The position numbers and the translations under genes are program-made. Shown piece after piece: positions 1-64,000 of a stretch of 64,000 nucleotides of DNA (position 1 is the stretch's first letter; each line of letters opens with the position of its first letter). The notes below the pieces were generated by a model. The model made no database searches. It was not told the origin of the DNA and saw nothing but the letters and a program-made list of their open reading frames with translations. The stretch covers positions 1,240,001-1,304,000 of the forward strand of contig NZ_AP014723.1 of the NCBI RefSeq assembly GCF_001548035.1, in the 5' to 3' direction. The DNA comes from Sulfurospirillum sp. UCH001 (GTDB lineage Bacteria > Campylobacterota > Campylobacteria > Campylobacterales > Sulfurospirillaceae).

Positions 1-1
1 G

Positions 2-1015
2 CAGATGGTTATTATCGGTTTTGATGGAACAAAAGAGGGCGATAAATGGGTTGACCAAATCGCAAAAGATATCAAGCGTGAAAAAATCGGTGGTGTCTTT
101 TTAAGTGAAAAAAATATTCAAAATATAACACAACTCAAAAAGCTCAATGAGTATCTTAAATCCAATGCCCCTAAAGAACTCCCGCTTATTGTTGCAGTTG
201 AGCATGAAGGTGGTGATAAGAGTATATTTGATGCAAAAAAAGGTTTTACTGAAGTTGCATCTGCTTATGAACTAGCCAAAAATAAGGATATTGTTGAAAC
301 AGAAGCACTCTATCAAAAATTAAGCACTGAACTATCAAAAAGCGGTGTCAATGTTAATTTTGCTCCTGTTCTTGATTTGCAACCTAAAAAAGATATCTAT
401 GAGAGTTCAAAGTTACAACGCAGTTATTCGAGTTATGAAGAAATTGTAACAACTTATGCGATGCTGTTTATCAATGCTCTTTATGCAGAAGGTGTGATGC
501 CTGTCGTGAAATATTTTCCAACAGCAGGAGCCAATCTTTGGAATAACTTCTCTAGTGAAGAAGATGTCACCAAAACATGGCGCTTTGAACAATTAAAGCC
601 TTATTATGATTTGATTGCTTTTGGTAAGATGGATGCTGTTTTGATGTCGCATGTGATGCAAAAAGAGATTGATCCTAAAAATCCAACCTTGTTTTCAAAA
701 TTAGTGATTCAAGGATTGCTCCGCGATAAAATGCATTTTGAAGGTGTAGTCTTCGCTGATAATTTACGCACCAATTCTATTGCAAGCAGTGTTGATTTTA
801 AACAACGCGTTATTCGCTCTATCGATGCAGGAGCTGATATATTGGTATTTACAAACTATTTTGCAGATAACGCAAGTATGCCTTTTACAATTAATAAAAT
901 TATTATCGATGCCATAAAAAATGGTGAGCTAAAAGAGGAACGTATAGCGCTTTCGTATGAGCGTATTGTGAAGTTTAAACAAAAACTATCAAAGAGGGGA
1001 AGCCATGTTAATTAA
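2..1015 (+). CDS. GH3-like (NagZ-related) protein, 5' end outside the window, probably catalytically altered
   Basis: The reading frame is open at the left edge. The first visible residues, QMVIIGFDG, match the internal QMLMVGFDG-type motif of glycoside hydrolase family 3 N-terminal domains, so the ATG at position 5 is not the true start and a signal or leader region is missing. GH3 proteins of this type (NagZ) remove N-acetylglucosamine from peptidoglycan fragments. The fold is recognisable: EHEGG stands where DQEGG is usual, and FADNL corresponds to the segment carrying the nucleophilic Asp. However, the acid/base loop, normally KHFPGHG followed by DxH, reads KYFPTAGANLWNNF and lacks the His dyad. 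The stop overlaps the next gene by 11 nt, implying co-translation. Family assignment is good; activity as a hexosaminidase is doubtful. Confidence 0.8.
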   Translation, partial: QMVIIGFDGTKEGDKWVDQIAKDIKREKIGGVFLSEKNIQNITQLKKLNEYLKSNAPKELPLIVAVEHEGGDKSIFDAKKGFTEVASAYELAKNKDIVETEALYQKLSTELSKSGVNVNFAPVLDLQPKKDIYESSKLQRSYSSYEEIVTTYAMLFINALYAEGVMPVVKYFPTAGANLWNNFSSEEDVTKTWRFEQLKPYYDLIAFGKMDAVLMSHVMQKEIDPKNPTLFSKLVIQGLLRDKMHFEGVVFADNLRTNSIASSVDFKQRVIRSIDAGADILVFTNYFADNASMPFTINKIIIDAIKNGELKEERIALSYERIVKFKQKLSKRGSHVN

Positions 1016-2231
1016 AAATGCTTTAGTGTCAACACCTAAAGGAGTTGTGAATCAAAATGTCTTGATTGATGAAGGTAAAATAGTTGCGATCTCAGAGCAT
1101 CTTGACGCATCTAATCATGAAGTTATCGATGCACAAGGGCTCTACTTGCTTCCAGGCCTCATCGATCTTAACGTGCGCTTTTCCAATAGCTGTCTCAATC
1201 AAGAACATATTGATAAACTTTCAAATAGTTGTCTTAAAGGTGGTGTCACTACAGCGGTTGTTATGTCTGACTTTATGCCAAGACTTGATAGCGCGACACT
1301 CTTAGAACTTGTTAAGTTTAAAATTGACCAAGCAAAAATAAACCTTCAAATCAGTACACCTCTCGCAGATGAAAAAGAAGATCAACTCCATAATATTGCA
1401 ACACTTCTTAATAATGGCGCAGCAGCGATATTAGCAGATTCACATCGCAATGCCAATCTGCTTAGACGTGGTATGCAATATGCAACAATGAAGCAAAAAC
1501 CACTCTTTGTACAATGTTATGAGCCAAATTTGGATGATAATGGATTGATGAATGATGGCGTAATTGCTTCTAAACTTGGCCTTTCTGGAATTTCAAAAAT
1601 CTCAGAAACAGCTGAAGTTGCTAAGGTTTCAGAGCTGGCTTATTTTTATGGTGCCACTGTTGTTTTAAAAGCGCTTTCAACCAAACGTTCTTTAGAGATT
1701 GCAAAAGCGCATAAAGCACTTAAAGGTGAGCTTTATACAGAGGTTTCCATTCATCATCTATGTAAAAATGACAGCAGTTGTGATGGATTTAATACCTATG
1801 CAAAGCTCATGCCGCCATTACGCGAAGAAGAAGAGCGTAAAGCTTTAGTGCATGCACTTCAAGAAGGAAGTGTTGATATTCTTACTTCAGCACATTCCCC
1901 GAAATCAATTTTATATAAAGATGTGGCATTTGAAGATGCAGCTTTTGGTATTGGCTCAATTGAAGAATTCTTAACACTTGCTCATACATTCCTTGTCAAA
2001 AATGGAGTGATTGATCTAAGTACATTGATTCGTATATGCTGCAAAAATCCTGCTAAAGTATTAGGACTAAACACTAAAGGAAGTATCGCTGTGGGATATG
2101 ATGCGGATTTGGTACTCTTTGATCCTAAAGAAAGCTATGAAGTTACCAATACACACTCACTCTATTGTGGTGAGACTTTGTATGGAAAAGTGAAAAAAGT
2201 TGTTGTCGGTGGTCAGTTAATTCTAAACTAA
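1005..2231 (+). CDS. Non-catalytic dihydroorotase-like protein (PyrC' type)
   Basis: This 408-residue amidohydrolase-fold protein is alignable with class I dihydroorotases (PGLID motif at about residues 50-54, EVSIHHL near 245, and a C-terminal beta-sandwich segment). The zinc ligands are gone. The HxH after PGLID is N56-V-R58, the usual histidines of the mid-barrel strands are replaced (QCYEPN, KALSTKR), and the usual DHAPH reads SAHSPKS. In other bacteria such inactive homologues (PyrC' or PyrX) act as structural partners of aspartate transcarbamoylase in pyrimidine synthesis, and a separate enzyme does the catalysis. That role is inferred here. The start ATG at 1005 follows AGAGGGGAAGCC and lies inside the end of the GH3-like gene. 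It converges on truA with only 4 nt between the stops. Confidence 0.85.
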   Translation: MLIKNALVSTPKGVVNQNVLIDEGKIVAISEHLDASNHEVIDAQGLYLLPGLIDLNVRFSNSCLNQEHIDKLSNSCLKGGVTTAVVMSDFMPRLDSATLLELVKFKIDQAKINLQISTPLADEKEDQLHNIATLLNNGAAAILADSHRNANLLRRGMQYATMKQKPLFVQCYEPNLDDNGLMNDGVIASKLGLSGISKISETAEVAKVSELAYFYGATVVLKALSTKRSLEIAKAHKALKGELYTEVSIHHLCKNDSSCDGFNTYAKLMPPLREEEERKALVHALQEGSVDILTSAHSPKSILYKDVAFEDAAFGIGSIEEFLTLAHTFLVKNGVIDLSTLIRICCKNPAKVLGLNTKGSIAVGYDADLVLFDPKESYEVTNTHSLYCGETLYGKVKKVVVGGQLILN

Positions 2232-2235
2232 TCGT

Positions 2236-2970
2236 CTAGTAAAAAACACGTGAAAGATAAAGTCCACACGCTGGAATCAGTGTTGTGGATACTTTCATTT
2301 TACGATCTCTCTGTGCAATGAGATCTTCAAAGCTTAGTGTTCCATCGCACACTTTCAGTAAACTTGAGCACATCATGCGTACTTGAGAACGTAAAAAAGC
2401 ATCTCCTAAAAAATAGATGATAATAAGATTTTTATGACGATACGCTCCTGCTTTAAAAATAGTACGTTCATCCTTTGTTGTCCCACCACCAAGCTTTTTA
2501 AAATACTCAAAATTATGAAATCCAACAAATGCTTGGGCATACTCATTGAGTTTTTCAACATCAATTGGTTGTACATGTAGCGCATAATTAGCCAAAAAAG
2601 GCTGATAGCCTCCATCATAGAGCACATAACGATACAGCCTTTTTTTTGCATCAAATCGTGCATGAAAAGTGGAATTTATAAGTCTGATATTGTGAATAAA
2701 GATAGAAGGTTGCAAAAAACCATTGAGATGCGATTTTAGCTTTTCGAGATCTTTCCAAAAAGAGGGTATGTCTATATGTGCAATTTGATGAGTAGCATGA
2801 ACACCTGTGTCAGTGCGTCCACTGCCAACGATGCATCCTTCGATGTTAACACGTTTGAGTGCACAGGCGAGTGCTCCTGCAACACTTTGTGTCGCTTTTG
2901 TTTCATTTTTTTGAATTTGGAAGCCATGAAAAGCGCTTCCATCGTAACTTAGGGTAAGTTTAACACGCAT
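2236..2970 (-). CDS. truA: tRNA pseudouridine(38-40) synthase TruA
   Basis: TruA isomerises uridines 38-40 in the anticodon arm of many tRNAs. The 244-residue product starts MRVKLTLSYDGSAFHGFQ, the standard TruA N-terminus, and carries the catalytic-Asp motif GRTDTGVHA at about residues 52-60. It also has the conserved FHARFDAKKRLYRY and FLRSQVRMM segments later. Length is normal for the family. It is the last gene of a leftward run (glmU, coaBC, a hypothetical gene, prepilin peptidase, an LptF/G permease, truA). The permease stop is only 6 nt upstream of its start, so it is probably co-transcribed. Confidence 0.96.
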   Translation of the reverse strand: MRVKLTLSYDGSAFHGFQIQKNETKATQSVAGALACALKRVNIEGCIVGSGRTDTGVHATHQIAHIDIPSFWKDLEKLKSHLNGFLQPSIFIHNIRLINSTFHARFDAKKRLYRYVLYDGGYQPFLANYALHVQPIDVEKLNEYAQAFVGFHNFEYFKKLGGGTTKDERTIFKAGAYRHKNLIIIYFLGDAFLRSQVRMMCSSLLKVCDGTLSFEDLIAQRDRKMKVSTTLIPACGLYLSRVFY

Positions 2971-2976
2971 AAGAGT

Positions 2977-4002
2977 TTAGAACATAGCACGAATGCGCTT
3001 TTGATAAATTTGATACGCAATCAAAAACGTTGCAATAAAGACAATAATTGGTGCACTTTGAGGATTCCATGTCGATACAAGCGTTGTGAGCGTTAGATAA
3101 ATGGCAATGGTTGAAAACATAGCAATATAAATACCACCTTTATTATAACGATACGTTACAATCCCAATGCTCAGAGCGATAAGTGTTGAAGCAATTGGGA
3201 AAAGGGCAATAAGCAAGAAAAATGAAAGATCATAAGCACGTCTTTGATCTGTAAAAACTCCATTCCAATACTCTTGAATAGTTTGAATGGCCCCTACAGG
3301 TGTTTTAGGCCTAGAGTTAATATGCATTCGCTCAAAATCAGTTTGTTGAATATCTTCTTTTGTAAATTCAAAAATCTTTCCCTGATCAAGGTTAAGTCTG
3401 AGTGTTCCTTTCTCATTATCAATAACAGCATTGGTAGCGACAATAAGCTTTTCATCCTCTTTTGCTGTTGGTGCTTGATAGAGCGTAATGCCACTATAGA
3501 GTTTATTTTCATCACTGTGCTCAATGTATACAAGCCAATCAGAGAATTTTTGCCCAAACTCATTGGCTTTAATATTAAATTTCGCTTCTGCTTTTTTATA
3601 TTCTAAAAAGTTTGTATTGAGTTGCTTTGAGATAGGAATAAGTACAAAAATATCTAAAACTAGAACCAATGAAAGAATACTCGATAATCCTAAAAAGAGT
3701 TGTGCTATTTTCTTAGGATTGTAGCCAAGGGTGAAGAGAACAATGGTTTCATTCTCTTTTGAGAGGTTAAAAAGCGTAATACAAAGCGCAATAAAAAATG
3801 TCAAAGGAAGTGTGTAGATAAGCGTACGTGGCAACAGATAGATGTAGAGCGTTCCCAGTTCTAAAAAGTTCATCTTGATGATGGCGGTCATAGCCGTTAA
3901 TTTGATGAAAAAAACCACAGAGGTAATAAAAAAGAGAATAAAAAATAAAGAGCTAAAGAGCTCACTGAAATGTTTTAAAAGATAACGACTTACTCTATTC
4001 AT
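2977..4002 (-). CDS. LptF/LptG family permease (lipopolysaccharide export)
   Basis: The 341-residue protein has the YjgP/YjgQ (LptF/LptG) architecture. Three N-terminal hydrophobic segments lie within about residues 15-120, and a periplasmic jelly-roll-like stretch follows with the signature FNIKANEFGQKF. Three C-terminal membrane segments sit at about 255-335. In the family these permeases pair with the LptB ATPase to lift lipopolysaccharide from the inner membrane to the periplasmic bridge. Whether this copy is the F or the G subunit cannot be settled from sequence alone, so no symbol is given. Its start overlaps the prepilin peptidase stop by 8 nt, consistent with one leftward operon. Confidence 0.88.
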   Translation of the reverse strand: MNRVSRYLLKHFSELFSSLFFILFFITSVVFFIKLTAMTAIIKMNFLELGTLYIYLLPRTLIYTLPLTFFIALCITLFNLSKENETIVLFTLGYNPKKIAQLFLGLSSILSLVLVLDIFVLIPISKQLNTNFLEYKKAEAKFNIKANEFGQKFSDWLVYIEHSDENKLYSGITLYQAPTAKEDEKLIVATNAVIDNEKGTLRLNLDQGKIFEFTKEDIQQTDFERMHINSRPKTPVGAIQTIQEYWNGVFTDQRRAYDLSFFLLIALFPIASTLIALSIGIVTYRYNKGGIYIAMFSTIAIYLTLTTLVSTWNPQSAPIIVFIATFLIAYQIYQKRIRAMF

Positions 4003-4723
4003 AGATTAATTCCATTATGTGTAAAATTGGTGTTTCAAAAAGCCACGTGAGCAGGAGCCCAAGGGCTAAAAATGGGATGAACGCAAGCTCATACCCTTTT
4101 TTTCGTATAATCATAAAAATGATCAAAGCAATAACAGCACTGATATAAATTGCCACAAGTCCGAGTTTGATACCTAATAATGCACCTATAATACCAGCGA
4201 TAATAATATCGGCCTCTCCCATCACTTCTTTTTTAGCAAGAGCTGAGATAAAAAAGCGTAAAAAAGCAAAAGCACCCATAAATAAAAGACCATTTTGTAA
4301 CGATACAAGAGGGTCTCCTGTACAAAAAGATAGAATCAAAGCAGGAAGACTTAATGCATCAGGAACTGCTTTATAGCGAAGATCAATAATACTGAGCGCT
4401 AATAACAGAGCAAAAACAGAAGCGATCAAAAGAGCTTGAAGTGTATTTGCTAAATAAAAATAGATAAATGCATAAAGAAATGCAGAACTTAATTCTACCA
4501 GTGGATATTGAAAAGAGATGTGGCTTCTGCAAAAAGCGCATTTGCCTCTTAAAAAAATCCATGAAAAGAGAGGTACGTTATGGTACCACGCTAAAGGATG
4601 TAAGCATGTAGGGCAGTGTGATGCAGGAAGATTGATACTTTCATTTTTTGGTAAACGTATAATCGCAACATTAAGAAACGATCCTATACATAAACCAAAG
4701 AGTGTCACTAAAACGCCTTCCAT
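3995..4723 (-). CDS. Type IV prepilin peptidase / N-methyltransferase (A24 family)
   Basis: This is a 242-residue polytopic membrane protein. The cytoplasmic zinc-binding loop of PilD-type enzymes is present, with paired cysteines CPTCLHPL and CAFCRSHIS at about residues 37-70. The two catalytic aspartates of the A24 aspartic peptidases are seen in SIIDLRYKAVPD and in GEADIII, which replaces the common GxGD. Family members cleave type IV pilin-like leaders after glycine and methylate the new N-terminus. No pilin or secretion genes are in this window, so the substrate is unknown. The gene lies between a hypothetical protein and the Lpt permease in a leftward run with overlapping or nearly touching ends. 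Confidence 0.92.
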   Translation of the reverse strand: MEGVLVTLFGLCIGSFLNVAIIRLPKNESINLPASHCPTCLHPLAWYHNVPLFSWIFLRGKCAFCRSHISFQYPLVELSSAFLYAFIYFYLANTLQALLIASVFALLLALSIIDLRYKAVPDALSLPALILSFCTGDPLVSLQNGLLFMGAFAFLRFFISALAKKEVMGEADIIIAGIIGALLGIKLGLVAIYISAVIALIIFMIIRKKGYELAFIPFLALGLLLTWLFETPILHIMELIYE

Positions 4724-4729
4724 AACTTT

Positions 4730-5464
4730 TTAACCCTTCACATCTAGTACCAAATCACTCAAGTCAAAAAGAGGTTTAAGCTCTTTTGTAAGAGTAAAGT
4801 GTGTAATCATACCCAATTTAGGGCTTTCTTTTTGCAAATAATATAAACTTTTTTCATACATTACGGTAATTTGAAGCTCTGATGCACTCATCATCCCTAA
4901 AAGAGGACCTAAATGTTCAGATGCGATATAAAAATGAAGTGAGGTGTCTGTTCTTTTTTGAAATTGCACCATCACTTTTTTCCCTTGATGAAGCAAAGGA
5001 AGATGAATCGTTGCTTTTGAAAGGGCTAAGAGCATATAGGTATAGGTTTTAAAGGACTCTTTTGAGAGCTGTTCATCGCCTAGTTGTTTCAGTAAAAAAT
5101 CTCTAAAATCGCTATAACTAAAGCTCTCTTCATCTATGAATTGATCTAGAGAAAATGGTAAAAAATAGGCTTCATCTTCAAAAAGAGTAGGTTGTCTATA
5201 AAGATTGGAGATTGTTAAAATGCCACCTCGACCTTCTGAAAAGTTAGCCCAGTATTTTTGTCCTTCAGATAGGTTTTTACTGCTTTTTGTAGTGAGCTCT
5301 TTGCGTCCAATTTTTAGACGGTAACGTCCTGCATCCATATGTTTTATGACTTCAATACTAACAGGTAAATTGGCATTAAAATTGATACTTGAACTGCTTG
5401 TATGTTCAATATCAGAGCCTATGCCTGCTAGTTTTTGAAGTGTAGAAATCATAGGTGTGAACAT
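4730..5464 (-). CDS. Conserved hypothetical protein
   Basis: The product is about 244 residues, soluble, with no signal peptide or membrane segment. The N-terminal third contains a short beta-rich stretch of the form GRYRLKIGRKELTTKS followed by GQKYWANF, loosely reminiscent of small beta domains in FliK-like proteins. I do not assign a function on that. Two starts are possible: the ATG at 5464, which overlaps coaBC by 16 nt, and the ATG at 5452, which forms an ATGA overlap with the coaBC stop. A GGAG lies 2 nt before the first and about 14 nt before the second, so neither is decisive. Its position between coaBC and the prepilin peptidase suggests co-transcription only. Confidence 0.7.
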   Translation of the reverse strand: MFTPMISTLQKLAGIGSDIEHTSSSSINFNANLPVSIEVIKHMDAGRYRLKIGRKELTTKSSKNLSEGQKYWANFSEGRGGILTISNLYRQPTLFEDEAYFLPFSLDQFIDEESFSYSDFRDFLLKQLGDEQLSKESFKTYTYMLLALSKATIHLPLLHQGKKVMVQFQKRTDTSLHFYIASEHLGPLLGMMSASELQITVMYEKSLYYLQKESPKLGMITHFTLTKELKPLFDLSDLVLDVKG

Positions 5465-6660
5465 TGCTCCACAATGTGTTCTGCTATCTCAAATTTACCA
5501 GCGAGGCTAAATTTTTGCACAGAAGCATTGGTAATAAAATGAATTTCGTTTTTACTGCTTCCAAAACTGTTTTGCTCTTTGAGCACATTAAGGCAAACGG
5601 CATCAAGATTTTTAGCGATAAGCATTTTACCTGCATTCTCTAATGCTTTTTTCTCATCCATTTCTGCTTTAAAACCGATCATTTTAAAGCCTTTCTTTGG
5701 GAGCGATGAAAGAACATCGACATTGCGCTTAAGCTCTAGATTATAGGTTTCACCTAATTCTTCTTTTTTGAGTTTTCCTTCATGTGTTGTAACTGGAACA
5801 TAATCACTCACTGCTGCTGCCATGAGCAGATATGGGGTTTTATCATTTTTGGTGATGTATTGCATTTGTGAAAGGAGTGCTGCTTGTAGTTCTGCTGTAC
5901 TTTTAACATGCAACGTATTGATAGCATGGATGTTGGGTGTTTCGCCACTACTGATAAGGGTGACATTTGCGCCTCTTAAATAAAATGCAAGGGCTAAAGC
6001 AGATGCTTGTTTTCCACTCGAAAAATTTGTAAGGCATCTGACATCATCGATTTTTTCCATTGTACCGCCACCAGTGATGATGACTTCACGTTCACTCCAA
6101 AATGGCTCTTTAAGCAATAAGCGAGCGCAGGTATAGAAAATCTGTTCAATATCGGCAAGGGCACCCACGCCTTCATCATTGCATGCAAGTAATTTGGATT
6201 GCGGAGCAACGATCTCATAGCCTAAAGAAGAGAGTTTACTAAGGCTCTCTTGTGTGATGGTATTTAACATCATGTTGGTATTGGCAGAAGGCGCTAGAAC
6301 AATCGTTTTTGTAAAAGCAATAGCCGTTTGCGTCATGAGATTATCTGCAATGCCATGAGAGAGCTTGTTAATGGTATTCACAGAAGCAGGTGCTATGACG
6401 AAGAGATCTGCCCATTTGCCGGTGTGAATATGGCTTAGCCCTTCACTCCAACTTTCTGTATCTGCATGTAAAACTTTGTTTTGGCTAATGGTCTCAAATG
6501 TCAGTGGAGCAATAAAACGCTTTGCATCTTCGCTCATAAGTACTTTAACTTCTGCTCCTGCTTTAACAAAGAGGCGAATCAGCTCTAGAGCTTTGTAAAT
6601 GGCAATGCTTCCAGTGACGCCTACAAGAATTTTCTTTCCTAATAATTGATTATTTCGCAT
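5449..6660 (-). CDS. coaBC: Bifunctional phosphopantothenoylcysteine synthetase/decarboxylase
   Basis: CoaBC adds cysteine to 4'-phosphopantothenate and decarboxylates the product, two steps of coenzyme A synthesis. The N-terminal flavoprotein half starts with KKILVGVTGSIAIYKALELI and has SHIHTGKWADLFVIAPAS, which includes the catalytic-His region. It then has the substrate-clamp segment SANTNMML and the LACNDEGVG cysteine region. The C-terminal synthetase half has VIITGGGTMEKIDDVR and ends in a typical NEIHF segment. The ATG at 6660 is chosen because it begins just before the flavoprotein domain and overlaps the glmU stop by 11 nt. The frame stays open further upstream inside glmU, but that part does not resemble CoaBC. 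The protein is 403 residues, normal for the family. Confidence 0.94.
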   Translation of the reverse strand: MRNNQLLGKKILVGVTGSIAIYKALELIRLFVKAGAEVKVLMSEDAKRFIAPLTFETISQNKVLHADTESWSEGLSHIHTGKWADLFVIAPASVNTINKLSHGIADNLMTQTAIAFTKTIVLAPSANTNMMLNTITQESLSKLSSLGYEIVAPQSKLLACNDEGVGALADIEQIFYTCARLLLKEPFWSEREVIITGGGTMEKIDDVRCLTNFSSGKQASALALAFYLRGANVTLISSGETPNIHAINTLHVKSTAELQAALLSQMQYITKNDKTPYLLMAAAVSDYVPVTTHEGKLKKEELGETYNLELKRNVDVLSSLPKKGFKMIGFKAEMDEKKALENAGKMLIAKNLDAVCLNVLKEQNSFGSSKNEIHFITNASVQKFSLAGKFEIAEHIVEQCSHL

Positions 6661-7954
6661 CTTTTTTTCCAAAAAATTTGTAGAAGAAACCTTCAATGAT
6701 TTTAAGAGGTTCTCTATTGATAGCCAGCGCACCTTGTGGGATGTCTTTAGTAACGGTTGTTCCTGAAGCGATGAGTACATCATCTGCGATGGTAACAGGT
6801 GCAACCAGTTGAGTGTCACTTCCCACAAAAACATTTTTACCAATGATCGTTTTGTATTTAGCTTTACCATCGTAATTGCAGGTAATGGTACCGCAACCGA
6901 TGTTCGTTCCTTCATCAATGCTCGCATCGCCTAAATAACTAAGGTGTCCTGCTTTAACACCTTTGAGGGTAGATTTTTTGATCTCAACAAAGTTGCCAAT
7001 ATGCGTATCTTCGATGAGTGAGTCTGGTCGAACACGCGCCATTGGTCCAATGTCAGAATTTTTAATACTACTTTTTTCAATAACAGAATGTGCCTTAATA
7101 TGGGCATTCTCTAAACGTGTTCCTTTAAGCAATGTCACACCATTTTCAAGTTTGCATTCACCTTTGATTTCTACATCTGCTTCAATGTAGATTGTGTGCG
7201 GTAAACGCATACTGACACCTTGCTCCATAAAACGACGTTTGATACGATCTTGCATCAGCTCTTCTGCTTGTGAGAGATGGTATTTTGAGTTAACGCCCAT
7301 AAAGGTAGCTTCATCGACAAAAAGAGCTTTAACCGTTTTGTTCTCTGCGTTAGCGAGAGCTATAAGATCAGTGATGTAGTACTCTTTTTGACTGTTATTA
7401 TTGGAAAGTTTTGGAAGGTTTTCTTTTAAAAAATCGGTCTTGAAAAGATATACGCCTGCATTGACTGCAGTCACTTTTTTTTCTTCAACACTTGCATCTT
7501 TTTCTTCTACGATTTTTTCAACATTATAGTGAGTATCCATGATGACACGACCATAACCAAATGGCTCTTTACACGTAAAAGCGCTCATCACAACATCAGC
7601 GTCCAAATGTGTAAAATTTTGCATATTTTCTGCTTCGAGAAGTGGCATGTCACCATTGAGGACAAGTAAACGCTCATACTTTGGTCTTACGCCACGGATG
7701 GCTCCACCCGTACCAGGGAAGTTTTGATGGTCTTGTATGATATAGTGAATGTTGGAGAAATAACGATTCATCCTCTCTTGAACAAGGTCTGCTTGATGGT
7801 ATAAAATGACATGAATGTCATCGCTGATTTTTTGTGCTTCTTTGATGATGTGATATAACATCTCAAAACCGCTAATCTCATGAAGTACTTTTGGCAGAGT
7901 TGATTTCATACGTGTACCAAGTCCTGCAGCCATAATTGCAATCGAAATATTCAT
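6650..7954 (-). CDS. glmU: Bifunctional GlmU: glucosamine-1-phosphate acetyltransferase / UDP-GlcNAc pyrophosphorylase
   Basis: GlmU makes UDP-N-acetylglucosamine, the precursor of peptidoglycan and lipid A. The N-terminal nucleotidyltransferase domain shows the LAAGLGTRMKS-type loop (here MAAGLGTRMKS, about residues 8-18), LNGDMPLL and the GYGRVI segment. The C-terminal half is a left-handed beta-helix of hexapeptide repeats with VRPDS, AGHLSYLGDA and NYDGKAKYKT, typical of the acetyltransferase active site. At 434 residues it is slightly shorter than many homologues. The ATG at 7954 is preceded by AGGAAC. It leads the leftward coaBC-truA group and diverges from fliP. Confidence 0.96.
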   Translation of the reverse strand: MNISIAIMAAGLGTRMKSTLPKVLHEISGFEMLYHIIKEAQKISDDIHVILYHQADLVQERMNRYFSNIHYIIQDHQNFPGTGGAIRGVRPKYERLLVLNGDMPLLEAENMQNFTHLDADVVMSAFTCKEPFGYGRVIMDTHYNVEKIVEEKDASVEEKKVTAVNAGVYLFKTDFLKENLPKLSNNNSQKEYYITDLIALANAENKTVKALFVDEATFMGVNSKYHLSQAEELMQDRIKRRFMEQGVSMRLPHTIYIEADVEIKGECKLENGVTLLKGTRLENAHIKAHSVIEKSSIKNSDIGPMARVRPDSLIEDTHIGNFVEIKKSTLKGVKAGHLSYLGDASIDEGTNIGCGTITCNYDGKAKYKTIIGKNVFVGSDTQLVAPVTIADDVLIASGTTVTKDIPQGALAINREPLKIIEGFFYKFFGKKDAK

Positions 7955-8069
7955 AAATAGTGTTCCTAAGCGTCAGATGAAATCTATTTTAACGAAAAGT
8001 TGTTTAAAGATTAAAACGTTTTTAACGCAAAACCAACTAAAATCATACGATTATATTGAAGGAAGCCAT

Positions 8070-8813
8070 TTGAAAAACCTAAAGAGAATTTTACTTTTAT
8101 TACTGATTTGTATGACGCCAGTGGCTTTTGCTGCCGATACAATTCCAACAGTCAACCTCTCTTTAAGTGCTCCAAACTCTCCGCAGCAACTGGTAACCAG
8201 TATGAATTTAGTACTGGTGCTAACCATTTTAGTATTGGCACCTTCACTCGTCTTTATGATGACCAGTTTTTTACGCCTTCTTATTGTTTTTTCTTTTCTT
8301 CGCCAAGCTTTGGGAACACAGCAAATGCCCCCATCTCAGGTTATGGTTTCTTTAGCGATGATTTTGACGTTTTTCATTATGGAACCAGTTATGAAAGAGT
8401 CGTATGAAGTAGCCATTAAGCCTTATTTGGCGGAGAAAATGAGTTACCAAGATGCCTTTGAAAAAGGTGCGGCCCCTTTTAAAGCCTTTATGATTCGCAA
8501 TACCCGTGAGAAAGACTTAGCGCTTTTTTTCCGAATTCGTAACCTTGAAAATCCTAAAAATATCGAAGATGTGCCTTTAACCGTAGCTATGCCTGCATTT
8601 ATGATCAGTGAGTTAAAGACAGCGTTTGAGATAGGCTTTTTGCTCTACCTTCCTTTCCTTGTTATTGACATGGTTGTAAGTTCTGTTTTGATGGCAATGG
8701 GTATGATGATGCTACCCCCTGTTATGATCTCTTTGCCGTTTAAACTGCTGATTTTCGTTCTTGTAGATGGTTGGAATTTACTGGTACAAAAACTTGTGGA
8801 GAGCTTCCATTAA
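8070..8813 (+). CDS. fliP: Flagellar export gate protein FliP
   Basis: FliP forms the core of the flagellar type III export gate in the inner membrane. The start is set at a TTG (8070) because GAAGGAAG sits at the right distance and the protein then opens with a canonical cleavable signal peptide (LKNLKRILLLLLICMTPVAFA). An upstream in-frame ATG at 7977 would add 31 non-family residues. The mature part has FMMTSFLRLLIVFSFLRQALG, the P-rich QQMPPSQVM segment, and the C-terminal DMVVSSVLMAMGMMMLPP and FKLLIFVLVDGW motifs, all characteristic. Four membrane segments are visible. No other flagellar gene is nearby, consistent with the scattered flagellar genes of this bacterial group. Confidence 0.95.
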   Translation: MKNLKRILLLLLICMTPVAFAADTIPTVNLSLSAPNSPQQLVTSMNLVLVLTILVLAPSLVFMMTSFLRLLIVFSFLRQALGTQQMPPSQVMVSLAMILTFFIMEPVMKESYEVAIKPYLAEKMSYQDAFEKGAAPFKAFMIRNTREKDLALFFRIRNLENPKNIEDVPLTVAMPAFMISELKTAFEIGFLLYLPFLVIDMVVSSVLMAMGMMMLPPVMISLPFKLLIFVLVDGWNLLVQKLVESFH

Positions 8814-9612
8814 TACGCATTTTCTCACAACGACAGAGATAGGCTTTGAACTTCACCATCCTCTGTTTGATGCTTTGATTTTAAAGCAAGGTGCACAACT
8901 TATCTACTTTCAACCAAAAGGAGAAATGCCACTTTTGTGGAGTGCTTCTCTTTCTACGTATGAGAAAGGTAAAGCATTTCGTGGAGGCATTCCTCTGTGT
9001 TGGCCTTGGTTTGGGAAAGTTGGTAGTCCTGCACATGGTTTTGCGCGTATTGTTGAATGGAATCTTGTAAATCATACAGAGACGAAAGAGGGAGTAACTC
9101 TTGTATTTGAATTGTGTGATTCTCCTCAAATCCGTACACTCTGGCCTTATGCGTTTCTAGTAAGACTTGAGATGCGTTTAGGACGTGATGTCACACTCTC
9201 CTTGCATGTTGATGCTAAAAGTGAAAGCACGGCGGCACTGCATACCTACTTTGCGTGTCAAAATAGTGAAGAGGTTGTAATTTTTGGACTTGGAAATAGT
9301 TATAAAGATACATTGAACAATGGAATATCGTGTGAGAGTCAGAGTGAAATCTTATATATTAACCAAGCGATTGATCGTATTTATACTCAACCAGAAAGGA
9401 AGACGAGTTTTCAAGAAAACAACCGTAGGATCATTATTTCTCACGTAAATCATAGCGATGTTGTGGTGTGGAACCCTTGGAGAGAGGGTGCAGAAAAACT
9501 TACCGATATGCAAAATGACGACTATAAACAAATGCTATGCATCGAGACGGCTCGAATCTCAAAACCTCTTAGTACGTATGATCATTTAGAAGTAACAATA
9601 GCCATTTCCTAA
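8767..9612 (+). CDS. D-hexose-6-phosphate mutarotase (YeaD-like aldose 1-epimerase family)
   Basis: The protein belongs to the YeaD branch of aldose 1-epimerases, which interconvert the anomers of glucose-6-phosphate and related sugars. Visible family features are GAQLIYFQPKG, FRGGIPLCWPWFG, HGFARIVEW, LHTYFA (with the active-site His) and VVVWNPWREGA. It ends at 9612, 3 nt from the convergent HxlR gene. The start is uncertain. The ATG at 8767 lies deep inside fliP and lacks a ribosome binding site. A TTG is at 8794. The best-placed Shine-Dalgarno sequence (GGAGAG, 8798-8803) instead points to an ATT codon at 8809, overlapping the fliP stop, and that gives the most natural N-terminus. Confidence 0.88.
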   Translation: MVGIYWYKNLWRASINTHFLTTTEIGFELHHPLFDALILKQGAQLIYFQPKGEMPLLWSASLSTYEKGKAFRGGIPLCWPWFGKVGSPAHGFARIVEWNLVNHTETKEGVTLVFELCDSPQIRTLWPYAFLVRLEMRLGRDVTLSLHVDAKSESTAALHTYFACQNSEEVVIFGLGNSYKDTLNNGISCESQSEILYINQAIDRIYTQPERKTSFQENNRRIIISHVNHSDVVVWNPWREGAEKLTDMQNDDYKQMLCIETARISKPLSTYDHLEVTIAIS

Positions 9613-9614
9613 AA

Positions 9615-9992
9615 TCACACTTTGTTGGAGAGCTTAGGCTCGCAGACAGCTCCTTCACTGAGTGTACCACATGTTTTAACGTAGTCAATACCCCAGTCAA
9701 ACATCTCATTGAAAACAGGACGTAGCTTTTCTCCAATAGGGGTTAATGAATAAACAACTTTTGGAGGAATCTCAGGGAAAACTTCACGCGCAATAATTCC
9801 TTTTTCTTCGAGTTCTCGTAGTTTTACAGTTAGCGTTTTTTGGGTAATTTCGCAGACTTCTTCAAACAGTTCTTTGTAACGTTTTTTACCTTCTAATAAA
9901 TGCCAGATAATTCCCAATTTCCATTTATCATTAAAAATATCTTGTGCGATGGCAATGGCGCATTTATACTCTTTCCCATTGACTAAATACAT
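9615..9992 (-). CDS. HxlR family transcriptional regulator
   Basis: The 125-residue product is a small winged helix-turn-helix protein of the HxlR (MarR-like) family. It has the N-terminal cysteine of the family in KEYKCAIAIAQDIF, then NDKWKLGIIWHLL, RYKELFEEV, KTLTVKLRELEEKGI and the wing sequence PPKVVYSLTPIG. HxlR members often use that single Cys to sense quinones, aldehydes or other electrophiles. The ATG at 9992 is chosen because it has AAAAGG upstream and begins right before the family domain. An in-frame ATG at 10034 would add 14 unrelated residues. It is transcribed away from mdaB, the probable target, across a short shared region with a palindrome. Confidence 0.9.
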   Translation of the reverse strand: MYLVNGKEYKCAIAIAQDIFNDKWKLGIIWHLLEGKKRYKELFEEVCEITQKTLTVKLRELEEKGIIAREVFPEIPPKVVYSLTPIGEKLRPVFNEMFDWGIDYVKTCGTLSEGAVCEPKLSNKV

Positions 9993-10048
9993 GATATGTA
10001 AACCTTTTTTTATTGAATTATACCATAAATACAAAAATATATCATTAC

Positions 10049-10061
10049 ATACTAAAAGTAT
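10049..10061. promoter_or_regulatory. Candidate HxlR operator between hxlR-type gene and mdaB
   Basis: A perfect inverted repeat, ATACT-AAA-AGTAT, sits in the shared intergenic region of the divergent regulator and mdaB. TACT/AGTA half sites are common in operators of HxlR-family repressors. The position suits control of both genes. Binding is inferred. Confidence 0.5.
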
Positions 10062-10127
10062 CGTAAGGATATATTAAGGGCATAGCCATTATAATTTTCC
10101 AAAACAAATAGATTATAAAGGAAAAAA

Positions 10128-10718
10128 ATGAAAAATGTACTTATCATTAATGGTCATCAAAAATACCCTTTTGTAGCAGAAGGAAATCTTACTCAAGCGT
10201 ATATAGATACAGCAACTGAGTTCTTTAAAGAGAATGGATTTAATGTGAAACATTCTGTTGTTGAGAGTGCGTATGATATTAAAGAGGAGCTTGAGAAATT
10301 CGCTTGGGCTGATTATATTCTCTTTCAATATCCTATTTACTGGATGGGTGTGCCTTGGATAACTAAAAAGTATATTGATGAGATTTTTTCTATGGGAAAA
10401 GATACTGTTACCTATGTAAGTGATGGAAGAACCAGAAGTGATGCTACAAAGCGTTATGGTAGTGGTGGATTAATGCAAGGTAAAAAGTATATGCTCTCTT
10501 TAACTTATAATTGTCCTACAACAGAATTTGACAACAAAGAGGGCTTTTTCAGTGGACTTAGCCTTGATGAAGCCAACGTTGCAACCCATAAAACATTCCA
10601 ATTTTGTGGCGCGGAGCCATTAGAAACGTTCTCAGTGCATGATATTTTTAAAGGTGATTTAGATTTGGAAAAAGAGAAAGCACGTTTTAGTGCGCATTTG
10701 GCTAAAAACTTCAAGTAA
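10128..10718 (+). CDS. mdaB: NAD(P)H-dependent quinone oxidoreductase, MdaB-like
   Basis: This 196-residue flavodoxin-fold protein closely follows the MdaB family, which reduces quinones by two electrons at the expense of NAD(P)H and protects against oxidative stress (as MdaB does in Helicobacter). Seen are the N-terminal KNVLIINGHQKY phosphate-binding strand-loop, DYILFQYPIYWMGVPW, YGSGGLMQGKKYMLSLT, and the C-terminal FCGAEPLETFSVHD. The ATG is preceded by AAAGGAAAAA. It is divergent from an HxlR regulator, a common pairing in which quinone-type stress releases the repressor. An 8-bp stem terminator follows. Confidence 0.9.
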   Translation: MKNVLIINGHQKYPFVAEGNLTQAYIDTATEFFKENGFNVKHSVVESAYDIKEELEKFAWADYILFQYPIYWMGVPWITKKYIDEIFSMGKDTVTYVSDGRTRSDATKRYGSGGLMQGKKYMLSLTYNCPTTEFDNKEGFFSGLSLDEANVATHKTFQFCGAEPLETFSVHDIFKGDLDLEKEKARFSAHLAKNFK

Positions 10719-10724
10719 TTATAA

Positions 10725-10746
10725 TGGTGGTATGAAAGTACCACCA
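10725..10746. terminator. Intrinsic terminator between mdaB and the convergent hypothetical gene
   Basis: Stem TGGTGGTA / TACCACCA with a 6-nt loop lies between the convergent stops at 10718 and 10752. A-rich and T-rich flanks occur on either side, so it may serve both directions. Confidence 0.75.
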
Positions 10747-10751
10747 CTTTC

Positions 10752-11273
10752 TTATATATAAAGCTCAAATCCCTTTTGTTGTTTCAAAATGCTATCAAAG
10801 AGTTTTTGTGCTTCCTCAAGTAGTTTTTCATTTTGTTTTTGTGCTTTTTCTAAAATTTTGTCAAAACTTTTGAGTATAGAATCATTGGCATAGTTTTGTG
10901 TGTTCAGATCTTTAAAAGTTGGCAAGAGCGAATTGATATCATAAGCGGTATTTGTTGTTTTGGCTTGAGAAGTAGATGTTCCACTTTTTTCTACATTTTT
11001 AAGGTATTCATCCATCATAGGTTGAATTTGCTTCATAGCTGCATCGATCTCTTTTTGGTCTTGCGCATCAATCCCATTGCCTTGGTAGTGAAAACTATAG
11101 CCGTATGCATGGGACAAAGAAAGTGATGTCGTAGTCGTTGTTCCACTTTGTTCATGAGAAAATTCTACAGAGCGTTCGTCATACATACTAAGATCAATAG
11201 TATCACCACTACTGGTTTTAAGAGAAAAATCTAAACTATTGTAACTGTAATTGTTTGCGTTTATACTCTGCAT
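10752..11273 (-). CDS. Hypothetical protein
   Basis: I do not recognise this 173-residue protein. It has no signal peptide or membrane span. The N-terminal half is rich in Ser, Thr, Tyr and Asn and looks beta-strand forming (SLSLSHAYGYSFHYQG). The middle helix runs IDAQDQKEIDAAMKQIQPMM, and the C-terminal 45 residues form a charged amphipathic helix (ILEKAQKQNEKLLEEAQKLF) that could be a coiled coil. It begins with ATG at 11273 after AAAGGAGTTACC, a good ribosome binding site. It follows ygiQ and the thiamine-binding gene in the same direction with a 45-nt gap, so it may be the last gene of that operon. Confidence 0.7.
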   Translation of the reverse strand: MQSINANNYSYNSLDFSLKTSSGDTIDLSMYDERSVEFSHEQSGTTTTTSLSLSHAYGYSFHYQGNGIDAQDQKEIDAAMKQIQPMMDEYLKNVEKSGTSTSQAKTTNTAYDINSLLPTFKDLNTQNYANDSILKSFDKILEKAQKQNEKLLEEAQKLFDSILKQQKGFELYI

Positions 11274-11318
11274 GGTAACTCCTTTGTTGAAGCTACATCG
11301 GCAGAATAGTGTTTTATT

Positions 11319-11630
11319 TTAGATGGTGATAAGAGCGTCTAGCTTATTTTGAACCGATTCTATTTTCTGGTGCATACCATCTTCTCTATTGGGTCTTATG
11401 TCAAACTTTAAGCAGGCATAGACTCTTCCAGATGCTTCAAGAAGTGCGTACGCATTTTCAATGAGCTTTAATGCTTCAGGCATAGTAGGTGTTTCCACGA
11501 CAGTACTCATTGGTGTAAGCTTATAGCTATAGCCACTCTCATGAATCATCTGCACAATACGCGCAACATCGGCACTTTTACTTCCCGTTCCTTCAAGAGG
11601 GAACATACTAAATTCCATTAAAACGCTCAT
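11319..11630 (-). CDS. MTH1187/YqgV family thiamine-binding protein (UPF0045)
   Basis: This is a small 103-residue ferredoxin-like fold protein of the UPF0045 family. It starts MSVLMEFSMFPL, then has KSADVARIVQMIHESGYSYKLTPMSTVVE, and ends with the conserved FDIRPNREDGMHQKIESV stretch. Structural work on family members showed thiamine binding, but the cellular role is not settled. The ATG at 11630 follows AAAGGAGCAGGA. The gene lies 15 nt after ygiQ on the same strand, so the two are probably co-transcribed. Confidence 0.88.
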   Translation of the reverse strand: MSVLMEFSMFPLEGTGSKSADVARIVQMIHESGYSYKLTPMSTVVETPTMPEALKLIENAYALLEASGRVYACLKFDIRPNREDGMHQKIESVQNKLDALITI

Positions 11631-11645
11631 TCCTGCTCCTTTGCT

Positions 11646-13361
11646 TTAACTGTCAAAACCACTGTGAAATTTACGCTCTTTTGCAACAACGATCTCTTTT
11701 TGACGTTCTTTTTTATGCATATCTTTTTCAACAAAAATGGGTTTACGTGTAATAGGGTGTAATCCTGTATAGTACATCAGTGTCGCGTACGTTGAAGGGG
11801 TAGGTGTAAAGATTTGTGCTTGCTCAGGATTGATTTTAAGTACATTGCTGGCAAACTGTTTAAGCGAGTGCATATGTTTCTCTTCACAACCAGGATGAGC
11901 GGCGATAAGATAGTACGTTAAAAACTGTTTCTTTCCAGACTCGCGGCTCAATCTATCAAAAAGAGCTTTAAACTCAACCAATGACTCTTTGCCTGGTTTT
12001 CCCATCAATGCTAAGATTTCATCATCAATATGTTCAGGTGCAATTTTCATTTGACCACTAAGGTGATGTTCCACAATCTCTTTTAGATACTCATACCCAT
12101 AGGCTTTATCATCACTGATAAGATCATAACGAATGCCTGAAGCCACAAATGCTTTTTTAATGCCAGGAAGCGCTCTTACTTTTCTGAGTAAATCCAACTG
12201 TTTTTTATGCGTTGGTTTAAGGGCCTTACAGAGCTTTGGAAACATACAACTCTTCTCTTCACAGGTTCCTTTCGTCACCTTCTTATGACATTCATAACCG
12301 TACATATTGGCTGTCGGACCACCAAGGTCAGAGATAATACCTTTAAAATCTTTGTAGGTTGTAAAGTGTTTGGCCTCTTTAATGATAGAACTCTCGCTAC
12401 GGCTTCGTATGGTCCTGCCTTGATGCACACTAATGGCACAGAAACTACATTCTCCGTAACAGCCTTGATGAGTTGAAATGGAAAATTTAATCGTTTCAAG
12501 TGCTTTGATAGCACCATCTTTTTTATGGTAAGGGTGAACATCTCTCATAAAAGGAAGCGCACTGACCTCATCCATCTCTTCTGTCGTAAGGTAGAGAGCA
12601 GGTGGGTTTTGAATGAGGTAGCGATCATCCACTTTTTGACAAAGTCCTTTAGCTGATATAGGATCATTATTGTGGTAAAAGATGTCAAACATATCCATGA
12701 ATTTTAGTTTATCATCTAGTGTCTCAGCGTGACTTGGAAGAGAAAGATACTCCTCTTTTGGCTCTTTGGAGATATAACAAAGTCCTCGAATATTTAAGGG
12801 GGATATGCCCTTATTTAGGGCATCTGCAAATTCTAAAATACTTTTATCAGACATTCCATAAAGAAGATAATCTGCTTTGGCATCAAACAAAATAGGCTTT
12901 CTAAGTTTGTTGCTCCAAAAATCATAATGCGTTACGCGTCTAAGACTCGCTTCAATGCCACCCAACATAATAGGGACAGTGTTTTTAAAGTGTTGTCGGA
13001 TGAGGTTGGTGTAGACAAGGCTGGCTCGATCAGGACGTTTGTTATTGATGCCACCAGGGGTGTAATCATCACTGTTTCTAAATTTTTTTGTTGCAGTATA
13101 GTTCGATACCATAGAATCAACACTGCCTCCACTCACACCCCAAAAAAGGCGTGGTTCTCCCAAACGTGTAATGTCAACACCGCTTTTAACATCAGGTTGA
13201 CCGATGATGCCTACTTTATACCCAGCATGCTCTAGCACACGACCGACAACGGAAACGCCCATATAAGGGCTATCGATATACGCATCTGAGGTGATAAGTA
13301 TGATGTCCAGTTGCGACCATCCTCTTTGTTTCATCTCTTCGTGTGTTGTAACTAAAAACAT
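11646..13361 (-). CDS. YgiQ family radical SAM protein (UPF0313)
   Basis: The 571-residue protein has the YgiQ layout: an N-terminal region with a cobalamin-binding-like fold (DIILITSDAYIDSPYMGVSV), then a radical SAM core with the cluster motif GCYGECSFCAISVHQG. The spacing is C-x3-C-x2-C, which binds a [4Fe-4S] cluster and S-adenosylmethionine. The family-specific IRSRSESSIIKEA and APEHIDDEILALMGKPG segments follow. The biochemical reaction of YgiQ proteins is not established. It is the first gene of a leftward group with the thiamine-binding protein, and diverges from pgi. Confidence 0.93.
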   Translation of the reverse strand: MFLVTTHEEMKQRGWSQLDIILITSDAYIDSPYMGVSVVGRVLEHAGYKVGIIGQPDVKSGVDITRLGEPRLFWGVSGGSVDSMVSNYTATKKFRNSDDYTPGGINNKRPDRASLVYTNLIRQHFKNTVPIMLGGIEASLRRVTHYDFWSNKLRKPILFDAKADYLLYGMSDKSILEFADALNKGISPLNIRGLCYISKEPKEEYLSLPSHAETLDDKLKFMDMFDIFYHNNDPISAKGLCQKVDDRYLIQNPPALYLTTEEMDEVSALPFMRDVHPYHKKDGAIKALETIKFSISTHQGCYGECSFCAISVHQGRTIRSRSESSIIKEAKHFTTYKDFKGIISDLGGPTANMYGYECHKKVTKGTCEEKSCMFPKLCKALKPTHKKQLDLLRKVRALPGIKKAFVASGIRYDLISDDKAYGYEYLKEIVEHHLSGQMKIAPEHIDDEILALMGKPGKESLVEFKALFDRLSRESGKKQFLTYYLIAAHPGCEEKHMHSLKQFASNVLKINPEQAQIFTPTPSTYATLMYYTGLHPITRKPIFVEKDMHKKERQKEIVVAKERKFHSGFDS

Positions 13362-13473
13362 GCTTTTCCTCTATCGCTAATATAGATATAAATATAGCAC
13401 AACACCTCTATGTTTTGGCTTTTTTAAGATTGTTAGTAGTAATATCACAGCAATTATCATTTGGAGGATAAGT

Positions 13474-14739
13474 TTGAAAAATTCACTCTATTTTAACATT
13501 AAAGTAGAAGAGGGCATCTTCGATAAAATCGTAGCTGAACAACAAAGCATTGGTTATTATACATTGCCAGAACAAGATATTAGCGAGCTTGTAAACTACT
13601 TAGAAGATTTTAAATCTAAAAACGATTACGATGCGATCAAAGATATCGCCATTATTGGTATTGGTGGAAGTTCACTAGGACCTAAAGCGATTTTTAGAGC
13701 ATTGCAAGGTATTCGTGATTTTGACAAACGATTGCACCTTTTTGAAAGTACTGATCCTGCATCGATTCGTTCAACACTCAACAAATTAGACATTAAAAAT
13801 ACGCATTTCTTTGTTATCAGTAAATCAGGTACAACCATTGAGACAATCTCTGTGTACAAATATGTTCTCTCTTTATTGAAAGCAAAAGACATCTCTTTAG
13901 ATTATCGTTTTACGTTTGTAACAGATAGTGGTTCAAAACTTGAAGCACATGCAAAAACGTTTAACTCTTTTGTTCTTCACATTCCTGTCAATGTCGGTGG
14001 ACGTTTTTCAGTACTGAGTGCCGCAGGACTTGCGCCATTATTCCTTGTTGGTGTCGATATTCAACGATTATTAGATGGTGCAAGAGCAATTAAAAAAAGC
14101 TTCTTTGAAGATGGTTATATCAAAGAAACTTTGATGAAAAAAGCAACCTATTATGCTAAAAACTCTATGCATTATAATATCAATACACTTTTTGCTTACT
14201 CTGAGAGCTTAGACTGTTTTACAGATTGGTATGTACAACTTTGGGGCGAGAGTTTAGGTAAAAAGCAACGCCATAGTAGTTTCAACGTAGGTCTTACACC
14301 GGTTGGACTCATCGGTCCAAAAGATCAGCACTCCTTTTTACAGCTTATTGTAGAAGGTCTACGTGATAAGAGTGTTACTGTTCTTAAGATTGATAACTTT
14401 GACGATAAAATCAAAATTCCTTCTATCACACTTAAAGAGCTTGAGGGATTAGATCTAATGAATGGCATCGCATTCTGTGATCTTATCAATATGCAAGCAG
14501 ACTCAACCATTGAAGCACTTCTCGATAAAAAAGATATCCCTATCGACACCATTACATTGCAACACATTGATGAAGAAAACATTGGTAAGTTGATTTTCTA
14601 TTATGAGCTTCTCACATCACTTGTTGGTCAAATGATGAATGTTAATACGTACGACCAACCAGGTGTTGAGAGTGGTAAGAAAATTTTAGAGGGTAAATTA
14701 ATCGAAGAGAAAAAGAATTTTCCTAAAAAAGGAAAATAA
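13474..14739 (+). CDS. pgi: Glucose-6-phosphate isomerase
   Basis: Pgi interconverts glucose-6-phosphate and fructose-6-phosphate. The family signatures are present: AIIGIGGSSLGPKAIFRAL, VISKSGTTIETI, the catalytic WGESLGKKQRH region (about residues 268-278) and TPVGLIGPKDQHS. At 421 residues it is the short form seen in related epsilonproteobacteria. Translation starts at TTG (13474), with TTGGAGGATAAG immediately upstream as a strong ribosome binding site. A stable hairpin terminator follows the stop and separates it from the convergent TerB-like gene. Confidence 0.96.
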   Translation: MKNSLYFNIKVEEGIFDKIVAEQQSIGYYTLPEQDISELVNYLEDFKSKNDYDAIKDIAIIGIGGSSLGPKAIFRALQGIRDFDKRLHLFESTDPASIRSTLNKLDIKNTHFFVISKSGTTIETISVYKYVLSLLKAKDISLDYRFTFVTDSGSKLEAHAKTFNSFVLHIPVNVGGRFSVLSAAGLAPLFLVGVDIQRLLDGARAIKKSFFEDGYIKETLMKKATYYAKNSMHYNINTLFAYSESLDCFTDWYVQLWGESLGKKQRHSSFNVGLTPVGLIGPKDQHSFLQLIVEGLRDKSVTVLKIDNFDDKIKIPSITLKELEGLDLMNGIAFCDLINMQADSTIEALLDKKDIPIDTITLQHIDEENIGKLIFYYELLTSLVGQMMNVNTYDQPGVESGKKILEGKLIEEKKNFPKKGK

Positions 14740-14750
14740 ATTGCTATAAG

Positions 14751-14773
14751 GCTGGGAGAATATAACTCCCAGC
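14751..14773. terminator. Bidirectional intrinsic terminator between pgi and the TerB-like gene
   Basis: Perfect stem GCTGGGAG / CTCCCAGC with a 7-nt loop. ATAAG and CTTAT on the flanks extend the pairing across a one-base bulge. It lies between convergent stops. Confidence 0.88.
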
Positions 14774-14778
14774 TCTTA

Positions 14779-15177
14779 TTATTCTGCTATAAAAACAAGC
14801 GCTTGTTCATACAAAGCTGAACCCATTTTCCCCCACATTGAAAAGAGATGAACTTCTTGTTCGCTTATATTAAAGTGGTGTGCGATTTTATCAATGATTT
14901 TATGTTCATATATGCCAAACTTATCATCGACATGCACCAAGACCATCAATGCAAGTAGGACAATTCTTTGACTTTTTGATGATGAAAAAATGGCTAAAAT
15001 ATCTTCCAATACGAAATTTTTTACATCAATCTCAATATTTTCAATGCCCATTTCCGTGCAGTATTCATCAACAACTTCACGCTCTTTTGGTCCATATTCT
15101 CCGTCAAGTTGGGCGACATATTGTGCAAGTTGTAAAAAAGCAAATTTTTCTTCGGTTTTGAGTTTCATAAGTAACAA
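14779..15177 (-). CDS. TerB-like (tellurite resistance B family) protein
   Basis: This small acidic all-helical protein has two repeats of the TerB kind: FAFLQLAQYVAQLDGEYGPKE and LMVLVHVDDKFGIYEHKII. Both are helix-acidic loop-helix units that in the family bind divalent metal. Function beyond a TerB-type fold is unknown, and no other ter genes are near. I place the start at the TTG at 15177, which has AAAGGAG six bases upstream. The frame stays open to an ATG at 15222 and has an internal ATG at 15168. The gene is divergent from the TetR regulator and may share its promoter region. Confidence 0.75.
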   Translation of the reverse strand: MLLMKLKTEEKFAFLQLAQYVAQLDGEYGPKEREVVDEYCTEMGIENIEIDVKNFVLEDILAIFSSSKSQRIVLLALMVLVHVDDKFGIYEHKIIDKIAHHFNISEQEVHLFSMWGKMGSALYEQALVFIAE

Positions 15178-15282
15178 TTTGTACTCCTTTGATATTAAAT
15201 CCCCATAATTATAGTAAAACATTTTAAATGAACATTAATAAACATGGTAAAATGAATGAAAGTGCATTTTGAAGGAAAGACC

Positions 15283-15870
15283 GTGGATAAAAAATTACGT
15301 AAAAGTGAAAAGATTTTAGACGCAGCATTGATGCTCTTTTCAACGCAAGGCTTTTATGCAACGACGATTCCTGATATTGCGAAAGCCATGGGGATGAGTG
15401 TTGGAAATATTTATAACTACTTTTCTTCTAAGGAGATGCTTGCAAAGGAAATTATCAAGTATTCTTCCGATATTTTAGGCTCCGAAATTCGTAAAGTCAA
15501 TGAAAGTGAGGGGAGTGCAAAAGAAAAAATTCGTAAAATTGTAGCACTCTATTTTGAGATGGCATCTTCAAAACCACAACATATTAACTACTTTTTACGT
15601 GTGTATCTTGCCAACAAAGAGGTATTTAAAGATGGTTGTGAAGGAATGGTCTGTGTTTCTTCCTTTATAACAGAGCTAATGATTTTCTTTGAAGAAGGCG
15701 TTGCAAAAGGAGAACTTCGCAATCAAGATTTCTTTTCTGCCTTTGGGCTTTTTATGGGGTATTTAGGCGGTTTTGTATTTTTAAGTGGCGAGGGAGTGCT
15801 TGATAAGCCATTAACCCATTATGTGGATGAAATTTCACTTAATATTTATAACGCACTCAAACAACAATAA
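15283..15870 (+). CDS. TetR/AcrR family transcriptional regulator
   Basis: The 195-residue product has a clear TetR DNA-binding domain at the N-terminus: KILDAALMLFSTQGFYATTI, then IPDIAKAMGMSVGNIYNYFSSKEMLAKEII. A helical ligand-binding C-terminal domain follows. The GTG at 15283 is preferred to the ATG at 15256 because GAAGGAAAG sits just upstream and the domain begins there. Its TAA overlaps the ATG of the following small hydrogenase subunit by one base (TAATG), which implies coupled translation. A palindrome of TetR-operator form lies in front of hydA (18244-18257). I infer that it controls one or both hydrogenase operons. Confidence 0.9.
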   Translation: MDKKLRKSEKILDAALMLFSTQGFYATTIPDIAKAMGMSVGNIYNYFSSKEMLAKEIIKYSSDILGSEIRKVNESEGSAKEKIRKIVALYFEMASSKPQHINYFLRVYLANKEVFKDGCEGMVCVSSFITELMIFFEEGVAKGELRNQDFFSAFGLFMGYLGGFVFLSGEGVLDKPLTHYVDEISLNIYNALKQQ

Positions 15871-16760
15871 TGTCTCATAAATCTTCTATTATTTGGCTTC
15901 AAGGGCTTACGTGTAATGGCAATAGCCACTCATTTTTAAATTATACACATATGCCAAGTTTTGCGGCATCTTTTGATATGTTATACCATCCTTTATGGTG
16001 CAGTAATGAAGAGTTTTTATCACTTTTAAATAGTGAAAAAACATTTGATTTTCTTATTCTAGAAGGCGCTCTTAGTCACGATGAGCGTTTACTTCAACGC
16101 TTTAATCTTCCTTTCTTTGAAATTCTAGATAACCTTTCTGCTCGTGCAAAACATATTATATGTGCGGGGAGTTGTGCAAGTTTTGGTGGTATCTTTAGAT
16201 TGCGTGACCCACAAAAAATTACAGGAGCACTCTTTAGCGGTAAAGAGAAGGGTGGTTATTGGTTAGAAAAAAACAATGTGATTAACATTACAGGTTGCCC
16301 CGTACATCCGAGGTGGTTAGTAGAAACACTGATGACATTACATAATGGTGAACACGTATCCTTAGATGAGTATTTGCGTCCGAAAGAAGTCTTTTCATAT
16401 TTGGCGCATCATGGATGTTTGAGAAATGAATACTTTGAATGGAAAGTCGATAGCAAACAGCTTGGAGAGCGAGAGGGGTGTTTATTTTATGAACATGGTT
16501 GTTTAGGACCTATGAGCCATGCCAATTGTAATAAAATTCTATGGAATGATATCAGCTCAAAGACACGAGCGGGATCTCCTTGTTTAGGGTGTACTGAGTT
16601 TGATTTTCCACGTCGAGCGCTCTATGAAACCCAAAAAAATATGTCCTTACCACAAACACCTTTTGGGATTAGTAAACGTGCTTACTACACCCTTGCAGGT
16701 GTTGCAAAAAGTTTTAAGATAGATAGACTTGAAAAGAAGTTGATTGATGAAGATAACTAA
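15870..16760 (+). CDS. hupS: Cytoplasmic group 2-like [NiFe]-hydrogenase small subunit (HupS-like)
   Basis: The 296-residue protein has the small-subunit fold of [NiFe]-hydrogenases but no Tat leader and no C-terminal membrane helix, so it should be cytoplasmic. It opens IIWLQGLTCNGNSHSFLN. The proximal-cluster pair usually written CxxC is C15-x-x-N18, as in cyanobacterial HupS-type (group 2) subunits. Further cluster ligands are seen in CAGSCASFGG, ITGCPVHPRW, the HHGCLRN and EHGCLGPMSHANCN segments, and SPCLGCTEFDFP. Group 2 enzymes act as uptake hydrogenases or H2 sensors. The gene overlaps the TetR gene by 1 nt and the large-subunit gene by 14 nt, so the three are one transcription unit. 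Confidence 0.85.
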   Translation: MSHKSSIIWLQGLTCNGNSHSFLNYTHMPSFAASFDMLYHPLWCSNEEFLSLLNSEKTFDFLILEGALSHDERLLQRFNLPFFEILDNLSARAKHIICAGSCASFGGIFRLRDPQKITGALFSGKEKGGYWLEKNNVINITGCPVHPRWLVETLMTLHNGEHVSLDEYLRPKEVFSYLAHHGCLRNEYFEWKVDSKQLGEREGCLFYEHGCLGPMSHANCNKILWNDISSKTRAGSPCLGCTEFDFPRRALYETQKNMSLPQTPFGISKRAYYTLAGVAKSFKIDRLEKKLIDEDN

Positions 16761-18090
16761 AGAGATTATTGAACGTATTGAAGGTGAAGCAACCTTAGAG
16801 TTGGAATGGGAAAATGAGCAGGTCAGTTTTGCCAAAATTAAATTTTTTAATTACAGAGGCATTGAAGAGATTTTAAAAAAACGTCCACTGCTAGATGCAT
16901 TAGCGCTTACTCCTAGAGTATGTGGTATATGCTCACATTCTCATGCTATCGCTTCTGTTTTGGCGATTGAGGCGTGTTATAAAAATGCTGGAGAGCTTTT
17001 AACGATAAGCCAAAAAGCAAAAGACATTCGAGAAATCGCACTGAATGCCGAGAAAATTCACAATCATATTAAATGGTATTTTTTTACCATACTTCCTGAA
17101 CTCAAAAAAATTAGCGATACATCTTATAAAGGGAATGCTTTTAAGGACAAACAATGGTTTGAGGCTCAACAAGCTGTCATTCAAACACTTAAAATGGGTT
17201 CTCATTTTACCGGACAATGGCCACATGGCTCTTTTGTTATGGCTGGTGGAGTAACGTGTGATCCTCTAAAAAGCGATATTATAGGTGCATTAGGTTGCTT
17301 GGATGCTGTCATCGCCTTTTGTGAAGAGCACTTCTATGGAATGCACTTAGAGGAGTTTTTGAGCTTTGACTCAGCACTGCAAGTTATGTCAGCTCCCTCT
17401 GCTTTGTCATATGGCATTGATGAAATGATTAAGTATGGCTTTGATCGTTTAGGACGAAGTTTTGATCGTTTTTTAGCTTTAGGAGAGTCGTATCGTTATG
17501 AGGGAAGCCTCAAGGCGGCTAAGACAACAGTTTTAGGAGCTGATCTTAAATACGTGCATGAGAGTACAGAACATACATTTTTTGAGGACAAGCACAAAGG
17601 TTATACCTATTCCAAGAGTGCGATGTATCGAAGGAATTATTGTGAAGTTGGACCTTTAGCACGTATGATGGTCTCCAAAGATGCATTGATGCGTGATTTT
17701 CATCGAAGATTTAAAGATGCAGCATTGACGCGCGTTGTAGCACGTGCTGTTGAATGTGCACATCTATTGTTAAGAACAAAAACACTTTTAGCGCAACTAA
17801 ATCTTAAAGAACCTTCTTTGATTTTACCCAAAAGAGATATTTATAGCCTCAGTGGTGAAGGCATTGGTGTGATTGAAGCACCACGTGGCTCTTTGATCCA
17901 TTATGTAGTAGCACAACAAGGCGTTATAGAATCCTATGACATTATCACTCCAACTGTATGGAATTTAGGAAATGGTGATAAAGAGAATCCTTCTACTGCT
18001 CAAAAAGCTATAATCGGTCTAAACTCATTTACCAAAGCAGACTTTATTCTCAAAAGTTTTGACGTTTGTTCTGTGTGTACAACCCAATGA
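16747..18090 (+). CDS. hupL: Group 2-like [NiFe]-hydrogenase large subunit without C-terminal extension (HupL-like)
   Basis: The 447-residue protein carries both nickel-ligand motifs: RVCGICSHSH at residues 57-66 (C59, C62), and DVCSVC at the very C-terminus (C441, C444), which is followed only by TTQ and the stop. Ordinary large subunits have DPCxxCxxH plus a peptide that a protease removes after the His or Arg. Here both the His and the peptide are missing, so processing should be unnecessary. That is a hallmark of regulatory, H2-sensing hydrogenases. The protein is shorter than HydB (582). The ATG at 16747 is chosen over a TTG three bases earlier. Catalytic, sensing and dual roles are all open. 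Confidence 0.86.
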   Translation: MKITKEIIERIEGEATLELEWENEQVSFAKIKFFNYRGIEEILKKRPLLDALALTPRVCGICSHSHAIASVLAIEACYKNAGELLTISQKAKDIREIALNAEKIHNHIKWYFFTILPELKKISDTSYKGNAFKDKQWFEAQQAVIQTLKMGSHFTGQWPHGSFVMAGGVTCDPLKSDIIGALGCLDAVIAFCEEHFYGMHLEEFLSFDSALQVMSAPSALSYGIDEMIKYGFDRLGRSFDRFLALGESYRYEGSLKAAKTTVLGADLKYVHESTEHTFFEDKHKGYTYSKSAMYRRNYCEVGPLARMMVSKDALMRDFHRRFKDAALTRVVARAVECAHLLLRTKTLLAQLNLKEPSLILPKRDIYSLSGEGIGVIEAPRGSLIHYVVAQQGVIESYDIITPTVWNLGNGDKENPSTAQKAIIGLNSFTKADFILKSFDVCSVCTTQ

Positions 18091-18128
18091 ACGTATTATT
18101 TCGCGTGTGACAATTTAGCCATTTTTAA

Positions 18129-18134
18129 TATAAT
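18129..18134 (+). promoter_or_regulatory. Possible -10 box in the hydA upstream region
   Basis: TATAAT in a T-rich context, about 200 nt before hydA. If used, it gives a long leader. The rest of 18091-18332 shows no gene, only the palindrome at 18244-18257 and AT-rich sequence. Confidence 0.35.
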
Positions 18135-18243
18135 ACACTTTTTATCCTCTTTTTTTGTTACTTTTCTACTCTGTTGAATTAAAATACCCTTAATTATGTG
18201 CCTTCCTGCCATATTGTGAAACATTTTTTGATTTAATTCTAAA

Positions 18244-18257
18244 TGAATACTCATTCA
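18244..18257. promoter_or_regulatory. TetR-type operator candidate upstream of hydA
   Basis: Inverted repeat TGAAT-ACTC-ATTCA, a size and form typical of TetR-family operators. It lies 75 nt before the hydA start and in the operon next to a TetR gene. The region before the TetR gene contains a related AATGAAT...CATT arrangement at 15251-15268 with a longer spacer. Confidence 0.5.
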
Positions 18258-18332
18258 GGTAAACAAATATTGTCTGTTTTCTGAATAATGCCTTAACTTT
18301 TTGATCTTGGAAAATTTACACAGGAGAGATTT

Positions 18333-19490
18333 ATGGAACACGCTAAACTGTACGAAAGGCTTGCTGAGAGACTTAGCAATCTTGAGAAGTTCCCCCGTAT
18401 TAAGGAGGACAAATCTATTGCGGCACTGATGGAAGAGAATGGTATCAGCCGTAGAGATTTTATGAAGTGGGCAGCAGGTGTAACTGCAATGTTGTCATTA
18501 CCTTCAACATTTACACCGCTAATGGCACAAGCTGCTGAGCTTACTGACCGTTTACCAGTTATTTGGTTACACATGGCAGAGTGTACAGGTTGTAGTGAGA
18601 GTTTGTTAAGAACAGATGCTCCAACAATCGATAGTTTGATTTTTGATCACATTTCACTCGAATACCATGAGACACTAATGGTTGCCTGTGGTTGGCAAGC
18701 TGAGCACAACTTAGAGAGTGCGATTGAAAAATACAAAGGTAAATACATCTTAATGGTAGAAGGTGGTATTCCTGCAGGTAGCAGTGAATTCTTCTTAACT
18801 GTTGGACCACACGGACAAACAGGTCAAAAAAGTGCACAAAAAGCGGCTGATTCTGCAGCAGCTATTTTTGCTATTGGTTCTTGTTCAAGTTTTGGTGGTA
18901 TCCAAGCAGCTCATCCAAACCCAACCAATGCACAACCTCTTAGTAAAGTAACCAATAAACCAGTTATCAATGTTCCAGGCTGTCCTCCAAGTGAGAAAAA
19001 TATTGTAGGCAACGTTTTACATTATATTCTTTTTGGCACACTTCCAGCACTTGATGCATATAATCGTCCAAAATGGGCATATGGCCTTAGAATTCATGAT
19101 CTTTGTGAAAGACGTGGACATTTTGATGCAGGTGAATTCGTTCAAGAATTCGGTGATGCAGGTGCTAAAAAAGGTTTCTGTCTTTATAAAGTGGGTTGTA
19201 AAGGTCCTTATACTTTCAATAACTGTTCACGTGAGAGATTTAACCAACATACTTCTTGGCCAGTTCAAGCAGGTCACGGCTGTATCGGTTGTTCAGAGCC
19301 AGGTTTCTGGGATAACATGGGACCATTTGAAGAACCATTAGGTGATAGATTGTACCATACAGTTTATGGCGAAGGTGCTGATAAAACTGCTGATAAAGTA
19401 GGTGTGGCACTCTTAACTGCAACTGCAGTAGGTATTGCGGCTCATGCGGCGATTGCTGCGGTTAAGGGCAGTGGAAAAACTGAAGAATAA
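18333..19490 (+). CDS. hydA: Periplasmic [NiFe]-hydrogenase small subunit
   Basis: HydA carries the electron-transfer iron-sulfur clusters of the membrane-bound uptake hydrogenase. The 385-residue precursor has a Tat leader with SRRDFMKW at residues 39-46 and a hydrophobic stretch ending near PLMAQA. The proximal cluster motif AECTGCSESLLR, then GSCSSFGG, VPGCPPSE, CERRGHFDAGEF, VGCKGPYTFNNCS and GHGCIGCSEPGFWD, supply the cluster ligands. A C-terminal hydrophobic helix (VALLTATAVGIAAHAAIAAV) anchors it to the membrane. AGGAGAG precedes the ATG. It heads hydABCDE and is exported with HydB as a folded complex, as known for Wolinella succinogenes HydABC. Confidence 0.97.
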   Translation: MEHAKLYERLAERLSNLEKFPRIKEDKSIAALMEENGISRRDFMKWAAGVTAMLSLPSTFTPLMAQAAELTDRLPVIWLHMAECTGCSESLLRTDAPTIDSLIFDHISLEYHETLMVACGWQAEHNLESAIEKYKGKYILMVEGGIPAGSSEFFLTVGPHGQTGQKSAQKAADSAAAIFAIGSCSSFGGIQAAHPNPTNAQPLSKVTNKPVINVPGCPPSEKNIVGNVLHYILFGTLPALDAYNRPKWAYGLRIHDLCERRGHFDAGEFVQEFGDAGAKKGFCLYKVGCKGPYTFNNCSRERFNQHTSWPVQAGHGCIGCSEPGFWDNMGPFEEPLGDRLYHTVYGEGADKTADKVGVALLTATAVGIAAHAAIAAVKGSGKTEE

Positions 19491-19505
19491 TTGAAGGATA
19501 AGATA

Positions 19506-21254
19506 ATGAGTAAAAGAATCGTAGTAGATCCAATCACCAGAATCGAAGGTCACTTAAGGGTAGAAGTTATTGTTGATGATAACAATGTTGTTACTGAAGC
19601 ATACTCTTCTTCAACACTTTGGAGAGGTATCGAGACTATCCTTAAAGGCAGAGACCCAAGAGATGCAGGCTTTATGGTACAAAGAATTTGTGGTGTTTGT
19701 ACATACTCACACTACAAAGCGGGTATTATGGCAGTTGAAGACGCTCTAGGAATTGAGCCACCACTTAATGCAAAACTAACACGTACATTGATGAACAATG
19801 CACTTTTCTTACACGATCACGTTGTTCACTTCTATCATCTTCATGGTCTTGACTGGGTTGATGTTGTTTCAGCTCTTAAAGCTGATCCGCATAAAGCTGC
19901 AGCTGAGTCATTCAAATACACAGACGCTCCAATCGCGTGTGGTGCAGATGATCTTGTAGCAACTCAAAAAAGAGTAGCTGAATTTGTTAAAAAAGGACAC
20001 CTTGGACCATTCGCTAATGCGTACTGGGGACATCCAACATACAAATTGACACCAGAGCAAAACCTTATCGCGGTTTCTCACTACCTTAAAGCACTTGAGC
20101 TTCAAAGAACAGTTGCTCAAATGATGGCTATTTTTGGTGCAAAACAACCACACCCACAAAGCTTAACCGTTGGTGGTGTCACATGTGTTATGGACCTTCA
20201 AACACCTTCACGTTTAGGTGAGTATTTAACTAAATTTAAAGAGATTGCAGATTTCGTTAACCGTGCATATTATCCAGACGTTGTTATGGCAGGACGTGCG
20301 TACGCTGGCGAGCCAAGTGTTACAGGAGGCTTGGGTGTACCAAATCTCTTTACACAAAAAGAGTTCCAAATTAACGCGAAAGAGTTCTTGTTTGAGAGCG
20401 GCGTAATGTTGGGCGAAGATGTTGTTAACTTGATTACAGGTAAACCATTTAAAGTTCAAACATTAGATGAGAGCAAAATTACAGAAGAAGCGACACGTGC
20501 ATGGTATAAAGACAATGCTGCATATCATCCATATGAAGGTCGCCAAGAGCCTAACTATACAGGCTTTAAAGACGCTCAAACGATCAATGACAAAGGTGTT
20601 CTTGCTCCTACAAAAGTTATTGATGAAAACGGTAAATATACTTGGATTAAAGCACCTCGTTACGATGGTAAACCACTTCAAGTTGGACCATTGGCAAATA
20701 TCGTTGTTAACTATGCACTAGGTAACAAACGTGTAAAAGTGGTTGTTGATAAATTCTTGAAAGATACAGGTCTTCCTATTACAGCTGTTGCTTCAACACT
20801 TGGTCGTACAGCATGTCGTATGATCGAAGCTAAAGTTATTGCTGATAATGGTTTAGAAGCATTTAACGCATTGATTCAAAACTTAAAAGTTGACGATGCT
20901 ACATGTACAAGTTACAAAATTGATAAAAACAAAGAGTACAAAGGTCGCTACATTGGTCACGTACCACGTGGTGTTCTAAGTCACTGGGTTAAAATCAAAA
21001 ATGGTGTGATTGAAAACTACCAAGCTGTAGTTCCTAGTACATGGAATGCAAGTCCAAAAGATGCTAAAGGTGTTAGAGGATCTTATGAAGAATCTCTCAT
21101 TGGCTTGAAGATCACAGATCTTTCTCAACCGCTTGAAATTGTAAGAATCATCCACTCTTATGATCCATGTCTAGCATGTGCTGTACATGTTATGGATACA
21201 AAAGGTAATGAGATGAGCAGTTATAAGGTCAATGTTAACGGCGCATCTTGCTAA
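19506..21254 (+). CDS. hydB: Periplasmic [NiFe]-hydrogenase large subunit
   Basis: HydB holds the nickel-iron active site that splits H2. The 582-residue protein starts MSKRIVVDPITRIEGHLRVE and has the first nickel motif RICGVCTYSH (C62, C65). The second is DPCLACAVH (C555, C558, H561). The 21 residues after H561 form the C-terminal extension that a HyaD-type protease removes once nickel is inserted. HydD, two genes downstream, is the obvious candidate. The ATG at 19506 follows GAAGGATAAG, and an in-frame TTG at 19491 is less likely. It lacks its own export signal and should travel with HydA. Confidence 0.97.
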   Translation: MSKRIVVDPITRIEGHLRVEVIVDDNNVVTEAYSSSTLWRGIETILKGRDPRDAGFMVQRICGVCTYSHYKAGIMAVEDALGIEPPLNAKLTRTLMNNALFLHDHVVHFYHLHGLDWVDVVSALKADPHKAAAESFKYTDAPIACGADDLVATQKRVAEFVKKGHLGPFANAYWGHPTYKLTPEQNLIAVSHYLKALELQRTVAQMMAIFGAKQPHPQSLTVGGVTCVMDLQTPSRLGEYLTKFKEIADFVNRAYYPDVVMAGRAYAGEPSVTGGLGVPNLFTQKEFQINAKEFLFESGVMLGEDVVNLITGKPFKVQTLDESKITEEATRAWYKDNAAYHPYEGRQEPNYTGFKDAQTINDKGVLAPTKVIDENGKYTWIKAPRYDGKPLQVGPLANIVVNYALGNKRVKVVVDKFLKDTGLPITAVASTLGRTACRMIEAKVIADNGLEAFNALIQNLKVDDATCTSYKIDKNKEYKGRYIGHVPRGVLSHWVKIKNGVIENYQAVVPSTWNASPKDAKGVRGSYEESLIGLKITDLSQPLEIVRIIHSYDPCLACAVHVMDTKGNEMSSYKVNVNGASC

Positions 21255-21274
21255 AAGCGAAAGGGAGTCTAACA

Positions 21275-21949
21275 ATGAAAAGAGATATAGAATTTGAGTT
21301 CTCGGCAGGGCTTCGTTGGACGCACTGGCTTAGAGCAATTGCTATTTTTGTATTAACGGTGACAGGTTTTTATTTAACCTATGTGTTCATCGCTCCTGAA
21401 GCATCAGATGAGCCTATCCTCTTTTTGAATGCAAAATTCAGAATGTGGCATGAAATAGCAGGATTTTTGCTAATTGCAATTACACTCTACAAAACATACC
21501 TCTTCTGTGTTGATAGCATCAGTTCAAAAGAGAGAATATCGTTTTTAGATTTTGTAAGTCCAAAAATATGGATTCAACAGCTTAAATATTACCTTTTTAT
21601 GGGGGAACACCCTCATTTAAGAGGTGTTTATAATCCGTTGCAATTTGTAGCATATGTTGGTCTTTATGCAATGATTTTCATCATTAGCTTAACAGGCCTT
21701 ATTTTATATGTTCATTGTTATCAAGGTGGTGGTATTGGTCTTTTCTTATATGACTATATGCGCCCAATTGAAGCAATGCTTGGCGGACTTGCAATGGTAA
21801 GAGAGATTCACCATATCGTTATGTGGGGTATCTTGATCTTCTTACCAATTCACATCTATATGGCAATCTTTAACTCTATTATGGGTAAAGAGGGTTCAAT
21901 GGATGCGATTATTAGTGGTTACAAATTTCATAAACAACACAAACACTAA
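21275..21949 (+). CDS. hydC: Hydrogenase di-heme cytochrome b subunit
   Basis: HydC anchors the hydrogenase and passes electrons to menaquinone. The 224-residue protein has four hydrophobic membrane segments and the histidines expected for two b-type hemes: RWTHWLRA, FRMWHEIAGF, REIHHIVMWG and FLPIHIYMA. The ATG at 21275 follows AAAGGGAGTCTAAC. A TTG-initiated extension overlapping hydB is possible but not family-like. In Wolinella the equivalent subunit is required for electron transfer to quinone. Confidence 0.95.
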   Translation: MKRDIEFEFSAGLRWTHWLRAIAIFVLTVTGFYLTYVFIAPEASDEPILFLNAKFRMWHEIAGFLLIAITLYKTYLFCVDSISSKERISFLDFVSPKIWIQQLKYYLFMGEHPHLRGVYNPLQFVAYVGLYAMIFIISLTGLILYVHCYQGGGIGLFLYDYMRPIEAMLGGLAMVREIHHIVMWGILIFLPIHIYMAIFNSIMGKEGSMDAIISGYKFHKQHKH

Positions 21950-21961
21950 GAGAGCCTTTTC

Positions 21962-22501
21962 TTGAAAGTGTTGATTTTGGGCATTGGCAATGTGATGTTC
22001 TCCGACGAAGGCGTCGGAGTTCATCTTTGCCGCCTTGTTGAACAAAAGTATCAGTTTTCTTCGCCAGAACACACCCTCACATTTGTTGATGGTGGAACCC
22101 TCGCACAAAGATTAATCCCTATTATTGCTGAGTATGAATATCTCATCGTTCTTGATTGTGTTGATGCCCATGATGGAGAGATTGGTGATGTGTACTTTTT
22201 TGATTTTGAAAATGTACCTAATACCATTACATGGCAAGGCAGTGCACATGAAGTGGAGATGCTTCAAACACTCACAATGATGGATATGGTAGGAGATCGT
22301 CCTCCTACAAAAGTTGTTGGTATTATTCCAGAAGTTGTAGATGACACCACATTAGAACTAACCCCTGCCGTTTTAAAAGGTAGTTCTGTAATGGAGAGCG
22401 TTTTACTTAAACATTTGGTAGAATTAGGATTTTCGTATCAGCAAATCAGCGATATTGATATCCAAAGCGTTGCCAATATGTCCTGTTTGGAGGATCGATG
22501 A
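21962..22501 (+). CDS. hydD: Hydrogenase maturation protease (HyaD/HybD family)
   Basis: The 179-residue protein starts KVLILGIGNVMFSDEGVGVH, the nickel-sensing motif of the HyaD/HybD endopeptidases (Glu/Asp ligand in SDEG). It then has FVDGGTLAQRL and VLDCVDA, with the other metal ligands. These proteases remove the C-terminal peptide of the large subunit after nickel insertion, and HydB has such a peptide while HupL does not. Translation starts at TTG (21962), with AAGAGAG upstream. Its TGA overlaps the ATG of the next gene by 4 nt (ATGA). Confidence 0.93.
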   Translation: MKVLILGIGNVMFSDEGVGVHLCRLVEQKYQFSSPEHTLTFVDGGTLAQRLIPIIAEYEYLIVLDCVDAHDGEIGDVYFFDFENVPNTITWQGSAHEVEMLQTLTMMDMVGDRPPTKVVGIIPEVVDDTTLELTPAVLKGSSVMESVLLKHLVELGFSYQQISDIDIQSVANMSCLEDR

Positions 22502-24162
22502 TCTTAGCATTCGAATTTAATTACGTTTCCAACAATGGTATTTTAGAAAATTTACTCAAAGAAATTGCGAATGATTTTGACATTAGTCATAAAATTATTC
22601 GTAAAGACTCTATCGTTACACTTTTTGTAGAAGAAGATGAGACACGCTTGTGTACGTTTGCCGATACGCTTTCTGCATCTCTTCCATTGTCAATCTTTTT
22701 TAAATCCTCTAGCGTAGAAGTTGTAGATACGATGTCTGATATTACTGAGGTTATTCCACCTCTTGCATACACCATCGAATTTACCCCAAAAATCTTAGCT
22801 TCAGTAGATAATCCAAATTCTGAATACTATCTTGCACCTTTCATTTCTTCGTCTCGTACCAATGTAAAGTTGTACCAAAACGAAAACGAACTTTTACATG
22901 GTAGTGATGCCAAAGCTTATGAAGCGGTGTATGACAGGTTAGCAGAATTGATTGCAAATGGTGAAAATGTAACTATTCAAACTAAAAATGGATCATATGT
23001 CTATGGAAAGATAGAAAATATCGCTTCATGTACACAAACGCTTGAGGTGATTGCGACCGATCTGTCTGTTGTAGAGCGTATGGTCGTTTGTAGAGAGAAT
23101 GAAATTAAAGCGTTAGCATCACTTGAGCGTCCAGCCATTCGTTTTAAAGTTAATGCATTGTTTTCACAAAAAGGTATTGTGAAAGAGTCTCGCGTTATAT
23201 TGAGACTTGCAGATGATCTTTTTATGTATCAGCTTTCAAAGCGCCTTTTTAGTAAAGGAGTCCAGTTCCTTTTCAAAGCAACGACGCAAAACTGTAAAGC
23301 ATCTTATAGTGTTCAGTTTGATGCCAAGTTACAAGCTATTGAGCCACTATTGGTTAGTGTTCTTGAAAACGGTGCTATTTTGATTGTAAAAGGAAGCGAT
23401 TATGCCTCTTCTACACTCAAAGCCAGTTTGGAAAAATTTGATGAGCCTTCTCATGGAGCATTTGCTTCTATCATGCAAGAGCATCAGCTTTTTGATGCAA
23501 CGACAAGTTGTTTTTATCTAAGTACGCTTCATAATGATCGTATTATGCACTATTCGAAAGAGCATGGTATGCTCAATCTCATAGAGATTTCTCTACCGTC
23601 TTCCTTTGAAGAGCTGTTTGCTGAAATTGAGAGAAGTAGCCCGAATGCAGAGCGTTTGGTTGCTAATTATAAAGAGCAATTTCCTGAAATTTACGCTAAA
23701 GCGATTGAAACGATTATTCCAAGTGATACACCAAAAAGTATTTACTCTCTTTGGAAAATTGTTGCGATGGTCTTGGGTCTTAGTGAAACATTTGAGAGTG
23801 CTGCTGAACAATTGATCGAAAATGCTGAAGATTTTGGCGGTCAAAAAGGGCCACGCATTGACTATTTCTTGCAAAAAGAAGATGCGTTAAGCTCTGATAT
23901 TGACTATGTAAGATTAGTACGTAGTGGCATTAGTTATAAATTAGCAGGTACAGATAACACAACATTGAGCTTTGGTTATATGGAAAGCCTCTCTTATTTT
24001 ATCTCTGATCTTTGTGACACACATAAGGAGAATTTGCTAACAAGTAAAATTGCGCTTGGTGGTTCTTTATTTGGCTACAAACGATTTTCTGAGATGATTG
24101 CTAAAAATCTTAAACCAAATCATACGATTTGCTTTAATAAAGAATTGCCGATTGACCAATAA
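22498..24162 (+). CDS. hydE: HydE-type hydrogenase accessory protein, HypF-like C-terminus
   Basis: The 554-residue protein occupies the hydE position of the Wolinella-type hydABCDE operon. It is not the radical SAM HydE of [FeFe]-hydrogenases, because no CxxxCxxC cluster motif is present. No signal peptide or membrane helix is visible. The last 120 residues (SGISYKLAG, LSFGYMESLSYFI, then SKIALGGSLFGYKRFSEMI and CFNKELPIDQ) resemble the C-terminal Kae1-like end of HypF, where the equivalent motif is SGGVFQN. The HypF acylphosphatase and zinc-finger domains are absent. It overlaps hydD by 4 nt and hypF by about 11 nt. A maturation role is inferred from context; the reaction is unknown. Confidence 0.8.
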   Translation: MILAFEFNYVSNNGILENLLKEIANDFDISHKIIRKDSIVTLFVEEDETRLCTFADTLSASLPLSIFFKSSSVEVVDTMSDITEVIPPLAYTIEFTPKILASVDNPNSEYYLAPFISSSRTNVKLYQNENELLHGSDAKAYEAVYDRLAELIANGENVTIQTKNGSYVYGKIENIASCTQTLEVIATDLSVVERMVVCRENEIKALASLERPAIRFKVNALFSQKGIVKESRVILRLADDLFMYQLSKRLFSKGVQFLFKATTQNCKASYSVQFDAKLQAIEPLLVSVLENGAILIVKGSDYASSTLKASLEKFDEPSHGAFASIMQEHQLFDATTSCFYLSTLHNDRIMHYSKEHGMLNLIEISLPSSFEELFAEIERSSPNAERLVANYKEQFPEIYAKAIETIIPSDTPKSIYSLWKIVAMVLGLSETFESAAEQLIENAEDFGGQKGPRIDYFLQKEDALSSDIDYVRLVRSGISYKLAGTDNTTLSFGYMESLSYFISDLCDTHKENLLTSKIALGGSLFGYKRFSEMIAKNLKPNHTICFNKELPIDQ

Positions 24163-26371
24163 ATCTCGTCTGATTTATCATATCGAAGGTATTGTCCAAG
24201 GGGTTGGGTTCCGCCCCTTTGTCTATACCATAGCTCTGCGTTACGACCTAAACGGTTTTGTTCTCAATAATTCTAAAGGTGTTTTGATTGAGATAGAAGG
24301 ATTTAAAGAGAGTCTTGATGCATTTGAAAAGGCTTTGTTTAAAGAACTTCCGCCCTTAGCAAGAATCGATTTCTGGACTAAAGAGGTCATCACCCATAAA
24401 GGTGATACGACATTTGAAATTCGCCATAGCGATGAAGCTCATACAAAATCTTCACCTGTTTTGCCTGATATGTCTATCTGTGATGAGTGCCTTACTGAGC
24501 TAAAAGATCCTCATAATAGACGCTATCACTATTTTTTTACTAACTGTACTAATTGTGGTCCTCGTTATTCTATCATCAAAACAGTTCCTTATGATAGACC
24601 TTATACATCAATGCAACCCTTTGTCATGTGTGATAAATGTAAAGATGAGTATACCAATCCGCTGGATCGTCGCTATCATGCTCAGCCCATTAGTTGTTCA
24701 AAATGTGGACCAACACTTGTTTTACGCTCCATGCAAGGTGACTTACTAAGTAAAAACGAAGAGGCTATCATTAAATTGGCTGAGTTAATTAATGCAGGAC
24801 ATATTGTAGCAATGAAAGGCATGGGTGGTTTTCACTTGATGTGTGATGCGACCAATGAGATCGTTGTAGGACGTTTACGTGAGCGTAAGCATCGTCCGAC
24901 AAAACCTTTTGCTGTAATGTTTAAAGATATCGAAGCGATAAAAGAAGTGTGTGAGCTAAGTTTTAAAGAAGAAGAGGGCATATTATCGCTACTTCGCCCC
25001 ATTGTTCTTGTTAAAAGAAAAAGAGGTCTTTCTAAGATTAGCTCCCTTATAGCACCGCATATTGATCGCCTGGGTGTATTTTTACCCTATACTCCTTTAC
25101 ATATCATGTTATTTGAGTACTTGAAAAATCCTATCATTGCAACCAGTGCCAATAGAGCAGGTGAGCCTATCATTAGTGATGTACAACTCCTTGAGCAGAA
25201 ATTAGATGGTGTGATTGAGTATTATTTAGATTATAATCGTGAAATTGTCAATTCCAGCGACGATAGTGTTTTGCAGTATATTGGCGATAAAATGCTGTTG
25301 ATGCGTTCTTCTAGGGGAATTGCACCGCAAAGTTTTCGAGTCGATACTCAGGATAAGCGAAAAATTTTAGCAGTCGGTGCACATCAGAAAAATGCCATCG
25401 CTATCTACTTAAATCATCAAATTATTGTAAGCCCTTATATTGGCGATTTAGATAACATCGCTTCCAATGAACTGTTTGAAAAAATGATAGAAAGTTTTGC
25501 ACGGTTTTATGATTTTACTCCAGATTTGATTGTGGGTGATTTGCATCCAAACTATATCTCAACACAGTGGGCTAAAAAACAAAATATACCTTTCATTCAA
25601 GTGCAACACCATTATGCACATATCCTTTCAACTATGTGTGAACACAATCTCAAAGAGACTGTGTTAGGTATTGCTTGGGATGGTACTGGCTATGGTGATG
25701 ATGGTACGATTTGGGGTGGTGAGTTTCTAGCGTGTACACAAGAGAGTTATGAGCGTGTTTGCTCTTTTGAGCCTTTTTTACTTTTAGGCGCAGATGCAAG
25801 CATTAAAGATATTAAACGTATTTTAGCCTCTTTATTATGGGATGAAATGGGAGATAGTGCAGATGGGCATTTACTACACTATTTTGATGAGAAATCCCTC
25901 AAACTTCTCAAACAAATCTACACTAAAAAGATGAATTCACCTCGCTGTTCTTCTGTGGGAAGGCTCTTTGATGCTGTAGCTGTGTTGTGTGGTATGGAAG
26001 GAAACGTAAGTTATGATGGTGAAAGTGGACTCCTCATCGAATCGCTTTATGATGCAACTATTAGTGAGCATTACGTTGTTGAAATTGACGATACAATAAT
26101 TCAGTATAAGTCTATGTTTGTTCAAATGCTTCATGATAAAGAACCACGTCTTATTGCTTCAAAATTTATCAACACGCTAGTGCATATTATTCTTCGTTTA
26201 AGTGTGCAATATTCTTATCCTATTGTCTTCTCCGGAGGCGTGTTTCAAAATCGCACATTAGTTGAGCAAATTCTTCAAAATGTCACACAAAATTTTTATT
26301 TTCCGATACAATTAGCTATCAATGATGGCGGAATTTGTGTCGGACAACTCTATAAAGTACTTGAAAAATAA
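24152..26371 (+). CDS. hypF: Carbamoyltransferase HypF, [NiFe] cofactor cyanide synthesis
   Basis: HypF uses carbamoyl phosphate and ATP to carbamoylate HypE, the first step to the cyanide ligands of the active-site iron. Domains run in the usual order: acylphosphatase (GIVQGVGFRPFVYTIALRY), two zinc fingers (CDECLTELKDPHNRRYH with CTNCGP; CDKCKDEY with CSKCGP), a YrdC-like domain (MKGMGGFHLMCDATN, LRERKHRPTKPFAVMFK), and a Kae1-like domain (VQHHYAHILS, WDGTGYGDDGTIWGGE, FSGGVFQN, NDGGICVGQ). The TTG at 24152 is the most fitting start, just before the acylphosphatase domain and overlapping hydE. The full length is 739 residues, normal. Confidence 0.95.
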   Translation: MTNKSRLIYHIEGIVQGVGFRPFVYTIALRYDLNGFVLNNSKGVLIEIEGFKESLDAFEKALFKELPPLARIDFWTKEVITHKGDTTFEIRHSDEAHTKSSPVLPDMSICDECLTELKDPHNRRYHYFFTNCTNCGPRYSIIKTVPYDRPYTSMQPFVMCDKCKDEYTNPLDRRYHAQPISCSKCGPTLVLRSMQGDLLSKNEEAIIKLAELINAGHIVAMKGMGGFHLMCDATNEIVVGRLRERKHRPTKPFAVMFKDIEAIKEVCELSFKEEEGILSLLRPIVLVKRKRGLSKISSLIAPHIDRLGVFLPYTPLHIMLFEYLKNPIIATSANRAGEPIISDVQLLEQKLDGVIEYYLDYNREIVNSSDDSVLQYIGDKMLLMRSSRGIAPQSFRVDTQDKRKILAVGAHQKNAIAIYLNHQIIVSPYIGDLDNIASNELFEKMIESFARFYDFTPDLIVGDLHPNYISTQWAKKQNIPFIQVQHHYAHILSTMCEHNLKETVLGIAWDGTGYGDDGTIWGGEFLACTQESYERVCSFEPFLLLGADASIKDIKRILASLLWDEMGDSADGHLLHYFDEKSLKLLKQIYTKKMNSPRCSSVGRLFDAVAVLCGMEGNVSYDGESGLLIESLYDATISEHYVVEIDDTIIQYKSMFVQMLHDKEPRLIASKFINTLVHIILRLSVQYSYPIVFSGGVFQNRTLVEQILQNVTQNFYFPIQLAINDGGICVGQLYKVLEK

Positions 26372-26410
26372 TATTAATATTTTTCTCTTTCAATATTTAA
26401 AGATTAGTCT

Positions 26411-26425
26411 GATTAGAATGTAATC
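26411..26425. promoter_or_regulatory. Inverted repeat in the nikR upstream region
   Basis: GATTA-GAATG-TAATC lies 26 nt before the nikR start, partly repeated by an AGATTAG directly upstream. A further palindrome, AATATTAATATT, lies at 26370-26381 over the hypF stop. Either could be an autoregulatory site. The spacing differs from the long-spacer NikR boxes of Helicobacter, so assignment is tentative. Confidence 0.35.
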
Positions 26426-26450
26426 TAAGTATATTAATCAAGGATTTACT

Positions 26451-26864
26451 ATGGATAAAATTATTCGATTTAGTGTGTCACTTCCTGAAAAACTTTTAGA
26501 AGAGCTGGATAAAAAAGTCGATGCTCAAGGGTATGCTTCACGTAGTGAATTTACAAGAGATCTTATTCGTGAGAAAATTGTCAAAGATGATTGGCAAGAT
26601 GATAATAGTGATGTGATAGGTGTTTTGACAATGATTTATACGCATCATCAAAATGAACTTGTTCAAAAAATCTTAGAAATTCAGCACGATGCGAAAGTCA
26701 ACATTATGTGTAATACGCATGTTCATGTAAGCCATGAAAACTGTTTAGAAACCATTATGGTAACGGGAAAAGTTTCTGAAGTGAAAGATTTTGCACAGAA
26801 AATTGCGGGACTTAAAGGCGTTAAATTCTCTAAACTTGTTGAAGCTTCAGTTCCAGCTTCCTAA
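26451..26864 (+). CDS. nikR: Nickel-responsive regulator NikR
   Basis: NikR is a ribbon-helix-helix repressor or activator that reads cytoplasmic nickel. The 137-residue protein has the DNA-binding strand and helices [19 protein letters not shown] and [19 protein letters not shown]-terminal ACT-like metal domain carries the nickel ligands: the His of [11 protein letters not shown], the [11 protein letters not shown] stretch (two His and the Cys). The ATG follows CAAGGA. Placement between hypF and hypBCDEA makes hydrogenase and nickel-uptake genes likely targets. Confidence 0.95.
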
Positions 26865-26866
26865 TC

Positions 26867-27550
26867 TTACATAAAAAAGTTTTTCTTCCACAGCGTCTCT
26901 AAGATGAGGCGCTGTTCTTCTTTTGTGTAATTGAATTTGAACTCAGCTTCTTTTAGATAATAGATAAAATTCTCTTTTTTGATACCTTTAAAATGCTCCA
27001 ACCATGTTTCTAAAAAATGCCAAAAATCAATTAATGCATTATCAAAACTCTTATAATGGGCTACTTTATGTTGATTGAGATAGCGTGCATACGTCTCTTT
27101 TTCGATAGAGGTGTCTTCCAAATTTTTCAGATGAGCAAATTGATCTGGAAGTAATAACGTATGGATACTTTTACCATACATCATCCCTAAAATGCCTATG
27201 GCATCAAAAAGATATTTGGGTTTACCTCTTTTTGACGTAGGGAGATAGTAGTACTCATCATATTGTGAAAATGTTTCTTGTTGATTTGTATAGAGTTCTT
27301 CTGAATATTTTATAAGAAGAAGTCGCAATTTCTGATAGACTTTTTTAATGGTAAGATAATTTAAGTGCAATTGCAAAGCACATTCATGAGCGCTTTTATT
27401 TTCTACAAATGCATTTAATATCGCTATTCCTTGAGCGTATTTATCATAACTGTATGTACGTTTACATGAGATACAACGATACTGTGAAGAGGAGACTTTA
27501 TAAAGCTTTGTATGTCCGCAATAGATGCATACTTCTTGATGATTTTTCAT
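26867..27550 (-). CDS. IS1595/ISXO2-like transposase relative, probably degenerate or domesticated
   Basis: The 227-residue protein has an N-terminal zinc ribbon (CIYCGHTKLY, YRCISCKRTYSYDKY), then a helix-turn-helix stretch (SAHECALQLHLNYLTIKKVY). The C-terminal part follows the ISXO2 order: QYDEYYYLP in the place of the VDETYIGG strand, GKPKYLFDAIGILGM, and a final YYLKEAEFKFN like the YLDEFxxRFN end of IS1595 transposases. The central segment with the second catalytic Asp looks shortened. I saw no terminal inverted repeats or target duplication. It sits opposite the flanking genes, between nikR (2 nt away, convergent) and hypB. The ATG at 27550 is preferred; the frame extends to 27601. Confidence 0.65.
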   Translation of the reverse strand: MKNHQEVCIYCGHTKLYKVSSSQYRCISCKRTYSYDKYAQGIAILNAFVENKSAHECALQLHLNYLTIKKVYQKLRLLLIKYSEELYTNQQETFSQYDEYYYLPTSKRGKPKYLFDAIGILGMMYGKSIHTLLLPDQFAHLKNLEDTSIEKETYARYLNQHKVAHYKSFDNALIDFWHFLETWLEHFKGIKKENFIYYLKEAEFKFNYTKEEQRLILETLWKKNFFM

Positions 27551-27615
27551 CTCACCATTTTTCCTAAAAACAACTAAGAAACTTCTTTTTTTATTTCGCA
27601 TTTAATCATTTGTTC

Positions 27616-27621
27616 TATAAT
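27616..27621 (+). promoter_or_regulatory. Likely -10 box of the hypB operon
   Basis: TATAAT, preceded by a T-rich stretch, stands 30 nt before the hypB ATG. It suggests hypBCDEA has its own promoter, separated from hydABCDE-hypF-nikR by the opposing gene. Confidence 0.6.
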
Positions 27622-27650
27622 AGTTGAAAATTATAGTCAAGGATATAAAA

Positions 27651-28502
27651 ATGTGTAAAGATTGCGGTTGTTCAATCACTCCTTCTCAATGGTCAGCACA
27701 TGCACATGAGCATTCTCACGATGGTCACACGCATACGCATTCACATGACCATGACGGTCATACTCACCATGATCATCCTCATGCGCATGATCACCATCAT
27801 CACGACCATCATCATAAACATGAGGAGATTCATGCAAATCCTCAACTTAACGATAAAAAAACCATAGCGGTTATTACAAAAATTTTAGATGCTAATGATA
27901 CACAAGCTGCCCATAATAGAGCGCATTTTGAAGAGCATGGTGTACTTGCTATTAACCTTATGAGTAGCCCAGGCAGTGGAAAAACAACGCTTTTGGAAGC
28001 AACCATTGATACGAAACAGATTAAACTGGGTGTTATAGAAGGTGATCTTGAAACGAATCAAGATGCTGATCGTATCATTGCAAAAGGTGCTCCAGCACAT
28101 CAAATTTCAACAGGTCAAGCGTGTCACTTAGATGCCTTTATGGTTCATGAGGGACTTCATCATTTGCCTATAGATGGGCTTGATGTTGTTTTCATTGAGA
28201 ATGTTGGAAACCTTGTTTGCCCTGCAAGTTATGATGTAGGAACACATCTTAACGTTGTGCTTCTCTCCGTTCCTGAAGGCGACGATAAACCTGCAAAATA
28301 TCCTGTGATGTTTAGAAGTGCAGACTTGTTCTTAATCACAAAATGTGACTTATTGCCATATTTTGATTTTAGTGTTGAAAAAGCGATTCGCGAGGCTCGA
28401 AAACTCAATCCAAAAGTGGATGTTATTGAGATTGACAGCAAGTCTGGAAAAGGAATTGATCAGTGGATCAACTACCTTAAAATGAAAAAAGCATTGAGAT
28501 AA
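27651..28502 (+). CDS. hypB: Hydrogenase nickel incorporation GTPase HypB, with His-rich nickel-binding region
   Basis: HypB is the GTPase that helps HypA deliver nickel to the large subunit. The 283-residue protein starts MCKDCGC, the N-terminal high-affinity nickel site motif (CxxCGC). Residues 17-61 then contain 24 histidines in 45 positions, a metal-storage region like that of histidine-rich HypB proteins. The GTPase core has the P-loop SSPGSGKTTLLE, GDLETNQDADRI, VFIENVGNLVCPASYDVG (with metal-binding Cys) and the TKCDLL specificity motif. CAAGGA precedes the ATG at 27651. Confidence 0.96.
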   Translation: MCKDCGCSITPSQWSAHAHEHSHDGHTHTHSHDHDGHTHHDHPHAHDHHHHDHHHKHEEIHANPQLNDKKTIAVITKILDANDTQAAHNRAHFEEHGVLAINLMSSPGSGKTTLLEATIDTKQIKLGVIEGDLETNQDADRIIAKGAPAHQISTGQACHLDAFMVHEGLHHLPIDGLDVVFIENVGNLVCPASYDVGTHLNVVLLSVPEGDDKPAKYPVMFRSADLFLITKCDLLPYFDFSVEKAIREARKLNPKVDVIEIDSKSGKGIDQWINYLKMKKALR

Positions 28503-28504
28503 CT

Positions 28505-28780
28505 ATGTGTTTGTCTATCCCTTCTAAAGTCGTAGAAATCGACGAAAATAATTATGCAACGGTAGATACCATGGGTGTTAAGCGTAAAGTAACGCTTGAT
28601 TTGATTAGTGAGCCTGTATATGTTGGCGATTATGTATTGATTCATGTTGGCTTTGCTATGAATAAGATTAGTAAAGAGCACGCGGAAGATAGCATCGCTG
28701 CGTATAATGAGATTGTTGAAGCCATGAAAGATGGAAGCATTGCTGAAGATGAAGGCGAGAGTCAGTATGACAGAAGTTGA
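28505..28780 (+). CDS. hypC: Hydrogenase assembly chaperone HypC
   Basis: The 91-residue protein has the essential N-terminal MCLSIP motif, whose Cys2 binds the iron intermediate, followed by the small beta-barrel GVKRKVTLDLI and YVGDYVLIHVGFA. HypC works with HypD as the scaffold on which the Fe(CN)2CO unit is built, and then hands it to the large subunit. It begins 2 nt after hypB and overlaps hypD by 14 nt. Confidence 0.95.
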   Translation: MCLSIPSKVVEIDENNYATVDTMGVKRKVTLDLISEPVYVGDYVLIHVGFAMNKISKEHAEDSIAAYNEIVEAMKDGSIAEDEGESQYDRS

Positions 28781-29891
28781 TCTTATCGAAGGGTTCCGAG
28801 ACCCAGAGCATATGAAGGCTTTAGCAGCACTCATTAAAAAAGAGTGTAAGTCTAAGATCAACATTATGGAAGTGTGTGGTGGGCATACACATACGATTAT
28901 GAAATTTGGACTTTCACAAATTTTACCTGATTTGATTGAGTTTGTGCATGGTCCTGGGTGTCCTGTGTGTATTATGCCTAAAGAGCGCATTGATCATGCT
29001 ATTGCATTAGCGTCTATGCCAAACACCATTTTAGCTACACTTGGCGATATGATCCGTGTACCTGGTAGCAAAACCTCTTTACAGAAATTGCGTGCTGAGG
29101 GTAAAGATATTCGTTCCCTTTACTCACCAATGGATGTTATAAAAATTGCACAAGAAAATCCAGATAAAAATGTTGTCTTTTTTGCGATTGGCTTTGAGAC
29201 AACAACGCCGATGAGTGCTGTTTTAGTTCAACAAGCCATAGCACTTGGTTTAAAAAACGTCTTTTTTCATATTAACCATGTAACAGTGCCTGAAGCTGTT
29301 GATGCCATTATGAGTGGCGGCGATGCAAAAATTGATGCTTTTTTAGGACCTTCTCATGTGAGTGTCATTACAGGATATAAAATTTATGAACCGATTGCTG
29401 AAAAGTACCATACTCCTGTAGTGGTTTCAGGGTTTGAGCCAACCGATGTGATGGAGTCTGTTTTACGCATTGTGCGTCAAATCAATGAAGGCAAAAGCGT
29501 TGTTGACAATGAGTATGCAAGAGCAGTCTCCCGAGAGGGCAACCTTAAAGCACAAGAGCTTGTGAATACTTATTTTAAAAAGCGTGAGCATTTTAGATGG
29601 CGAGGCATTGGAGATATTCCTAAAAGTACTTTGAAACTAAGAGCCCAGTACGCGGCATACGATGCTGAGATTGTCTTTGATGATGTGCTTCCAAAAGAGG
29701 AACTGAATGATCATAAGATGTGTATTTGCGGTGATATTTTAAAAGGTAAAGCAAAACCATTTGATTGTAAAGTTTTTGGAAAAGCATGTACGCCAACGAA
29801 TCCTATGGGATCATGTATGGTTTCGAGTGAAGGTGCGTGTGCGGCGTACTTCAAATATGGCAAGTTAAGCCTCAAAGGAGCAACAGCGTGA
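28767..29891 (+). CDS. hypD: Hydrogenase formation protein HypD
   Basis: HypD carries a [4Fe-4S] cluster and the cysteine thiols needed to assemble the iron-cyanide-CO unit with HypC. The 374-residue protein has all the family signatures: NIMEVCGGHTHTIMKFGL, HGPGCPVCIMP, FFAIGFETTTPMSA, LGPSHVSVITGY, PVVVSGFEPTDVM, and the cysteine-rich end with MCICGDILKG and PTNPMGSCMVSSEGACAAYF. The ATG at 28767 is chosen because the domain begins there; upstream sequence belongs to hypC. Its TGA overlaps the hypE GTG (GTGA). Confidence 0.96.
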   Translation: MTEVDLIEGFRDPEHMKALAALIKKECKSKINIMEVCGGHTHTIMKFGLSQILPDLIEFVHGPGCPVCIMPKERIDHAIALASMPNTILATLGDMIRVPGSKTSLQKLRAEGKDIRSLYSPMDVIKIAQENPDKNVVFFAIGFETTTPMSAVLVQQAIALGLKNVFFHINHVTVPEAVDAIMSGGDAKIDAFLGPSHVSVITGYKIYEPIAEKYHTPVVVSGFEPTDVMESVLRIVRQINEGKSVVDNEYARAVSREGNLKAQELVNTYFKKREHFRWRGIGDIPKSTLKLRAQYAAYDAEIVFDDVLPKEELNDHKMCICGDILKGKAKPFDCKVFGKACTPTNPMGSCMVSSEGACAAYFKYGKLSLKGATA

Positions 29892-30892
29892 GTAAACAAA
29901 TCCTTCTCTCTCACGGAGGTGGTGGCGAAGAGACCCAAAACCTCATAAAAGACCTTTTTTTCAAACATTTTGAGAATGACATTTTGCTTCGTATGGAAGA
30001 TGCGGCAAGCCTTGTGATGAATGACCATAAAATCGCTTTTACAACCGACTCTTTTGTTGTGTCACCACTCTTTTTTAAAGGTGGAAACATCGGTAAATTG
30101 GCTATTGCTGGAACAGTGAATGACCTTTCGATGATGGGTGCAAAGCCTCGTTATATGACCTGTTCGTTTATGATCGAAGAGGGTTTTTTAGTCTCTCATC
30201 TGGAAGATATCGTCATGACGATGCGTGATGAAATGGCAAAAAGTGGTGTTAAAATCGTTGCGGGTGATACCAAAGTTGTACCTCGTGGTGGTGTTGATGG
30301 ACTTTTTATTAACACAGCAGGCATTGGTGAAATTATGTGTGAGAACATCTCTGCACACAATTTGGAAAATGATGATGTCATTATCGTCTCTAACGAAGTG
30401 GGCAATCACGGTGCGTGCATTTTAGCGACTCGCGAAGAGATAGAACTTGAGAGTGACCTTCAAACAGACTGTGCAAGTCTATGGAAACCTGTTGAAGCAT
30501 TAATAGACGCTAATGTAAAAATCCATGCATTAAGAGATGCTACAAGAGGAGGGCTCAGTGCTGTTCTTAATGAATGGGCAAGCACGTCTCATGTGTGCAT
30601 TGAAGTGGATGAAGCAAAAATCCCTGTGGCAAAAGAGGTGCGAGGTGTGTGTGAACTCTTAGGGTTTGAGCCGTATGAGTTTGCCAATGAGGGCACGATG
30701 GTTATCGCTCTTCCAAAAGCAGAAGCACAGAGAGCACTCGACATTCTTAAACAGTTTGATGAAACAGCCAAAGTGGCGATGATCGGCACTGTCAGTGATA
30801 GATTTGCTGATAAAGTTGTGTTGCATACACCATGGGGAAGTGAACGCTTTTTAGAACCACCTAAGGGTGAATTATTGCCGAGGATTTGCTGA
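29888..30892 (+). CDS. hypE: Hydrogenase expression/formation protein HypE
   Basis: HypE dehydrates the carbamoyl group received from HypF to a thiocyanate on its C-terminal cysteine. The 334-residue protein begins with SKQILLSHGGGGEETQNLI, has FTTDSFVVSPLFFKGGNIG and ATRGGLSAVLNEWA, and ends with LPRIC. The terminal Cys is the carbamoyl acceptor, as in the family (PRIC). It starts at GTG (29888), with AAAGGAGCAACAGC upstream, overlapping the hypD stop by 4 nt. Its TGA overlaps the hypA ATG by one base. Confidence 0.96.
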   Translation: MSKQILLSHGGGGEETQNLIKDLFFKHFENDILLRMEDAASLVMNDHKIAFTTDSFVVSPLFFKGGNIGKLAIAGTVNDLSMMGAKPRYMTCSFMIEEGFLVSHLEDIVMTMRDEMAKSGVKIVAGDTKVVPRGGVDGLFINTAGIGEIMCENISAHNLENDDVIIVSNEVGNHGACILATREEIELESDLQTDCASLWKPVEALIDANVKIHALRDATRGGLSAVLNEWASTSHVCIEVDEAKIPVAKEVRGVCELLGFEPYEFANEGTMVIALPKAEAQRALDILKQFDETAKVAMIGTVSDRFADKVVLHTPWGSERFLEPPKGELLPRIC

Positions 30893-31233
30893 TGCATGAG
30901 TTCTCCATTGTTAATGCACTCCTTGAGATGTGCGAAAAAAATGCTAAAGAACACAATGCTTCTAAAATTACCAAAGTAGAGATCAAAGTAGGTAAACTCA
31001 GTGGTGTTGAGGCACATTTGCTAGAAACAGCATTTAATACGTTTAAAGAAGAAACCGTATGTGATGGTGCAGAGTTTGTCATGCACCTTCAAGAGATTGT
31101 TATTCATTGCGAAAACTGTCATAACGAGGCAACACTGAGTCAGAATGAGTTTATTTGTCCAACGTGTCAAAGTACAGATCTTCGAGTTATTGATGGCGAA
31201 GAGATGTATTTGATGCACTTGGAAATGGAGTAA
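30892..31233 (+). CDS. hypA: Hydrogenase nickel metallochaperone HypA
   Basis: HypA delivers nickel together with HypB. The 113-residue protein starts MHEFSIVNALLEMCEKNA, with the nickel-ligating Met1-His2. It carries the structural zinc site formed by CENCHNEATL and CPTCQSTDL. It is the last gene of hypBCDEA, and the ATG overlaps the hypE stop (TGATG). Confidence 0.95.
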   Translation: MHEFSIVNALLEMCEKNAKEHNASKITKVEIKVGKLSGVEAHLLETAFNTFKEETVCDGAEFVMHLQEIVIHCENCHNEATLSQNEFICPTCQSTDLRVIDGEEMYLMHLEME

Positions 31234-31256
31234 AGAGAGCCTAAGAGTCAGTAATG

Positions 31257-31273
31257 TATAATCAGTGATTATA
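31257..31273. repeat. Inverted repeat downstream of hypA
   Basis: TATAATC-AGT-GATTATA, in the 77-nt gap between hypA and the GNAT gene. It could be a weak transcription stop or an operator; no T-tract directly follows. Confidence 0.4.
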
Positions 31274-31310
31274 TATTATAAGCTCTTATAGGGCTTCAAC
31301 AAGGATAACA

Positions 31311-31811
31311 ATGCTAAATGAGCTAAGACGAGCGACTCTTGAAGATTTACCAGAAATTATTAAAATATATAATGAAGCGATAAAAGATGGTATCTCTACG
31401 GCTGATAGTAAAGTTGTAAGTGTTGAAGACAAATTAGAATGGTTTAACTCGCATGATAGCTTACATCCTATCTTAGTCAAAGAGTATCATGGGCGTATCA
31501 TCGCATGGATCAGCCTACAGCCTTTTTATGCTAATTTGATGGCATACCGTCATAGTGCTCGTATCAATATCTACATTGATAAAAACTTTCAAGGTAAAAA
31601 ATTAGGTCAACAATTCTTAAGTGAAGCCATTGAACAAGCAAAAGGTTATAACATCAAAACGCTTTTAGCGCTTATCTTTTCTGAAAATGCACCAAGCTTA
31701 AAACTTTTCAAAAAATTAGGTTTTAAAGAGTGGGGCAATCTCAATAGAGTTGCCAATATTGAGGGTGTGGATAAAGATCTTTTAATTCTTGGTCTTCGTA
31801 TTCAAGAGTAA
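31311..31811 (+). CDS. GNAT family N-acetyltransferase
   Basis: This 166-residue protein is of the phosphinothricin/methionine sulfone acetyltransferase-like branch of the GNAT superfamily. It has LRRATLEDLPEIIKIYNEAI at the N-terminus, HSARINIYIDKNFQGKKLG containing the acetyl-CoA pyrophosphate loop (QGKKLG), and ENAPSLKLFKKLGFKEWG, the classic GNAT C-terminal motif. The substrate cannot be read from sequence. AAGGATAACA precedes the ATG. It is followed 2 nt later by a HAD phosphatase gene on the same strand. Confidence 0.87.
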   Translation: MLNELRRATLEDLPEIIKIYNEAIKDGISTADSKVVSVEDKLEWFNSHDSLHPILVKEYHGRIIAWISLQPFYANLMAYRHSARINIYIDKNFQGKKLGQQFLSEAIEQAKGYNIKTLLALIFSENAPSLKLFKKLGFKEWGNLNRVANIEGVDKDLLILGLRIQE

Positions 31812-31813
31812 CT

Positions 31814-32449
31814 ATGAGAAAAGAAGCATCGATTATTTTCGATATGGATGGAACACTGATTGATTCAAGTGCAGCAATGACGCACAGTGTCAATTACGTA
31901 CGCAATACATTAGGACTCTCGCCTATTGATAAAAAATATTTGGAATATCATATCAATCAACCCGATCAACATTTACCAAAAATTTTTTACAACACTGAAG
32001 AGTATGACCCTGCGCATCGTGCCTTATTTAAAGAGCATTATATGCACTTTTCTCCATCGATGATAGCGCTTTATCCTGATGTCAAAGAGATGTTGCATCT
32101 GCTTTCTCAAAAAGCGTATTTGGCAATTGCAACCAATGCGAGTGATTTTTTTGCGCGTCATATGTTAGAGCAAATGGGTGTTTTAGAGCATTTTTCTGCC
32201 ATTATTGGTGCGAATAATGTTGCCGAACCAAAGCCAAGCCCTTTAATGGTTTATCGTCTCATGGAAGAGTTAGGAAGCGATGCTTCCAAAACCGTTTTAG
32301 TAGGGGATAGCATTAAAGATGAAGGCGCAGCAACCAATGCTGGAATACCTTTTATTTTTGCAGAATGGGGTTATGGAACAAGTCAGAGTGCAAACCTACG
32401 CGCTCATAATGTTCACGAACTTGTAGGTTTACTTAATACGCTTATTTAA
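31814..32449 (+). CDS. HAD family hydrolase, phosphoglycolate phosphatase-like
   Basis: The 211-residue protein has the four HAD motifs: IIFDMDGTLIDSS with the nucleophilic Asp (motif I), ATNAS (motif II), KPSPLMV (motif III) and LVGDSIKDEGAATNAG (motif IV). The helical cap after motif I is of the type seen in Gph-like phosphatases. The substrate is unknown. Its stop overlaps by 8 nt the end of the convergent AsmA-like gene. Confidence 0.87.
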   Translation: MRKEASIIFDMDGTLIDSSAAMTHSVNYVRNTLGLSPIDKKYLEYHINQPDQHLPKIFYNTEEYDPAHRALFKEHYMHFSPSMIALYPDVKEMLHLLSQKAYLAIATNASDFFARHMLEQMGVLEHFSAIIGANNVAEPKPSPLMVYRLMEELGSDASKTVLVGDSIKDEGAATNAGIPFIFAEWGYGTSQSANLRAHNVHELVGLLNTLI

Positions 32450-35003
32450 GAAGTTCTAGTGGTAGCTCAAGCGTACGCTTGATGATATTAACGGGGCTTT
32501 TTAGCGTATCCATAATAAGATGTGTCTCAATCTTTGGATCTGTTGTAGGACCTGTAACATCCACATTCGTTGATATTCTTTTATCATCTCCTAAAATGAT
32601 GCCACCCACTAATGGAATCATATCAATTGCTGAGCTAAAGGTTTTAAGTGTTTTGATTTGTAGTTTAAGATCAAGCGTATTTGGGATTAAATTTACTTTG
32701 CCTGCTCCTGCGATGTCTGCACTTTTGCCTCTAAGCTGTATCTCTTTAATATGCATCTCTTCTTTGCTTTGATTGAACTCTACATAGCCATTTTCGACAA
32801 AATAGCCTTCGGTATTAAAATTAGGGTCATTAAAGACGAGTAATGAAGGGATAGCATTAATTGTAGCCATAAGATTGTTGAAAAATTTTAGATCTTTGAT
32901 ATACGTTTTATGCATGATAAATGTACCTTGCATATTATGATTATCTACACCATCAATACTGAGTGAAAAATCGCCTTGATGAAAATAATGTCGATTGAAA
33001 AGAGCATTGATGGCATCGGAATCTAATGATGTTGCTTGAATGCCAAGAATTCCTTTTCTTTTTTCATATTCAAAGGAAGATTTACCACGTTTTGAATTTA
33101 GATGAACTCTATCTTTAAAGAGTGTTAATGTATAGCGTTCGCTGAGAACGGTTTTATTATTATCCATATCAAGGAAAGAGGAGTTTTCACCAAATATAGT
33201 CGTTTTTATAGGCAAATCTAAAGGATCATCTCCTTGTGGGATTGAGATATTCATATCTTTAATATGCAATGTAATTTCTTTATCATAATGAAGAGAGAGT
33301 TTATTATTTGTTGTGCTTGCATCGAGAATTTTGGTATCGGTTGTAAGTGCAACTTCAAAATCTTGAACAGGTACACGGTTTTCCAGCAGAGGAGTCTCTA
33401 CATTGTAAAGATTAATTTTTGCATCAAAATTTTCAAAATCTTTGGTTTGCACACTTACTGAGCCTTCAGAAAGGTTACCATCACTCATAAATGGAGAAAA
33501 CGCGGCTACTTTTGTAAGATCAGTAAGAATAAATTGATTGATGTCCTTTGCAAATGAAATTGTTGTCTCAAGGCTTGGAAGTGCCATTTTAGTTACGCCA
33601 TTTTCAATTGAAAAGGAAGCATTTTGATCGGCAAGATTGTTTATTTTTAAAAGTTTTGTTCCACTAAAATCTAATAGTAAATTATTGATGTCAATTATGC
33701 CTTCATAATTACTTTTTTTGGCATCAAATGTACCAGTAGCATTAATATCAAAGAGATTTTTATAACGTAAATTGGCATTATCTAGCATAATTTTAAAGTT
33801 ATCAAGTCTTACTTCACCATATTTTGTGGACATTGGAAGACCACTGAGGGTAAAATCACTAGGGGAGAGCTTGAATTTTCCTGTTGCATTAATGTCAAAA
33901 GGAAGAAATTTTATATCAAGTCTAACGTTAGCATCTGTTTTACCTGAGGTTTGTGTAATGGGAACATCAATTTTAAAAGCATGTAAAATTTTATGTATTG
34001 GTGCATCAAGTTTCGATGTAGCGTTTAAATCAACAACAATACCAGTGCCTTTCCCGATAAGGTTGTAGATATAAACATCAGCTTTTTGAATGTTTTTTTG
34101 CTCATATGTTGGCTCATGAATATCAAAAAGAAGCTTATCATCTTTAAGTTCAATTCCAATCTCTTTTACATGCGCTGGTGGCACGGTAGGCTCAAAACTG
34201 ACCGTTGCATTTTTAACCGTTGCGCTTCCTCTCATCTGCATTGGAAAATAATCTAATGTAGCAAGGTCAAATTTACCTTCAAAAAAATGCAGGATATACT
34301 CTTCACCAATAATGTTTTTATCAATCCAATCTTTTGCAATTTGATCGAGTTCAACATGCGAAACAATAAAATCCATAAGGTCTTTCAGATTTTTATTTTG
34401 AAAAGGATCACTTTGTAGATGATAGGTTAAAAGCGTGTCTTTAATATCAATAAGTGCAATGCCTTTTAATCCAAATGTCTCAAAATCACCTTCAAATGAA
34501 TGGTTTTTCGTTTTGAGATCAATGCGTGCTTTGCCATTTAGATGTAATGCAAAATCTTTTAAAAAAGCTTCTTGAATGTCAACTTCAATACTCCATTTTT
34601 CAATGGGCGTAATCATAAGATCGACACTGAGGTGTTTACTATCGAACTTAAAGGTATTGTCTTCATAATGAAGTGAAATGGTTTCATTGTCATAAATGAT
34701 CGCATTGATGCTTATTTTGCTAAAAAATTGGTTGATATACGGAAAATTTTTAATCAGTTCAGCGGTCTCTTCTAAAGAGGTGTCTGTTTGCGTTTCTTTC
34801 TTAATATCAAGTGTTTGGATACTCACAATCAATTTTTTATCTAGTTTTATATATAATTGATCAATTTTTATCGTCGGTAATGTAAGATTATCGATTGAAA
34901 TGCCATTTACTAGGGTGCCAATTAATGCTACGACAGAAAGAACTATGAATAGAAAAAATATCCAAATATTCCTAATGGTATGTGATGTTGCTTTAATAAT
35001 CAT
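32442..35003 (-). CDS. Large AsmA/YhdP-like membrane-anchored protein (DUF3971 type)
   Basis: The 853-residue protein has one N-terminal membrane segment (IWIFFLFIVLSVVALIGTLV, about residues 14-33). A long periplasmic region of repeated beta-strand units follows, with many recurring DLNAT, FDINATGKF and FDAKKSNYEG patterns. The C-terminus (KEIQLRGKSADIAGAGKVNL, PLVGGIILGD) matches the AsmA-like C-terminal domain. Proteins of this type (YhdP, TamB, AsmA) are thought to form hydrophobic grooves that carry phospholipids between membranes. That role is inferred. Its 5' end overlaps the 5' end of the divergent mltG gene. Confidence 0.8.
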   Translation of the reverse strand: MIIKATSHTIRNIWIFFLFIVLSVVALIGTLVNGISIDNLTLPTIKIDQLYIKLDKKLIVSIQTLDIKKETQTDTSLEETAELIKNFPYINQFFSKISINAIIYDNETISLHYEDNTFKFDSKHLSVDLMITPIEKWSIEVDIQEAFLKDFALHLNGKARIDLKTKNHSFEGDFETFGLKGIALIDIKDTLLTYHLQSDPFQNKNLKDLMDFIVSHVELDQIAKDWIDKNIIGEEYILHFFEGKFDLATLDYFPMQMRGSATVKNATVSFEPTVPPAHVKEIGIELKDDKLLFDIHEPTYEQKNIQKADVYIYNLIGKGTGIVVDLNATSKLDAPIHKILHAFKIDVPITQTSGKTDANVRLDIKFLPFDINATGKFKLSPSDFTLSGLPMSTKYGEVRLDNFKIMLDNANLRYKNLFDINATGTFDAKKSNYEGIIDINNLLLDFSGTKLLKINNLADQNASFSIENGVTKMALPSLETTISFAKDINQFILTDLTKVAAFSPFMSDGNLSEGSVSVQTKDFENFDAKINLYNVETPLLENRVPVQDFEVALTTDTKILDASTTNNKLSLHYDKEITLHIKDMNISIPQGDDPLDLPIKTTIFGENSSFLDMDNNKTVLSERYTLTLFKDRVHLNSKRGKSSFEYEKRKGILGIQATSLDSDAINALFNRHYFHQGDFSLSIDGVDNHNMQGTFIMHKTYIKDLKFFNNLMATINAIPSLLVFNDPNFNTEGYFVENGYVEFNQSKEEMHIKEIQLRGKSADIAGAGKVNLIPNTLDLKLQIKTLKTFSSAIDMIPLVGGIILGDDKRISTNVDVTGPTTDPKIETHLIMDTLKSPVNIIKRTLELPLELLK

Positions 35004-35883
35004 ATATTCACTTCTCTTTCACTTATCCAGACCAATGAGCTCAAGCTCGGTCGCCTTTGTGCCACAAGGCTCAATAGGGCAAATTATATCATATATGGTT
35101 GAGAAAAATTTTGACCTCAATGAGAAAGTTGACAAATACCTTCTCTATATGATTGGTCAACCACAATCAGGCTGGGTCAGCATTAATCAAAGTCCATTAA
35201 CACGGGGTGATTTTCTCTATAAGCTTTCTCACTCAAAAGCACCTTTAAAAGTTATCACGTATATTCCAGGTGAGACAAAAGAGCTTTTATTTGTACAGAT
35301 TGCATTAGCATTTGATCTTTCGTATGAAAAGCTTATGCAAGAATATGCTCAGGCAACGCCTTATGTTGATGGGTTTATTGTGCCTGAGACCTATTATATT
35401 CCTGTAGGTATTAGTGAAAAACATTTGGTTCATTTTTTATTAGCGCATGCAAAGAAGTACCACAAGGATGTGTTTGAAAAGATTTTTGGCGAGTTTAATG
35501 AGACCAAATGGCAAAAGTTTATTATCATAGCTTCGATTATTCAAAAAGAGGCTGCAAATGTTGAAGAGATGCCTCTTGTTTCATCGGTTATTTACAATCG
35601 CTTGAAAAAAGATATGAAGCTACAAATGGACGGTACGCTCAATTATGGGCAGTATTCTCATGTCAAGATTACACCACAGCGTATTCGAGAAGACACATCT
35701 TCTTACAATACGTATATGTATAAAGGGCTTCCGCCAAATCCTATTTGTAGTGTCAGTAAAGAAGCAATTTTTGCGGCCATTTTCCCAAAAGCAACGAATT
35801 ATCTTTATTTCGTGAAAAATAAAAATGGCACACATACGTTTTCCCAAAATTATGAGACACATTTAGAAAATATAAAAAATTAA
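34945..35883 (+). CDS. mltG: Endolytic murein transglycosylase MltG
   Basis: MltG cuts nascent glycan strands and may set their length. The protein has an N-terminal membrane anchor (VCDVALIIIYSLLFHL) and a LysM-like part (VFVPQGSIGQIISYMVE-type, starting FVPQGSIGQIISYM). Its catalytic domain includes FIIIASIIQKEAANVEEMPLV, where the Glu of QKEA is the catalytic acid, then SSVIYNRL, MKLQMDGTLNYG, and the terminal YNTYMYKGLPPNPI with FSQNYETHLEN. ATG codons at 34945 and 34975 both precede the anchor, and neither has a strong Shine-Dalgarno sequence. Either start lies inside the divergent AsmA-like gene. Confidence 0.9.
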   Translation: MNRKNIQIFLMVCDVALIIIYSLLFHLSRPMSSSSVAFVPQGSIGQIISYMVEKNFDLNEKVDKYLLYMIGQPQSGWVSINQSPLTRGDFLYKLSHSKAPLKVITYIPGETKELLFVQIALAFDLSYEKLMQEYAQATPYVDGFIVPETYYIPVGISEKHLVHFLLAHAKKYHKDVFEKIFGEFNETKWQKFIIIASIIQKEAANVEEMPLVSSVIYNRLKKDMKLQMDGTLNYGQYSHVKITPQRIREDTSSYNTYMYKGLPPNPICSVSKEAIFAAIFPKATNYLYFVKNKNGTHTFSQNYETHLENIKN

Positions 35884-35928
35884 TGATATAAATTTAATAA
35901 AGAAGCTGGTAGCATTACTAAAATTTAG

Positions 35929-38184
<2,256 letters not shown>

Positions 38185-38213
38185 TTTGATTTATATGTAA
38201 AGAAGGAGTCTCT

Positions 38214-39164
38214 TTGTCACAAGGAAAAAAAGTCTCAATTATTGGAGCAGGAAATGTGGGAGCAACGATTTGCTATTGGTTAGCCATGCGTAAAAGTTGC
38301 CGTGAAATTGTGATGATAGACCTCGTTGAGGGCGTTGCCATTGGCAAAGCCCTTGACATCTCGCAAGCGACTAGCCCTGAAGGTAGTCACACTCTCATTA
38401 GTGCGTCTAGTGATTATCAACATATTGCAAATAGTGATATCGTGGTGATTACCGCAGGAAGCCCTAGAAAACCGGGTATGAGCAGAGATGATCTTTTAAT
38501 GATCAATGCCAAAATTACCAAAGGAATCATAGAGCAAGTTAAAACCTATGCACCAGAAGCTATTATTATTACTGTTTCAAATCCATTGGATGCCATTACC
38601 TATGTTGCGTTAAAAGTTGGAAACTATCCGCGTAATCGTGTTATTGGTATGGCAGGAATTTTAGATAGTTCTAGAATGGAGACATTTATCTCTGAAAAGC
38701 TTGGATTTGGTTATGGACAGATTACTGCTAGCGTAATGGGCGGACACGGCGATGATATGGTTCCACTTCCTCGTTACTCTTCGGTGAATGGTGTGGCGCT
38801 GACTGATTTGCTGAGTGATCTTGAAATTGAAGAAATTATCGAAAAAACACGTCATGGTGGTGCTCAAATAGTAGGTTATATGGGTACATCAGCCTACTAC
38901 GCCCCTGCAAACTCAACAGTCAAAATGATTGAAGCAATATTGAGTGATTCACGTGCTATTTTCCCTTGTGCTGTATTGTTAGAAGGTGAGTATGGTTACC
39001 ATGATACTGTCAATGGCGTACCTGTTGTTTTAGGGGCTAATGGAATTGAAGAAATTGTCGAATTACCACTTAATCTCAATGAACAACACCAATTTGCAAA
39101 AAGTGTCAATTCTGTTGATAAACTCTTAGAAACACTCCGTAAAAATAATTTCTTTAACGCTTAA
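38214..39164 (+). CDS. mdh: Malate dehydrogenase, LDH-like type (copy 1)
   Basis: This 316-residue NAD-type dehydrogenase begins with the Rossmann loop KVSIIGAGNVGAT and has an Asp at the end of the second strand (VMIDLVEG), as expected for NAD. The malate-specific RKPGMSRDDLL (substrate Arg), TVSNPLD and the catalytic GGHGDDMVP (His) are all present. The start is TTG (38214), with AAGGAGTCTC before it. A second copy of the same length follows at 39338. Both are in the direction of icd and sucCD. Confidence 0.93.
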   Translation: MSQGKKVSIIGAGNVGATICYWLAMRKSCREIVMIDLVEGVAIGKALDISQATSPEGSHTLISASSDYQHIANSDIVVITAGSPRKPGMSRDDLLMINAKITKGIIEQVKTYAPEAIIITVSNPLDAITYVALKVGNYPRNRVIGMAGILDSSRMETFISEKLGFGYGQITASVMGGHGDDMVPLPRYSSVNGVALTDLLSDLEIEEIIEKTRHGGAQIVGYMGTSAYYAPANSTVKMIEAILSDSRAIFPCAVLLEGEYGYHDTVNGVPVVLGANGIEEIVELPLNLNEQHQFAKSVNSVDKLLETLRKNNFFNA

Positions 39165-39170
39165 ACTTCG

Positions 39171-39205
39171 ATATGAGTCATTTCCGATCAGGCGATGACT
39201 CATAT
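39171..39205 (+). terminator. Terminator between the two mdh copies
   Basis: Perfect 11-bp stem ATATGAGTCAT / ATGACTCATAT with a 13-nt loop, followed by TTATTCT. It lies directly after mdh copy 1, implying copy 2 has its own promoter. The remaining sequence to 39337 is AT-rich with no gene. Confidence 0.75.
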
Positions 39206-39337
39206 TTATTCTACATTTAAAAAAGTCTTAAAAAAAACCTCCAAATCAATTACAATATAGCATAACGATAAATGGTGATAATTCATTAAATCTGACCATT
39301 TGTCAGAAATCGTATATAAAAATATAAGGAGTCTGCA

Positions 39338-40288
39338 TTGTTAAGAGGGAAGAAAGTTTCGATTATTGGTACGGGAAATGTAGGTGCAACAGTATGTTAT
39401 TGGCTTTCAATGCGAAAGAAATGCCGTGAAATTGTGATGATTGATAGGCACGGCGTTGTAGCACATGGAAAAGCGTTAGATATCTTACAAGCAACGAGTC
39501 CAGAAGGAAGCCATACGCAAATTTACAATTCGACAGATTATGCCATGATTGAAGATAGTGACGTTGTTGTTGTAACAGCAGGTGCAACTCGAAAACCGGG
39601 AATGAGTAGAGATGATCTATTGCTACTCAATGCTACTATTACGCAACAAGTCATTCATGAAGTACGAAAATATGCACCCAATGCCATTGTTATTATGGTG
39701 TCCAATCCACTTGATGCAATGACGTATGTTGCCATTAAAGCAGGGTGTTACCCAAAAAATCAAGTCATTGGCATGGCAGGCATTTTAGATAGCTCAAGAA
39801 TGGAGACATTTATATCACAGAAACTCGGTTTTGGATATGGACAAGTAACCGCAAGTGTCATTGGTGGACATGGTGATGATATGGTACCGTTACCACGCTA
39901 CTCATCTGTAAATGGTGTGGCATTGACTGATTTACTCAGTGATGAAGAAATTAAAGAGATTATTGAGTTAACAAGGCAAGGTGGGGCAGAAATCGTAGGT
40001 TATATGGGAACATCCGCATATTACGCACCTGCAAATTCCATTGTGAAAATGATTGAAGCCGTTTTAAATGATTCTCGTGCTATTTTTCCGTGTGCAGTAT
40101 TATTAGAAGGAAAATATGGATACAATAATACTGTAAATGGCGTGCCTGTTGTTCTAGGAGCAAACGGGGTTGAAAAGGTTCTCGAATTACCTTTGAATTT
40201 AGAAGAGCAACAACAATTTGCAAAAAGTGTGAATTCTGTTGAAAATTTATTGGATACATTACGAAAAAATAACTTTTTTGCGTCATAA
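39338..40288 (+). CDS. mdh: Malate dehydrogenase, LDH-like type (copy 2, tandem paralogue)
   Basis: The second 316-residue malate dehydrogenase aligns with copy 1 without gaps. I counted about 68 differing positions by hand, about 78% identity. All catalytic elements are kept: GTGNVG, RKPGMSRDDLL, MVSNPLD, GGHGDDMVP. The clearest clustered change is right after the cofactor-binding Asp, where copy 1 reads DLVEGVAIG and copy 2 DRHGVVAHG. This could influence cofactor or regulation, but that is inference. It starts at TTG with AAGGAGTCTGCA upstream. A hairpin separates it from copy 1, so expression may be independent. Confidence 0.92.
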   Translation: MLRGKKVSIIGTGNVGATVCYWLSMRKKCREIVMIDRHGVVAHGKALDILQATSPEGSHTQIYNSTDYAMIEDSDVVVVTAGATRKPGMSRDDLLLLNATITQQVIHEVRKYAPNAIVIMVSNPLDAMTYVAIKAGCYPKNQVIGMAGILDSSRMETFISQKLGFGYGQVTASVIGGHGDDMVPLPRYSSVNGVALTDLLSDEEIKEIIELTRQGGAEIVGYMGTSAYYAPANSIVKMIEAVLNDSRAIFPCAVLLEGKYGYNNTVNGVPVVLGANGVEKVLELPLNLEEQQQFAKSVNSVENLLDTLRKNNFFAS

Positions 40289-40415
40289 ATATGTCATGTT
40301 AACTTAAAGTAGAAACAAAAAAAAGATATAGTTAAGATTTTTATTGATTATGATGTTCAGATAACTATAGAGTCTTGGTATCGAAAGTTTAATTTAAGTC
40401 AAGCAGGGAGGTTTT

Positions 40416-41585
40416 ATGAATATTCATGAGTATCAGGCAAAAGAGATCTTTAAAAGATACAATGTTCCCACACCCAATGGTTACGTGGCCTTTAGCGTAG
40501 AAGAGGCTGTTGAAAATGCGAAGAAGCTTGGTGGCTCTCTCTGGGTCGTCAAAGCACAAATTCATGCAGGTGGACGTGGCCTTGGTGGTGGTGTAAAACT
40601 CGCCCGAAGCTTGGAAGAAGTTAAAACATTAGCTGGTCAAATTCTTGGTATGACTTTGGTGACACACCAAACTGGTCCTGCAGGTAAATTGGTTCAAAAG
40701 ATTTACATTGAAGAGGGCGCTGATATCGCTGATGAACTTTACCTCGGTGTCGTTTTAGATCGTGCCCGCGAAATGCCTGTTATTATGGCATCACGTGAAG
40801 GTGGTATGGAGATCGAAAAAGTAGCAGCTGAGTCTCCTGAAAAAATTATCAAAGTTGCAGTTGATCCATTTATTGGTTTTCAAGCATTCCATGGTAGAGA
40901 ACTTGCTTATGGACTTGGTCTCGCGCAAGAAGAGATTAGTAGTTTTATTAAATTTGCAGCAGCCCTCTATAAAGTCTATATGGAAAATGACGCTGAGATG
41001 ATTGAAATCAATCCTTTGGTTAAAACAAAAAGCGGTTCATTCATTGCGCTTGATGGCAAAATGGGTTTTGATGATAACTCATTATTCCGTCACCCAGAAA
41101 TTGAAGCAATGCGCGATGAAACAGAAGAAAATCCAATAGAACGTGAAGCTTCAAACTATGGTCTTAGTTATGTAAAACTCGATGGAAACGTTGGCTGTAT
41201 GGTCAATGGTGCTGGTCTTGCTATGGGAACCATGGATACTATCAATTATGTTGGCGGTACACCTGCTAACTTCTTAGATGTAGGTGGTGGAGCAAATGCT
41301 CAAACGGTAGCAAAAGGCTTTGAGATCATCTTAAAAGATCCAAACGTCAAATCAATCTTTGTCAATATTTTCGGTGGCATTGTACGATGTGATCGTATTG
41401 CAAATGGTATCCTAGAAGCGACAAAACTTGTAGATGTACATGTTCCTGTTGTTGTCCGCCTTGATGGAACCAATGCCAAAGAAGCAGCCGAAATTCTCAA
41501 AAATGCAAATATCAAAAATATTATTACTGCAAGTGATCTCAACGATGGCGCTAACAAAGCTGTCGCGTGTGCTAAAGGAAACTAA
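40416..41585 (+). CDS. sucC: Succinyl-CoA synthetase beta subunit (ADP-forming type)
   Basis: SucC is the nucleotide-binding subunit of the enzyme that interconverts succinyl-CoA and succinate with ATP synthesis. The 389-residue protein has the standard start [18 protein letters not shown], the ATP-grasp elements [39 protein letters not shown], and [29 protein letters not shown] precedes the ATG. The stop is 2 nt before sucD, so the two subunits are translated together. Confidence 0.96.
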
Positions 41586-41587
41586 TT

Positions 41588-42463
41588 ATGAGCATATTGA
41601 TTGACAAAAATACAAAAGTAATCGTTCAAGGTTTTACAGGTAAAGAGGGTAGCTTTCATGCCGAACAATGTTTAGCATATGGTACGAAAATCGTTGGTGG
41701 TGTCACACCAGGTAAAGGCGGAACAACGCATCTTGGAAAGCCTGTCTTCAACACTGTTCGTGAAGCTGTCTTGGCAACAGGTGCAACCGTAAGTATGGTT
41801 TTTGTTCCACCTGCTTTTGTTGGAGATGCAGTTTTAGAAGCTGCCGATGCTGGCATTGAACTCTCTGTTATTATCACAGAAGGCTCGCCCGTACGTGATA
41901 TGCAAAGAGCAAAGGCTTATGCAGTTAAAAAAGGCATGAAAACCATTGGACCAAACTGTCCTGGAATTATTACAGCTGAAGAGTGCAAGATCGGTATTAT
42001 GCCAGGAGCTATTTTCAAAAAAGGTAACATCGGTTTGATTAGTAAATCAGGAACTTTGACCTATGAAGGCGCAAACCAAGTATGCAATGAAGGCTTTGGT
42101 ATTACCACAGCAGTTGGTATTGGCGGTGACCCTATTATAGGGCTTTCGTATTTACAACTTTTACCTCTTTTTGAAGCAGATCCTGAGACGGAAGCGATTG
42201 TTATGATCGGTGAAATCGGTGGCGATCTTGAGATTCAAGCAGCTAAATTTATTAAAGAGCATATTACAAAACCTGTCGTTGCTTTTATTGCAGGTCAGAC
42301 TGCACCTAAAGGAAAACGTATGGGACATGCAGGTGCTATCGTCAGTGGAAGTGCAGGCACTGCTGCTGAGAAGATGGAAGCACTAAGCAAAGCAGGCGTA
42401 CATGTTGTTAAATCCCCTGCAGAGATAGGTAAAAAAATAGCAGAGGTTTTAAAGAAATCATAA
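41588..42463 (+). CDS. sucD: Succinyl-CoA synthetase alpha subunit
   Basis: SucD binds CoA and carries the phosphorylated His. The 291-residue protein has [19 protein letters not shown] (CoA-binding loop), [29 protein letters not shown], and [18 protein letters not shown], which contains the active-site His. It continues the sucC operon. A strong palindrome and a -10 box separate it from oorD. Confidence 0.96.
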
Positions 42464-42469
42464 TAATTA

Positions 42470-42508
42470 AGTGAGCTAGATGGTGTACTATTGTACAATC
42501 TAGCCACT
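42470..42508. promoter_or_regulatory. Large palindrome between sucD and oorD: terminator or operator
   Basis: Nested pairing AGTG / CACT, GCTAGAT / ATCTAGC and TGTAC / GTACA around a TATT loop makes a nearly perfect 39-nt inverted repeat. It ends one base before a TATAAT (42510-42515) and covers the -35 position of that promoter. Confidence 0.65.
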
Positions 42509-42509
42509 G

Positions 42510-42515
42510 TATAAT
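42510..42515 (+). promoter_or_regulatory. Likely -10 box of oorDABC
   Basis: Perfect TATAAT, 43 nt before the oorD ATG and immediately after the palindrome. This suggests a separate oor promoter. Confidence 0.6.
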
Positions 42516-42557
42516 ATTATTTTTGCAAAGAAAAGATATGATAAAGGAGAGAGAATA

Positions 42558-42875
42558 ATGGGTTTAATTACCGCTCCAAGTAATACACCAGTGTGGGTTA
42601 ACGTCGCTAGGTGTAAAGCTTGTGATATTTGTGTCAGTATGTGTCCAGCAGGTGTTTTGGCAATGGTTCAAGCACCAAACTCGACTTTAGGATCAATGAT
42701 AGAGGTTGTTGTACCAGATGCCTGTATTGGATGTAGGGATTGTGAATTGCATTGTCCTGATTTTGCTATTTACGTAGCAGACAAAAGTGAATTTAAGTTT
42801 GCAAAACTTTCAGAAGCTTCAAAAGAGAGAGCTGAAAAAGTTAAACAAAACAAATTTAGAAAATTAAGTGCATAA
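42558..42875 (+). CDS. oorD: 2-oxoglutarate:acceptor oxidoreductase, delta (ferredoxin-like) subunit
   Basis: The 105-residue subunit carries two [4Fe-4S] clusters, seen as CKACDICVSMCP and CIGCRDCELHCP. In Helicobacter and Campylobacter the OorDABC enzyme decarboxylates 2-oxoglutarate to succinyl-CoA and passes electrons to ferredoxin or flavodoxin. It takes the place of the lipoate-dependent dehydrogenase. This subunit is first in the oorDABC order. AAAGGAGAGAG precedes the ATG. Confidence 0.95.
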   Translation: MGLITAPSNTPVWVNVARCKACDICVSMCPAGVLAMVQAPNSTLGSMIEVVVPDACIGCRDCELHCPDFAIYVADKSEFKFAKLSEASKERAEKVKQNKFRKLSA

Positions 42876-42884
42876 GGAAGCAAG

Positions 42885-44018
42885 ATGGCAAGAGAAGTAA
42901 TATCAAGCGGTAATGCACTTGTAGCAAAAGCGGCTGTTGAATGTGGCTGTAAATTTTTTGGTGGGTATCCAATCACACCATCGAGTGAAATTGCAGAGGA
43001 TTTAAGTAGTTTACTTCCAAAAAATGGTGGTAAATTTATTCAAATGGAAGATGAAATTGGTGGTATTTGTGTAGCTTTGGGTGCATCTATGAGCGGAACA
43101 AAGTCTATGACTGCTTCATCTGGTCCTGGAATCTCTCTTAAAGCAGAACAAATTGGTTATAGCTTCATCGCTGAAGTCCCATTAGTCATTGTTAACGTTA
43201 TGCGTGGTGGTCCATCAACTGGTCTTCCAACACGTGTTTCTCAAGCAGATATTGGACAAGCAAAATACCCAACACATGGTGACTTTTCTTCTATCTCACT
43301 TTGTCCAGGTAGTTTAGAGGAAGCCTATACTGAAACCATTAGAGCATTCAATATCGCTGAAAAATACATGACTCCTGTTTTTGTTCTTTTAGATGAAACA
43401 CTCGGTCACATGCATGGTAAAGCAATTCTCCCTGATCTTGCAGACGTAGAGAAAAGTATTGTCAAACGTGCAGAGTTCACAGGCGATCCAAAAGACTATA
43501 AACCTTATGCAGCAGCTCCAACAGAACCAGCTGTACTTAACCCTTTCTTCAAAGGCTATCATTATCATGTAACGGGACTTCATCACGGTGACATGGGCTT
43601 CCCAACAGAAGATGGTGCAGCATGTGAGTATAACATTGAGCGTTTGACCAACAAAATCAAAAGTAAGTCTGATGATCTAGTCAAATACGAAGAGTTTATG
43701 CTTGATGATGCTGAAATGTGCATTATTGCTTATGGAAGTATCAGTAGAGGGGCTAAAGAAGCGGTTATGAAACTAAGAAACGATGGCATCAAAGCGGGTC
43801 TATTTAGACCAATTACACTTTGGCCAAGTCCTGTAGCAAAACTCCAAGAAATTGGTAAGAAATTCAAAAAAATCATGGTAACTGAACTTAATATGGGTCA
43901 ATACCTTGAAGAGATTCAGCGTGTTATGAAACGAGATGATTTTGCGACATTGCACAAAGCTAATGGTCGTCCAATCGCTCCACTTGAAATGGTAGCAAAA
44001 GTTAAGGAGATGATGTAA
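42885..44018 (+). CDS. oorA: 2-oxoglutarate:acceptor oxidoreductase, alpha subunit
   Basis: The 377-residue alpha subunit has the pyrimidine-binding domain of the 2-oxoacid oxidoreductases, with GGYPITPSSEIAEDL, FIQMEDEIGGICVALGAS, and TASSGPGISLKAEQIGY. The last two contribute to thiamine diphosphate and substrate contacts. It starts 9 nt after oorD, and its TAA overlaps the oorB ATG by one base. Confidence 0.95.
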   Translation: MAREVISSGNALVAKAAVECGCKFFGGYPITPSSEIAEDLSSLLPKNGGKFIQMEDEIGGICVALGASMSGTKSMTASSGPGISLKAEQIGYSFIAEVPLVIVNVMRGGPSTGLPTRVSQADIGQAKYPTHGDFSSISLCPGSLEEAYTETIRAFNIAEKYMTPVFVLLDETLGHMHGKAILPDLADVEKSIVKRAEFTGDPKDYKPYAAAPTEPAVLNPFFKGYHYHVTGLHHGDMGFPTEDGAACEYNIERLTNKIKSKSDDLVKYEEFMLDDAEMCIIAYGSISRGAKEAVMKLRNDGIKAGLFRPITLWPSPVAKLQEIGKKFKKIMVTELNMGQYLEEIQRVMKRDDFATLHKANGRPIAPLEMVAKVKEMM

Positions 44019-44851
44019 TGGCATTTAATTACGATAAATATCTACGTGTAGATAAAATGCCAACCTTATGGTGTTGGGGTTGCGGTGATGGTGTTATTTT
44101 AAAATCTGTGATTCGTGCTATCGATGCAATGGGTTGGGATATGAACGATGTATGTGTGGTTTCAGGTATCGGATGTAGTGGACGTTTTAGTTCATACATT
44201 GACTGTAACACAGTCCATACAACACATGGTCGTGCCATTGCATACGCAACAGGTATTAAGCTAGCAAACCCAGATAAACACGTCATCGTTGTAACAGGTG
44301 ATGGTGATGGTTTGGCAATTGGTGGTAACCATACCATTCATGGATGTCGTAGAAACATCGATCTTAACCATATTTTGATTAACAACTTTATCTATGGTTT
44401 AACAAATTCTCAAACCAGTCCAACAACACCTCAAGGTATGTGGACATCAACAGCAAATTACGGTAATGTTGATCCAACGTTTGATGCCGCAAAATTGGCT
44501 GATGCTGCAGGTGCAACCTTTGTTGCGCGTGAGTCTGTGTTAGATCCACAAAAATTAGAGAAAATGTTTGTAGCAGGTTTCTCACACAAAGGATATTCAT
44601 TCTTTGATGTATTCTCAAACTGCCATATCAACCTTGGACGTAAAAACAAAATGGGTGAAGCAGTTCAAAACCTTGCATGGATTGAAAATCGTATCGTAGG
44701 TAAAAAGAAGTTTGATCTCCTCAGTGATGAAGAGCGCGTAGGTAAATTCCCAACGGGTATCTTGAAGCAAGAAGAGGGCAAACTCGAATATTGTGAAGCG
44801 TATGACAAAGTTATCTACGCAGCACAAAATAAAACCACAGTACAGTTATAA
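44018..44851 (+). CDS. oorB: 2-oxoglutarate:acceptor oxidoreductase, beta subunit
   Basis: The 277-residue beta subunit binds thiamine diphosphate and magnesium, with VVTGDGDGLAIGGNH (GDG motif) followed by NNFIYGLTNSQTSP. The WCWGCGDGVILKS and VVSGIGCSGRF segments are typical of the family. It is coupled to oorA by a 1-nt overlap and followed 10 nt later by oorC. Confidence 0.95.
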   Translation: MAFNYDKYLRVDKMPTLWCWGCGDGVILKSVIRAIDAMGWDMNDVCVVSGIGCSGRFSSYIDCNTVHTTHGRAIAYATGIKLANPDKHVIVVTGDGDGLAIGGNHTIHGCRRNIDLNHILINNFIYGLTNSQTSPTTPQGMWTSTANYGNVDPTFDAAKLADAAGATFVARESVLDPQKLEKMFVAGFSHKGYSFFDVFSNCHINLGRKNKMGEAVQNLAWIENRIVGKKKFDLLSDEERVGKFPTGILKQEEGKLEYCEAYDKVIYAAQNKTTVQL

Positions 44852-44861
44852 GGAGCCCTTG

Positions 44862-45419
44862 ATGAGAAGACAATTACGTTTCGTAGGTGTAGGCGGTCAG
44901 GGTGTTATCTTGGCGGGTGAGATTTTAGCGGTTGCAAAGATCAAAGAAGGCGGGTATGGTGTTAAGGCATCAACTTATACCTCTCAAGTTCGTGGAGGGC
45001 CTACAAAGGTTGATATTTTGCTCGATGAGAGCGAGATTTTATTTCCTTATGCCAATGAGGGTGAAATTGAGTTTATGATCGCAACAGCGCAAGTAAGCTT
45101 CAATCAATTTAAAGATGGCGTAAAACCAGGCGGTATTATCGTTGTTGAGCCAAATCTCGTTAAGCCAACCGAAGATGATCGTAAAAAATGGAAAATCATC
45201 GAAATTCCATTGATTACCATTGCAAAAGAAGAGGTTGGTAATGTTATTACTCAGTCGGTTGTAGCACTTTCAATAACTGTTGAGATGACAAAGGTGCTTC
45301 CGCATGAACTTGTAAAAGAAGTTATGCTTTCAAAAGTTCCTGAAAAAGTACATCCAGAAAACAAAAAAGCATATGAACTTGGCGTTAAATACGCACAAGA
45401 GGCGCTTGCAAAACTCTAA
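44862..45419 (+). CDS. oorC: 2-oxoglutarate:acceptor oxidoreductase, gamma subunit
   Basis: The 185-residue gamma subunit begins RRQLRFVGVGGQGVILAGEIL and contains KASTYTSQVRGGPTKVDI, both standard for the gamma domain of 2-oxoacid oxidoreductases, which completes the CoA-binding catalytic unit. The ATG at 44862 follows AAGGAGCCCTTG. The frame runs upstream into oorB but that part is not family-like. A strong terminator follows. Confidence 0.95.
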   Translation: MRRQLRFVGVGGQGVILAGEILAVAKIKEGGYGVKASTYTSQVRGGPTKVDILLDESEILFPYANEGEIEFMIATAQVSFNQFKDGVKPGGIIVVEPNLVKPTEDDRKKWKIIEIPLITIAKEEVGNVITQSVVALSITVEMTKVLPHELVKEVMLSKVPEKVHPENKKAYELGVKYAQEALAKL

Positions 45420-45425
45420 AAATAG

Positions 45426-45455
45426 TAAGCTCTTTGGAACTTTCCAAAGAGCTTA
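45426..45455. terminator. Terminator of oorDABC (and of the convergent DsrE-like gene)
   Basis: 12-bp stem TAAGCTCTTTGG / CCAAAGAGCTTA with a short loop, followed by a T-rich stretch. It lies between convergent stops at 45419 and 45475. Confidence 0.88.
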
Positions 45456-45474
45456 ACTCTTTCTTCTTATCAAA

Positions 45475-45915
45475 TCAAAAACTAATATTACTAAACTCAG
45501 AATTTGTCAAACTTGCTGCAACCATAGGCGGTTTTGCAACGCTAATGCCTTCAACAAGTGCTGAAACGTCTTTCCCACTATTTGGTAAAAAGAGTGGGCA
45601 CACAGTTACATTTGCACCTGCTTTGATGAGACCTTGAAGTGCTGCTTTTGGGTTTGTAGCTGTTCCATCTGGTTTTTTCACTGTTTCTGCTGTAAAGTCT
45701 TTAAGAGCCAAGTTCCCTGCAGGACCACATAATGTGATGTTTAAAGCTTTCTTTTGGTCATTCAAAACACTACCACCTAGTACCATCCCCATCATTTGAG
45801 TTTGGGCATCTGCTGATGTCATTAGAACATTTAATCCTTTCAATTCCGCACTACACAAAAAGCTAGGGACTGCAATAGCAGCAACAAGTAAGGCACTCTT
45901 CGTAAATAGTCTCAT
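45475..45915 (-). CDS. Exported DsrE-like protein
   Basis: The 146-residue precursor has a clear Sec signal peptide (KSALLVAAIAVPSFLCSA, cleavage near residue 23). The mature part resembles the DsrE/DsrF-like fold: GLNVLMTSADAQTQMMGMVLG, then LNITLCGPAGNLALKDF, and LIKAGANVTVCPLFLPNSG with a conserved cysteine. Such proteins often take part in sulfur transfer, which would suit the respiratory lifestyle, but function here is inferred. AAGGGG precedes the ATG. The 5' leader holds a long hairpin. Confidence 0.75.
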   Translation of the reverse strand: MRLFTKSALLVAAIAVPSFLCSAELKGLNVLMTSADAQTQMMGMVLGGSVLNDQKKALNITLCGPAGNLALKDFTAETVKKPDGTATNPKAALQGLIKAGANVTVCPLFLPNSGKDVSALVEGISVAKPPMVAASLTNSEFSNISF

Positions 45916-45937
45916 GAATAACCCCTTAATAAGATGT

Positions 45938-45972
45938 ATAGATTAGCTTCAGTCATTATGAAGATAATCTAT
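45938..45972 (-). promoter_or_regulatory. Long hairpin in the 5' leader of the DsrE-like gene
   Basis: ATAGATTA / TAATCTAT and CTTC / GAAG pair with one mismatch around a 9-nt loop. It sits between the likely -10 box (45977-45982) and the start codon, at what should be the extreme 5' end of the transcript. Confidence 0.6.
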
Positions 45973-45976
45973 AACA

Positions 45977-45982
45977 ATTATA
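45977..45982 (-). promoter_or_regulatory. Likely -10 box of the DsrE-like gene
   Basis: TATAAT on the minus strand, directly upstream of the leader hairpin. Confidence 0.5.
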
Positions 45983-46034
45983 ATCTAAATATATCTAAAT
46001 TATAGATGAGAAGACGGGTGGAAGAATAGGTATG

Positions 46035-46334
46035 TTAGAAAAACAACCACACAAGTAACACAATGCCAATACTAAGGTTCAACCAACTGACACCATCCTC
46101 AAAAAGCTTGATGAGGAGTTCATAGTTATAGCGTTCTAGGGTTGCAGGATGTAAACTTAGTGCATTTTGCGCATAGTGCACAATGTCAGATGCCCAAAAA
46201 TAGGCAATGATTTCAGGAGCGATGAAAAAGAGTATAACGCCTAAGATTCCCCAAAGAGATTTTTCGGGTTTCATATCGGAAAGTACTTTTTTTGTCGCAG
46301 GATGTCGTACAATTTTCTGGAGTTTTTCTCTCAC
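46035..46334 (-). CDS. Small two-helix membrane protein, unknown function
   Basis: I do not recognise this 99-residue protein. It has a basic N-terminus (KLQKIVRHPATKKVL), a membrane segment SLWGILGVILFFIAPEIIAYFW (cited here as starting SLWGILGVILFFIAP), a soluble middle (YAQNALSLHPATLERYNYEL), and a second hydrophobic segment at the extreme C-terminus (LNLSIGIVLLVWLFF). It could sit as a hairpin in the inner membrane. It starts with ATG at 46334 just downstream of the tRNA-Gly gene on the same strand, so it may be read through from the tRNA promoter. Confidence 0.65.
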   Translation of the reverse strand: MREKLQKIVRHPATKKVLSDMKPEKSLWGILGVILFFIAPEIIAYFWASDIVHYAQNALSLHPATLERYNYELLIKLFEDGVSWLNLSIGIVLLVWLFF

Positions 46335-46360
46335 TAAAAGACCTTTGGGAAGTTGAAATG

Positions 46361-46435
46361 TGGAGCGGGTGACGGGAATCGAACCCGCTACTTTCAGCTT
46401 GGGAAGCTAACACTCTACCGATGAGTTACACCCGC
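46361..46435 (-). tRNA. tRNA-Gly (anticodon CCC)
   Basis: The minus strand folds as a full cloverleaf. The acceptor stem is GCGGGTG / CACCCGC with discriminator U and an encoded CCA. The D-stem is ACTC / GAGT, the anticodon stem TTAGC / GCTGA, and the loop TTCCCAA gives anticodon CCC. The T-arm has the GTTCGAT core (GCGGG TTCGATT CCCGT). Length is 75 nt including CCA. CCC reads the GGG glycine codon. Confidence 0.95.
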
Positions 46436-46448
46436 ATTTAAAAGTGGC

Positions 46449-46454
46449 ATTATA
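46449..46454 (-). promoter_or_regulatory. Likely -10 box of tRNA-Gly
   Basis: TATAAT on the minus strand, 14 nt before the tRNA 5' end. Confidence 0.6.
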
Positions 46455-46491
46455 GCACACTCATCTTTTGCTGGCACACAAAACGTTGATA

Positions 46492-46517
46492 TGTAAAAGT
46501 AAACTTTAGCTTTTACA
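46492..46517. promoter_or_regulatory. Inverted repeat in the fumC upstream region
   Basis: TGTAAAAG-N10-CTTTTACA, 74 nt before the fumC ATG and upstream of a possible extended -10 (TGCCATAAT). It may be an operator. Identity of the regulator is unknown. Confidence 0.45.
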
Positions 46518-46590
46518 GATAGTTTTAAAAGTGTTATTTTTTTCAAACTTTGCTGTGCCATAATGACCCAAATATTATCAAGGAGTCATT

Positions 46591-47982
46591 ATGGAGTATA
46601 GAATTGAAAAAGATACGATGGGTGAGATAAAAGTTCCTAATGATCGTTACTGGGGTGCACAAACAGAACGTAGCCTAGAAAATTTTAGAATAGGCACTGA
46701 AAAGATGCCAAAAGAGCTCATTCGTGCATTTGCACTTTTAAAACGCTCTTTGGCTGTCGTCAATCAAAAATTAAACAAACTCGATACCAAAAAAGCAAAT
46801 GCCATCATACAAGCGTGCGATGAAATTCTAGCAGGAAAATTTGATGGCGAGTTCCCTCTTGCTATCTGGCAGACAGGAAGCGGCACACAGACCAATATGA
46901 ACCTCAATGAAGTGATCGCCAATCGTGCCACAGAGATATTGGGTGGTGACTTTAGAAAAGAGAAATTAATTCATCCAAATGACCATGTCAATATGTCTCA
47001 AAGCTCAAACGATACCTTCCCAACAGCAATGCACATCGCAAGTGTCATTGAAATCGAAGAACAATTGCTTCCTTCATTAGAAAAACTCAAAGAAGCGCTT
47101 GAGCTCAAAGAAAAAGAGTTTGCAGGCATCATCAAAATAGGACGTACACACTTACAAGATGCGACACCTCTTACCTTAGGGCAAGAATTTAGTGGGTATC
47201 GCAGTATGCTAGAACACTCAGCCTCTCATATCTTGCAAGCCCTGGAGTCTTTACGTGAACTTGCCATTGGTGGAACGGCTGTTGGAACAGGTCTCAATGC
47301 GCATCCAAAGCTGAGTGAGTTTGTGAGTGAAGAGCTCAGTAAGCTTACGGGAAAAGCATTTATCTCTGCCCCCAATAAATTTCATGCCCTCACATCGCAT
47401 GATGCTTTAGTATTTGCCAGTGGCGCAAATAAGGGCTTAGCCGCAAACTTGATGAAAATAGCCAATGACATAAGATGGCTAGCTTCTGGACCAAGATGTG
47501 GTATAGGTGAACTTTCGATTCCTGAGAATGAACCGGGTAGCTCCATTATGCCAGGTAAAGTCAATCCAACGCAAGCTGAAGCAGTGACGATGGTTGCGTG
47601 TCAAGTGTTTGGCTCGGATGCTGCCATTGCTTTTGGTGCAAGTCAAGGTAATTTTGAACTCAATGTCTTCAAACCTGTCATCATCCTCAACTTTTTGCAA
47701 CAAGTAAGACTGCTTGCAGATGTGATGGAGTCATTTCGTATTCATTGTGTGGAAGGCATTGAAGCCAATAGCGAGAAGATAGCACATAACCTGCACAACT
47801 CGTTGATGCTTGTAACCGCACTCAATCCTTACATCGGTTATGAAAACGCCGCAAAAGTCGCAAAATTAGCGCATAAAGAGCATTTGAGTCTTAAAGAAGC
47901 GTGCGTCAAGCTTTCACTTTTAAGTGCTGAAGAGTTTGATCGTTATGTTATTCCTGCTGAGATGATTCATCCTAAAGAGTAA
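46591..47982 (+). CDS. fumC: Fumarate hydratase, class II
   Basis: FumC hydrates fumarate to malate, and this oxygen-tolerant iron-free class is a homotetramer. The 463-residue protein has [73 protein letters not shown], and the fumarase/aspartase signature [22 protein letters not shown] precedes the ATG. It joins the malate dehydrogenases and succinyl-CoA synthetase found earlier in the window as part of the TCA set. Confidence 0.96.
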
Positions 47983-47993
47983 AACGAAAAAGG

Positions 47994-48016
47994 GTAGCGA
48001 CAGAGTTTGTCGCTAC
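47994..48016. terminator. Terminator between fumC and the convergent tolC-like gene
   Basis: 9-bp stem GTAGCGACA / TGTCGCTAC with a 5-nt loop. An A-rich stretch on the left acts as the T-tract for the leftward gene. Confidence 0.85.
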
Positions 48017-48019
48017 ACC

Positions 48020-49321
48020 TTAATACTGCAGAAGTGCTTTTTTCTCAAAAACATTCCATCCACACTCTAGCCATAAACGGGCACTTTGATTAAAAAGTTC
48101 ACTCTGTAATGTTGCTACTTTAGCTTTCGCACTGGCCAGATTTGCAATGGCACGGCTGAGTTCATCTGCACTAATAAGTTGGTTATCGAAGCGTCCTTGT
48201 GTGAGATGGGTATAGGATTCGCTCGCTTTGGCTTCTAGAAGCGCACTTTGGAGTTTTGCTTCAAAGGTTTTGAGTTCAAGTCCAGTATTTTCTACCTCTA
48301 AGCTCACTTGTTGTTTATACTCTTCTAGATTGAAAAAAGCTGACATTTTAGCAGCTCTTGCGGCATCGATAGCATGAGCATCACTGAAGCCATTAAAAAG
48401 ATTCCATGATGCGCTGATGCCTACATAGCTTTTATCGGCATTGGTATAGCCATCGCCATTGAGCTCTAAAGAGTCTCCTTGACGTTTGGCAACGCCTACA
48501 AGGGCAATATTAGGATAATTTTTACTTTTTGCAAGTTCTATAGTGCTTTGCGCTACATCAATGGTTTTTGCCATCGCTTGTAGATCTTCACGCTCATTAA
48601 GTGCTATCGTTGTTACTTCACTCAGCTCTGGAGTATCAAACGCTTTGAGTGAGGTGGATTGTACGGTTTCAATTTTGGTATTGAGAATGTAAGAGAGTTG
48701 ATTAAGAAGTTGTTGTCTCTGATTTTGGTGGTGGAGGATTTGTGCATCAATGTCATATTTTTTTGCCTCAATAGCGTAGAGTTCGCTTTGTGCTAAAAGA
48801 CCATTGTCATAAAACCCTTTAGCTTTTTTATACGATTGATTGATAGCAGATTGTGAACTTTGAAGCGCTTCTATCACTTTTTCTTCTGCGATGATGGTAC
48901 TATAAAGCTGTGTAACATGCATAGCAAGGTTTCGTTTGAGATTGGTCATTTTTAGAGAAGCTTGTTCACTCTCCAGTTTGGCTTTATCGATGCTCGCTGA
49001 AATAGCAAAGCCCGTAAATAGGGGGTAACTTAAAATAAGTGCGCCTTCAAGATGTTTACGTGTTCCGACATTTGCTGTTGTTGCTGGAAAGGAAGGCAGA
49101 TGCAGTGACATATTGGGAATTTCATTAAACTCAATAGCACTGAGCGTTGCATCAAGAGAAGGAAGGTTCTTACCTTGTGCGGCAAGATAGAGTGACTGGG
49201 ATGCACTCTCTAACTCTTTGGCACTTTTATAGCTGTTATTTTTTTCAAGTAAATTCAAAAGCTCGGTATACGTTTGTGCACTAAGACACAAAGGCAGAAG
49301 AAAAAGGAGTAAATGTCGCAT
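48020..49321 (-). CDS. TolC family outer membrane efflux protein
   Basis: The 433-residue precursor has a signal peptide (RHLLLFLLPLCLSAQ) and the two-fold repeated alpha-helical barrel organisation of TolC. Segments such as YPLFTGFAISASIDKAKLES, and later SWNLFNGFSDAHAIDAARAA, carry the family's paired LFxG signature that marks each repeat. It forms the outer-membrane channel for a tripartite pump. The divergent HlyD/ABC-2 operon starting at 49451 is the obvious partner. The start ATG at 49321 follows CAAGGACG. Confidence 0.9.
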   Translation of the reverse strand: MRHLLLFLLPLCLSAQTYTELLNLLEKNNSYKSAKELESASQSLYLAAQGKNLPSLDATLSAIEFNEIPNMSLHLPSFPATTANVGTRKHLEGALILSYPLFTGFAISASIDKAKLESEQASLKMTNLKRNLAMHVTQLYSTIIAEEKVIEALQSSQSAINQSYKKAKGFYDNGLLAQSELYAIEAKKYDIDAQILHHQNQRQQLLNQLSYILNTKIETVQSTSLKAFDTPELSEVTTIALNEREDLQAMAKTIDVAQSTIELAKSKNYPNIALVGVAKRQGDSLELNGDGYTNADKSYVGISASWNLFNGFSDAHAIDAARAAKMSAFFNLEEYKQQVSLEVENTGLELKTFEAKLQSALLEAKASESYTHLTQGRFDNQLISADELSRAIANLASAKAKVATLQSELFNQSARLWLECGWNVFEKKALLQY

Positions 49322-49400
49322 GAAACGTCCTTGCGAAAGATCATGATTTCAAAATTTATAGTATTGCTTATCCTATTAATTTGCTCTTAATTAGGTAAAA

Positions 49401-49420
49401 ATATAACAAATAAGTTATAT
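49401..49420. promoter_or_regulatory. Operator-like palindrome overlapping the efflux operon promoter
   Basis: ATATAAC-AAATAA-GTTATAT. Its right end overlaps a TATAAT (49418-49423) in front of the HlyD gene. The position suits a repressor controlling the pump. No regulator gene lies alongside. Confidence 0.5.
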
Positions 49421-49450
49421 AATAAACTACTCTTCATCCAAGGAGCGTGT

Positions 49451-50608
49451 ATGTTAGAACAAATTAAACAGTATCGTTTAGGTGTGGCTATCTTAGCCTT
49501 GGTCGTCATTGCATTAGGACTCATCGTCAATAAACTGAGTGCTCCTACATTAGCCGCCAATCTGGTGCAAGGTTCAGGTCGTATGGATGGCGATTTGATC
49601 AATCTTAATGCTAAGTACGCTGGGCGCATTGCATCTTTAAATATAGAAGAAGGGCAGCGTGTATCGGTAGGGCAGAGTATTGCTGTGCTTTCAAGCGAAG
49701 AGTATGAGGCACAAAAAGCCCAAATTGAAGCGCAAATCACTGCGAGAGAACAAGAGCTAAGCGCTAAAGAAACGGAGCTAGAGATTGCTTCTAAAACCAT
49801 TCCTGAAACACTCTCAAAAGCAAAAGCAAATCTTTCCATTAAAAATCATCAGCGTGAAGAATTAAACAAAAGTATTGCTTCACAAACGAGTGTTCTTTCA
49901 CAAGACAAGCGTGATTTAGAACGTATGAAAAATCTTTATGAGCAAAATCTTATTGAAAAACGACAAGTTGAAGTCGCAGCTTTGAAACATCAAACCAGTA
50001 GTGATCTTCTAGCAGGCTTAGAGCAAAAACGTGAGCAGATGAATCAGCTCATTCGTGTTGCTGAAAGTGAATTGATAGAAGCAACTGCTCATCAAAAAAC
50101 ATTGTATGCCATGAGCCAAGGGATTGAAGCGTTAAAGTCCTCTCTTAAAGCTTTAAAAGCTTCAAAAACTCAAATAGAAGCAGTCTTAAATGAGATGACA
50201 CTGCGCTCATCTATCGATGGAGTAGTCGTGGAAAAAATAGCCAATCAAGGTGAAGTTATAGGGGCTGGAAGTGTTGTTGCGACCTTGCTCGATCCAAACT
50301 CACTCTATCTTAAAATTTTCATCGATACCAAGCAAAATGGAAATCTTCATGTGGGGAATGATGCAGTCATCTTTTTAGATGGAAAACCCAATGAAGCCAT
50401 TCCTGCGAAGGTTATACGTATAGAACAAAAGGCAGAGTTTACTCCTAAAGAGGTCAGTGTGCCCAGTGATCGTATACAGAGAGTTTTTGCTCTGCACATT
50501 AAACCACTTTCTCCTCAAACAACCCTAAAACTGGGTATTCCTGCTGTGGGTGTTGTCTCTATGGATGGAAAAGGGTTACCAAAGAGTTTGAAAAACGTTC
50601 CAGAATGA
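49451..50608 (+). CDS. HlyD/EmrA-type membrane fusion protein
   Basis: The 385-residue adaptor has one N-terminal membrane helix (GVAILALVVIALGLIVNKL), a biotinyl-lipoyl half (GRIASLNIEEGQRVSVGQ), and a long coiled-coil hairpin (about residues 90-245, rich in Glu, Lys, Gln, Leu). The second lipoyl half follows (MTLRSSIDGVVVEKIANQGE), then a beta-barrel region. It resembles the YbhG-type subunit of ABC exporters. It links the inner-membrane ABC-2 transporter to the TolC-like channel encoded divergently. AAGGAGCGTGT precedes the ATG, and the stop is 7 nt before the ATPase gene. Confidence 0.92.
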   Translation: MLEQIKQYRLGVAILALVVIALGLIVNKLSAPTLAANLVQGSGRMDGDLINLNAKYAGRIASLNIEEGQRVSVGQSIAVLSSEEYEAQKAQIEAQITAREQELSAKETELEIASKTIPETLSKAKANLSIKNHQREELNKSIASQTSVLSQDKRDLERMKNLYEQNLIEKRQVEVAALKHQTSSDLLAGLEQKREQMNQLIRVAESELIEATAHQKTLYAMSQGIEALKSSLKALKASKTQIEAVLNEMTLRSSIDGVVVEKIANQGEVIGAGSVVATLLDPNSLYLKIFIDTKQNGNLHVGNDAVIFLDGKPNEAIPAKVIRIEQKAEFTPKEVSVPSDRIQRVFALHIKPLSPQTTLKLGIPAVGVVSMDGKGLPKSLKNVPE

Positions 50609-50615
50609 GACCATC

Positions 50616-52229
50616 ATGGAATTGAATGTTGAAAATGTCAGGGTTTATCATAAAAAAAGCTTGGGAATTGAAAACGCAAGCTTATCTGCAAAAGAGGGCG
50701 AAATCATTGGGTTTATCGGTGCAGATGGTGCTGGGAAAAGCTCACTGATTCACGCCATTGCAGGGGTCATCCCTTTTGAAGGTAATGTCACATTCGATGG
50801 TGTGACGTATCATTCTCCCAAAGAAGCGGAACCACTCAAATCTTCTATTGGTTTAATGCCTCAAGGTATTGGACTCGTACTTTATGATCTGCTCTCTGTT
50901 GATGAACATTTACGTTTTTTTGCCAATATTCACAACATCAAACAAGATGCGGCATTTGAAGCCTATAAACTACGTCTTTTAAAAATGGCGGGTTTAGATG
51001 CTTTTCAAGATAGACAAGCAGGTAAACTCAGTGGTGGTATGATGCAAAAGCTCTCACTCATTTGCACCTTATTGCATCGTCCAAAATTGCTTCTTTTGGA
51101 TGAACCAACCACAGGTGTTGATCCACTGAGCCGCATCGAGCTTTGGGAAATTCTGGATGAAATACGCAAAAGCGAAGGAACCATTTCGATCATCAGTACA
51201 GCGTATATGCAAGAAGCCGCAAAGATGGATAAGATCTTGCTCTTTGATGAGCAAGAGATCATCGCACAAGGTACGTCAAGCGAACTTATAAACTCTGTTC
51301 GCTCTATGAGTTATATTGAAAATGTTCAAACAAAAGAGTCTTGTATTCATACACTTCATGCAACCTATTGTTTAGCTCCATTAGAAGCTGAACACATTGA
51401 GCCAAGCCTTGAAGCACTCTTTTTTGTCAATGCCCTTCAAAAGGGCAGAAAAATGCCACTGATTGAGATAACACCAAAAGAGCAAACGATTGATCTACCT
51501 AATATCGTTATGGAAGCAAAGGGGCTTACCAAGGTTTTTGGCAGTTTTGTTGCGAATGAAAATGTCGATATGACACTCCATAAAGGTGAAATTTTAGGCC
51601 TATTAGGAGCAAACGGTGCAGGGAAAACGACGTTCATCAAGATGCTTTTAGGGCTTTATCCTATTGATGGGGGAGAACTTACACTGCTTGGAAAAACCAT
51701 TCAAACGCAAGAAGACCGACAAGCTCTTAAAGCGAGCATTGGTTATGTCAGCCAGCATTTTGCTCTGTATAATGATATGAGTGTAGAGGAGAATTTACTC
51801 TATTTTGCCTCTATGCGAGGCATCGCTTTGGATGTTGCAAAAAGTCGCATTTCTCGTTATGCCCTAGAATTGGGCTTTGATGAGTACTTAAATGCTATGC
51901 CTCATGAGTTGCCTTTAGGAATCAATCAGCGTTTTTCTTTGGCTTCTGCTTTGTTGCATGAGCCTGTTATTTTATTTTTGGATGAGCCAACCTCGGGCGT
52001 AGATGCTATCGCAAGGGCTAAATTTTGGGAACTACTTAAAGCACTGAAAGAGCGCTGGGAAATTTCTATCTTAATTACCACACACTACATGAGCGAAGCA
52101 GAGTTTTGTGACCGTGTTGTTCTACTCAAACAGGGGAAAAAGATCGCCGATCATGCCCTTGAAGAGTTTTACGCAAAGCATCCTCATGCAAAAAGCTTTG
52201 AGGAGATTTTCTTGGAGTACTACCGATGA
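50616..52229 (+). CDS. ABC transporter ATP-binding protein with two fused nucleotide-binding domains
   Basis: The 537-residue protein contains two ABC domains in tandem. The first has the Walker A GADGAGKSS, signature LSGGMMQK and Walker B LLLLDEPTTG. The second has GANGAGKTT, a degenerate signature LPLGINQR, and LFLDEPTSG. The fused arrangement and the two following permeases match the YbhF type of drug or lipid exporters. The unusual second signature suggests one of the two ATP sites may be weak. Its stop overlaps the next gene by 4 nt (ATGA). Confidence 0.93.
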   Translation: MELNVENVRVYHKKSLGIENASLSAKEGEIIGFIGADGAGKSSLIHAIAGVIPFEGNVTFDGVTYHSPKEAEPLKSSIGLMPQGIGLVLYDLLSVDEHLRFFANIHNIKQDAAFEAYKLRLLKMAGLDAFQDRQAGKLSGGMMQKLSLICTLLHRPKLLLLDEPTTGVDPLSRIELWEILDEIRKSEGTISIISTAYMQEAAKMDKILLFDEQEIIAQGTSSELINSVRSMSYIENVQTKESCIHTLHATYCLAPLEAEHIEPSLEALFFVNALQKGRKMPLIEITPKEQTIDLPNIVMEAKGLTKVFGSFVANENVDMTLHKGEILGLLGANGAGKTTFIKMLLGLYPIDGGELTLLGKTIQTQEDRQALKASIGYVSQHFALYNDMSVEENLLYFASMRGIALDVAKSRISRYALELGFDEYLNAMPHELPLGINQRFSLASALLHEPVILFLDEPTSGVDAIARAKFWELLKALKERWEISILITTHYMSEAEFCDRVVLLKQGKKIADHALEEFYAKHPHAKSFEEIFLEYYR

Positions 52230-53344
52230 AACTAGGTGTTGTTAAGGCGTATGTACTCAAAGAGCTGACAGAAATCATACGATCACGGCTTATCATCATG
52301 GTTTATCTCATGCCAACCATGGTACTCGTACTGTTTGGATATGGCATCCGTATGGAAGTTACGAGTGCGCGTACACTTATCATTGACAATGACCAAAGCC
52401 ACTACTCACAGCTTCTCATCAGTAAATTTGAACACTCCAAATATTTTGATGCAACGATTGAGAAAAGAGGTGAAGAAAAAGCACTGGATGAAATTCATAA
52501 AGCAAAAAGTGACATACTCATCATCATCCCTGAGAGCTTTGAAAAACGTCTTTTACATGGGCAAAGTACACAAATCGGCGTGTTTGTGGATGCTGCTTTT
52601 CCGATGCGTGGCTCAACCATGGAAAGCTATGTGAAAGGTGTCGTTTTAGATGCTGCAAGTGAGATGTTAGAGCGCTTAGGCGGAAAGATGCCTACTATTA
52701 GTATCAATCAGCGAACACTCTTTAATCAAGCTATGCGCGATGAAGATGCCATTGTTCCGGGGCTTATTGGCTTAGTGTTACTCATTGCTCCTGCTATCTT
52801 AGCGGCTTTATTGATTGTGAAAGAAAAAGAAAAAGGGACAATTTTTAATTTTTATGCTTCGCCTGTTTCAAAAGGTGAGTTTATCGCCGCAAAACTCATC
52901 CCTGTTTTCTTGCTCCATTCTATCAATATTTTCATTTTGTTTTTATGGGCAACCTATCTGTTTGAAGTGCCATTTCGTGGGAGTTTTTTGCTGTATTGGT
53001 TGACATCAGAGCTGTATTTGATCATTAGTCTTTCGATTGGTATGATTATCTCCATCATTACACGCACACAAATTGTAGCAGTGGTTTTAACAGTCATTGT
53101 TACCATCATCCCAGGGTTTTTATATTCAGGTATTTTGATGCCTATCTCTTCTATGGTTGGTGTTTCACGCTATGAAGCCCATATTTTCCCTGTAATGTAC
53201 TACAATCATATTCTTTATGATGTTTTTTTAGTCGGAGAAGGGTTAGCATCTTCTAAAACAGAACTTTACATCTTCATCTTGGCGTTTTATGCGTTTACTA
53301 TGCTCACCCTTGGCAGTTTCTTGCTTAAAAAGGAGCTACGATGA
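52226..53344 (+). CDS. ABC-2 type permease (YbhS-like)
   Basis: The 372-residue protein has the ABC-2 permease layout: one N-terminal membrane helix (LIIMVYLMPTMVLVLFGYGI), a long periplasmic domain (residues about 40-180), then five C-terminal membrane helices with IVKEKEKGTIFNFYASPVSK and the loop PGFLYSGILMPISSM. It pairs with the next permease to form the membrane channel. Start and stop overlap its neighbours by 4 nt each. Confidence 0.92.
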   Translation: MKLGVVKAYVLKELTEIIRSRLIIMVYLMPTMVLVLFGYGIRMEVTSARTLIIDNDQSHYSQLLISKFEHSKYFDATIEKRGEEKALDEIHKAKSDILIIIPESFEKRLLHGQSTQIGVFVDAAFPMRGSTMESYVKGVVLDAASEMLERLGGKMPTISINQRTLFNQAMRDEDAIVPGLIGLVLLIAPAILAALLIVKEKEKGTIFNFYASPVSKGEFIAAKLIPVFLLHSINIFILFLWATYLFEVPFRGSFLLYWLTSELYLIISLSIGMIISIITRTQIVAVVLTVIVTIIPGFLYSGILMPISSMVGVSRYEAHIFPVMYYNHILYDVFLVGEGLASSKTELYIFILAFYAFTMLTLGSFLLKKELR

Positions 53345-54420
53345 AAGTCTTTTGGGCAGTTGTGGGTAAAGAGTTGCTCAGTTTTATACGTTCATGGCAA
53401 CTTGTTTTTGTCGTTCTTTATGCTTTTAGTTTTGAAGTCTACATCGCAGGCAGTGGCATTGAACTCAAACCTCGCAATATTGCCGTTGGCTATGTTGATA
53501 GTAGTGGAGGAGGACTTAGTTCAAAATTTTTGAGTTATTTTCATGCGCCAGAGTTTTTAGAGCCTATCTTGTTTGAATCTCAAGAAAAACTCTCTCAAGC
53601 AGTCTTTGATAAAGAAATTATGGTGGGGCTGGTATTTGATGATACGTTTGAGCAAAGTTTTCGTAAAAATAAACAGACCACACTGCATCTTCTTCTTGAT
53701 GCAACAGCTGCTTCACAAGCGTTTACAGCTTTGAGTTATTTACAAAACATCGCCATCAACTTTACGGCACGAAATTTTCCTGTAGAGCTTGTAACACACA
53801 AACTCTTCAATGAAAATGCAGACAATCACACGTTTATGGCGCTCACGGAGCTGCTCTCCATCGTCACGCTTTTATCGGTCATTCTTACTGCTGTGGTGTT
53901 TGTAAAAGAGAAAGAAGATGGCACGTGGGACATTATGCTGCTTATGCCAGTCAATGCAAAAATTATCATTTTAGCGAAGTCCTTTTCGCAAGTGATTATC
54001 GTCATGGTAGGGATTGTCATCTCAGTAGGGTTTGTTATCTTTGGTGTGTTTGACACACCCATCAATGGCTCTTTCTTCGCTTTTATGCTGCTTAGTTTTC
54101 TCTATGCGTTTACTGGGGCAGGTATTGGGCTTTTTATCGCTGCGATTGCTAAAGATGTGATGCAAGTAGCTCAACTCTCCATTGTCATCATGTTACCTCT
54201 TATTTTCTTAAGTGGTGCATGGACGCCCATTTATGCGATGCACCCATGGCTACAAACGTTTTCGCTTATTTCACCACTACGTTATTACATCGAAGGAACG
54301 GAGAGTATTTTCTTTAGAGGAACGCCTACATTGGAGCTTTATCCCTATTTTCTAGGGATGACATTGGTTGGAAGTGTTGTGTATATGATAGGATTTCGTA
54401 AAATCGGGCGATTGTTTTAA
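53341..54420 (+). CDS. ABC-2 type permease (YbhR-like)
   Basis: This 359-residue second permease has the same topology: KELLSFIRSWQLVFVVLYAF (first helix), a periplasmic domain, then five helices including VFVKEKEDGTWDIMLLMPVN and PLIFLSGAWTPIYAMHPW. The stop is followed by a short GGGCG / CGCCC hairpin (54406-54426), a possible weak terminator overlapping the stop codon. It is the last gene of the HlyD-ABC-permease operon. Confidence 0.92.
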   Translation: MKVFWAVVGKELLSFIRSWQLVFVVLYAFSFEVYIAGSGIELKPRNIAVGYVDSSGGGLSSKFLSYFHAPEFLEPILFESQEKLSQAVFDKEIMVGLVFDDTFEQSFRKNKQTTLHLLLDATAASQAFTALSYLQNIAINFTARNFPVELVTHKLFNENADNHTFMALTELLSIVTLLSVILTAVVFVKEKEDGTWDIMLLMPVNAKIIILAKSFSQVIIVMVGIVISVGFVIFGVFDTPINGSFFAFMLLSFLYAFTGAGIGLFIAAIAKDVMQVAQLSIVIMLPLIFLSGAWTPIYAMHPWLQTFSLISPLRYYIEGTESIFFRGTPTLELYPYFLGMTLVGSVVYMIGFRKIGRLF

Positions 54421-54434
54421 CCGCCCAATGAAGG

Positions 54435-55040
54435 TTAATGTAGAAAGTTTTTAATACCTGTAAAGACAAGTTGTGCTGAAAGAGCAGCTAACACAAGCCC
54501 TGTGACTTTACTCAGTACAATAAGCCCTGTACGTCCGATGAGTCTTTCAATATGTCCTGAGAGATACAGTAACAACCCTATACTAAAAATAGCCGATAAA
54601 AGCGCACTTGAACCTAACATCAAATCTTCAATGCTATCCATGTCCGCACCCATAACCATCAGCGCACCTACTGTTCCTGGTCCTACGGTTACAGGAATGG
54701 CTAAAGGAACAACGGCATGTTTTAAAATGTCTGTTTTACAGGTTGGCTCTGCATTGATCTCTTTTTGTACCAAATCAACAGCTGTTAAGAAAAGAAGCGC
54801 TCCAGCACCGATTCTAAAAGCATCCAGTGTGATGCCAAAGAGTTCAAAAATGTATTTACCGAAAAAGAGAATAACAAGACATGTGATAGAAATAGCAAGA
54901 GTTACTTTAATGGCAAGGCGCTTTTTATCGCTTTCTTCAACACCTTTGGTCATCGACAAAAAGATAGTCGTCACAAAAAAAGGCGTCATAATAAAAAAGA
55001 ATTTGACATAAATTGCAAAAAAAGCTGAAAGATGAATCAT
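54435..55040 (-). CDS. MarC family integral membrane protein
   Basis: The 201-residue protein has six hydrophobic segments and matches the MarC (UPF0056) family: KFFFIMTPFFVTTIFLSMT at the N-terminus, RIGAGALLFLTAVDLV, and VVPLAIPVTVGPGTVGALMV, where the PxxxGPG motif is typical. Function of the family is not known; an early link to antibiotic resistance was not upheld. The ATG at 55040 follows TAAGGAGGC. It converges with the ABC-2 operon. Confidence 0.9.
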   Translation of the reverse strand: MIHLSAFFAIYVKFFFIMTPFFVTTIFLSMTKGVEESDKKRLAIKVTLAISITCLVILFFGKYIFELFGITLDAFRIGAGALLFLTAVDLVQKEINAEPTCKTDILKHAVVPLAIPVTVGPGTVGALMVMGADMDSIEDLMLGSSALLSAIFSIGLLLYLSGHIERLIGRTGLIVLSKVTGLVLAALSAQLVFTGIKNFLH

Positions 55041-55106
55041 AGTGCCTCCTTAAAAAGAGTTGGCATTATAGCACTTTTTCAGTTCTGCTTTGGCAGAATG
55101 GACTTT

Positions 55107-55712
55107 ATGAAAAAAGAGATACTTTACCTCATTGAATATTTAGCCAAAAGTGAAAGCGCTCAAGAGAGCGCTTTTTATACAGTGTTGATGCAAAACCTTG
55201 CTTCGCATGAACTCTATACTCCTACAAAATTTACACATGTACAAATTGGCTCTTTGATGCAACGCCAAGGCATATCTCTGCCCATAACGTTTGAAGAGGG
55301 TGTAAAAGCGTTAGACATGGCATTAGACCAAGAGTTGCCAAAACCTTTGCAAGAAGCAAAAAAAACACTTTTTATGACTCTTTTACATGCCAATTTTCCT
55401 AAAAAGAAAAGTTTTTTAAGCGTTTCATTGGATATGTTTCTTTCTCAATTAGAGCCTGTAGAAAAAAGTATCTATGAAAATCTTTTAGCCTATATCTCAG
55501 GACTTAATCGCTCTCTAGCACTCTTTTTTGTATTGGCAAGAGAAGATGCTAAAGTGTTTACACCTGAGCGTTTAGTATGTTTTGGTGAGTTATTGCATGA
55601 AAAACTTTTAAATCTCCTCTTTAACGAAGAAGAGAAGATGCATTTGAGTCAAGGACTTAAAGAATTACTTGGTGTTTATTTGAGTTTATATGGCAAATAC
55701 CTTTACATGTAG
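55107..55712 (+). CDS. Hypothetical helical protein
   Basis: I do not recognise this 201-residue protein. It lacks a signal peptide and looks almost wholly alpha-helical, with segments such as KKEILYLIEYLAKSESAQES, LMQRQGISLPITFEEGVKAL and ENLLAYISGLNRSLALFF. A soluble cytoplasmic protein is likely. The ATG at 55107 is the most natural start. In-frame codons at 55098 and 55032 lie in the region shared with the divergent marC gene. A DUF1847 gene follows 12 nt downstream, so the two may form an operon. Confidence 0.65.
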   Translation: MKKEILYLIEYLAKSESAQESAFYTVLMQNLASHELYTPTKFTHVQIGSLMQRQGISLPITFEEGVKALDMALDQELPKPLQEAKKTLFMTLLHANFPKKKSFLSVSLDMFLSQLEPVEKSIYENLLAYISGLNRSLALFFVLAREDAKVFTPERLVCFGELLHEKLLNLLFNEEEKMHLSQGLKELLGVYLSLYGKYLYM

Positions 55713-55724
55713 AAGGGAATGTAG

Positions 55725-56387
55725 ATGAAAGATGAAGAAGAAAAAGAACTCAGTTGTGCTGAGTGCGGGACATTGAATTGTCATAAACATGAAAGCCGAT
55801 ATCCTAAGTTTTGTCTTACCACAAATGTCGATGAAGAGATGCTTGAAGAGTCTCTTGAATGCTATAAAGATGAAGAGGGTATTGATAGAAAAATTGCTCT
55901 TGCTGCAGCTGATATTGAGGGTGAATACTATGGCAAACTTACGCGCGTAGAGGAAATTTTAGCCTTTGCTAGACGTATTAGTGCAAAAAAAATCGGCATC
56001 GCTTCTTGTGTAGGACTAGCTCAAGAGTCTAAAATCTTTGCTGAAATTCTCAAAAACAACGGATTCGATGTTTTCATGGCGATTTGCAAGGTAGGCTCCC
56101 GCGATAAATGTGAGATAGGACTGAAAGAAGAGCAAAAAATTCGCCCAAATACGTTTGAACCTATGTGTAATCCTGTACTTCAAGCCAAGTATTTAAACAA
56201 AGCCAAGACAGACCTCAATGTCATTATGGGGCTTTGCGTTGGACATGATTCACTTTTTATCAAATACGCAAAAGCTACCACAACCTATCTTGTTGTAAAA
56301 GATCGTGTTTTAGGGCATAATCCCGTTGTTGCACTTTATACAACAGGCACGTACTATAAAAAACTGTTAAGTCCAAAAGAGTACTAA
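55725..56387 (+). CDS. DUF1847 metal-binding domain protein
   Basis: The 220-residue protein has the cysteine-rich N-terminus of DUF1847 (LSCAECGTLNCHKHESRYPKFC), then KIGIASCVGLAQESKIFAEIL, MAICKVGSRDKCEIG and MCNPVLQAKYLN. Near the end VIMGLCVGHDSLFIKYAKA and VLGHNPVVALYTTGTYYKKL are typical. The pattern of conserved cysteines suggests metal or Fe-S binding. The function is unknown in the family. AGAAGGGAATGTAG precedes the ATG. Confidence 0.85.
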   Translation: MKDEEEKELSCAECGTLNCHKHESRYPKFCLTTNVDEEMLEESLECYKDEEGIDRKIALAAADIEGEYYGKLTRVEEILAFARRISAKKIGIASCVGLAQESKIFAEILKNNGFDVFMAICKVGSRDKCEIGLKEEQKIRPNTFEPMCNPVLQAKYLNKAKTDLNVIMGLCVGHDSLFIKYAKATTTYLVVKDRVLGHNPVVALYTTGTYYKKLLSPKEY

Positions 56388-56449
56388 TCGATTATAGTGT
56401 TTTGTATCTATTATGTAAATTTTGATTGAGCGTAGGGAGAAGAGTGGTA

Positions 56450-57817
56450 ATGAAGCTTTGGTTACTATGTATAGTGTTTATACCATTCTCTCTTTTTAGT
56501 CTTGATTTAACTCCTGATGAAAAACTTTACCTTGAAAAATTAGGAACGATTAACGTTTGTGTTGATCCAGATTGGGAACCTTTTGAAATGATGGATAAAA
56601 AAGGTCACTACACAGGTATTGGAGCAGACCTTTTACACTTAGTGGCACAAAGAGTTGGTATAAATGTTACTGTATTACCGACAAAAGATTGGGATGAAAG
56701 TGTCGCATTTTCAAAAGCGGGCAGATGTCAAGTCATCAGTTTCTTAAATCAATCACCTTACCGCGATACATGGCTTCTTTTTACACAACCTCATTTTAGT
56801 GATCCTAATGTTTTTATAACAAGAGAAGAGCATGCATTTATTGGTGATCCAAAGGATTTACGAAACGAAAGTATGGTTTTCCCTACTGGTACTGCGATGG
56901 AAGAGTTTATACGAAAAGAGTACCCTCATTTTAAAATAATGACAACATCTTCTGAGTTGGATGCTTTTAAAATGGTTTCAAACAAACAAGCAGACATCGC
57001 TATGCGCTCTTTAGTAGTTGCAGCATACACGATCAAAAAAGAGGGAATGTTCAATCTTAAAATTGCAGGGCAACTTCCTGATTATACCAATCAATTACGC
57101 ATTGGAGTCATCAAAACGGAACCAATGCTTCGCAATATTTTAGATAAAGGAGTCGCAACGATTACTTCAGAAGATCGAAATGCCATTGTTAACAAGTATG
57201 TTTCCATTAAAGCGCAGTCAGTCTATGATTACCGTTTGGTTATCAAAGTGATCTTTGGTTTTATTTTGATAGGACTTCTTCTTTTATGGCGATACTATGA
57301 GCTTAAAAAATACAATCAAAAACTGCTTTATCTCTCCGAAACAGATCTCTTAACCCAGATTTACAATCGCACAAAGATCGATCAAGCATTACATGATAAC
57401 ATCGATACTGCTAAAAAAACACGTGAACCATTGTCTCTTTTACTGATTGATGTTGATTATTTTAAGACAGTCAATGACACGTTTGGGCATCCAGTAGGAG
57501 ATCAAATCCTAATCGAGATGGTTCAATTAATTAAAGAGAGTATTCGTCGTTATGATATACTTGGGCGTTGGGGTGGAGAAGAATTTTTGATTTTGTGCCC
57601 AAAGACAACACAAGATGAAGCGTTAAAGGTTGCAGAACGTATCCAGAAGAAAATCAAAAATGCTGTTTTTACCACACAACAACGTCACAGTGTTAGTATT
57701 GGTATTGCTACATTGCGTTTAGATGACACACCTCATACATTCATTTCACATGCAGATGCTGCATTGTATCAAGCAAAAAAAGATGGTCGAGATACCATAT
57801 CAATTGCTCCTCACTAA
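56450..57817 (+). CDS. Receptor-type diguanylate cyclase with periplasmic solute-binding domain
   Basis: The 455-residue protein has a signal peptide (KLWLLCIVFIPFSLFS), then a periplasmic SBP_bac_3 domain (about residues 22-258; INVCVDPDWEPFEMMDKKG and YTGIGADLLHLVA). A membrane helix (VIFGFILIGLLLLWRYYEL, about 270-290) leads to a cytoplasmic GGDEF domain with SETDLLTQIYNRTKID and the active-site variant RWGGEEFLIL. It should make cyclic di-GMP when the outer domain binds an amino-acid-like or other small ligand. The ligand is unknown. The ATG at 56450 is chosen; the frame opens at 56426. Confidence 0.93.
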   Translation: MKLWLLCIVFIPFSLFSLDLTPDEKLYLEKLGTINVCVDPDWEPFEMMDKKGHYTGIGADLLHLVAQRVGINVTVLPTKDWDESVAFSKAGRCQVISFLNQSPYRDTWLLFTQPHFSDPNVFITREEHAFIGDPKDLRNESMVFPTGTAMEEFIRKEYPHFKIMTTSSELDAFKMVSNKQADIAMRSLVVAAYTIKKEGMFNLKIAGQLPDYTNQLRIGVIKTEPMLRNILDKGVATITSEDRNAIVNKYVSIKAQSVYDYRLVIKVIFGFILIGLLLLWRYYELKKYNQKLLYLSETDLLTQIYNRTKIDQALHDNIDTAKKTREPLSLLLIDVDYFKTVNDTFGHPVGDQILIEMVQLIKESIRRYDILGRWGGEEFLILCPKTTQDEALKVAERIQKKIKNAVFTTQQRHSVSIGIATLRLDDTPHTFISHADAALYQAKKDGRDTISIAPH

Positions 57818-57919
57818 ATTTTAGACACTAATCTTTACACATCGGTATAAACAAATTTACCAAAAAAAACAATCTTTTCTCTTTTTTAATTAAAAACTCC
57901 CATTTTTCTCCCTTTTTCT

Positions 57920-57928
57920 TGCTATTAT
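57920..57928 (+). promoter_or_regulatory. Extended -10 promoter candidate for the fdh operon
   Basis: TGCTATTAT behind a long T/C-rich tract, about 170 nt upstream of the first fdh gene. If used, the transcript carries a leader of roughly 160 nt that includes the two hairpins at 58010-58074. Confidence 0.5.
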
Positions 57929-58009
57929 CACAGCCAAAATGTCACATTATTATAAAATTAATCTTAATTTAATTATGTAACTTGTACTCTTACGCTTTTT
58001 AAAATTTTC

Positions 58010-58074
58010 GAGATTTCACCCGAAAGAATAAAGTGTTTCTTTGGGGTGATCTCTTTAAAAAATGAATGAGATCA
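58010..58074 (+). promoter_or_regulatory. fdh leader with two mutually exclusive hairpins
   Basis: Hairpin A pairs GAGAT..CACCC (58010-58021) with GGGTGATCTC (58044-58053), with inner pairing AAAGAA / TTCTTT. Hairpin B pairs TGATCTC (58047-58053) with GAGATCA (58068-58074). Both need the same central strand, so only one can form. The AAGGAGG ribosome binding site begins 9 nt later. This is the layout of an attenuator or riboswitch. No known class is recognised. Confidence 0.6.
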
Positions 58075-58095
58075 AGATTAATAAGGAGGTGCTCG

Positions 58096-58293
58096 ATGAA
58101 CGAAAGCAGACGTGGCTTTGTTAAAAAAGCTGCTCTTGTGGGTGCAATTGGTGCAACAGGTGTTGTAAGTGTACAAGCAAGTGCTTCGGGTTCAAAAGGT
58201 TCAAACGGAGTGGTAAAAGGTAAATCACCAAAAAAAGAGATTACCTATACTAAAACACAGGCATGGGAAGATTATTATAAATCTGCCCTGTAA
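58096..58293 (+). CDS. Small Tat-signal protein of the formate dehydrogenase operon
   Basis: The 65-residue protein starts ESRRGFVKKAALVGAIGATG, a twin-arginine leader, followed by only about 35 further residues (ITYTKTQAWEDYYKSAL at the end). Such small Tat proteins precede fdhA in Campylobacter and relatives, and their role is unknown. The ATG at 58096 follows AATAAGGAGGTGCTCG, a very strong ribosome binding site. It is 22 nt before fdhA. Confidence 0.8.
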   Translation: MNESRRGFVKKAALVGAIGATGVVSVQASASGSKGSNGVVKGKSPKKEITYTKTQAWEDYYKSAL

Positions 58294-58315
58294 AGAAAAG
58301 AGAGGATAACGCGTA

Positions 58316-61177
58316 ATGGAAAGTACAACGGCGCGTGCTCTTACTACGACCGTAGGTCGAAGATCATTTTTAAAAATGGTAGCATTGGGAAGCGTTTTTG
58401 GCGCGACTTCAAGCTTTGCTAGTGAAAAAGTGACAAGAGCCGCAACAGAGGAAGAGATCAAAGATCCATTTCCTGGAAGTAAAAAAGTAAAAACTATCTG
58501 TACATCATGTTCAGTTGGTTGTGGTGTGATCGCAGAAGTTCACAATGGTGTATGGGTTCGTCAAGAAGTTGCTCAAGATCACCCAATTAGCCTTGGAGGA
58601 CACTGCTGTAAGGGTGCTGATATGATCGATATGGTTAGATCAGAAGTACGCCTTAAGTATCCAATGGTCAAAGAAAATGGTCAATGGAAACGTTTATCAT
58701 GGGATGAAGCCCTCAATAGAATTGCTAAAAAACTCAAAGAACTCAAAGAAAAAGATGGTCCAGATGCTGTTCAGTTCTTAGGTTCAGCAAAAATGAGCAA
58801 TGAGCAAGCATATTATTTTAGAAAGTTTGCTGCATTCTTTGGAACAAATAATATAGATCATCAAGCGAGAATCTGACACAGCTCCTCAGTCGCCGGTGTG
58901 GCGAATACATTAGGATATGGGTCTATGACAAACTCGTTTGGAGACATCCAAAACGCAAAATCTATTTTTATCATTGGTTGTAATCCAGCGGTAAATCACC
59001 CTGTAGGTTTTGGTCATATATTAAAAGCAAAAGAGAGAAATAACGCAAAAATTATTGTTATTGATCCACGTTTTACAAAAAGTGCTGCTAAAGCAGATTA
59101 TTTTGCACAAATTCGTCCAGGTACTGACATCCCTTTTGTTTATGGTATGTTACATATCATCTTTAAAAATGGTTGGGAAGATAAAAAATACATTGAAGAT
59201 CGTGTTTATGGTATGGATGAAATCCGTGCAGAAGCTCTCAAATGGACACCGGAAGTTGTTGCGGATGTCACAGGTGTAAGTGCTGAAACATTGATGGAAA
59301 TTACAACCGTATATGCGAAAAATTCTCCTGGTACGCTTCTTTGGGCGATGGGACTAACCCAACACACTATTGGTACAGGCAATACACGTATTGCTCCAAT
59401 TCTTCAAATGGCGCTTGGTTACATGGGTAAAGCAGGTGGTGGTACAAACATTCTTAGAGGTCACGACAACGTTCAAGGTGCGACCGATATGGGCTGTTTG
59501 GCAGATACACTTCCAGGTTACTATGGCTTGATTGAAGGCTCTTGGAAATACTATGCTCGTATGTGGGGTGTTGAGTATGACTACTTAAAATCACAATTTA
59601 AAGATGCTTCATGGATGGGAAAACCAGGCTTTACATTAGCTCGTTGGTGGGCAGGTGTACTTGCTGGAAAACCAGGTGAAGATGCTATTGAAAATGCAGG
59701 TACTAACCTAAAAGCACTTGTTGTTATGGGTTGTGGTATTACATCAACTTCACAAAACCTCAAAATTCAACAAGGTCTTGATAACTTAGAGCTTCTTGTA
59801 CTCGCAGATCCGTTTGTAAACGAAGCAGCTATTTTGACCAATAGAAAAGACAATCTCTTTATCTTGCCAAGTGCAACACAATTTGAGAGCAGTGGTACCG
59901 TTTCTGCAACCAACAGAAGTGCTCAGTGGCGTTCTAAAGTTGTTGAACCACTTTATGAGAGCAAAGCCGATCAAGACATTATGTTTGAACTTGCAAAGCG
60001 TTTAGGTTTCTATGAGCAATATACCCGTTCAATGATGATGCACCTCAAAAGCGATGGCTACCTTGAGATGACACCAGATAAAAAAACATTCCAATGGCCT
60101 GAAGATGCGACAATTGAGATTTCACGCACGCTTAGAACCATCGGTATGATGGGCTGGACACCAGAACGTATCAAAAAACATACCGACAACTGGCATATGT
60201 TTGATGAAGTAACAGGTGCAGGTAAAGGCGAAATGAAGGGTGAATTCTACGGACTTCCATGGCCTTGTTGGAGTGTTAAACACGGTGGAACGCCAAATCT
60301 TTACAATGTAGATGTTCCTGTAAGTCAAGGTGGTATGGGCTTTAGAAATAACTTTGGCTTAGAAAAAGATGGTGTAAGCTTACTCTCTGGTCATGGTTCA
60401 GCTCCAATTGGCTCTAAAGTCGATGGTGGTTACCCTGAAATTACGAAAGAAAATATCGAATCATTGATCGGTAGAAAACTCAGTGATGCAGAAAAAGACC
60501 TTTGTGGTGCAAACTGGAAAACATGTACGAGTGGTAAATTGGTTGATTTAGCGCTTGAAGCAGGCTTGACACCTTATGGTAACGCAAAAGCACGTGCGGT
60601 TGTGTGGAATTTCCCAGATCGTATTCCACTTCATCGTGAGCCACTCTATTCACCACGTCCTGATTTAGTTGCAAAATACCCAACGTATGCGGATAAAGCA
60701 AATCACTTCCGTGTAACAACAAAATATGCATCTATTCAAAAAGAACAAGACTACACCAAAGAGTTCCCAATTGTTATGACAACAGGTCGTTTAGTAACAA
60801 TGATGGGTGCTGGTTTAGAAAACAGAGCTTCTAAATACATTTGTGCACTCACACCTGAGATGTTCTGTGACATTCATCCAGAACTTGCAAAAAAACACGG
60901 TATTCAGAATGGTAAGATGATGTGGGTACACTCACCAGCAGGTACAAAAATCAAAGTTAAAGCGAAGTATTCTCATACTGTTTTACCAAATATGGTTTTC
61001 TTACCATTCCACTTTGGCGGATATATGCAAGGTGTAGATATGACGGGTAATTTCCCAGTAGGAACAAAGCCGTATGCAAGTGGCGAATGTGCCAATACGG
61101 TAGTTAGTTATGGTTATGACATCATTACGCAGATTCCTGCATCAAAAGCTGGCTTATGCCGCGTAGAGAAAGCGTAG
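58316..61177 (+). CDS. fdhA: Formate dehydrogenase large subunit, selenocysteine-containing
   Basis: FdhA oxidises formate to CO2 at a molybdenum or tungsten bis-pterin cofactor. The gene reads through an in-frame TGA at 58874-58876, codon 187, in the context HQARI-U-HSSSVAGVANT. That is the active-site position where Cys or Sec is found in this family, so the TGA is selenocysteine, not a break. The precursor is 953 residues with a Tat leader (GRRSFLKM, R15-R16). The cluster motif is C62-x2-C65-x3-C69 and C97 or C98. Downstream are GCNPAVNHPVGFGHILKAKE, LRGHDNVQGATDMG and a C-terminal PFHFGGYMQG. It is the catalytic subunit of fdhABC. Confidence 0.95.
58874..58876 (+). other. fdhA: Selenocysteine codon (TGA) in fdhA
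   Basis: In-frame UGA at the catalytic Sec/Cys position. The next 25 nt can form a short stem (for example CACA at 58877-58880 with TGTG at 58897-58900), as expected for a bacterial SECIS just after the codon. Confidence 0.9.
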
Positions 61178-61187
61178 GAGGTTGATG

Positions 61188-61790
61188 ATGGAAAACGCTA
61201 GAATGAAATTTTACTGCGATGAGAGCAGATGTATTGAATGCGATGGTTGTAGTATTGCATGTGCAGAAGCACATGAACTACCTGCAGGAATTGCACGAAG
61301 AAAAGTCATCACCATTCACGAAGGAATCCCTGGTAAAGAAGTCTCAACTTCAGTAGCATGTATGCACTGTACCGATGCACCTTGCCAGCAAGTATGTCCT
61401 GTTGATTGTTTTTACATCAGAGCTGATGGTGTTGTTCTTCATGATAAAGAGAAATGTATCGGTTGTGGTTACTGCTTGTACGCATGTCCATTTGGTGCTC
61501 CACAGTTCCCAAGAGATGGTGCGTTTGGTACTAAGGGAGCAATGGATAAATGTACCATGTGTGCAGGTGGTCCATTAGCAACCAATTCACATCATGAATT
61601 TGAACTCTATGGTCAAAACCGTATTGCAGAGGGAAAAGTGCCTGTATGTGCAGCAATGTGTTCAACTAAAGCGCTTTTAGTAGGCGATGCAGAGTCTGTA
61701 TCTAATGTCATTAGAGCACGTGTTATGGCTCGTGGCGGAAAAGAAATGAACTCATCGTATGGCTGGAATATTGCCTACAAAAACAAATGA
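61188..61790 (+). CDS. fdhB: Formate dehydrogenase iron-sulfur subunit
   Basis: The 200-residue ferredoxin-like subunit carries four cysteine groups for [4Fe-4S] clusters: CIECDGCSIACAEAH, CMHCTDAPCQQVCP, CIGCGYCLYACPFG, and CTMCAGG with CAAMCSTKAL. It passes electrons from FdhA to the cytochrome b subunit. It lacks a signal peptide and should be co-exported with FdhA. The ATG at 61188 follows GGAGGTTGATG; a second ATG at 61185 is adjacent. Confidence 0.94.
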   Translation: MENARMKFYCDESRCIECDGCSIACAEAHELPAGIARRKVITIHEGIPGKEVSTSVACMHCTDAPCQQVCPVDCFYIRADGVVLHDKEKCIGCGYCLYACPFGAPQFPRDGAFGTKGAMDKCTMCAGGPLATNSHHEFELYGQNRIAEGKVPVCAAMCSTKALLVGDAESVSNVIRARVMARGGKEMNSSYGWNIAYKNK

Positions 61791-61801
61791 AAGGAATAGC
61801 A

Positions 61802-62704
61802 ATGAGAAAGTATATCTATGCACTCATTGCGCTTCTAGGTTTAGCTACTGTGGCATTTGCTGCTACAGATAGCCAAATCTGGGGTGAAATGCGCATTCAA
61901 AATATTTTAGGATACGGACAAGAAGAGACGCTTAAATTAGGCGCTTGGTTTACATTATTGCAAAGTAAATACTTCGCATGGGTATTTTTAGGTGTTTTAA
62001 TAGGTGTTCCAACGGTCTTTTTCCTACACTATAAAATTGTAGGACAAAAAGTATTTCCACACAGCCATAAGAAACATTATGCTTTTAACCTGTTTCATAG
62101 AACAGTTCATCAAATAGCAGCAGTGAGCTTTTTGGTCATTATTCCAACAGGTTTTATCATCGTTTTTGGTGACTTCTTTGGTGGTGGTACACTTGTAAGA
62201 ATGGCAAAAAACCTTCATGGTATTTTCACTATTCCTTTTGCTATCGTGATTCTTCCAATGGCACTTATGTGGATTAAAGAGGCTATTTTTAATCTTGAAG
62301 ATATTAAATGGTTCATGATCTTAGGTGGTTACCTTTCTAAAGAGAAACGTATCATCAATGCTACACAATTTAATGCTGGTCAAAAAATGTGGTATTGGGT
62401 ATGTGTTCTTGGTGGATTAGTGATGATCTTAAGCGGCGCCATGATGTTCTTTATGGATTTTAAAATCGAGATGTTACATAACCTTACAGGTCTTAGTCAC
62501 ATTGATATGTTAAGAGCTTCTGCTATTGTCCATAATGTTATGGGCTTTATCTTAGTAGCAGTGTTTTTTACCCATATCTATATGGCCGCAGTTGCTATCA
62601 AAGGTGCAATTCACAGTATTATTACAGGCTATGTTGAAGAAGAAGAAGTTAAGTTCCTTCATAATGCATGGTATAAAAAACTCAAAGAAAAAGGTAAATT
62701 CTAA
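61802..62704 (+). CDS. fdhC: Formate dehydrogenase cytochrome b subunit
   Basis: The 300-residue gamma subunit has a cleavable-looking N-terminal signal (YIYALIALLGLATVAFA) and four further membrane helices. Heme-ligand histidines are expected in LFHRTVHQIAAVS, KNLHGIF, IVHNVMGFI and FFTHIYMA. It anchors the enzyme and reduces menaquinone, parallel to HydC of the hydrogenase. AAAGGAATAGC precedes the ATG at 61802. It is the last gene of the operon, before a strong terminator. Confidence 0.93.
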   Translation: MRKYIYALIALLGLATVAFAATDSQIWGEMRIQNILGYGQEETLKLGAWFTLLQSKYFAWVFLGVLIGVPTVFFLHYKIVGQKVFPHSHKKHYAFNLFHRTVHQIAAVSFLVIIPTGFIIVFGDFFGGGTLVRMAKNLHGIFTIPFAIVILPMALMWIKEAIFNLEDIKWFMILGGYLSKEKRIINATQFNAGQKMWYWVCVLGGLVMILSGAMMFFMDFKIEMLHNLTGLSHIDMLRASAIVHNVMGFILVAVFFTHIYMAAVAIKGAIHSIITGYVEEEEVKFLHNAWYKKLKEKGKF

Positions 62705-62718
62705 TTCTTTGATAAGTT

Positions 62719-62739
62719 GAAGCCCTACATTAGGGCTTC
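62719..62739. terminator. Terminator between fdhC and the convergent ferredoxin-like gene
   Basis: 9-bp stem GAAGCCCTA / TAGGGCTTC with a 3-nt loop, flanked by TAAG and CTTA. It serves both convergent genes. Confidence 0.88.
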
Positions 62740-62741
62740 TC

Positions 62742-64000
62742 TTATTTCATATCCGCTAAAAGCTTTCCAAAATAGCGTGACTTAATCTGCTCACTTGCCA
62801 TAATTTGTTTAATAGGTGGAAGTTTCAAAAGTACCCCTAAAATAGCTGCCATTGCTCGATGATTCCAAAGGGCTTGGTTGTCAAAAATCAAATCCTGCAA
62901 TTTACCGCGCTCTATGGCCATCATCACTGTTTTATGCGCCGAGTTAATCGGTGTAATGATGCGTTTAGCACGCTCTTTGAGCGAAATAACACTATCTTTA
63001 CACGCCGTGACACAAACGCCACAGCCTAGACATCTACTTTCATCAAGCAAGGCTTTCATTTTTTTAGGTTTTTGAGAATCATGGGCAGATACCATCGAAA
63101 TAGCCTCAACAGGGCAGGCTTGAGCACACTTGCTACACCCATTGCAGGTAAGGTCTATTTCGGGTAAAAAGTTCGTTGTTTCGACGGGATTTAAAAAGGC
63201 AAAACGCCTTGCCGCCGTAAGTGCTTCACAACAGCAACTACAACAGTTACAGATAAAATTAACTCCATTTTGTGCATTTTCGCCAAATTGCACAAGCTTA
63301 TGTTCTCTTGCTCTCTCTAGCAGTTCTAATCCTTCACTTTTTTCTACAAGGCGTGTATAGCCATGTTTTGAAAGCGAGTGGGCTGTGTTTCCAAACGTCA
63401 TACAAATATCCATAGGTGCATCACACGCCGTGCCTAAGTGTTGCTTTTTATGTCGGCAATAACACATGCCAACACCCATATACTTGGAGCTTTCTATAAT
63501 GTGTGAAGCGCGTTCATAATCGAGTACATGTAAGCTATTTTGAGGAGAGAGGGCATTTTCATTGACAAACGTTCGACCTGGTTTTGTATCACCCACAAAG
63601 AGGGCTTTAATAAACTCTTCTTCGACACTGAGGTATTGGTAAAAGAGTTCAGAAATCAGTTTTTGATCAACATGCCCACCGGTTCGCATCAAGCTAAACT
63701 CAAAAAAACCTGCCATCGGAGGAGGGAGCACATAGGTAGAACTTCCCTCTTGCTCAATGTCGATAAGAAGGGCTTTCGAGCATAACGTATCGAGCATCTT
63801 TTGTGCTTTAAGAAGCGACACTTTCCAGTTTTGTGCGGCAGTTTCTGCTTTAAACGGTTTGATGGGAAGTAACGAGACGAGTTCCGCTTCTTTTGGAGTG
63901 AAGAGGAGGCTTAAAATTTCATAGAGAGTTTTAGAAGGAGGCGCACCTAAAGGAAAGCGGTTAAGTCTTTCAATCAGATGCGTATAACCTTCTCGTGAAG
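62742..64000 (-). CDS. Multi-cluster iron-sulfur (4Fe-4S ferredoxin-type) protein, start outside the window
   Basis: The frame is open to the right edge with no ATG in the last 180 nt, so the N-terminus is missing. At least 419 residues are present. The N-terminal visible part (RLNRFPLGAPPSKTLYEIL) looks like a helical, winged-helix-like domain. A cysteine-rich centre follows with MCYCRHKKQHLGTACDAP and FICNCCSCCCEAL, then two classic cluster motifs CNGCSKCAQACPVEAIS and CLGCGVCVTACKDSVIS. It resembles cytoplasmic Fe-S proteins found next to respiratory enzymes. The role, and any link to formate dehydrogenase, is not known. Confidence 0.82.
   Translation of the reverse strand, partial: SREGYTHLIERLNRFPLGAPPSKTLYEILSLLFTPKEAELVSLLPIKPFKAETAAQNWKVSLLKAQKMLDTLCSKALLIDIEQEGSSTYVLPPPMAGFFEFSLMRTGGHVDQKLISELFYQYLSVEEEFIKALFVGDTKPGRTFVNENALSPQNSLHVLDYERASHIIESSKYMGVGMCYCRHKKQHLGTACDAPMDICMTFGNTAHSLSKHGYTRLVEKSEGLELLERAREHKLVQFGENAQNGVNFICNCCSCCCEALTAARRFAFLNPVETTNFLPEIDLTCNGCSKCAQACPVEAISMVSAHDSQKPKKMKALLDESRCLGCGVCVTACKDSVISLKERAKRIITPINSAHKTVMMAIERGKLQDLIFDNQALWNHRAMAAILGVLLKLPPIKQIMASEQIKSRYFGKLLADMK

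Follow-up and report, generated by a model that had tools for sequence, protein, structure and literature searches.

On balance, we favour a reading in which the three genes tetR, hupS and hupL, taken as a whole, form a regulatory module of the one-component type that governs hydrogen metabolism: judged from sequence comparison, the TetR-family protein very likely controls the neighbouring respiratory hydrogenase operon, hydABC, and the cytoplasmic hydrogenase HupSL rather probably acts as a functional input to it. The case for the TetR regulon is strong, that for HupSL as a sensor is plausible, and the route of electron transfer between them is speculative. The proposed switch has three steps. 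A TetR dimer would repress hydABC by binding the palindrome TGAAT-N4-ATTCA in its promoter region, which is strongly supported by the distribution of the site, and in other families it would also bind and repress at nicO-hypBCDE and hypA. HupSL, which we infer to be a cytoplasmic group 2 hydrogenase of low abundance, unprocessed but catalytically competent and probably translated from the TetR mRNA, would report H2, or the balance between H2 and acceptor, to TetR. More speculatively, this report would be a redox change of the invariant cysteines C128 and C133 of TetR, as a disulfide or at a bound metal or Fe-S centre, with the electrons supplied by HupSL or by a carrier that HupSL reduces.

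Gene arrangement and conservation of the module

The genes were analysed in a stretch of 64,000 nt (G000:C1:1240001-1304000; "the window") of a 2,606,563-bp genome whose nearest relatives are Sulfurospirillum, the named ones including S. diekertiae JPD-1 (locus L208) and S. cavolei UCH003 (L213). The gene overlaps claimed in the preliminary description are present: the TetR stop and the HupS start share TAATG at 15868-15872, and HupS and HupL overlap by 14 bp, from the HupL ATG to the end of the HupS stop codon. Likewise, hydABC lies directly 3' of the module, as it does in most relatives. We consider GTG the better TetR start, since relatives align from this position, some with ATG there (Table 1).

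Table 1 Features of the tetR-hupS-hupL locus and the hyd operon (positions in the window)
Feature	Position	Strand	Remarks
TetR-family repressor gene	15283..15870	+	GTG start; alternative is in-frame ATG 15256
TetR C128-x4-C133 codons, alpha6-alpha7 loop	15637..15654	+	numbering from ATG 15256
HupS, cytoplasmic [NiFe] hydrogenase small subunit	15870..16760	+	PF14720/PF01058
HupL, large subunit, NiFe ligands intact, without C-terminal maturation peptide	16747..18090	+	PF00374
HupL unprocessed C-terminus, VCSVCTTQ-stop	18064..18090	+	
Sigma70-like promoter GTGACA-16-TATAAT (11/12), candidate constitutive hydABC promoter	18107..18134	+	
Predicted TetR operator TGAATACTCATTCA, TGAAT-N4-ATTCA	18244..18257	.	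starts 89 bp before hydA start codon
hydA, small subunit of the respiratory hydrogenase, exported by TAT; predicted target operon	18333..19490	+	
hydB, large subunit, normal cleavable C-terminus	19509..21254	+	
hydC, cytochrome b subunit	21278..21949	+	TIGR02125 above cut-off
hydD, maturation endopeptidase	21962..22501	+	PF01750, TIGR00140

The order tetR-hupS-hupL is present across several families. Among 397 Campylobacterota genomes, 112 hold both TetR and HupS and 281 hold neither, TetR occurring by itself in three (G363, G170 and G228, the last with a fragment) and HupS in one (G310, a partial match); four weak HupS matches of about 30-34% identity (G363, G203, G224, G350) were discounted as other hydrogenases. 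Counted by locus, 121 distinct places with TetR were compared; 112 of them have HupS directly 3' of it, with overlapping reading frames in 62. Eight TetR loci were counted as having no adjoining HupS; they include two whose TetR frame the script parsed wrongly (L036, L043), an interrupted one (L280) and two real losses of HupSL (L133 in G363 and L134 in G170), and at L220, L228 and L232 hypF adjoins tetR in place of hupS. Identity outside the family is about 52-69% for TetR and about 32-52% for HupL, and the best 80 loci in a contig scan were all from Campylobacterota. Gene content and gene order thus support TetR and HupSL as one conserved module.

Two of these loci, L220 (2745-5543) and L232 (3424-6206), run from the TetR orthologue directly into hypF with no hupS between them. 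At L134, an opposite-strand gene that by eye resembles a sulfide dehydrogenase or flavoprotein lies between tetR and the hydA operator, at the place of hupSL.

The predicted operator and its regulon

The palindrome TGAAT-N4-ATTCA has a single match in the window, where 0.30 would be expected, and TGAAYRNTYATTCA occurs once in the whole 2.6 Mb genome, between hupL and hydA. Across relatives, the palindrome is found in 80/98 hydA promoters of TetR-bearing loci (0.28 expected from Markov resampling), a count of related loci and hence not of 98 independent events, and in 1/26 hydA promoters without TetR, the one being that of G191, from the genus group of the TetR-bearing G363. Where the perfect palindrome is missing, a close variant such as AATGAATATTCATT is often seen. 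The hydA types that it precedes are only about 50% identical to each other, and in other families it stands before nicO-hypBCDE operons (L180, L181, L182) and hypA (L179). Of the 27 loci returned by a scan of 18 TetR-bearing whole genomes, open to non-hydrogenase loci, 21 adjoin hydA or hyp/nicO genes (L293 and L308 being neighbouring sites at one promoter); together with the 80/98 against 0.28 expected, this rules out a chance palindrome. The possibility that TetR regulates an unrelated target, raised in the preliminary description as a potential refutation, is thus opposed by the predicted operator at hydABC and at the hyp/nicO genes.

The alignment of Sulfurospirillum hydA leaders follows the same pattern, with an operator that is near-invariant in the presence of tetR and broken in the absence of tetR-hupSL. 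In TetR-less Sulfurospirillum with a HydA that is 94-95% identical, the second half-site is gone and the flanking leader blocks are kept. Upstream of tetR itself, the palindrome occurs in 1/120 regions, which rules out autoregulation of tetR-hupSL through this site and leaves HupSL outside this regulon, as expected of a sensor. By the distribution of the palindrome, the most likely targets of TetR are hydrogenase genes and not hupSL.

How such a repressor would act can be compared with published expression data. A simple scheme in which H2 induces hydABC is opposed by S. multivorans, where hydB is constitutive and the effect of H2 insignificant (PMC5357620), and by S. cavolei, where fermenting cells have significantly less HydABC (PMC6242987), the opposite of plain H2 induction. 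The latter result would be in line with repression by TetR in reduced, acceptor-limited cells, and the constitutive expression may be explained by the sigma70-like promoter upstream of the operator. The -10 region of this promoter is kept in TetR-less relatives (hydA leader alignment), although the consensus scan by which it was scored is weak alone, shuffled sequences giving similar numbers.

The same promoter opens a conserved leader block at 18107-18165, GTGACA-N16-TATAAT followed by ACTTTTTATCCTCTTTTTTTGTTAC, which is largely kept in TetR-less Sulfurospirillum and may constitute a constitutive promoter with a regulator site of its own. The stretch that immediately precedes the operator (TTTGATTTAATNCTAA), a possible second promoter, gave no score in the consensus scan.

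HupSL and the TetR cysteine pair as candidate sensor parts

HupL ends in C441-S-V-C444-T-T-Q447-stop, bearing out the earlier claim that it lacks both the His and the C-terminal peptide. All 62 orthologous HupL end in the same manner, C-[SA]-V-C followed by about three residues (the last being H, Q or K) and the stop, so the unprocessed end is no chance feature. HydB of the same cluster, unlike HupL, ends in DPCLACAVHVMD...GASC, and the endopeptidase HydD presumably serves HydB, given that HupL has no peptide to cut. By Pfam, HydA carries a TAT signal and HupS does not. The four NiFe ligands of HupL (C59, C62, C441 and C444) and its active-site residues R380 and E12 are invariant (62/62 orthologues), as are H180 and the Cys Fe-S ligands of HupS except at position 18, a ligand of the proximal cluster, where the window protein and 56/62 orthologues have N instead of C. 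A degraded HupL was ruled out, as all ligands are invariant; this conservation points to an enzyme that should be competent, and no relic. At the same time, the hupL transcript is very low and the HupL protein unseen, with no enzyme-level expression (PMC5357620, PMC6242987), and S. denitrificans has no soluble H2 uptake despite transcription of hupSL (PMC4149538).

The partner protein is a clear member of its family (PF00440, 63.8 bits against a cut-off of 24), and its AlphaFold2 model (pLDDT 89, pTM 0.83) has the nine-helix TetR fold, matched to TetR folds by Foldseek. In TetR proteins, ligand binding is relayed to the DNA-binding domain through the alpha6-alpha7 region. In the model, the loop 125-134, between helices 107-124 (alpha6) and 135-150 (alpha7), holds C128 and C133, which are present in 62/62 aligned orthologues, without exception in another alignment of 41, and in 118/121 TetR loci; in the remaining three the frame is misparsed or interrupted. 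Conservation of the ligand domain equals that of the DNA-binding domain (entropy 1.05 and 1.07), which suggests a fixed partner or a fixed chemistry. Among the structure matches, none of the solved TetR structures was close enough to give a ligand, and a literature search for TetR relatives that sense through Fe-S or Cys yielded nothing useful. Paralogues without HupSL lack the exact C128/C133 pair; four of them carry two Cys at shifted positions within this loop and one further paralogue a related C-x5-C, so a Cys pair there is not specific to a partnership with HupSL. Across the wider subfamily, the loop probably serves as an element responsive to redox state or metal.

Four TetR paralogues with such a shifted Cys pair and about 39-45% identity to the window protein (L175 4643-5224, L176 4693-5349, L177 4541-5125 and L178 4571-5152) adjoin genes resembling group 4 hydrogenases or molybdate transport, and those of L175 and L176 have the palindrome TGAATATTCATTCA adjoining.

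The strongest competitor to HupSL as the input is a TetR that senses redox state, thiols, quinones or persulfides by itself and sets hydABC accordingly, with HupSL a metabolic enzyme that merely shares the operon. The two genomes with real losses of HupSL, G363 and G170, keep TetR, both cysteines and the operator, which is evidence against HupSL as the input and agrees with this reading, as do the conserved Cys pair, the pairs that HupSL-less paralogues hold in this loop and the lower HydABC of fermenting S. cavolei (PMC6242987). We nevertheless consider it fairly unlikely in view of the near-perfect co-occurrence of TetR and HupS, their overlapping reading frames, the position of hupSL outside the operator regulon, and an expression below enzyme levels (PMC5357620, PMC6242987). 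HupSL thus stands as the somewhat likelier input to TetR, and it is plausible that it is an H2 sensor setting the redox state of TetR. That the signal consists of electrons acting through C128/C133 is a tentative proposal about which we are doubtful, and we are equally hesitant about its most direct form, in which HupSL would pass H2 electrons straight to these cysteines, or to a metal or Fe-S site held there, in the co-encoded TetR. Of the H2-sensing module put forward in the preliminary description, the conserved TetR-HupSL unit and hydABC as its predicted target are upheld, and the direct route from HupSL to TetR stays conjectural.

Known systems and the wider hyd operon

The known H2-sensing systems HupUV-HupT-HupR and HoxBC-HoxJ-HoxA are built on group 2b regulatory hydrogenases, which are marked by a very low H2 turnover and an O2-insensitive site. 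HupSL resembles HupUV/HoxBC as a two-subunit cytoplasmic group 2 [NiFe] hydrogenase that has neither export signal nor C-terminal peptide, and its likely link, via the predicted TetR operator, to regulation of an uptake hydrogenase operon would be a further parallel. It differs in that its cluster has neither a histidine kinase nor an NtrC-type activator, that a TetR-type protein with a predicted operator at hydA is encoded in overlap with it, and that HupS lacks one proximal-cluster Cys. The claim that HupT/HoxJ is absent holds for the cluster in the window and in relatives, where TetR is the partner; with no kinase partner in the cluster, tetR-hupSL is not a member of the HupUV-HupT-HupR type, although its mode of action may resemble that of a regulatory hydrogenase. 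Huc of M. smegmatis is a high-affinity uptake enzyme. Its small subunit (Hydrogenase-2, group 2a, PDB 7utd/7uur) is the closest solved chain to HupS (7utd_B, E 2.5e-51) and shares C-x-G-N at the proximal cluster, but the similarity is moderate, and the present HupL differs by its unprocessed end and its pairing with TetR. FadR, BetI and RutR share fold, DNA-binding domain and a palindromic operator (predicted here) with our TetR; they differ from it by identities of about 14-26% in structure matches, by NCBIfam scores far below the family cut-offs, and by its hydrogenase partner and invariant C-x4-C loop.

An H2-sensing role has already been proposed for the HupSL of Nautilia and related group 2 enzymes (PMC2628731), and the same label is given in a passage of PMC4584964 that cites Nakagawa 2007. 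Others place the Campylobacterota HupSL in HydDB group 2d, with Aquifex aeolicus hydrogenase III and Hydrogenobacter Hup2, and assign it a role in the reverse TCA cycle (PMC5401914, PMC11406935); HydDB, as cited in a passage of PMC10052474, treats the function of group 2d as unresolved and possibly regulatory. In the literature that we found for this group, the operator and regulon of the partner regulator are undescribed. The published alternative would make HupSL a group 2d uptake enzyme that delivers low-potential electrons to the reverse TCA cycle, with TetR repressing hupSL, and it draws on the similarity to Aquifex hydrogenase III (PMC5401914, PMC4149538) and on the position of TetR 5' of a silent hupSL (PMC5357620). 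We judge it improbable: the operator lies at hydA and the hyp genes and not at tetR-hupSL, so the suggested repression of hupSL is not supported; the N at HupS position 18, as in Huc, would by inference be unsuited to very low-potential output; soluble H2 uptake activity is missing in S. denitrificans (PMC4149538); and HupSL occurs in many Sulfurospirillum, most of them without aclAB (PMC11406935). The present findings argue against the common annotation of HupSL as an electron supplier for carbon fixation. That the palindrome belongs to another regulator, tied to TetR only by the shared ancestry of the hydrogenase cluster, is very improbable, for although binding by TetR is itself predicted and some genomes hold TetR paralogues with a similar DNA-binding domain, two of them beside the similar palindrome TGAATATTCATTCA, the operator disappears with tetR in close relatives and is retained before divergent hydA types and hyp operons, and in genome G000 this TetR is the sole match at E<=1e-20.

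Much of the chemosynthesis at vents is driven by H2. Many vent and sediment Campylobacterota carry the tetR-hupS-hupL module, which looks like a candidate for the missing switch of hydrogen metabolism in the phylum, and hydrogenase gene regulation in Epsilonproteobacteria has been described as nearly unknown (PMC5357620). The candidate regulator, its predicted operator of 14 bp and regulon, and a pair of cysteines open to mutation make the question directly testable. If the link from hydrogenase to TetR is true, it would represent gas sensing without a kinase; if electron transfer is direct, a hydrogenase would switch a one-component DNA-binding protein with neither kinase nor small ligand, and in much of Campylobacterota the hydrogenase and maturation genes would be under a single switch of this kind.

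Further along the hyd operon, 22498-24162 encodes a 554-aa protein that is conserved across relatives and has a weak match to a HypF C-terminal domain (Pfam, 20.5 bits, below the cut-off). In L165 (G314) and L168 (G150), two different hyd operons stand in tandem behind tetR-hupSL, with palindromes before both in L165, and before the second, with a variant at the first, in L168.
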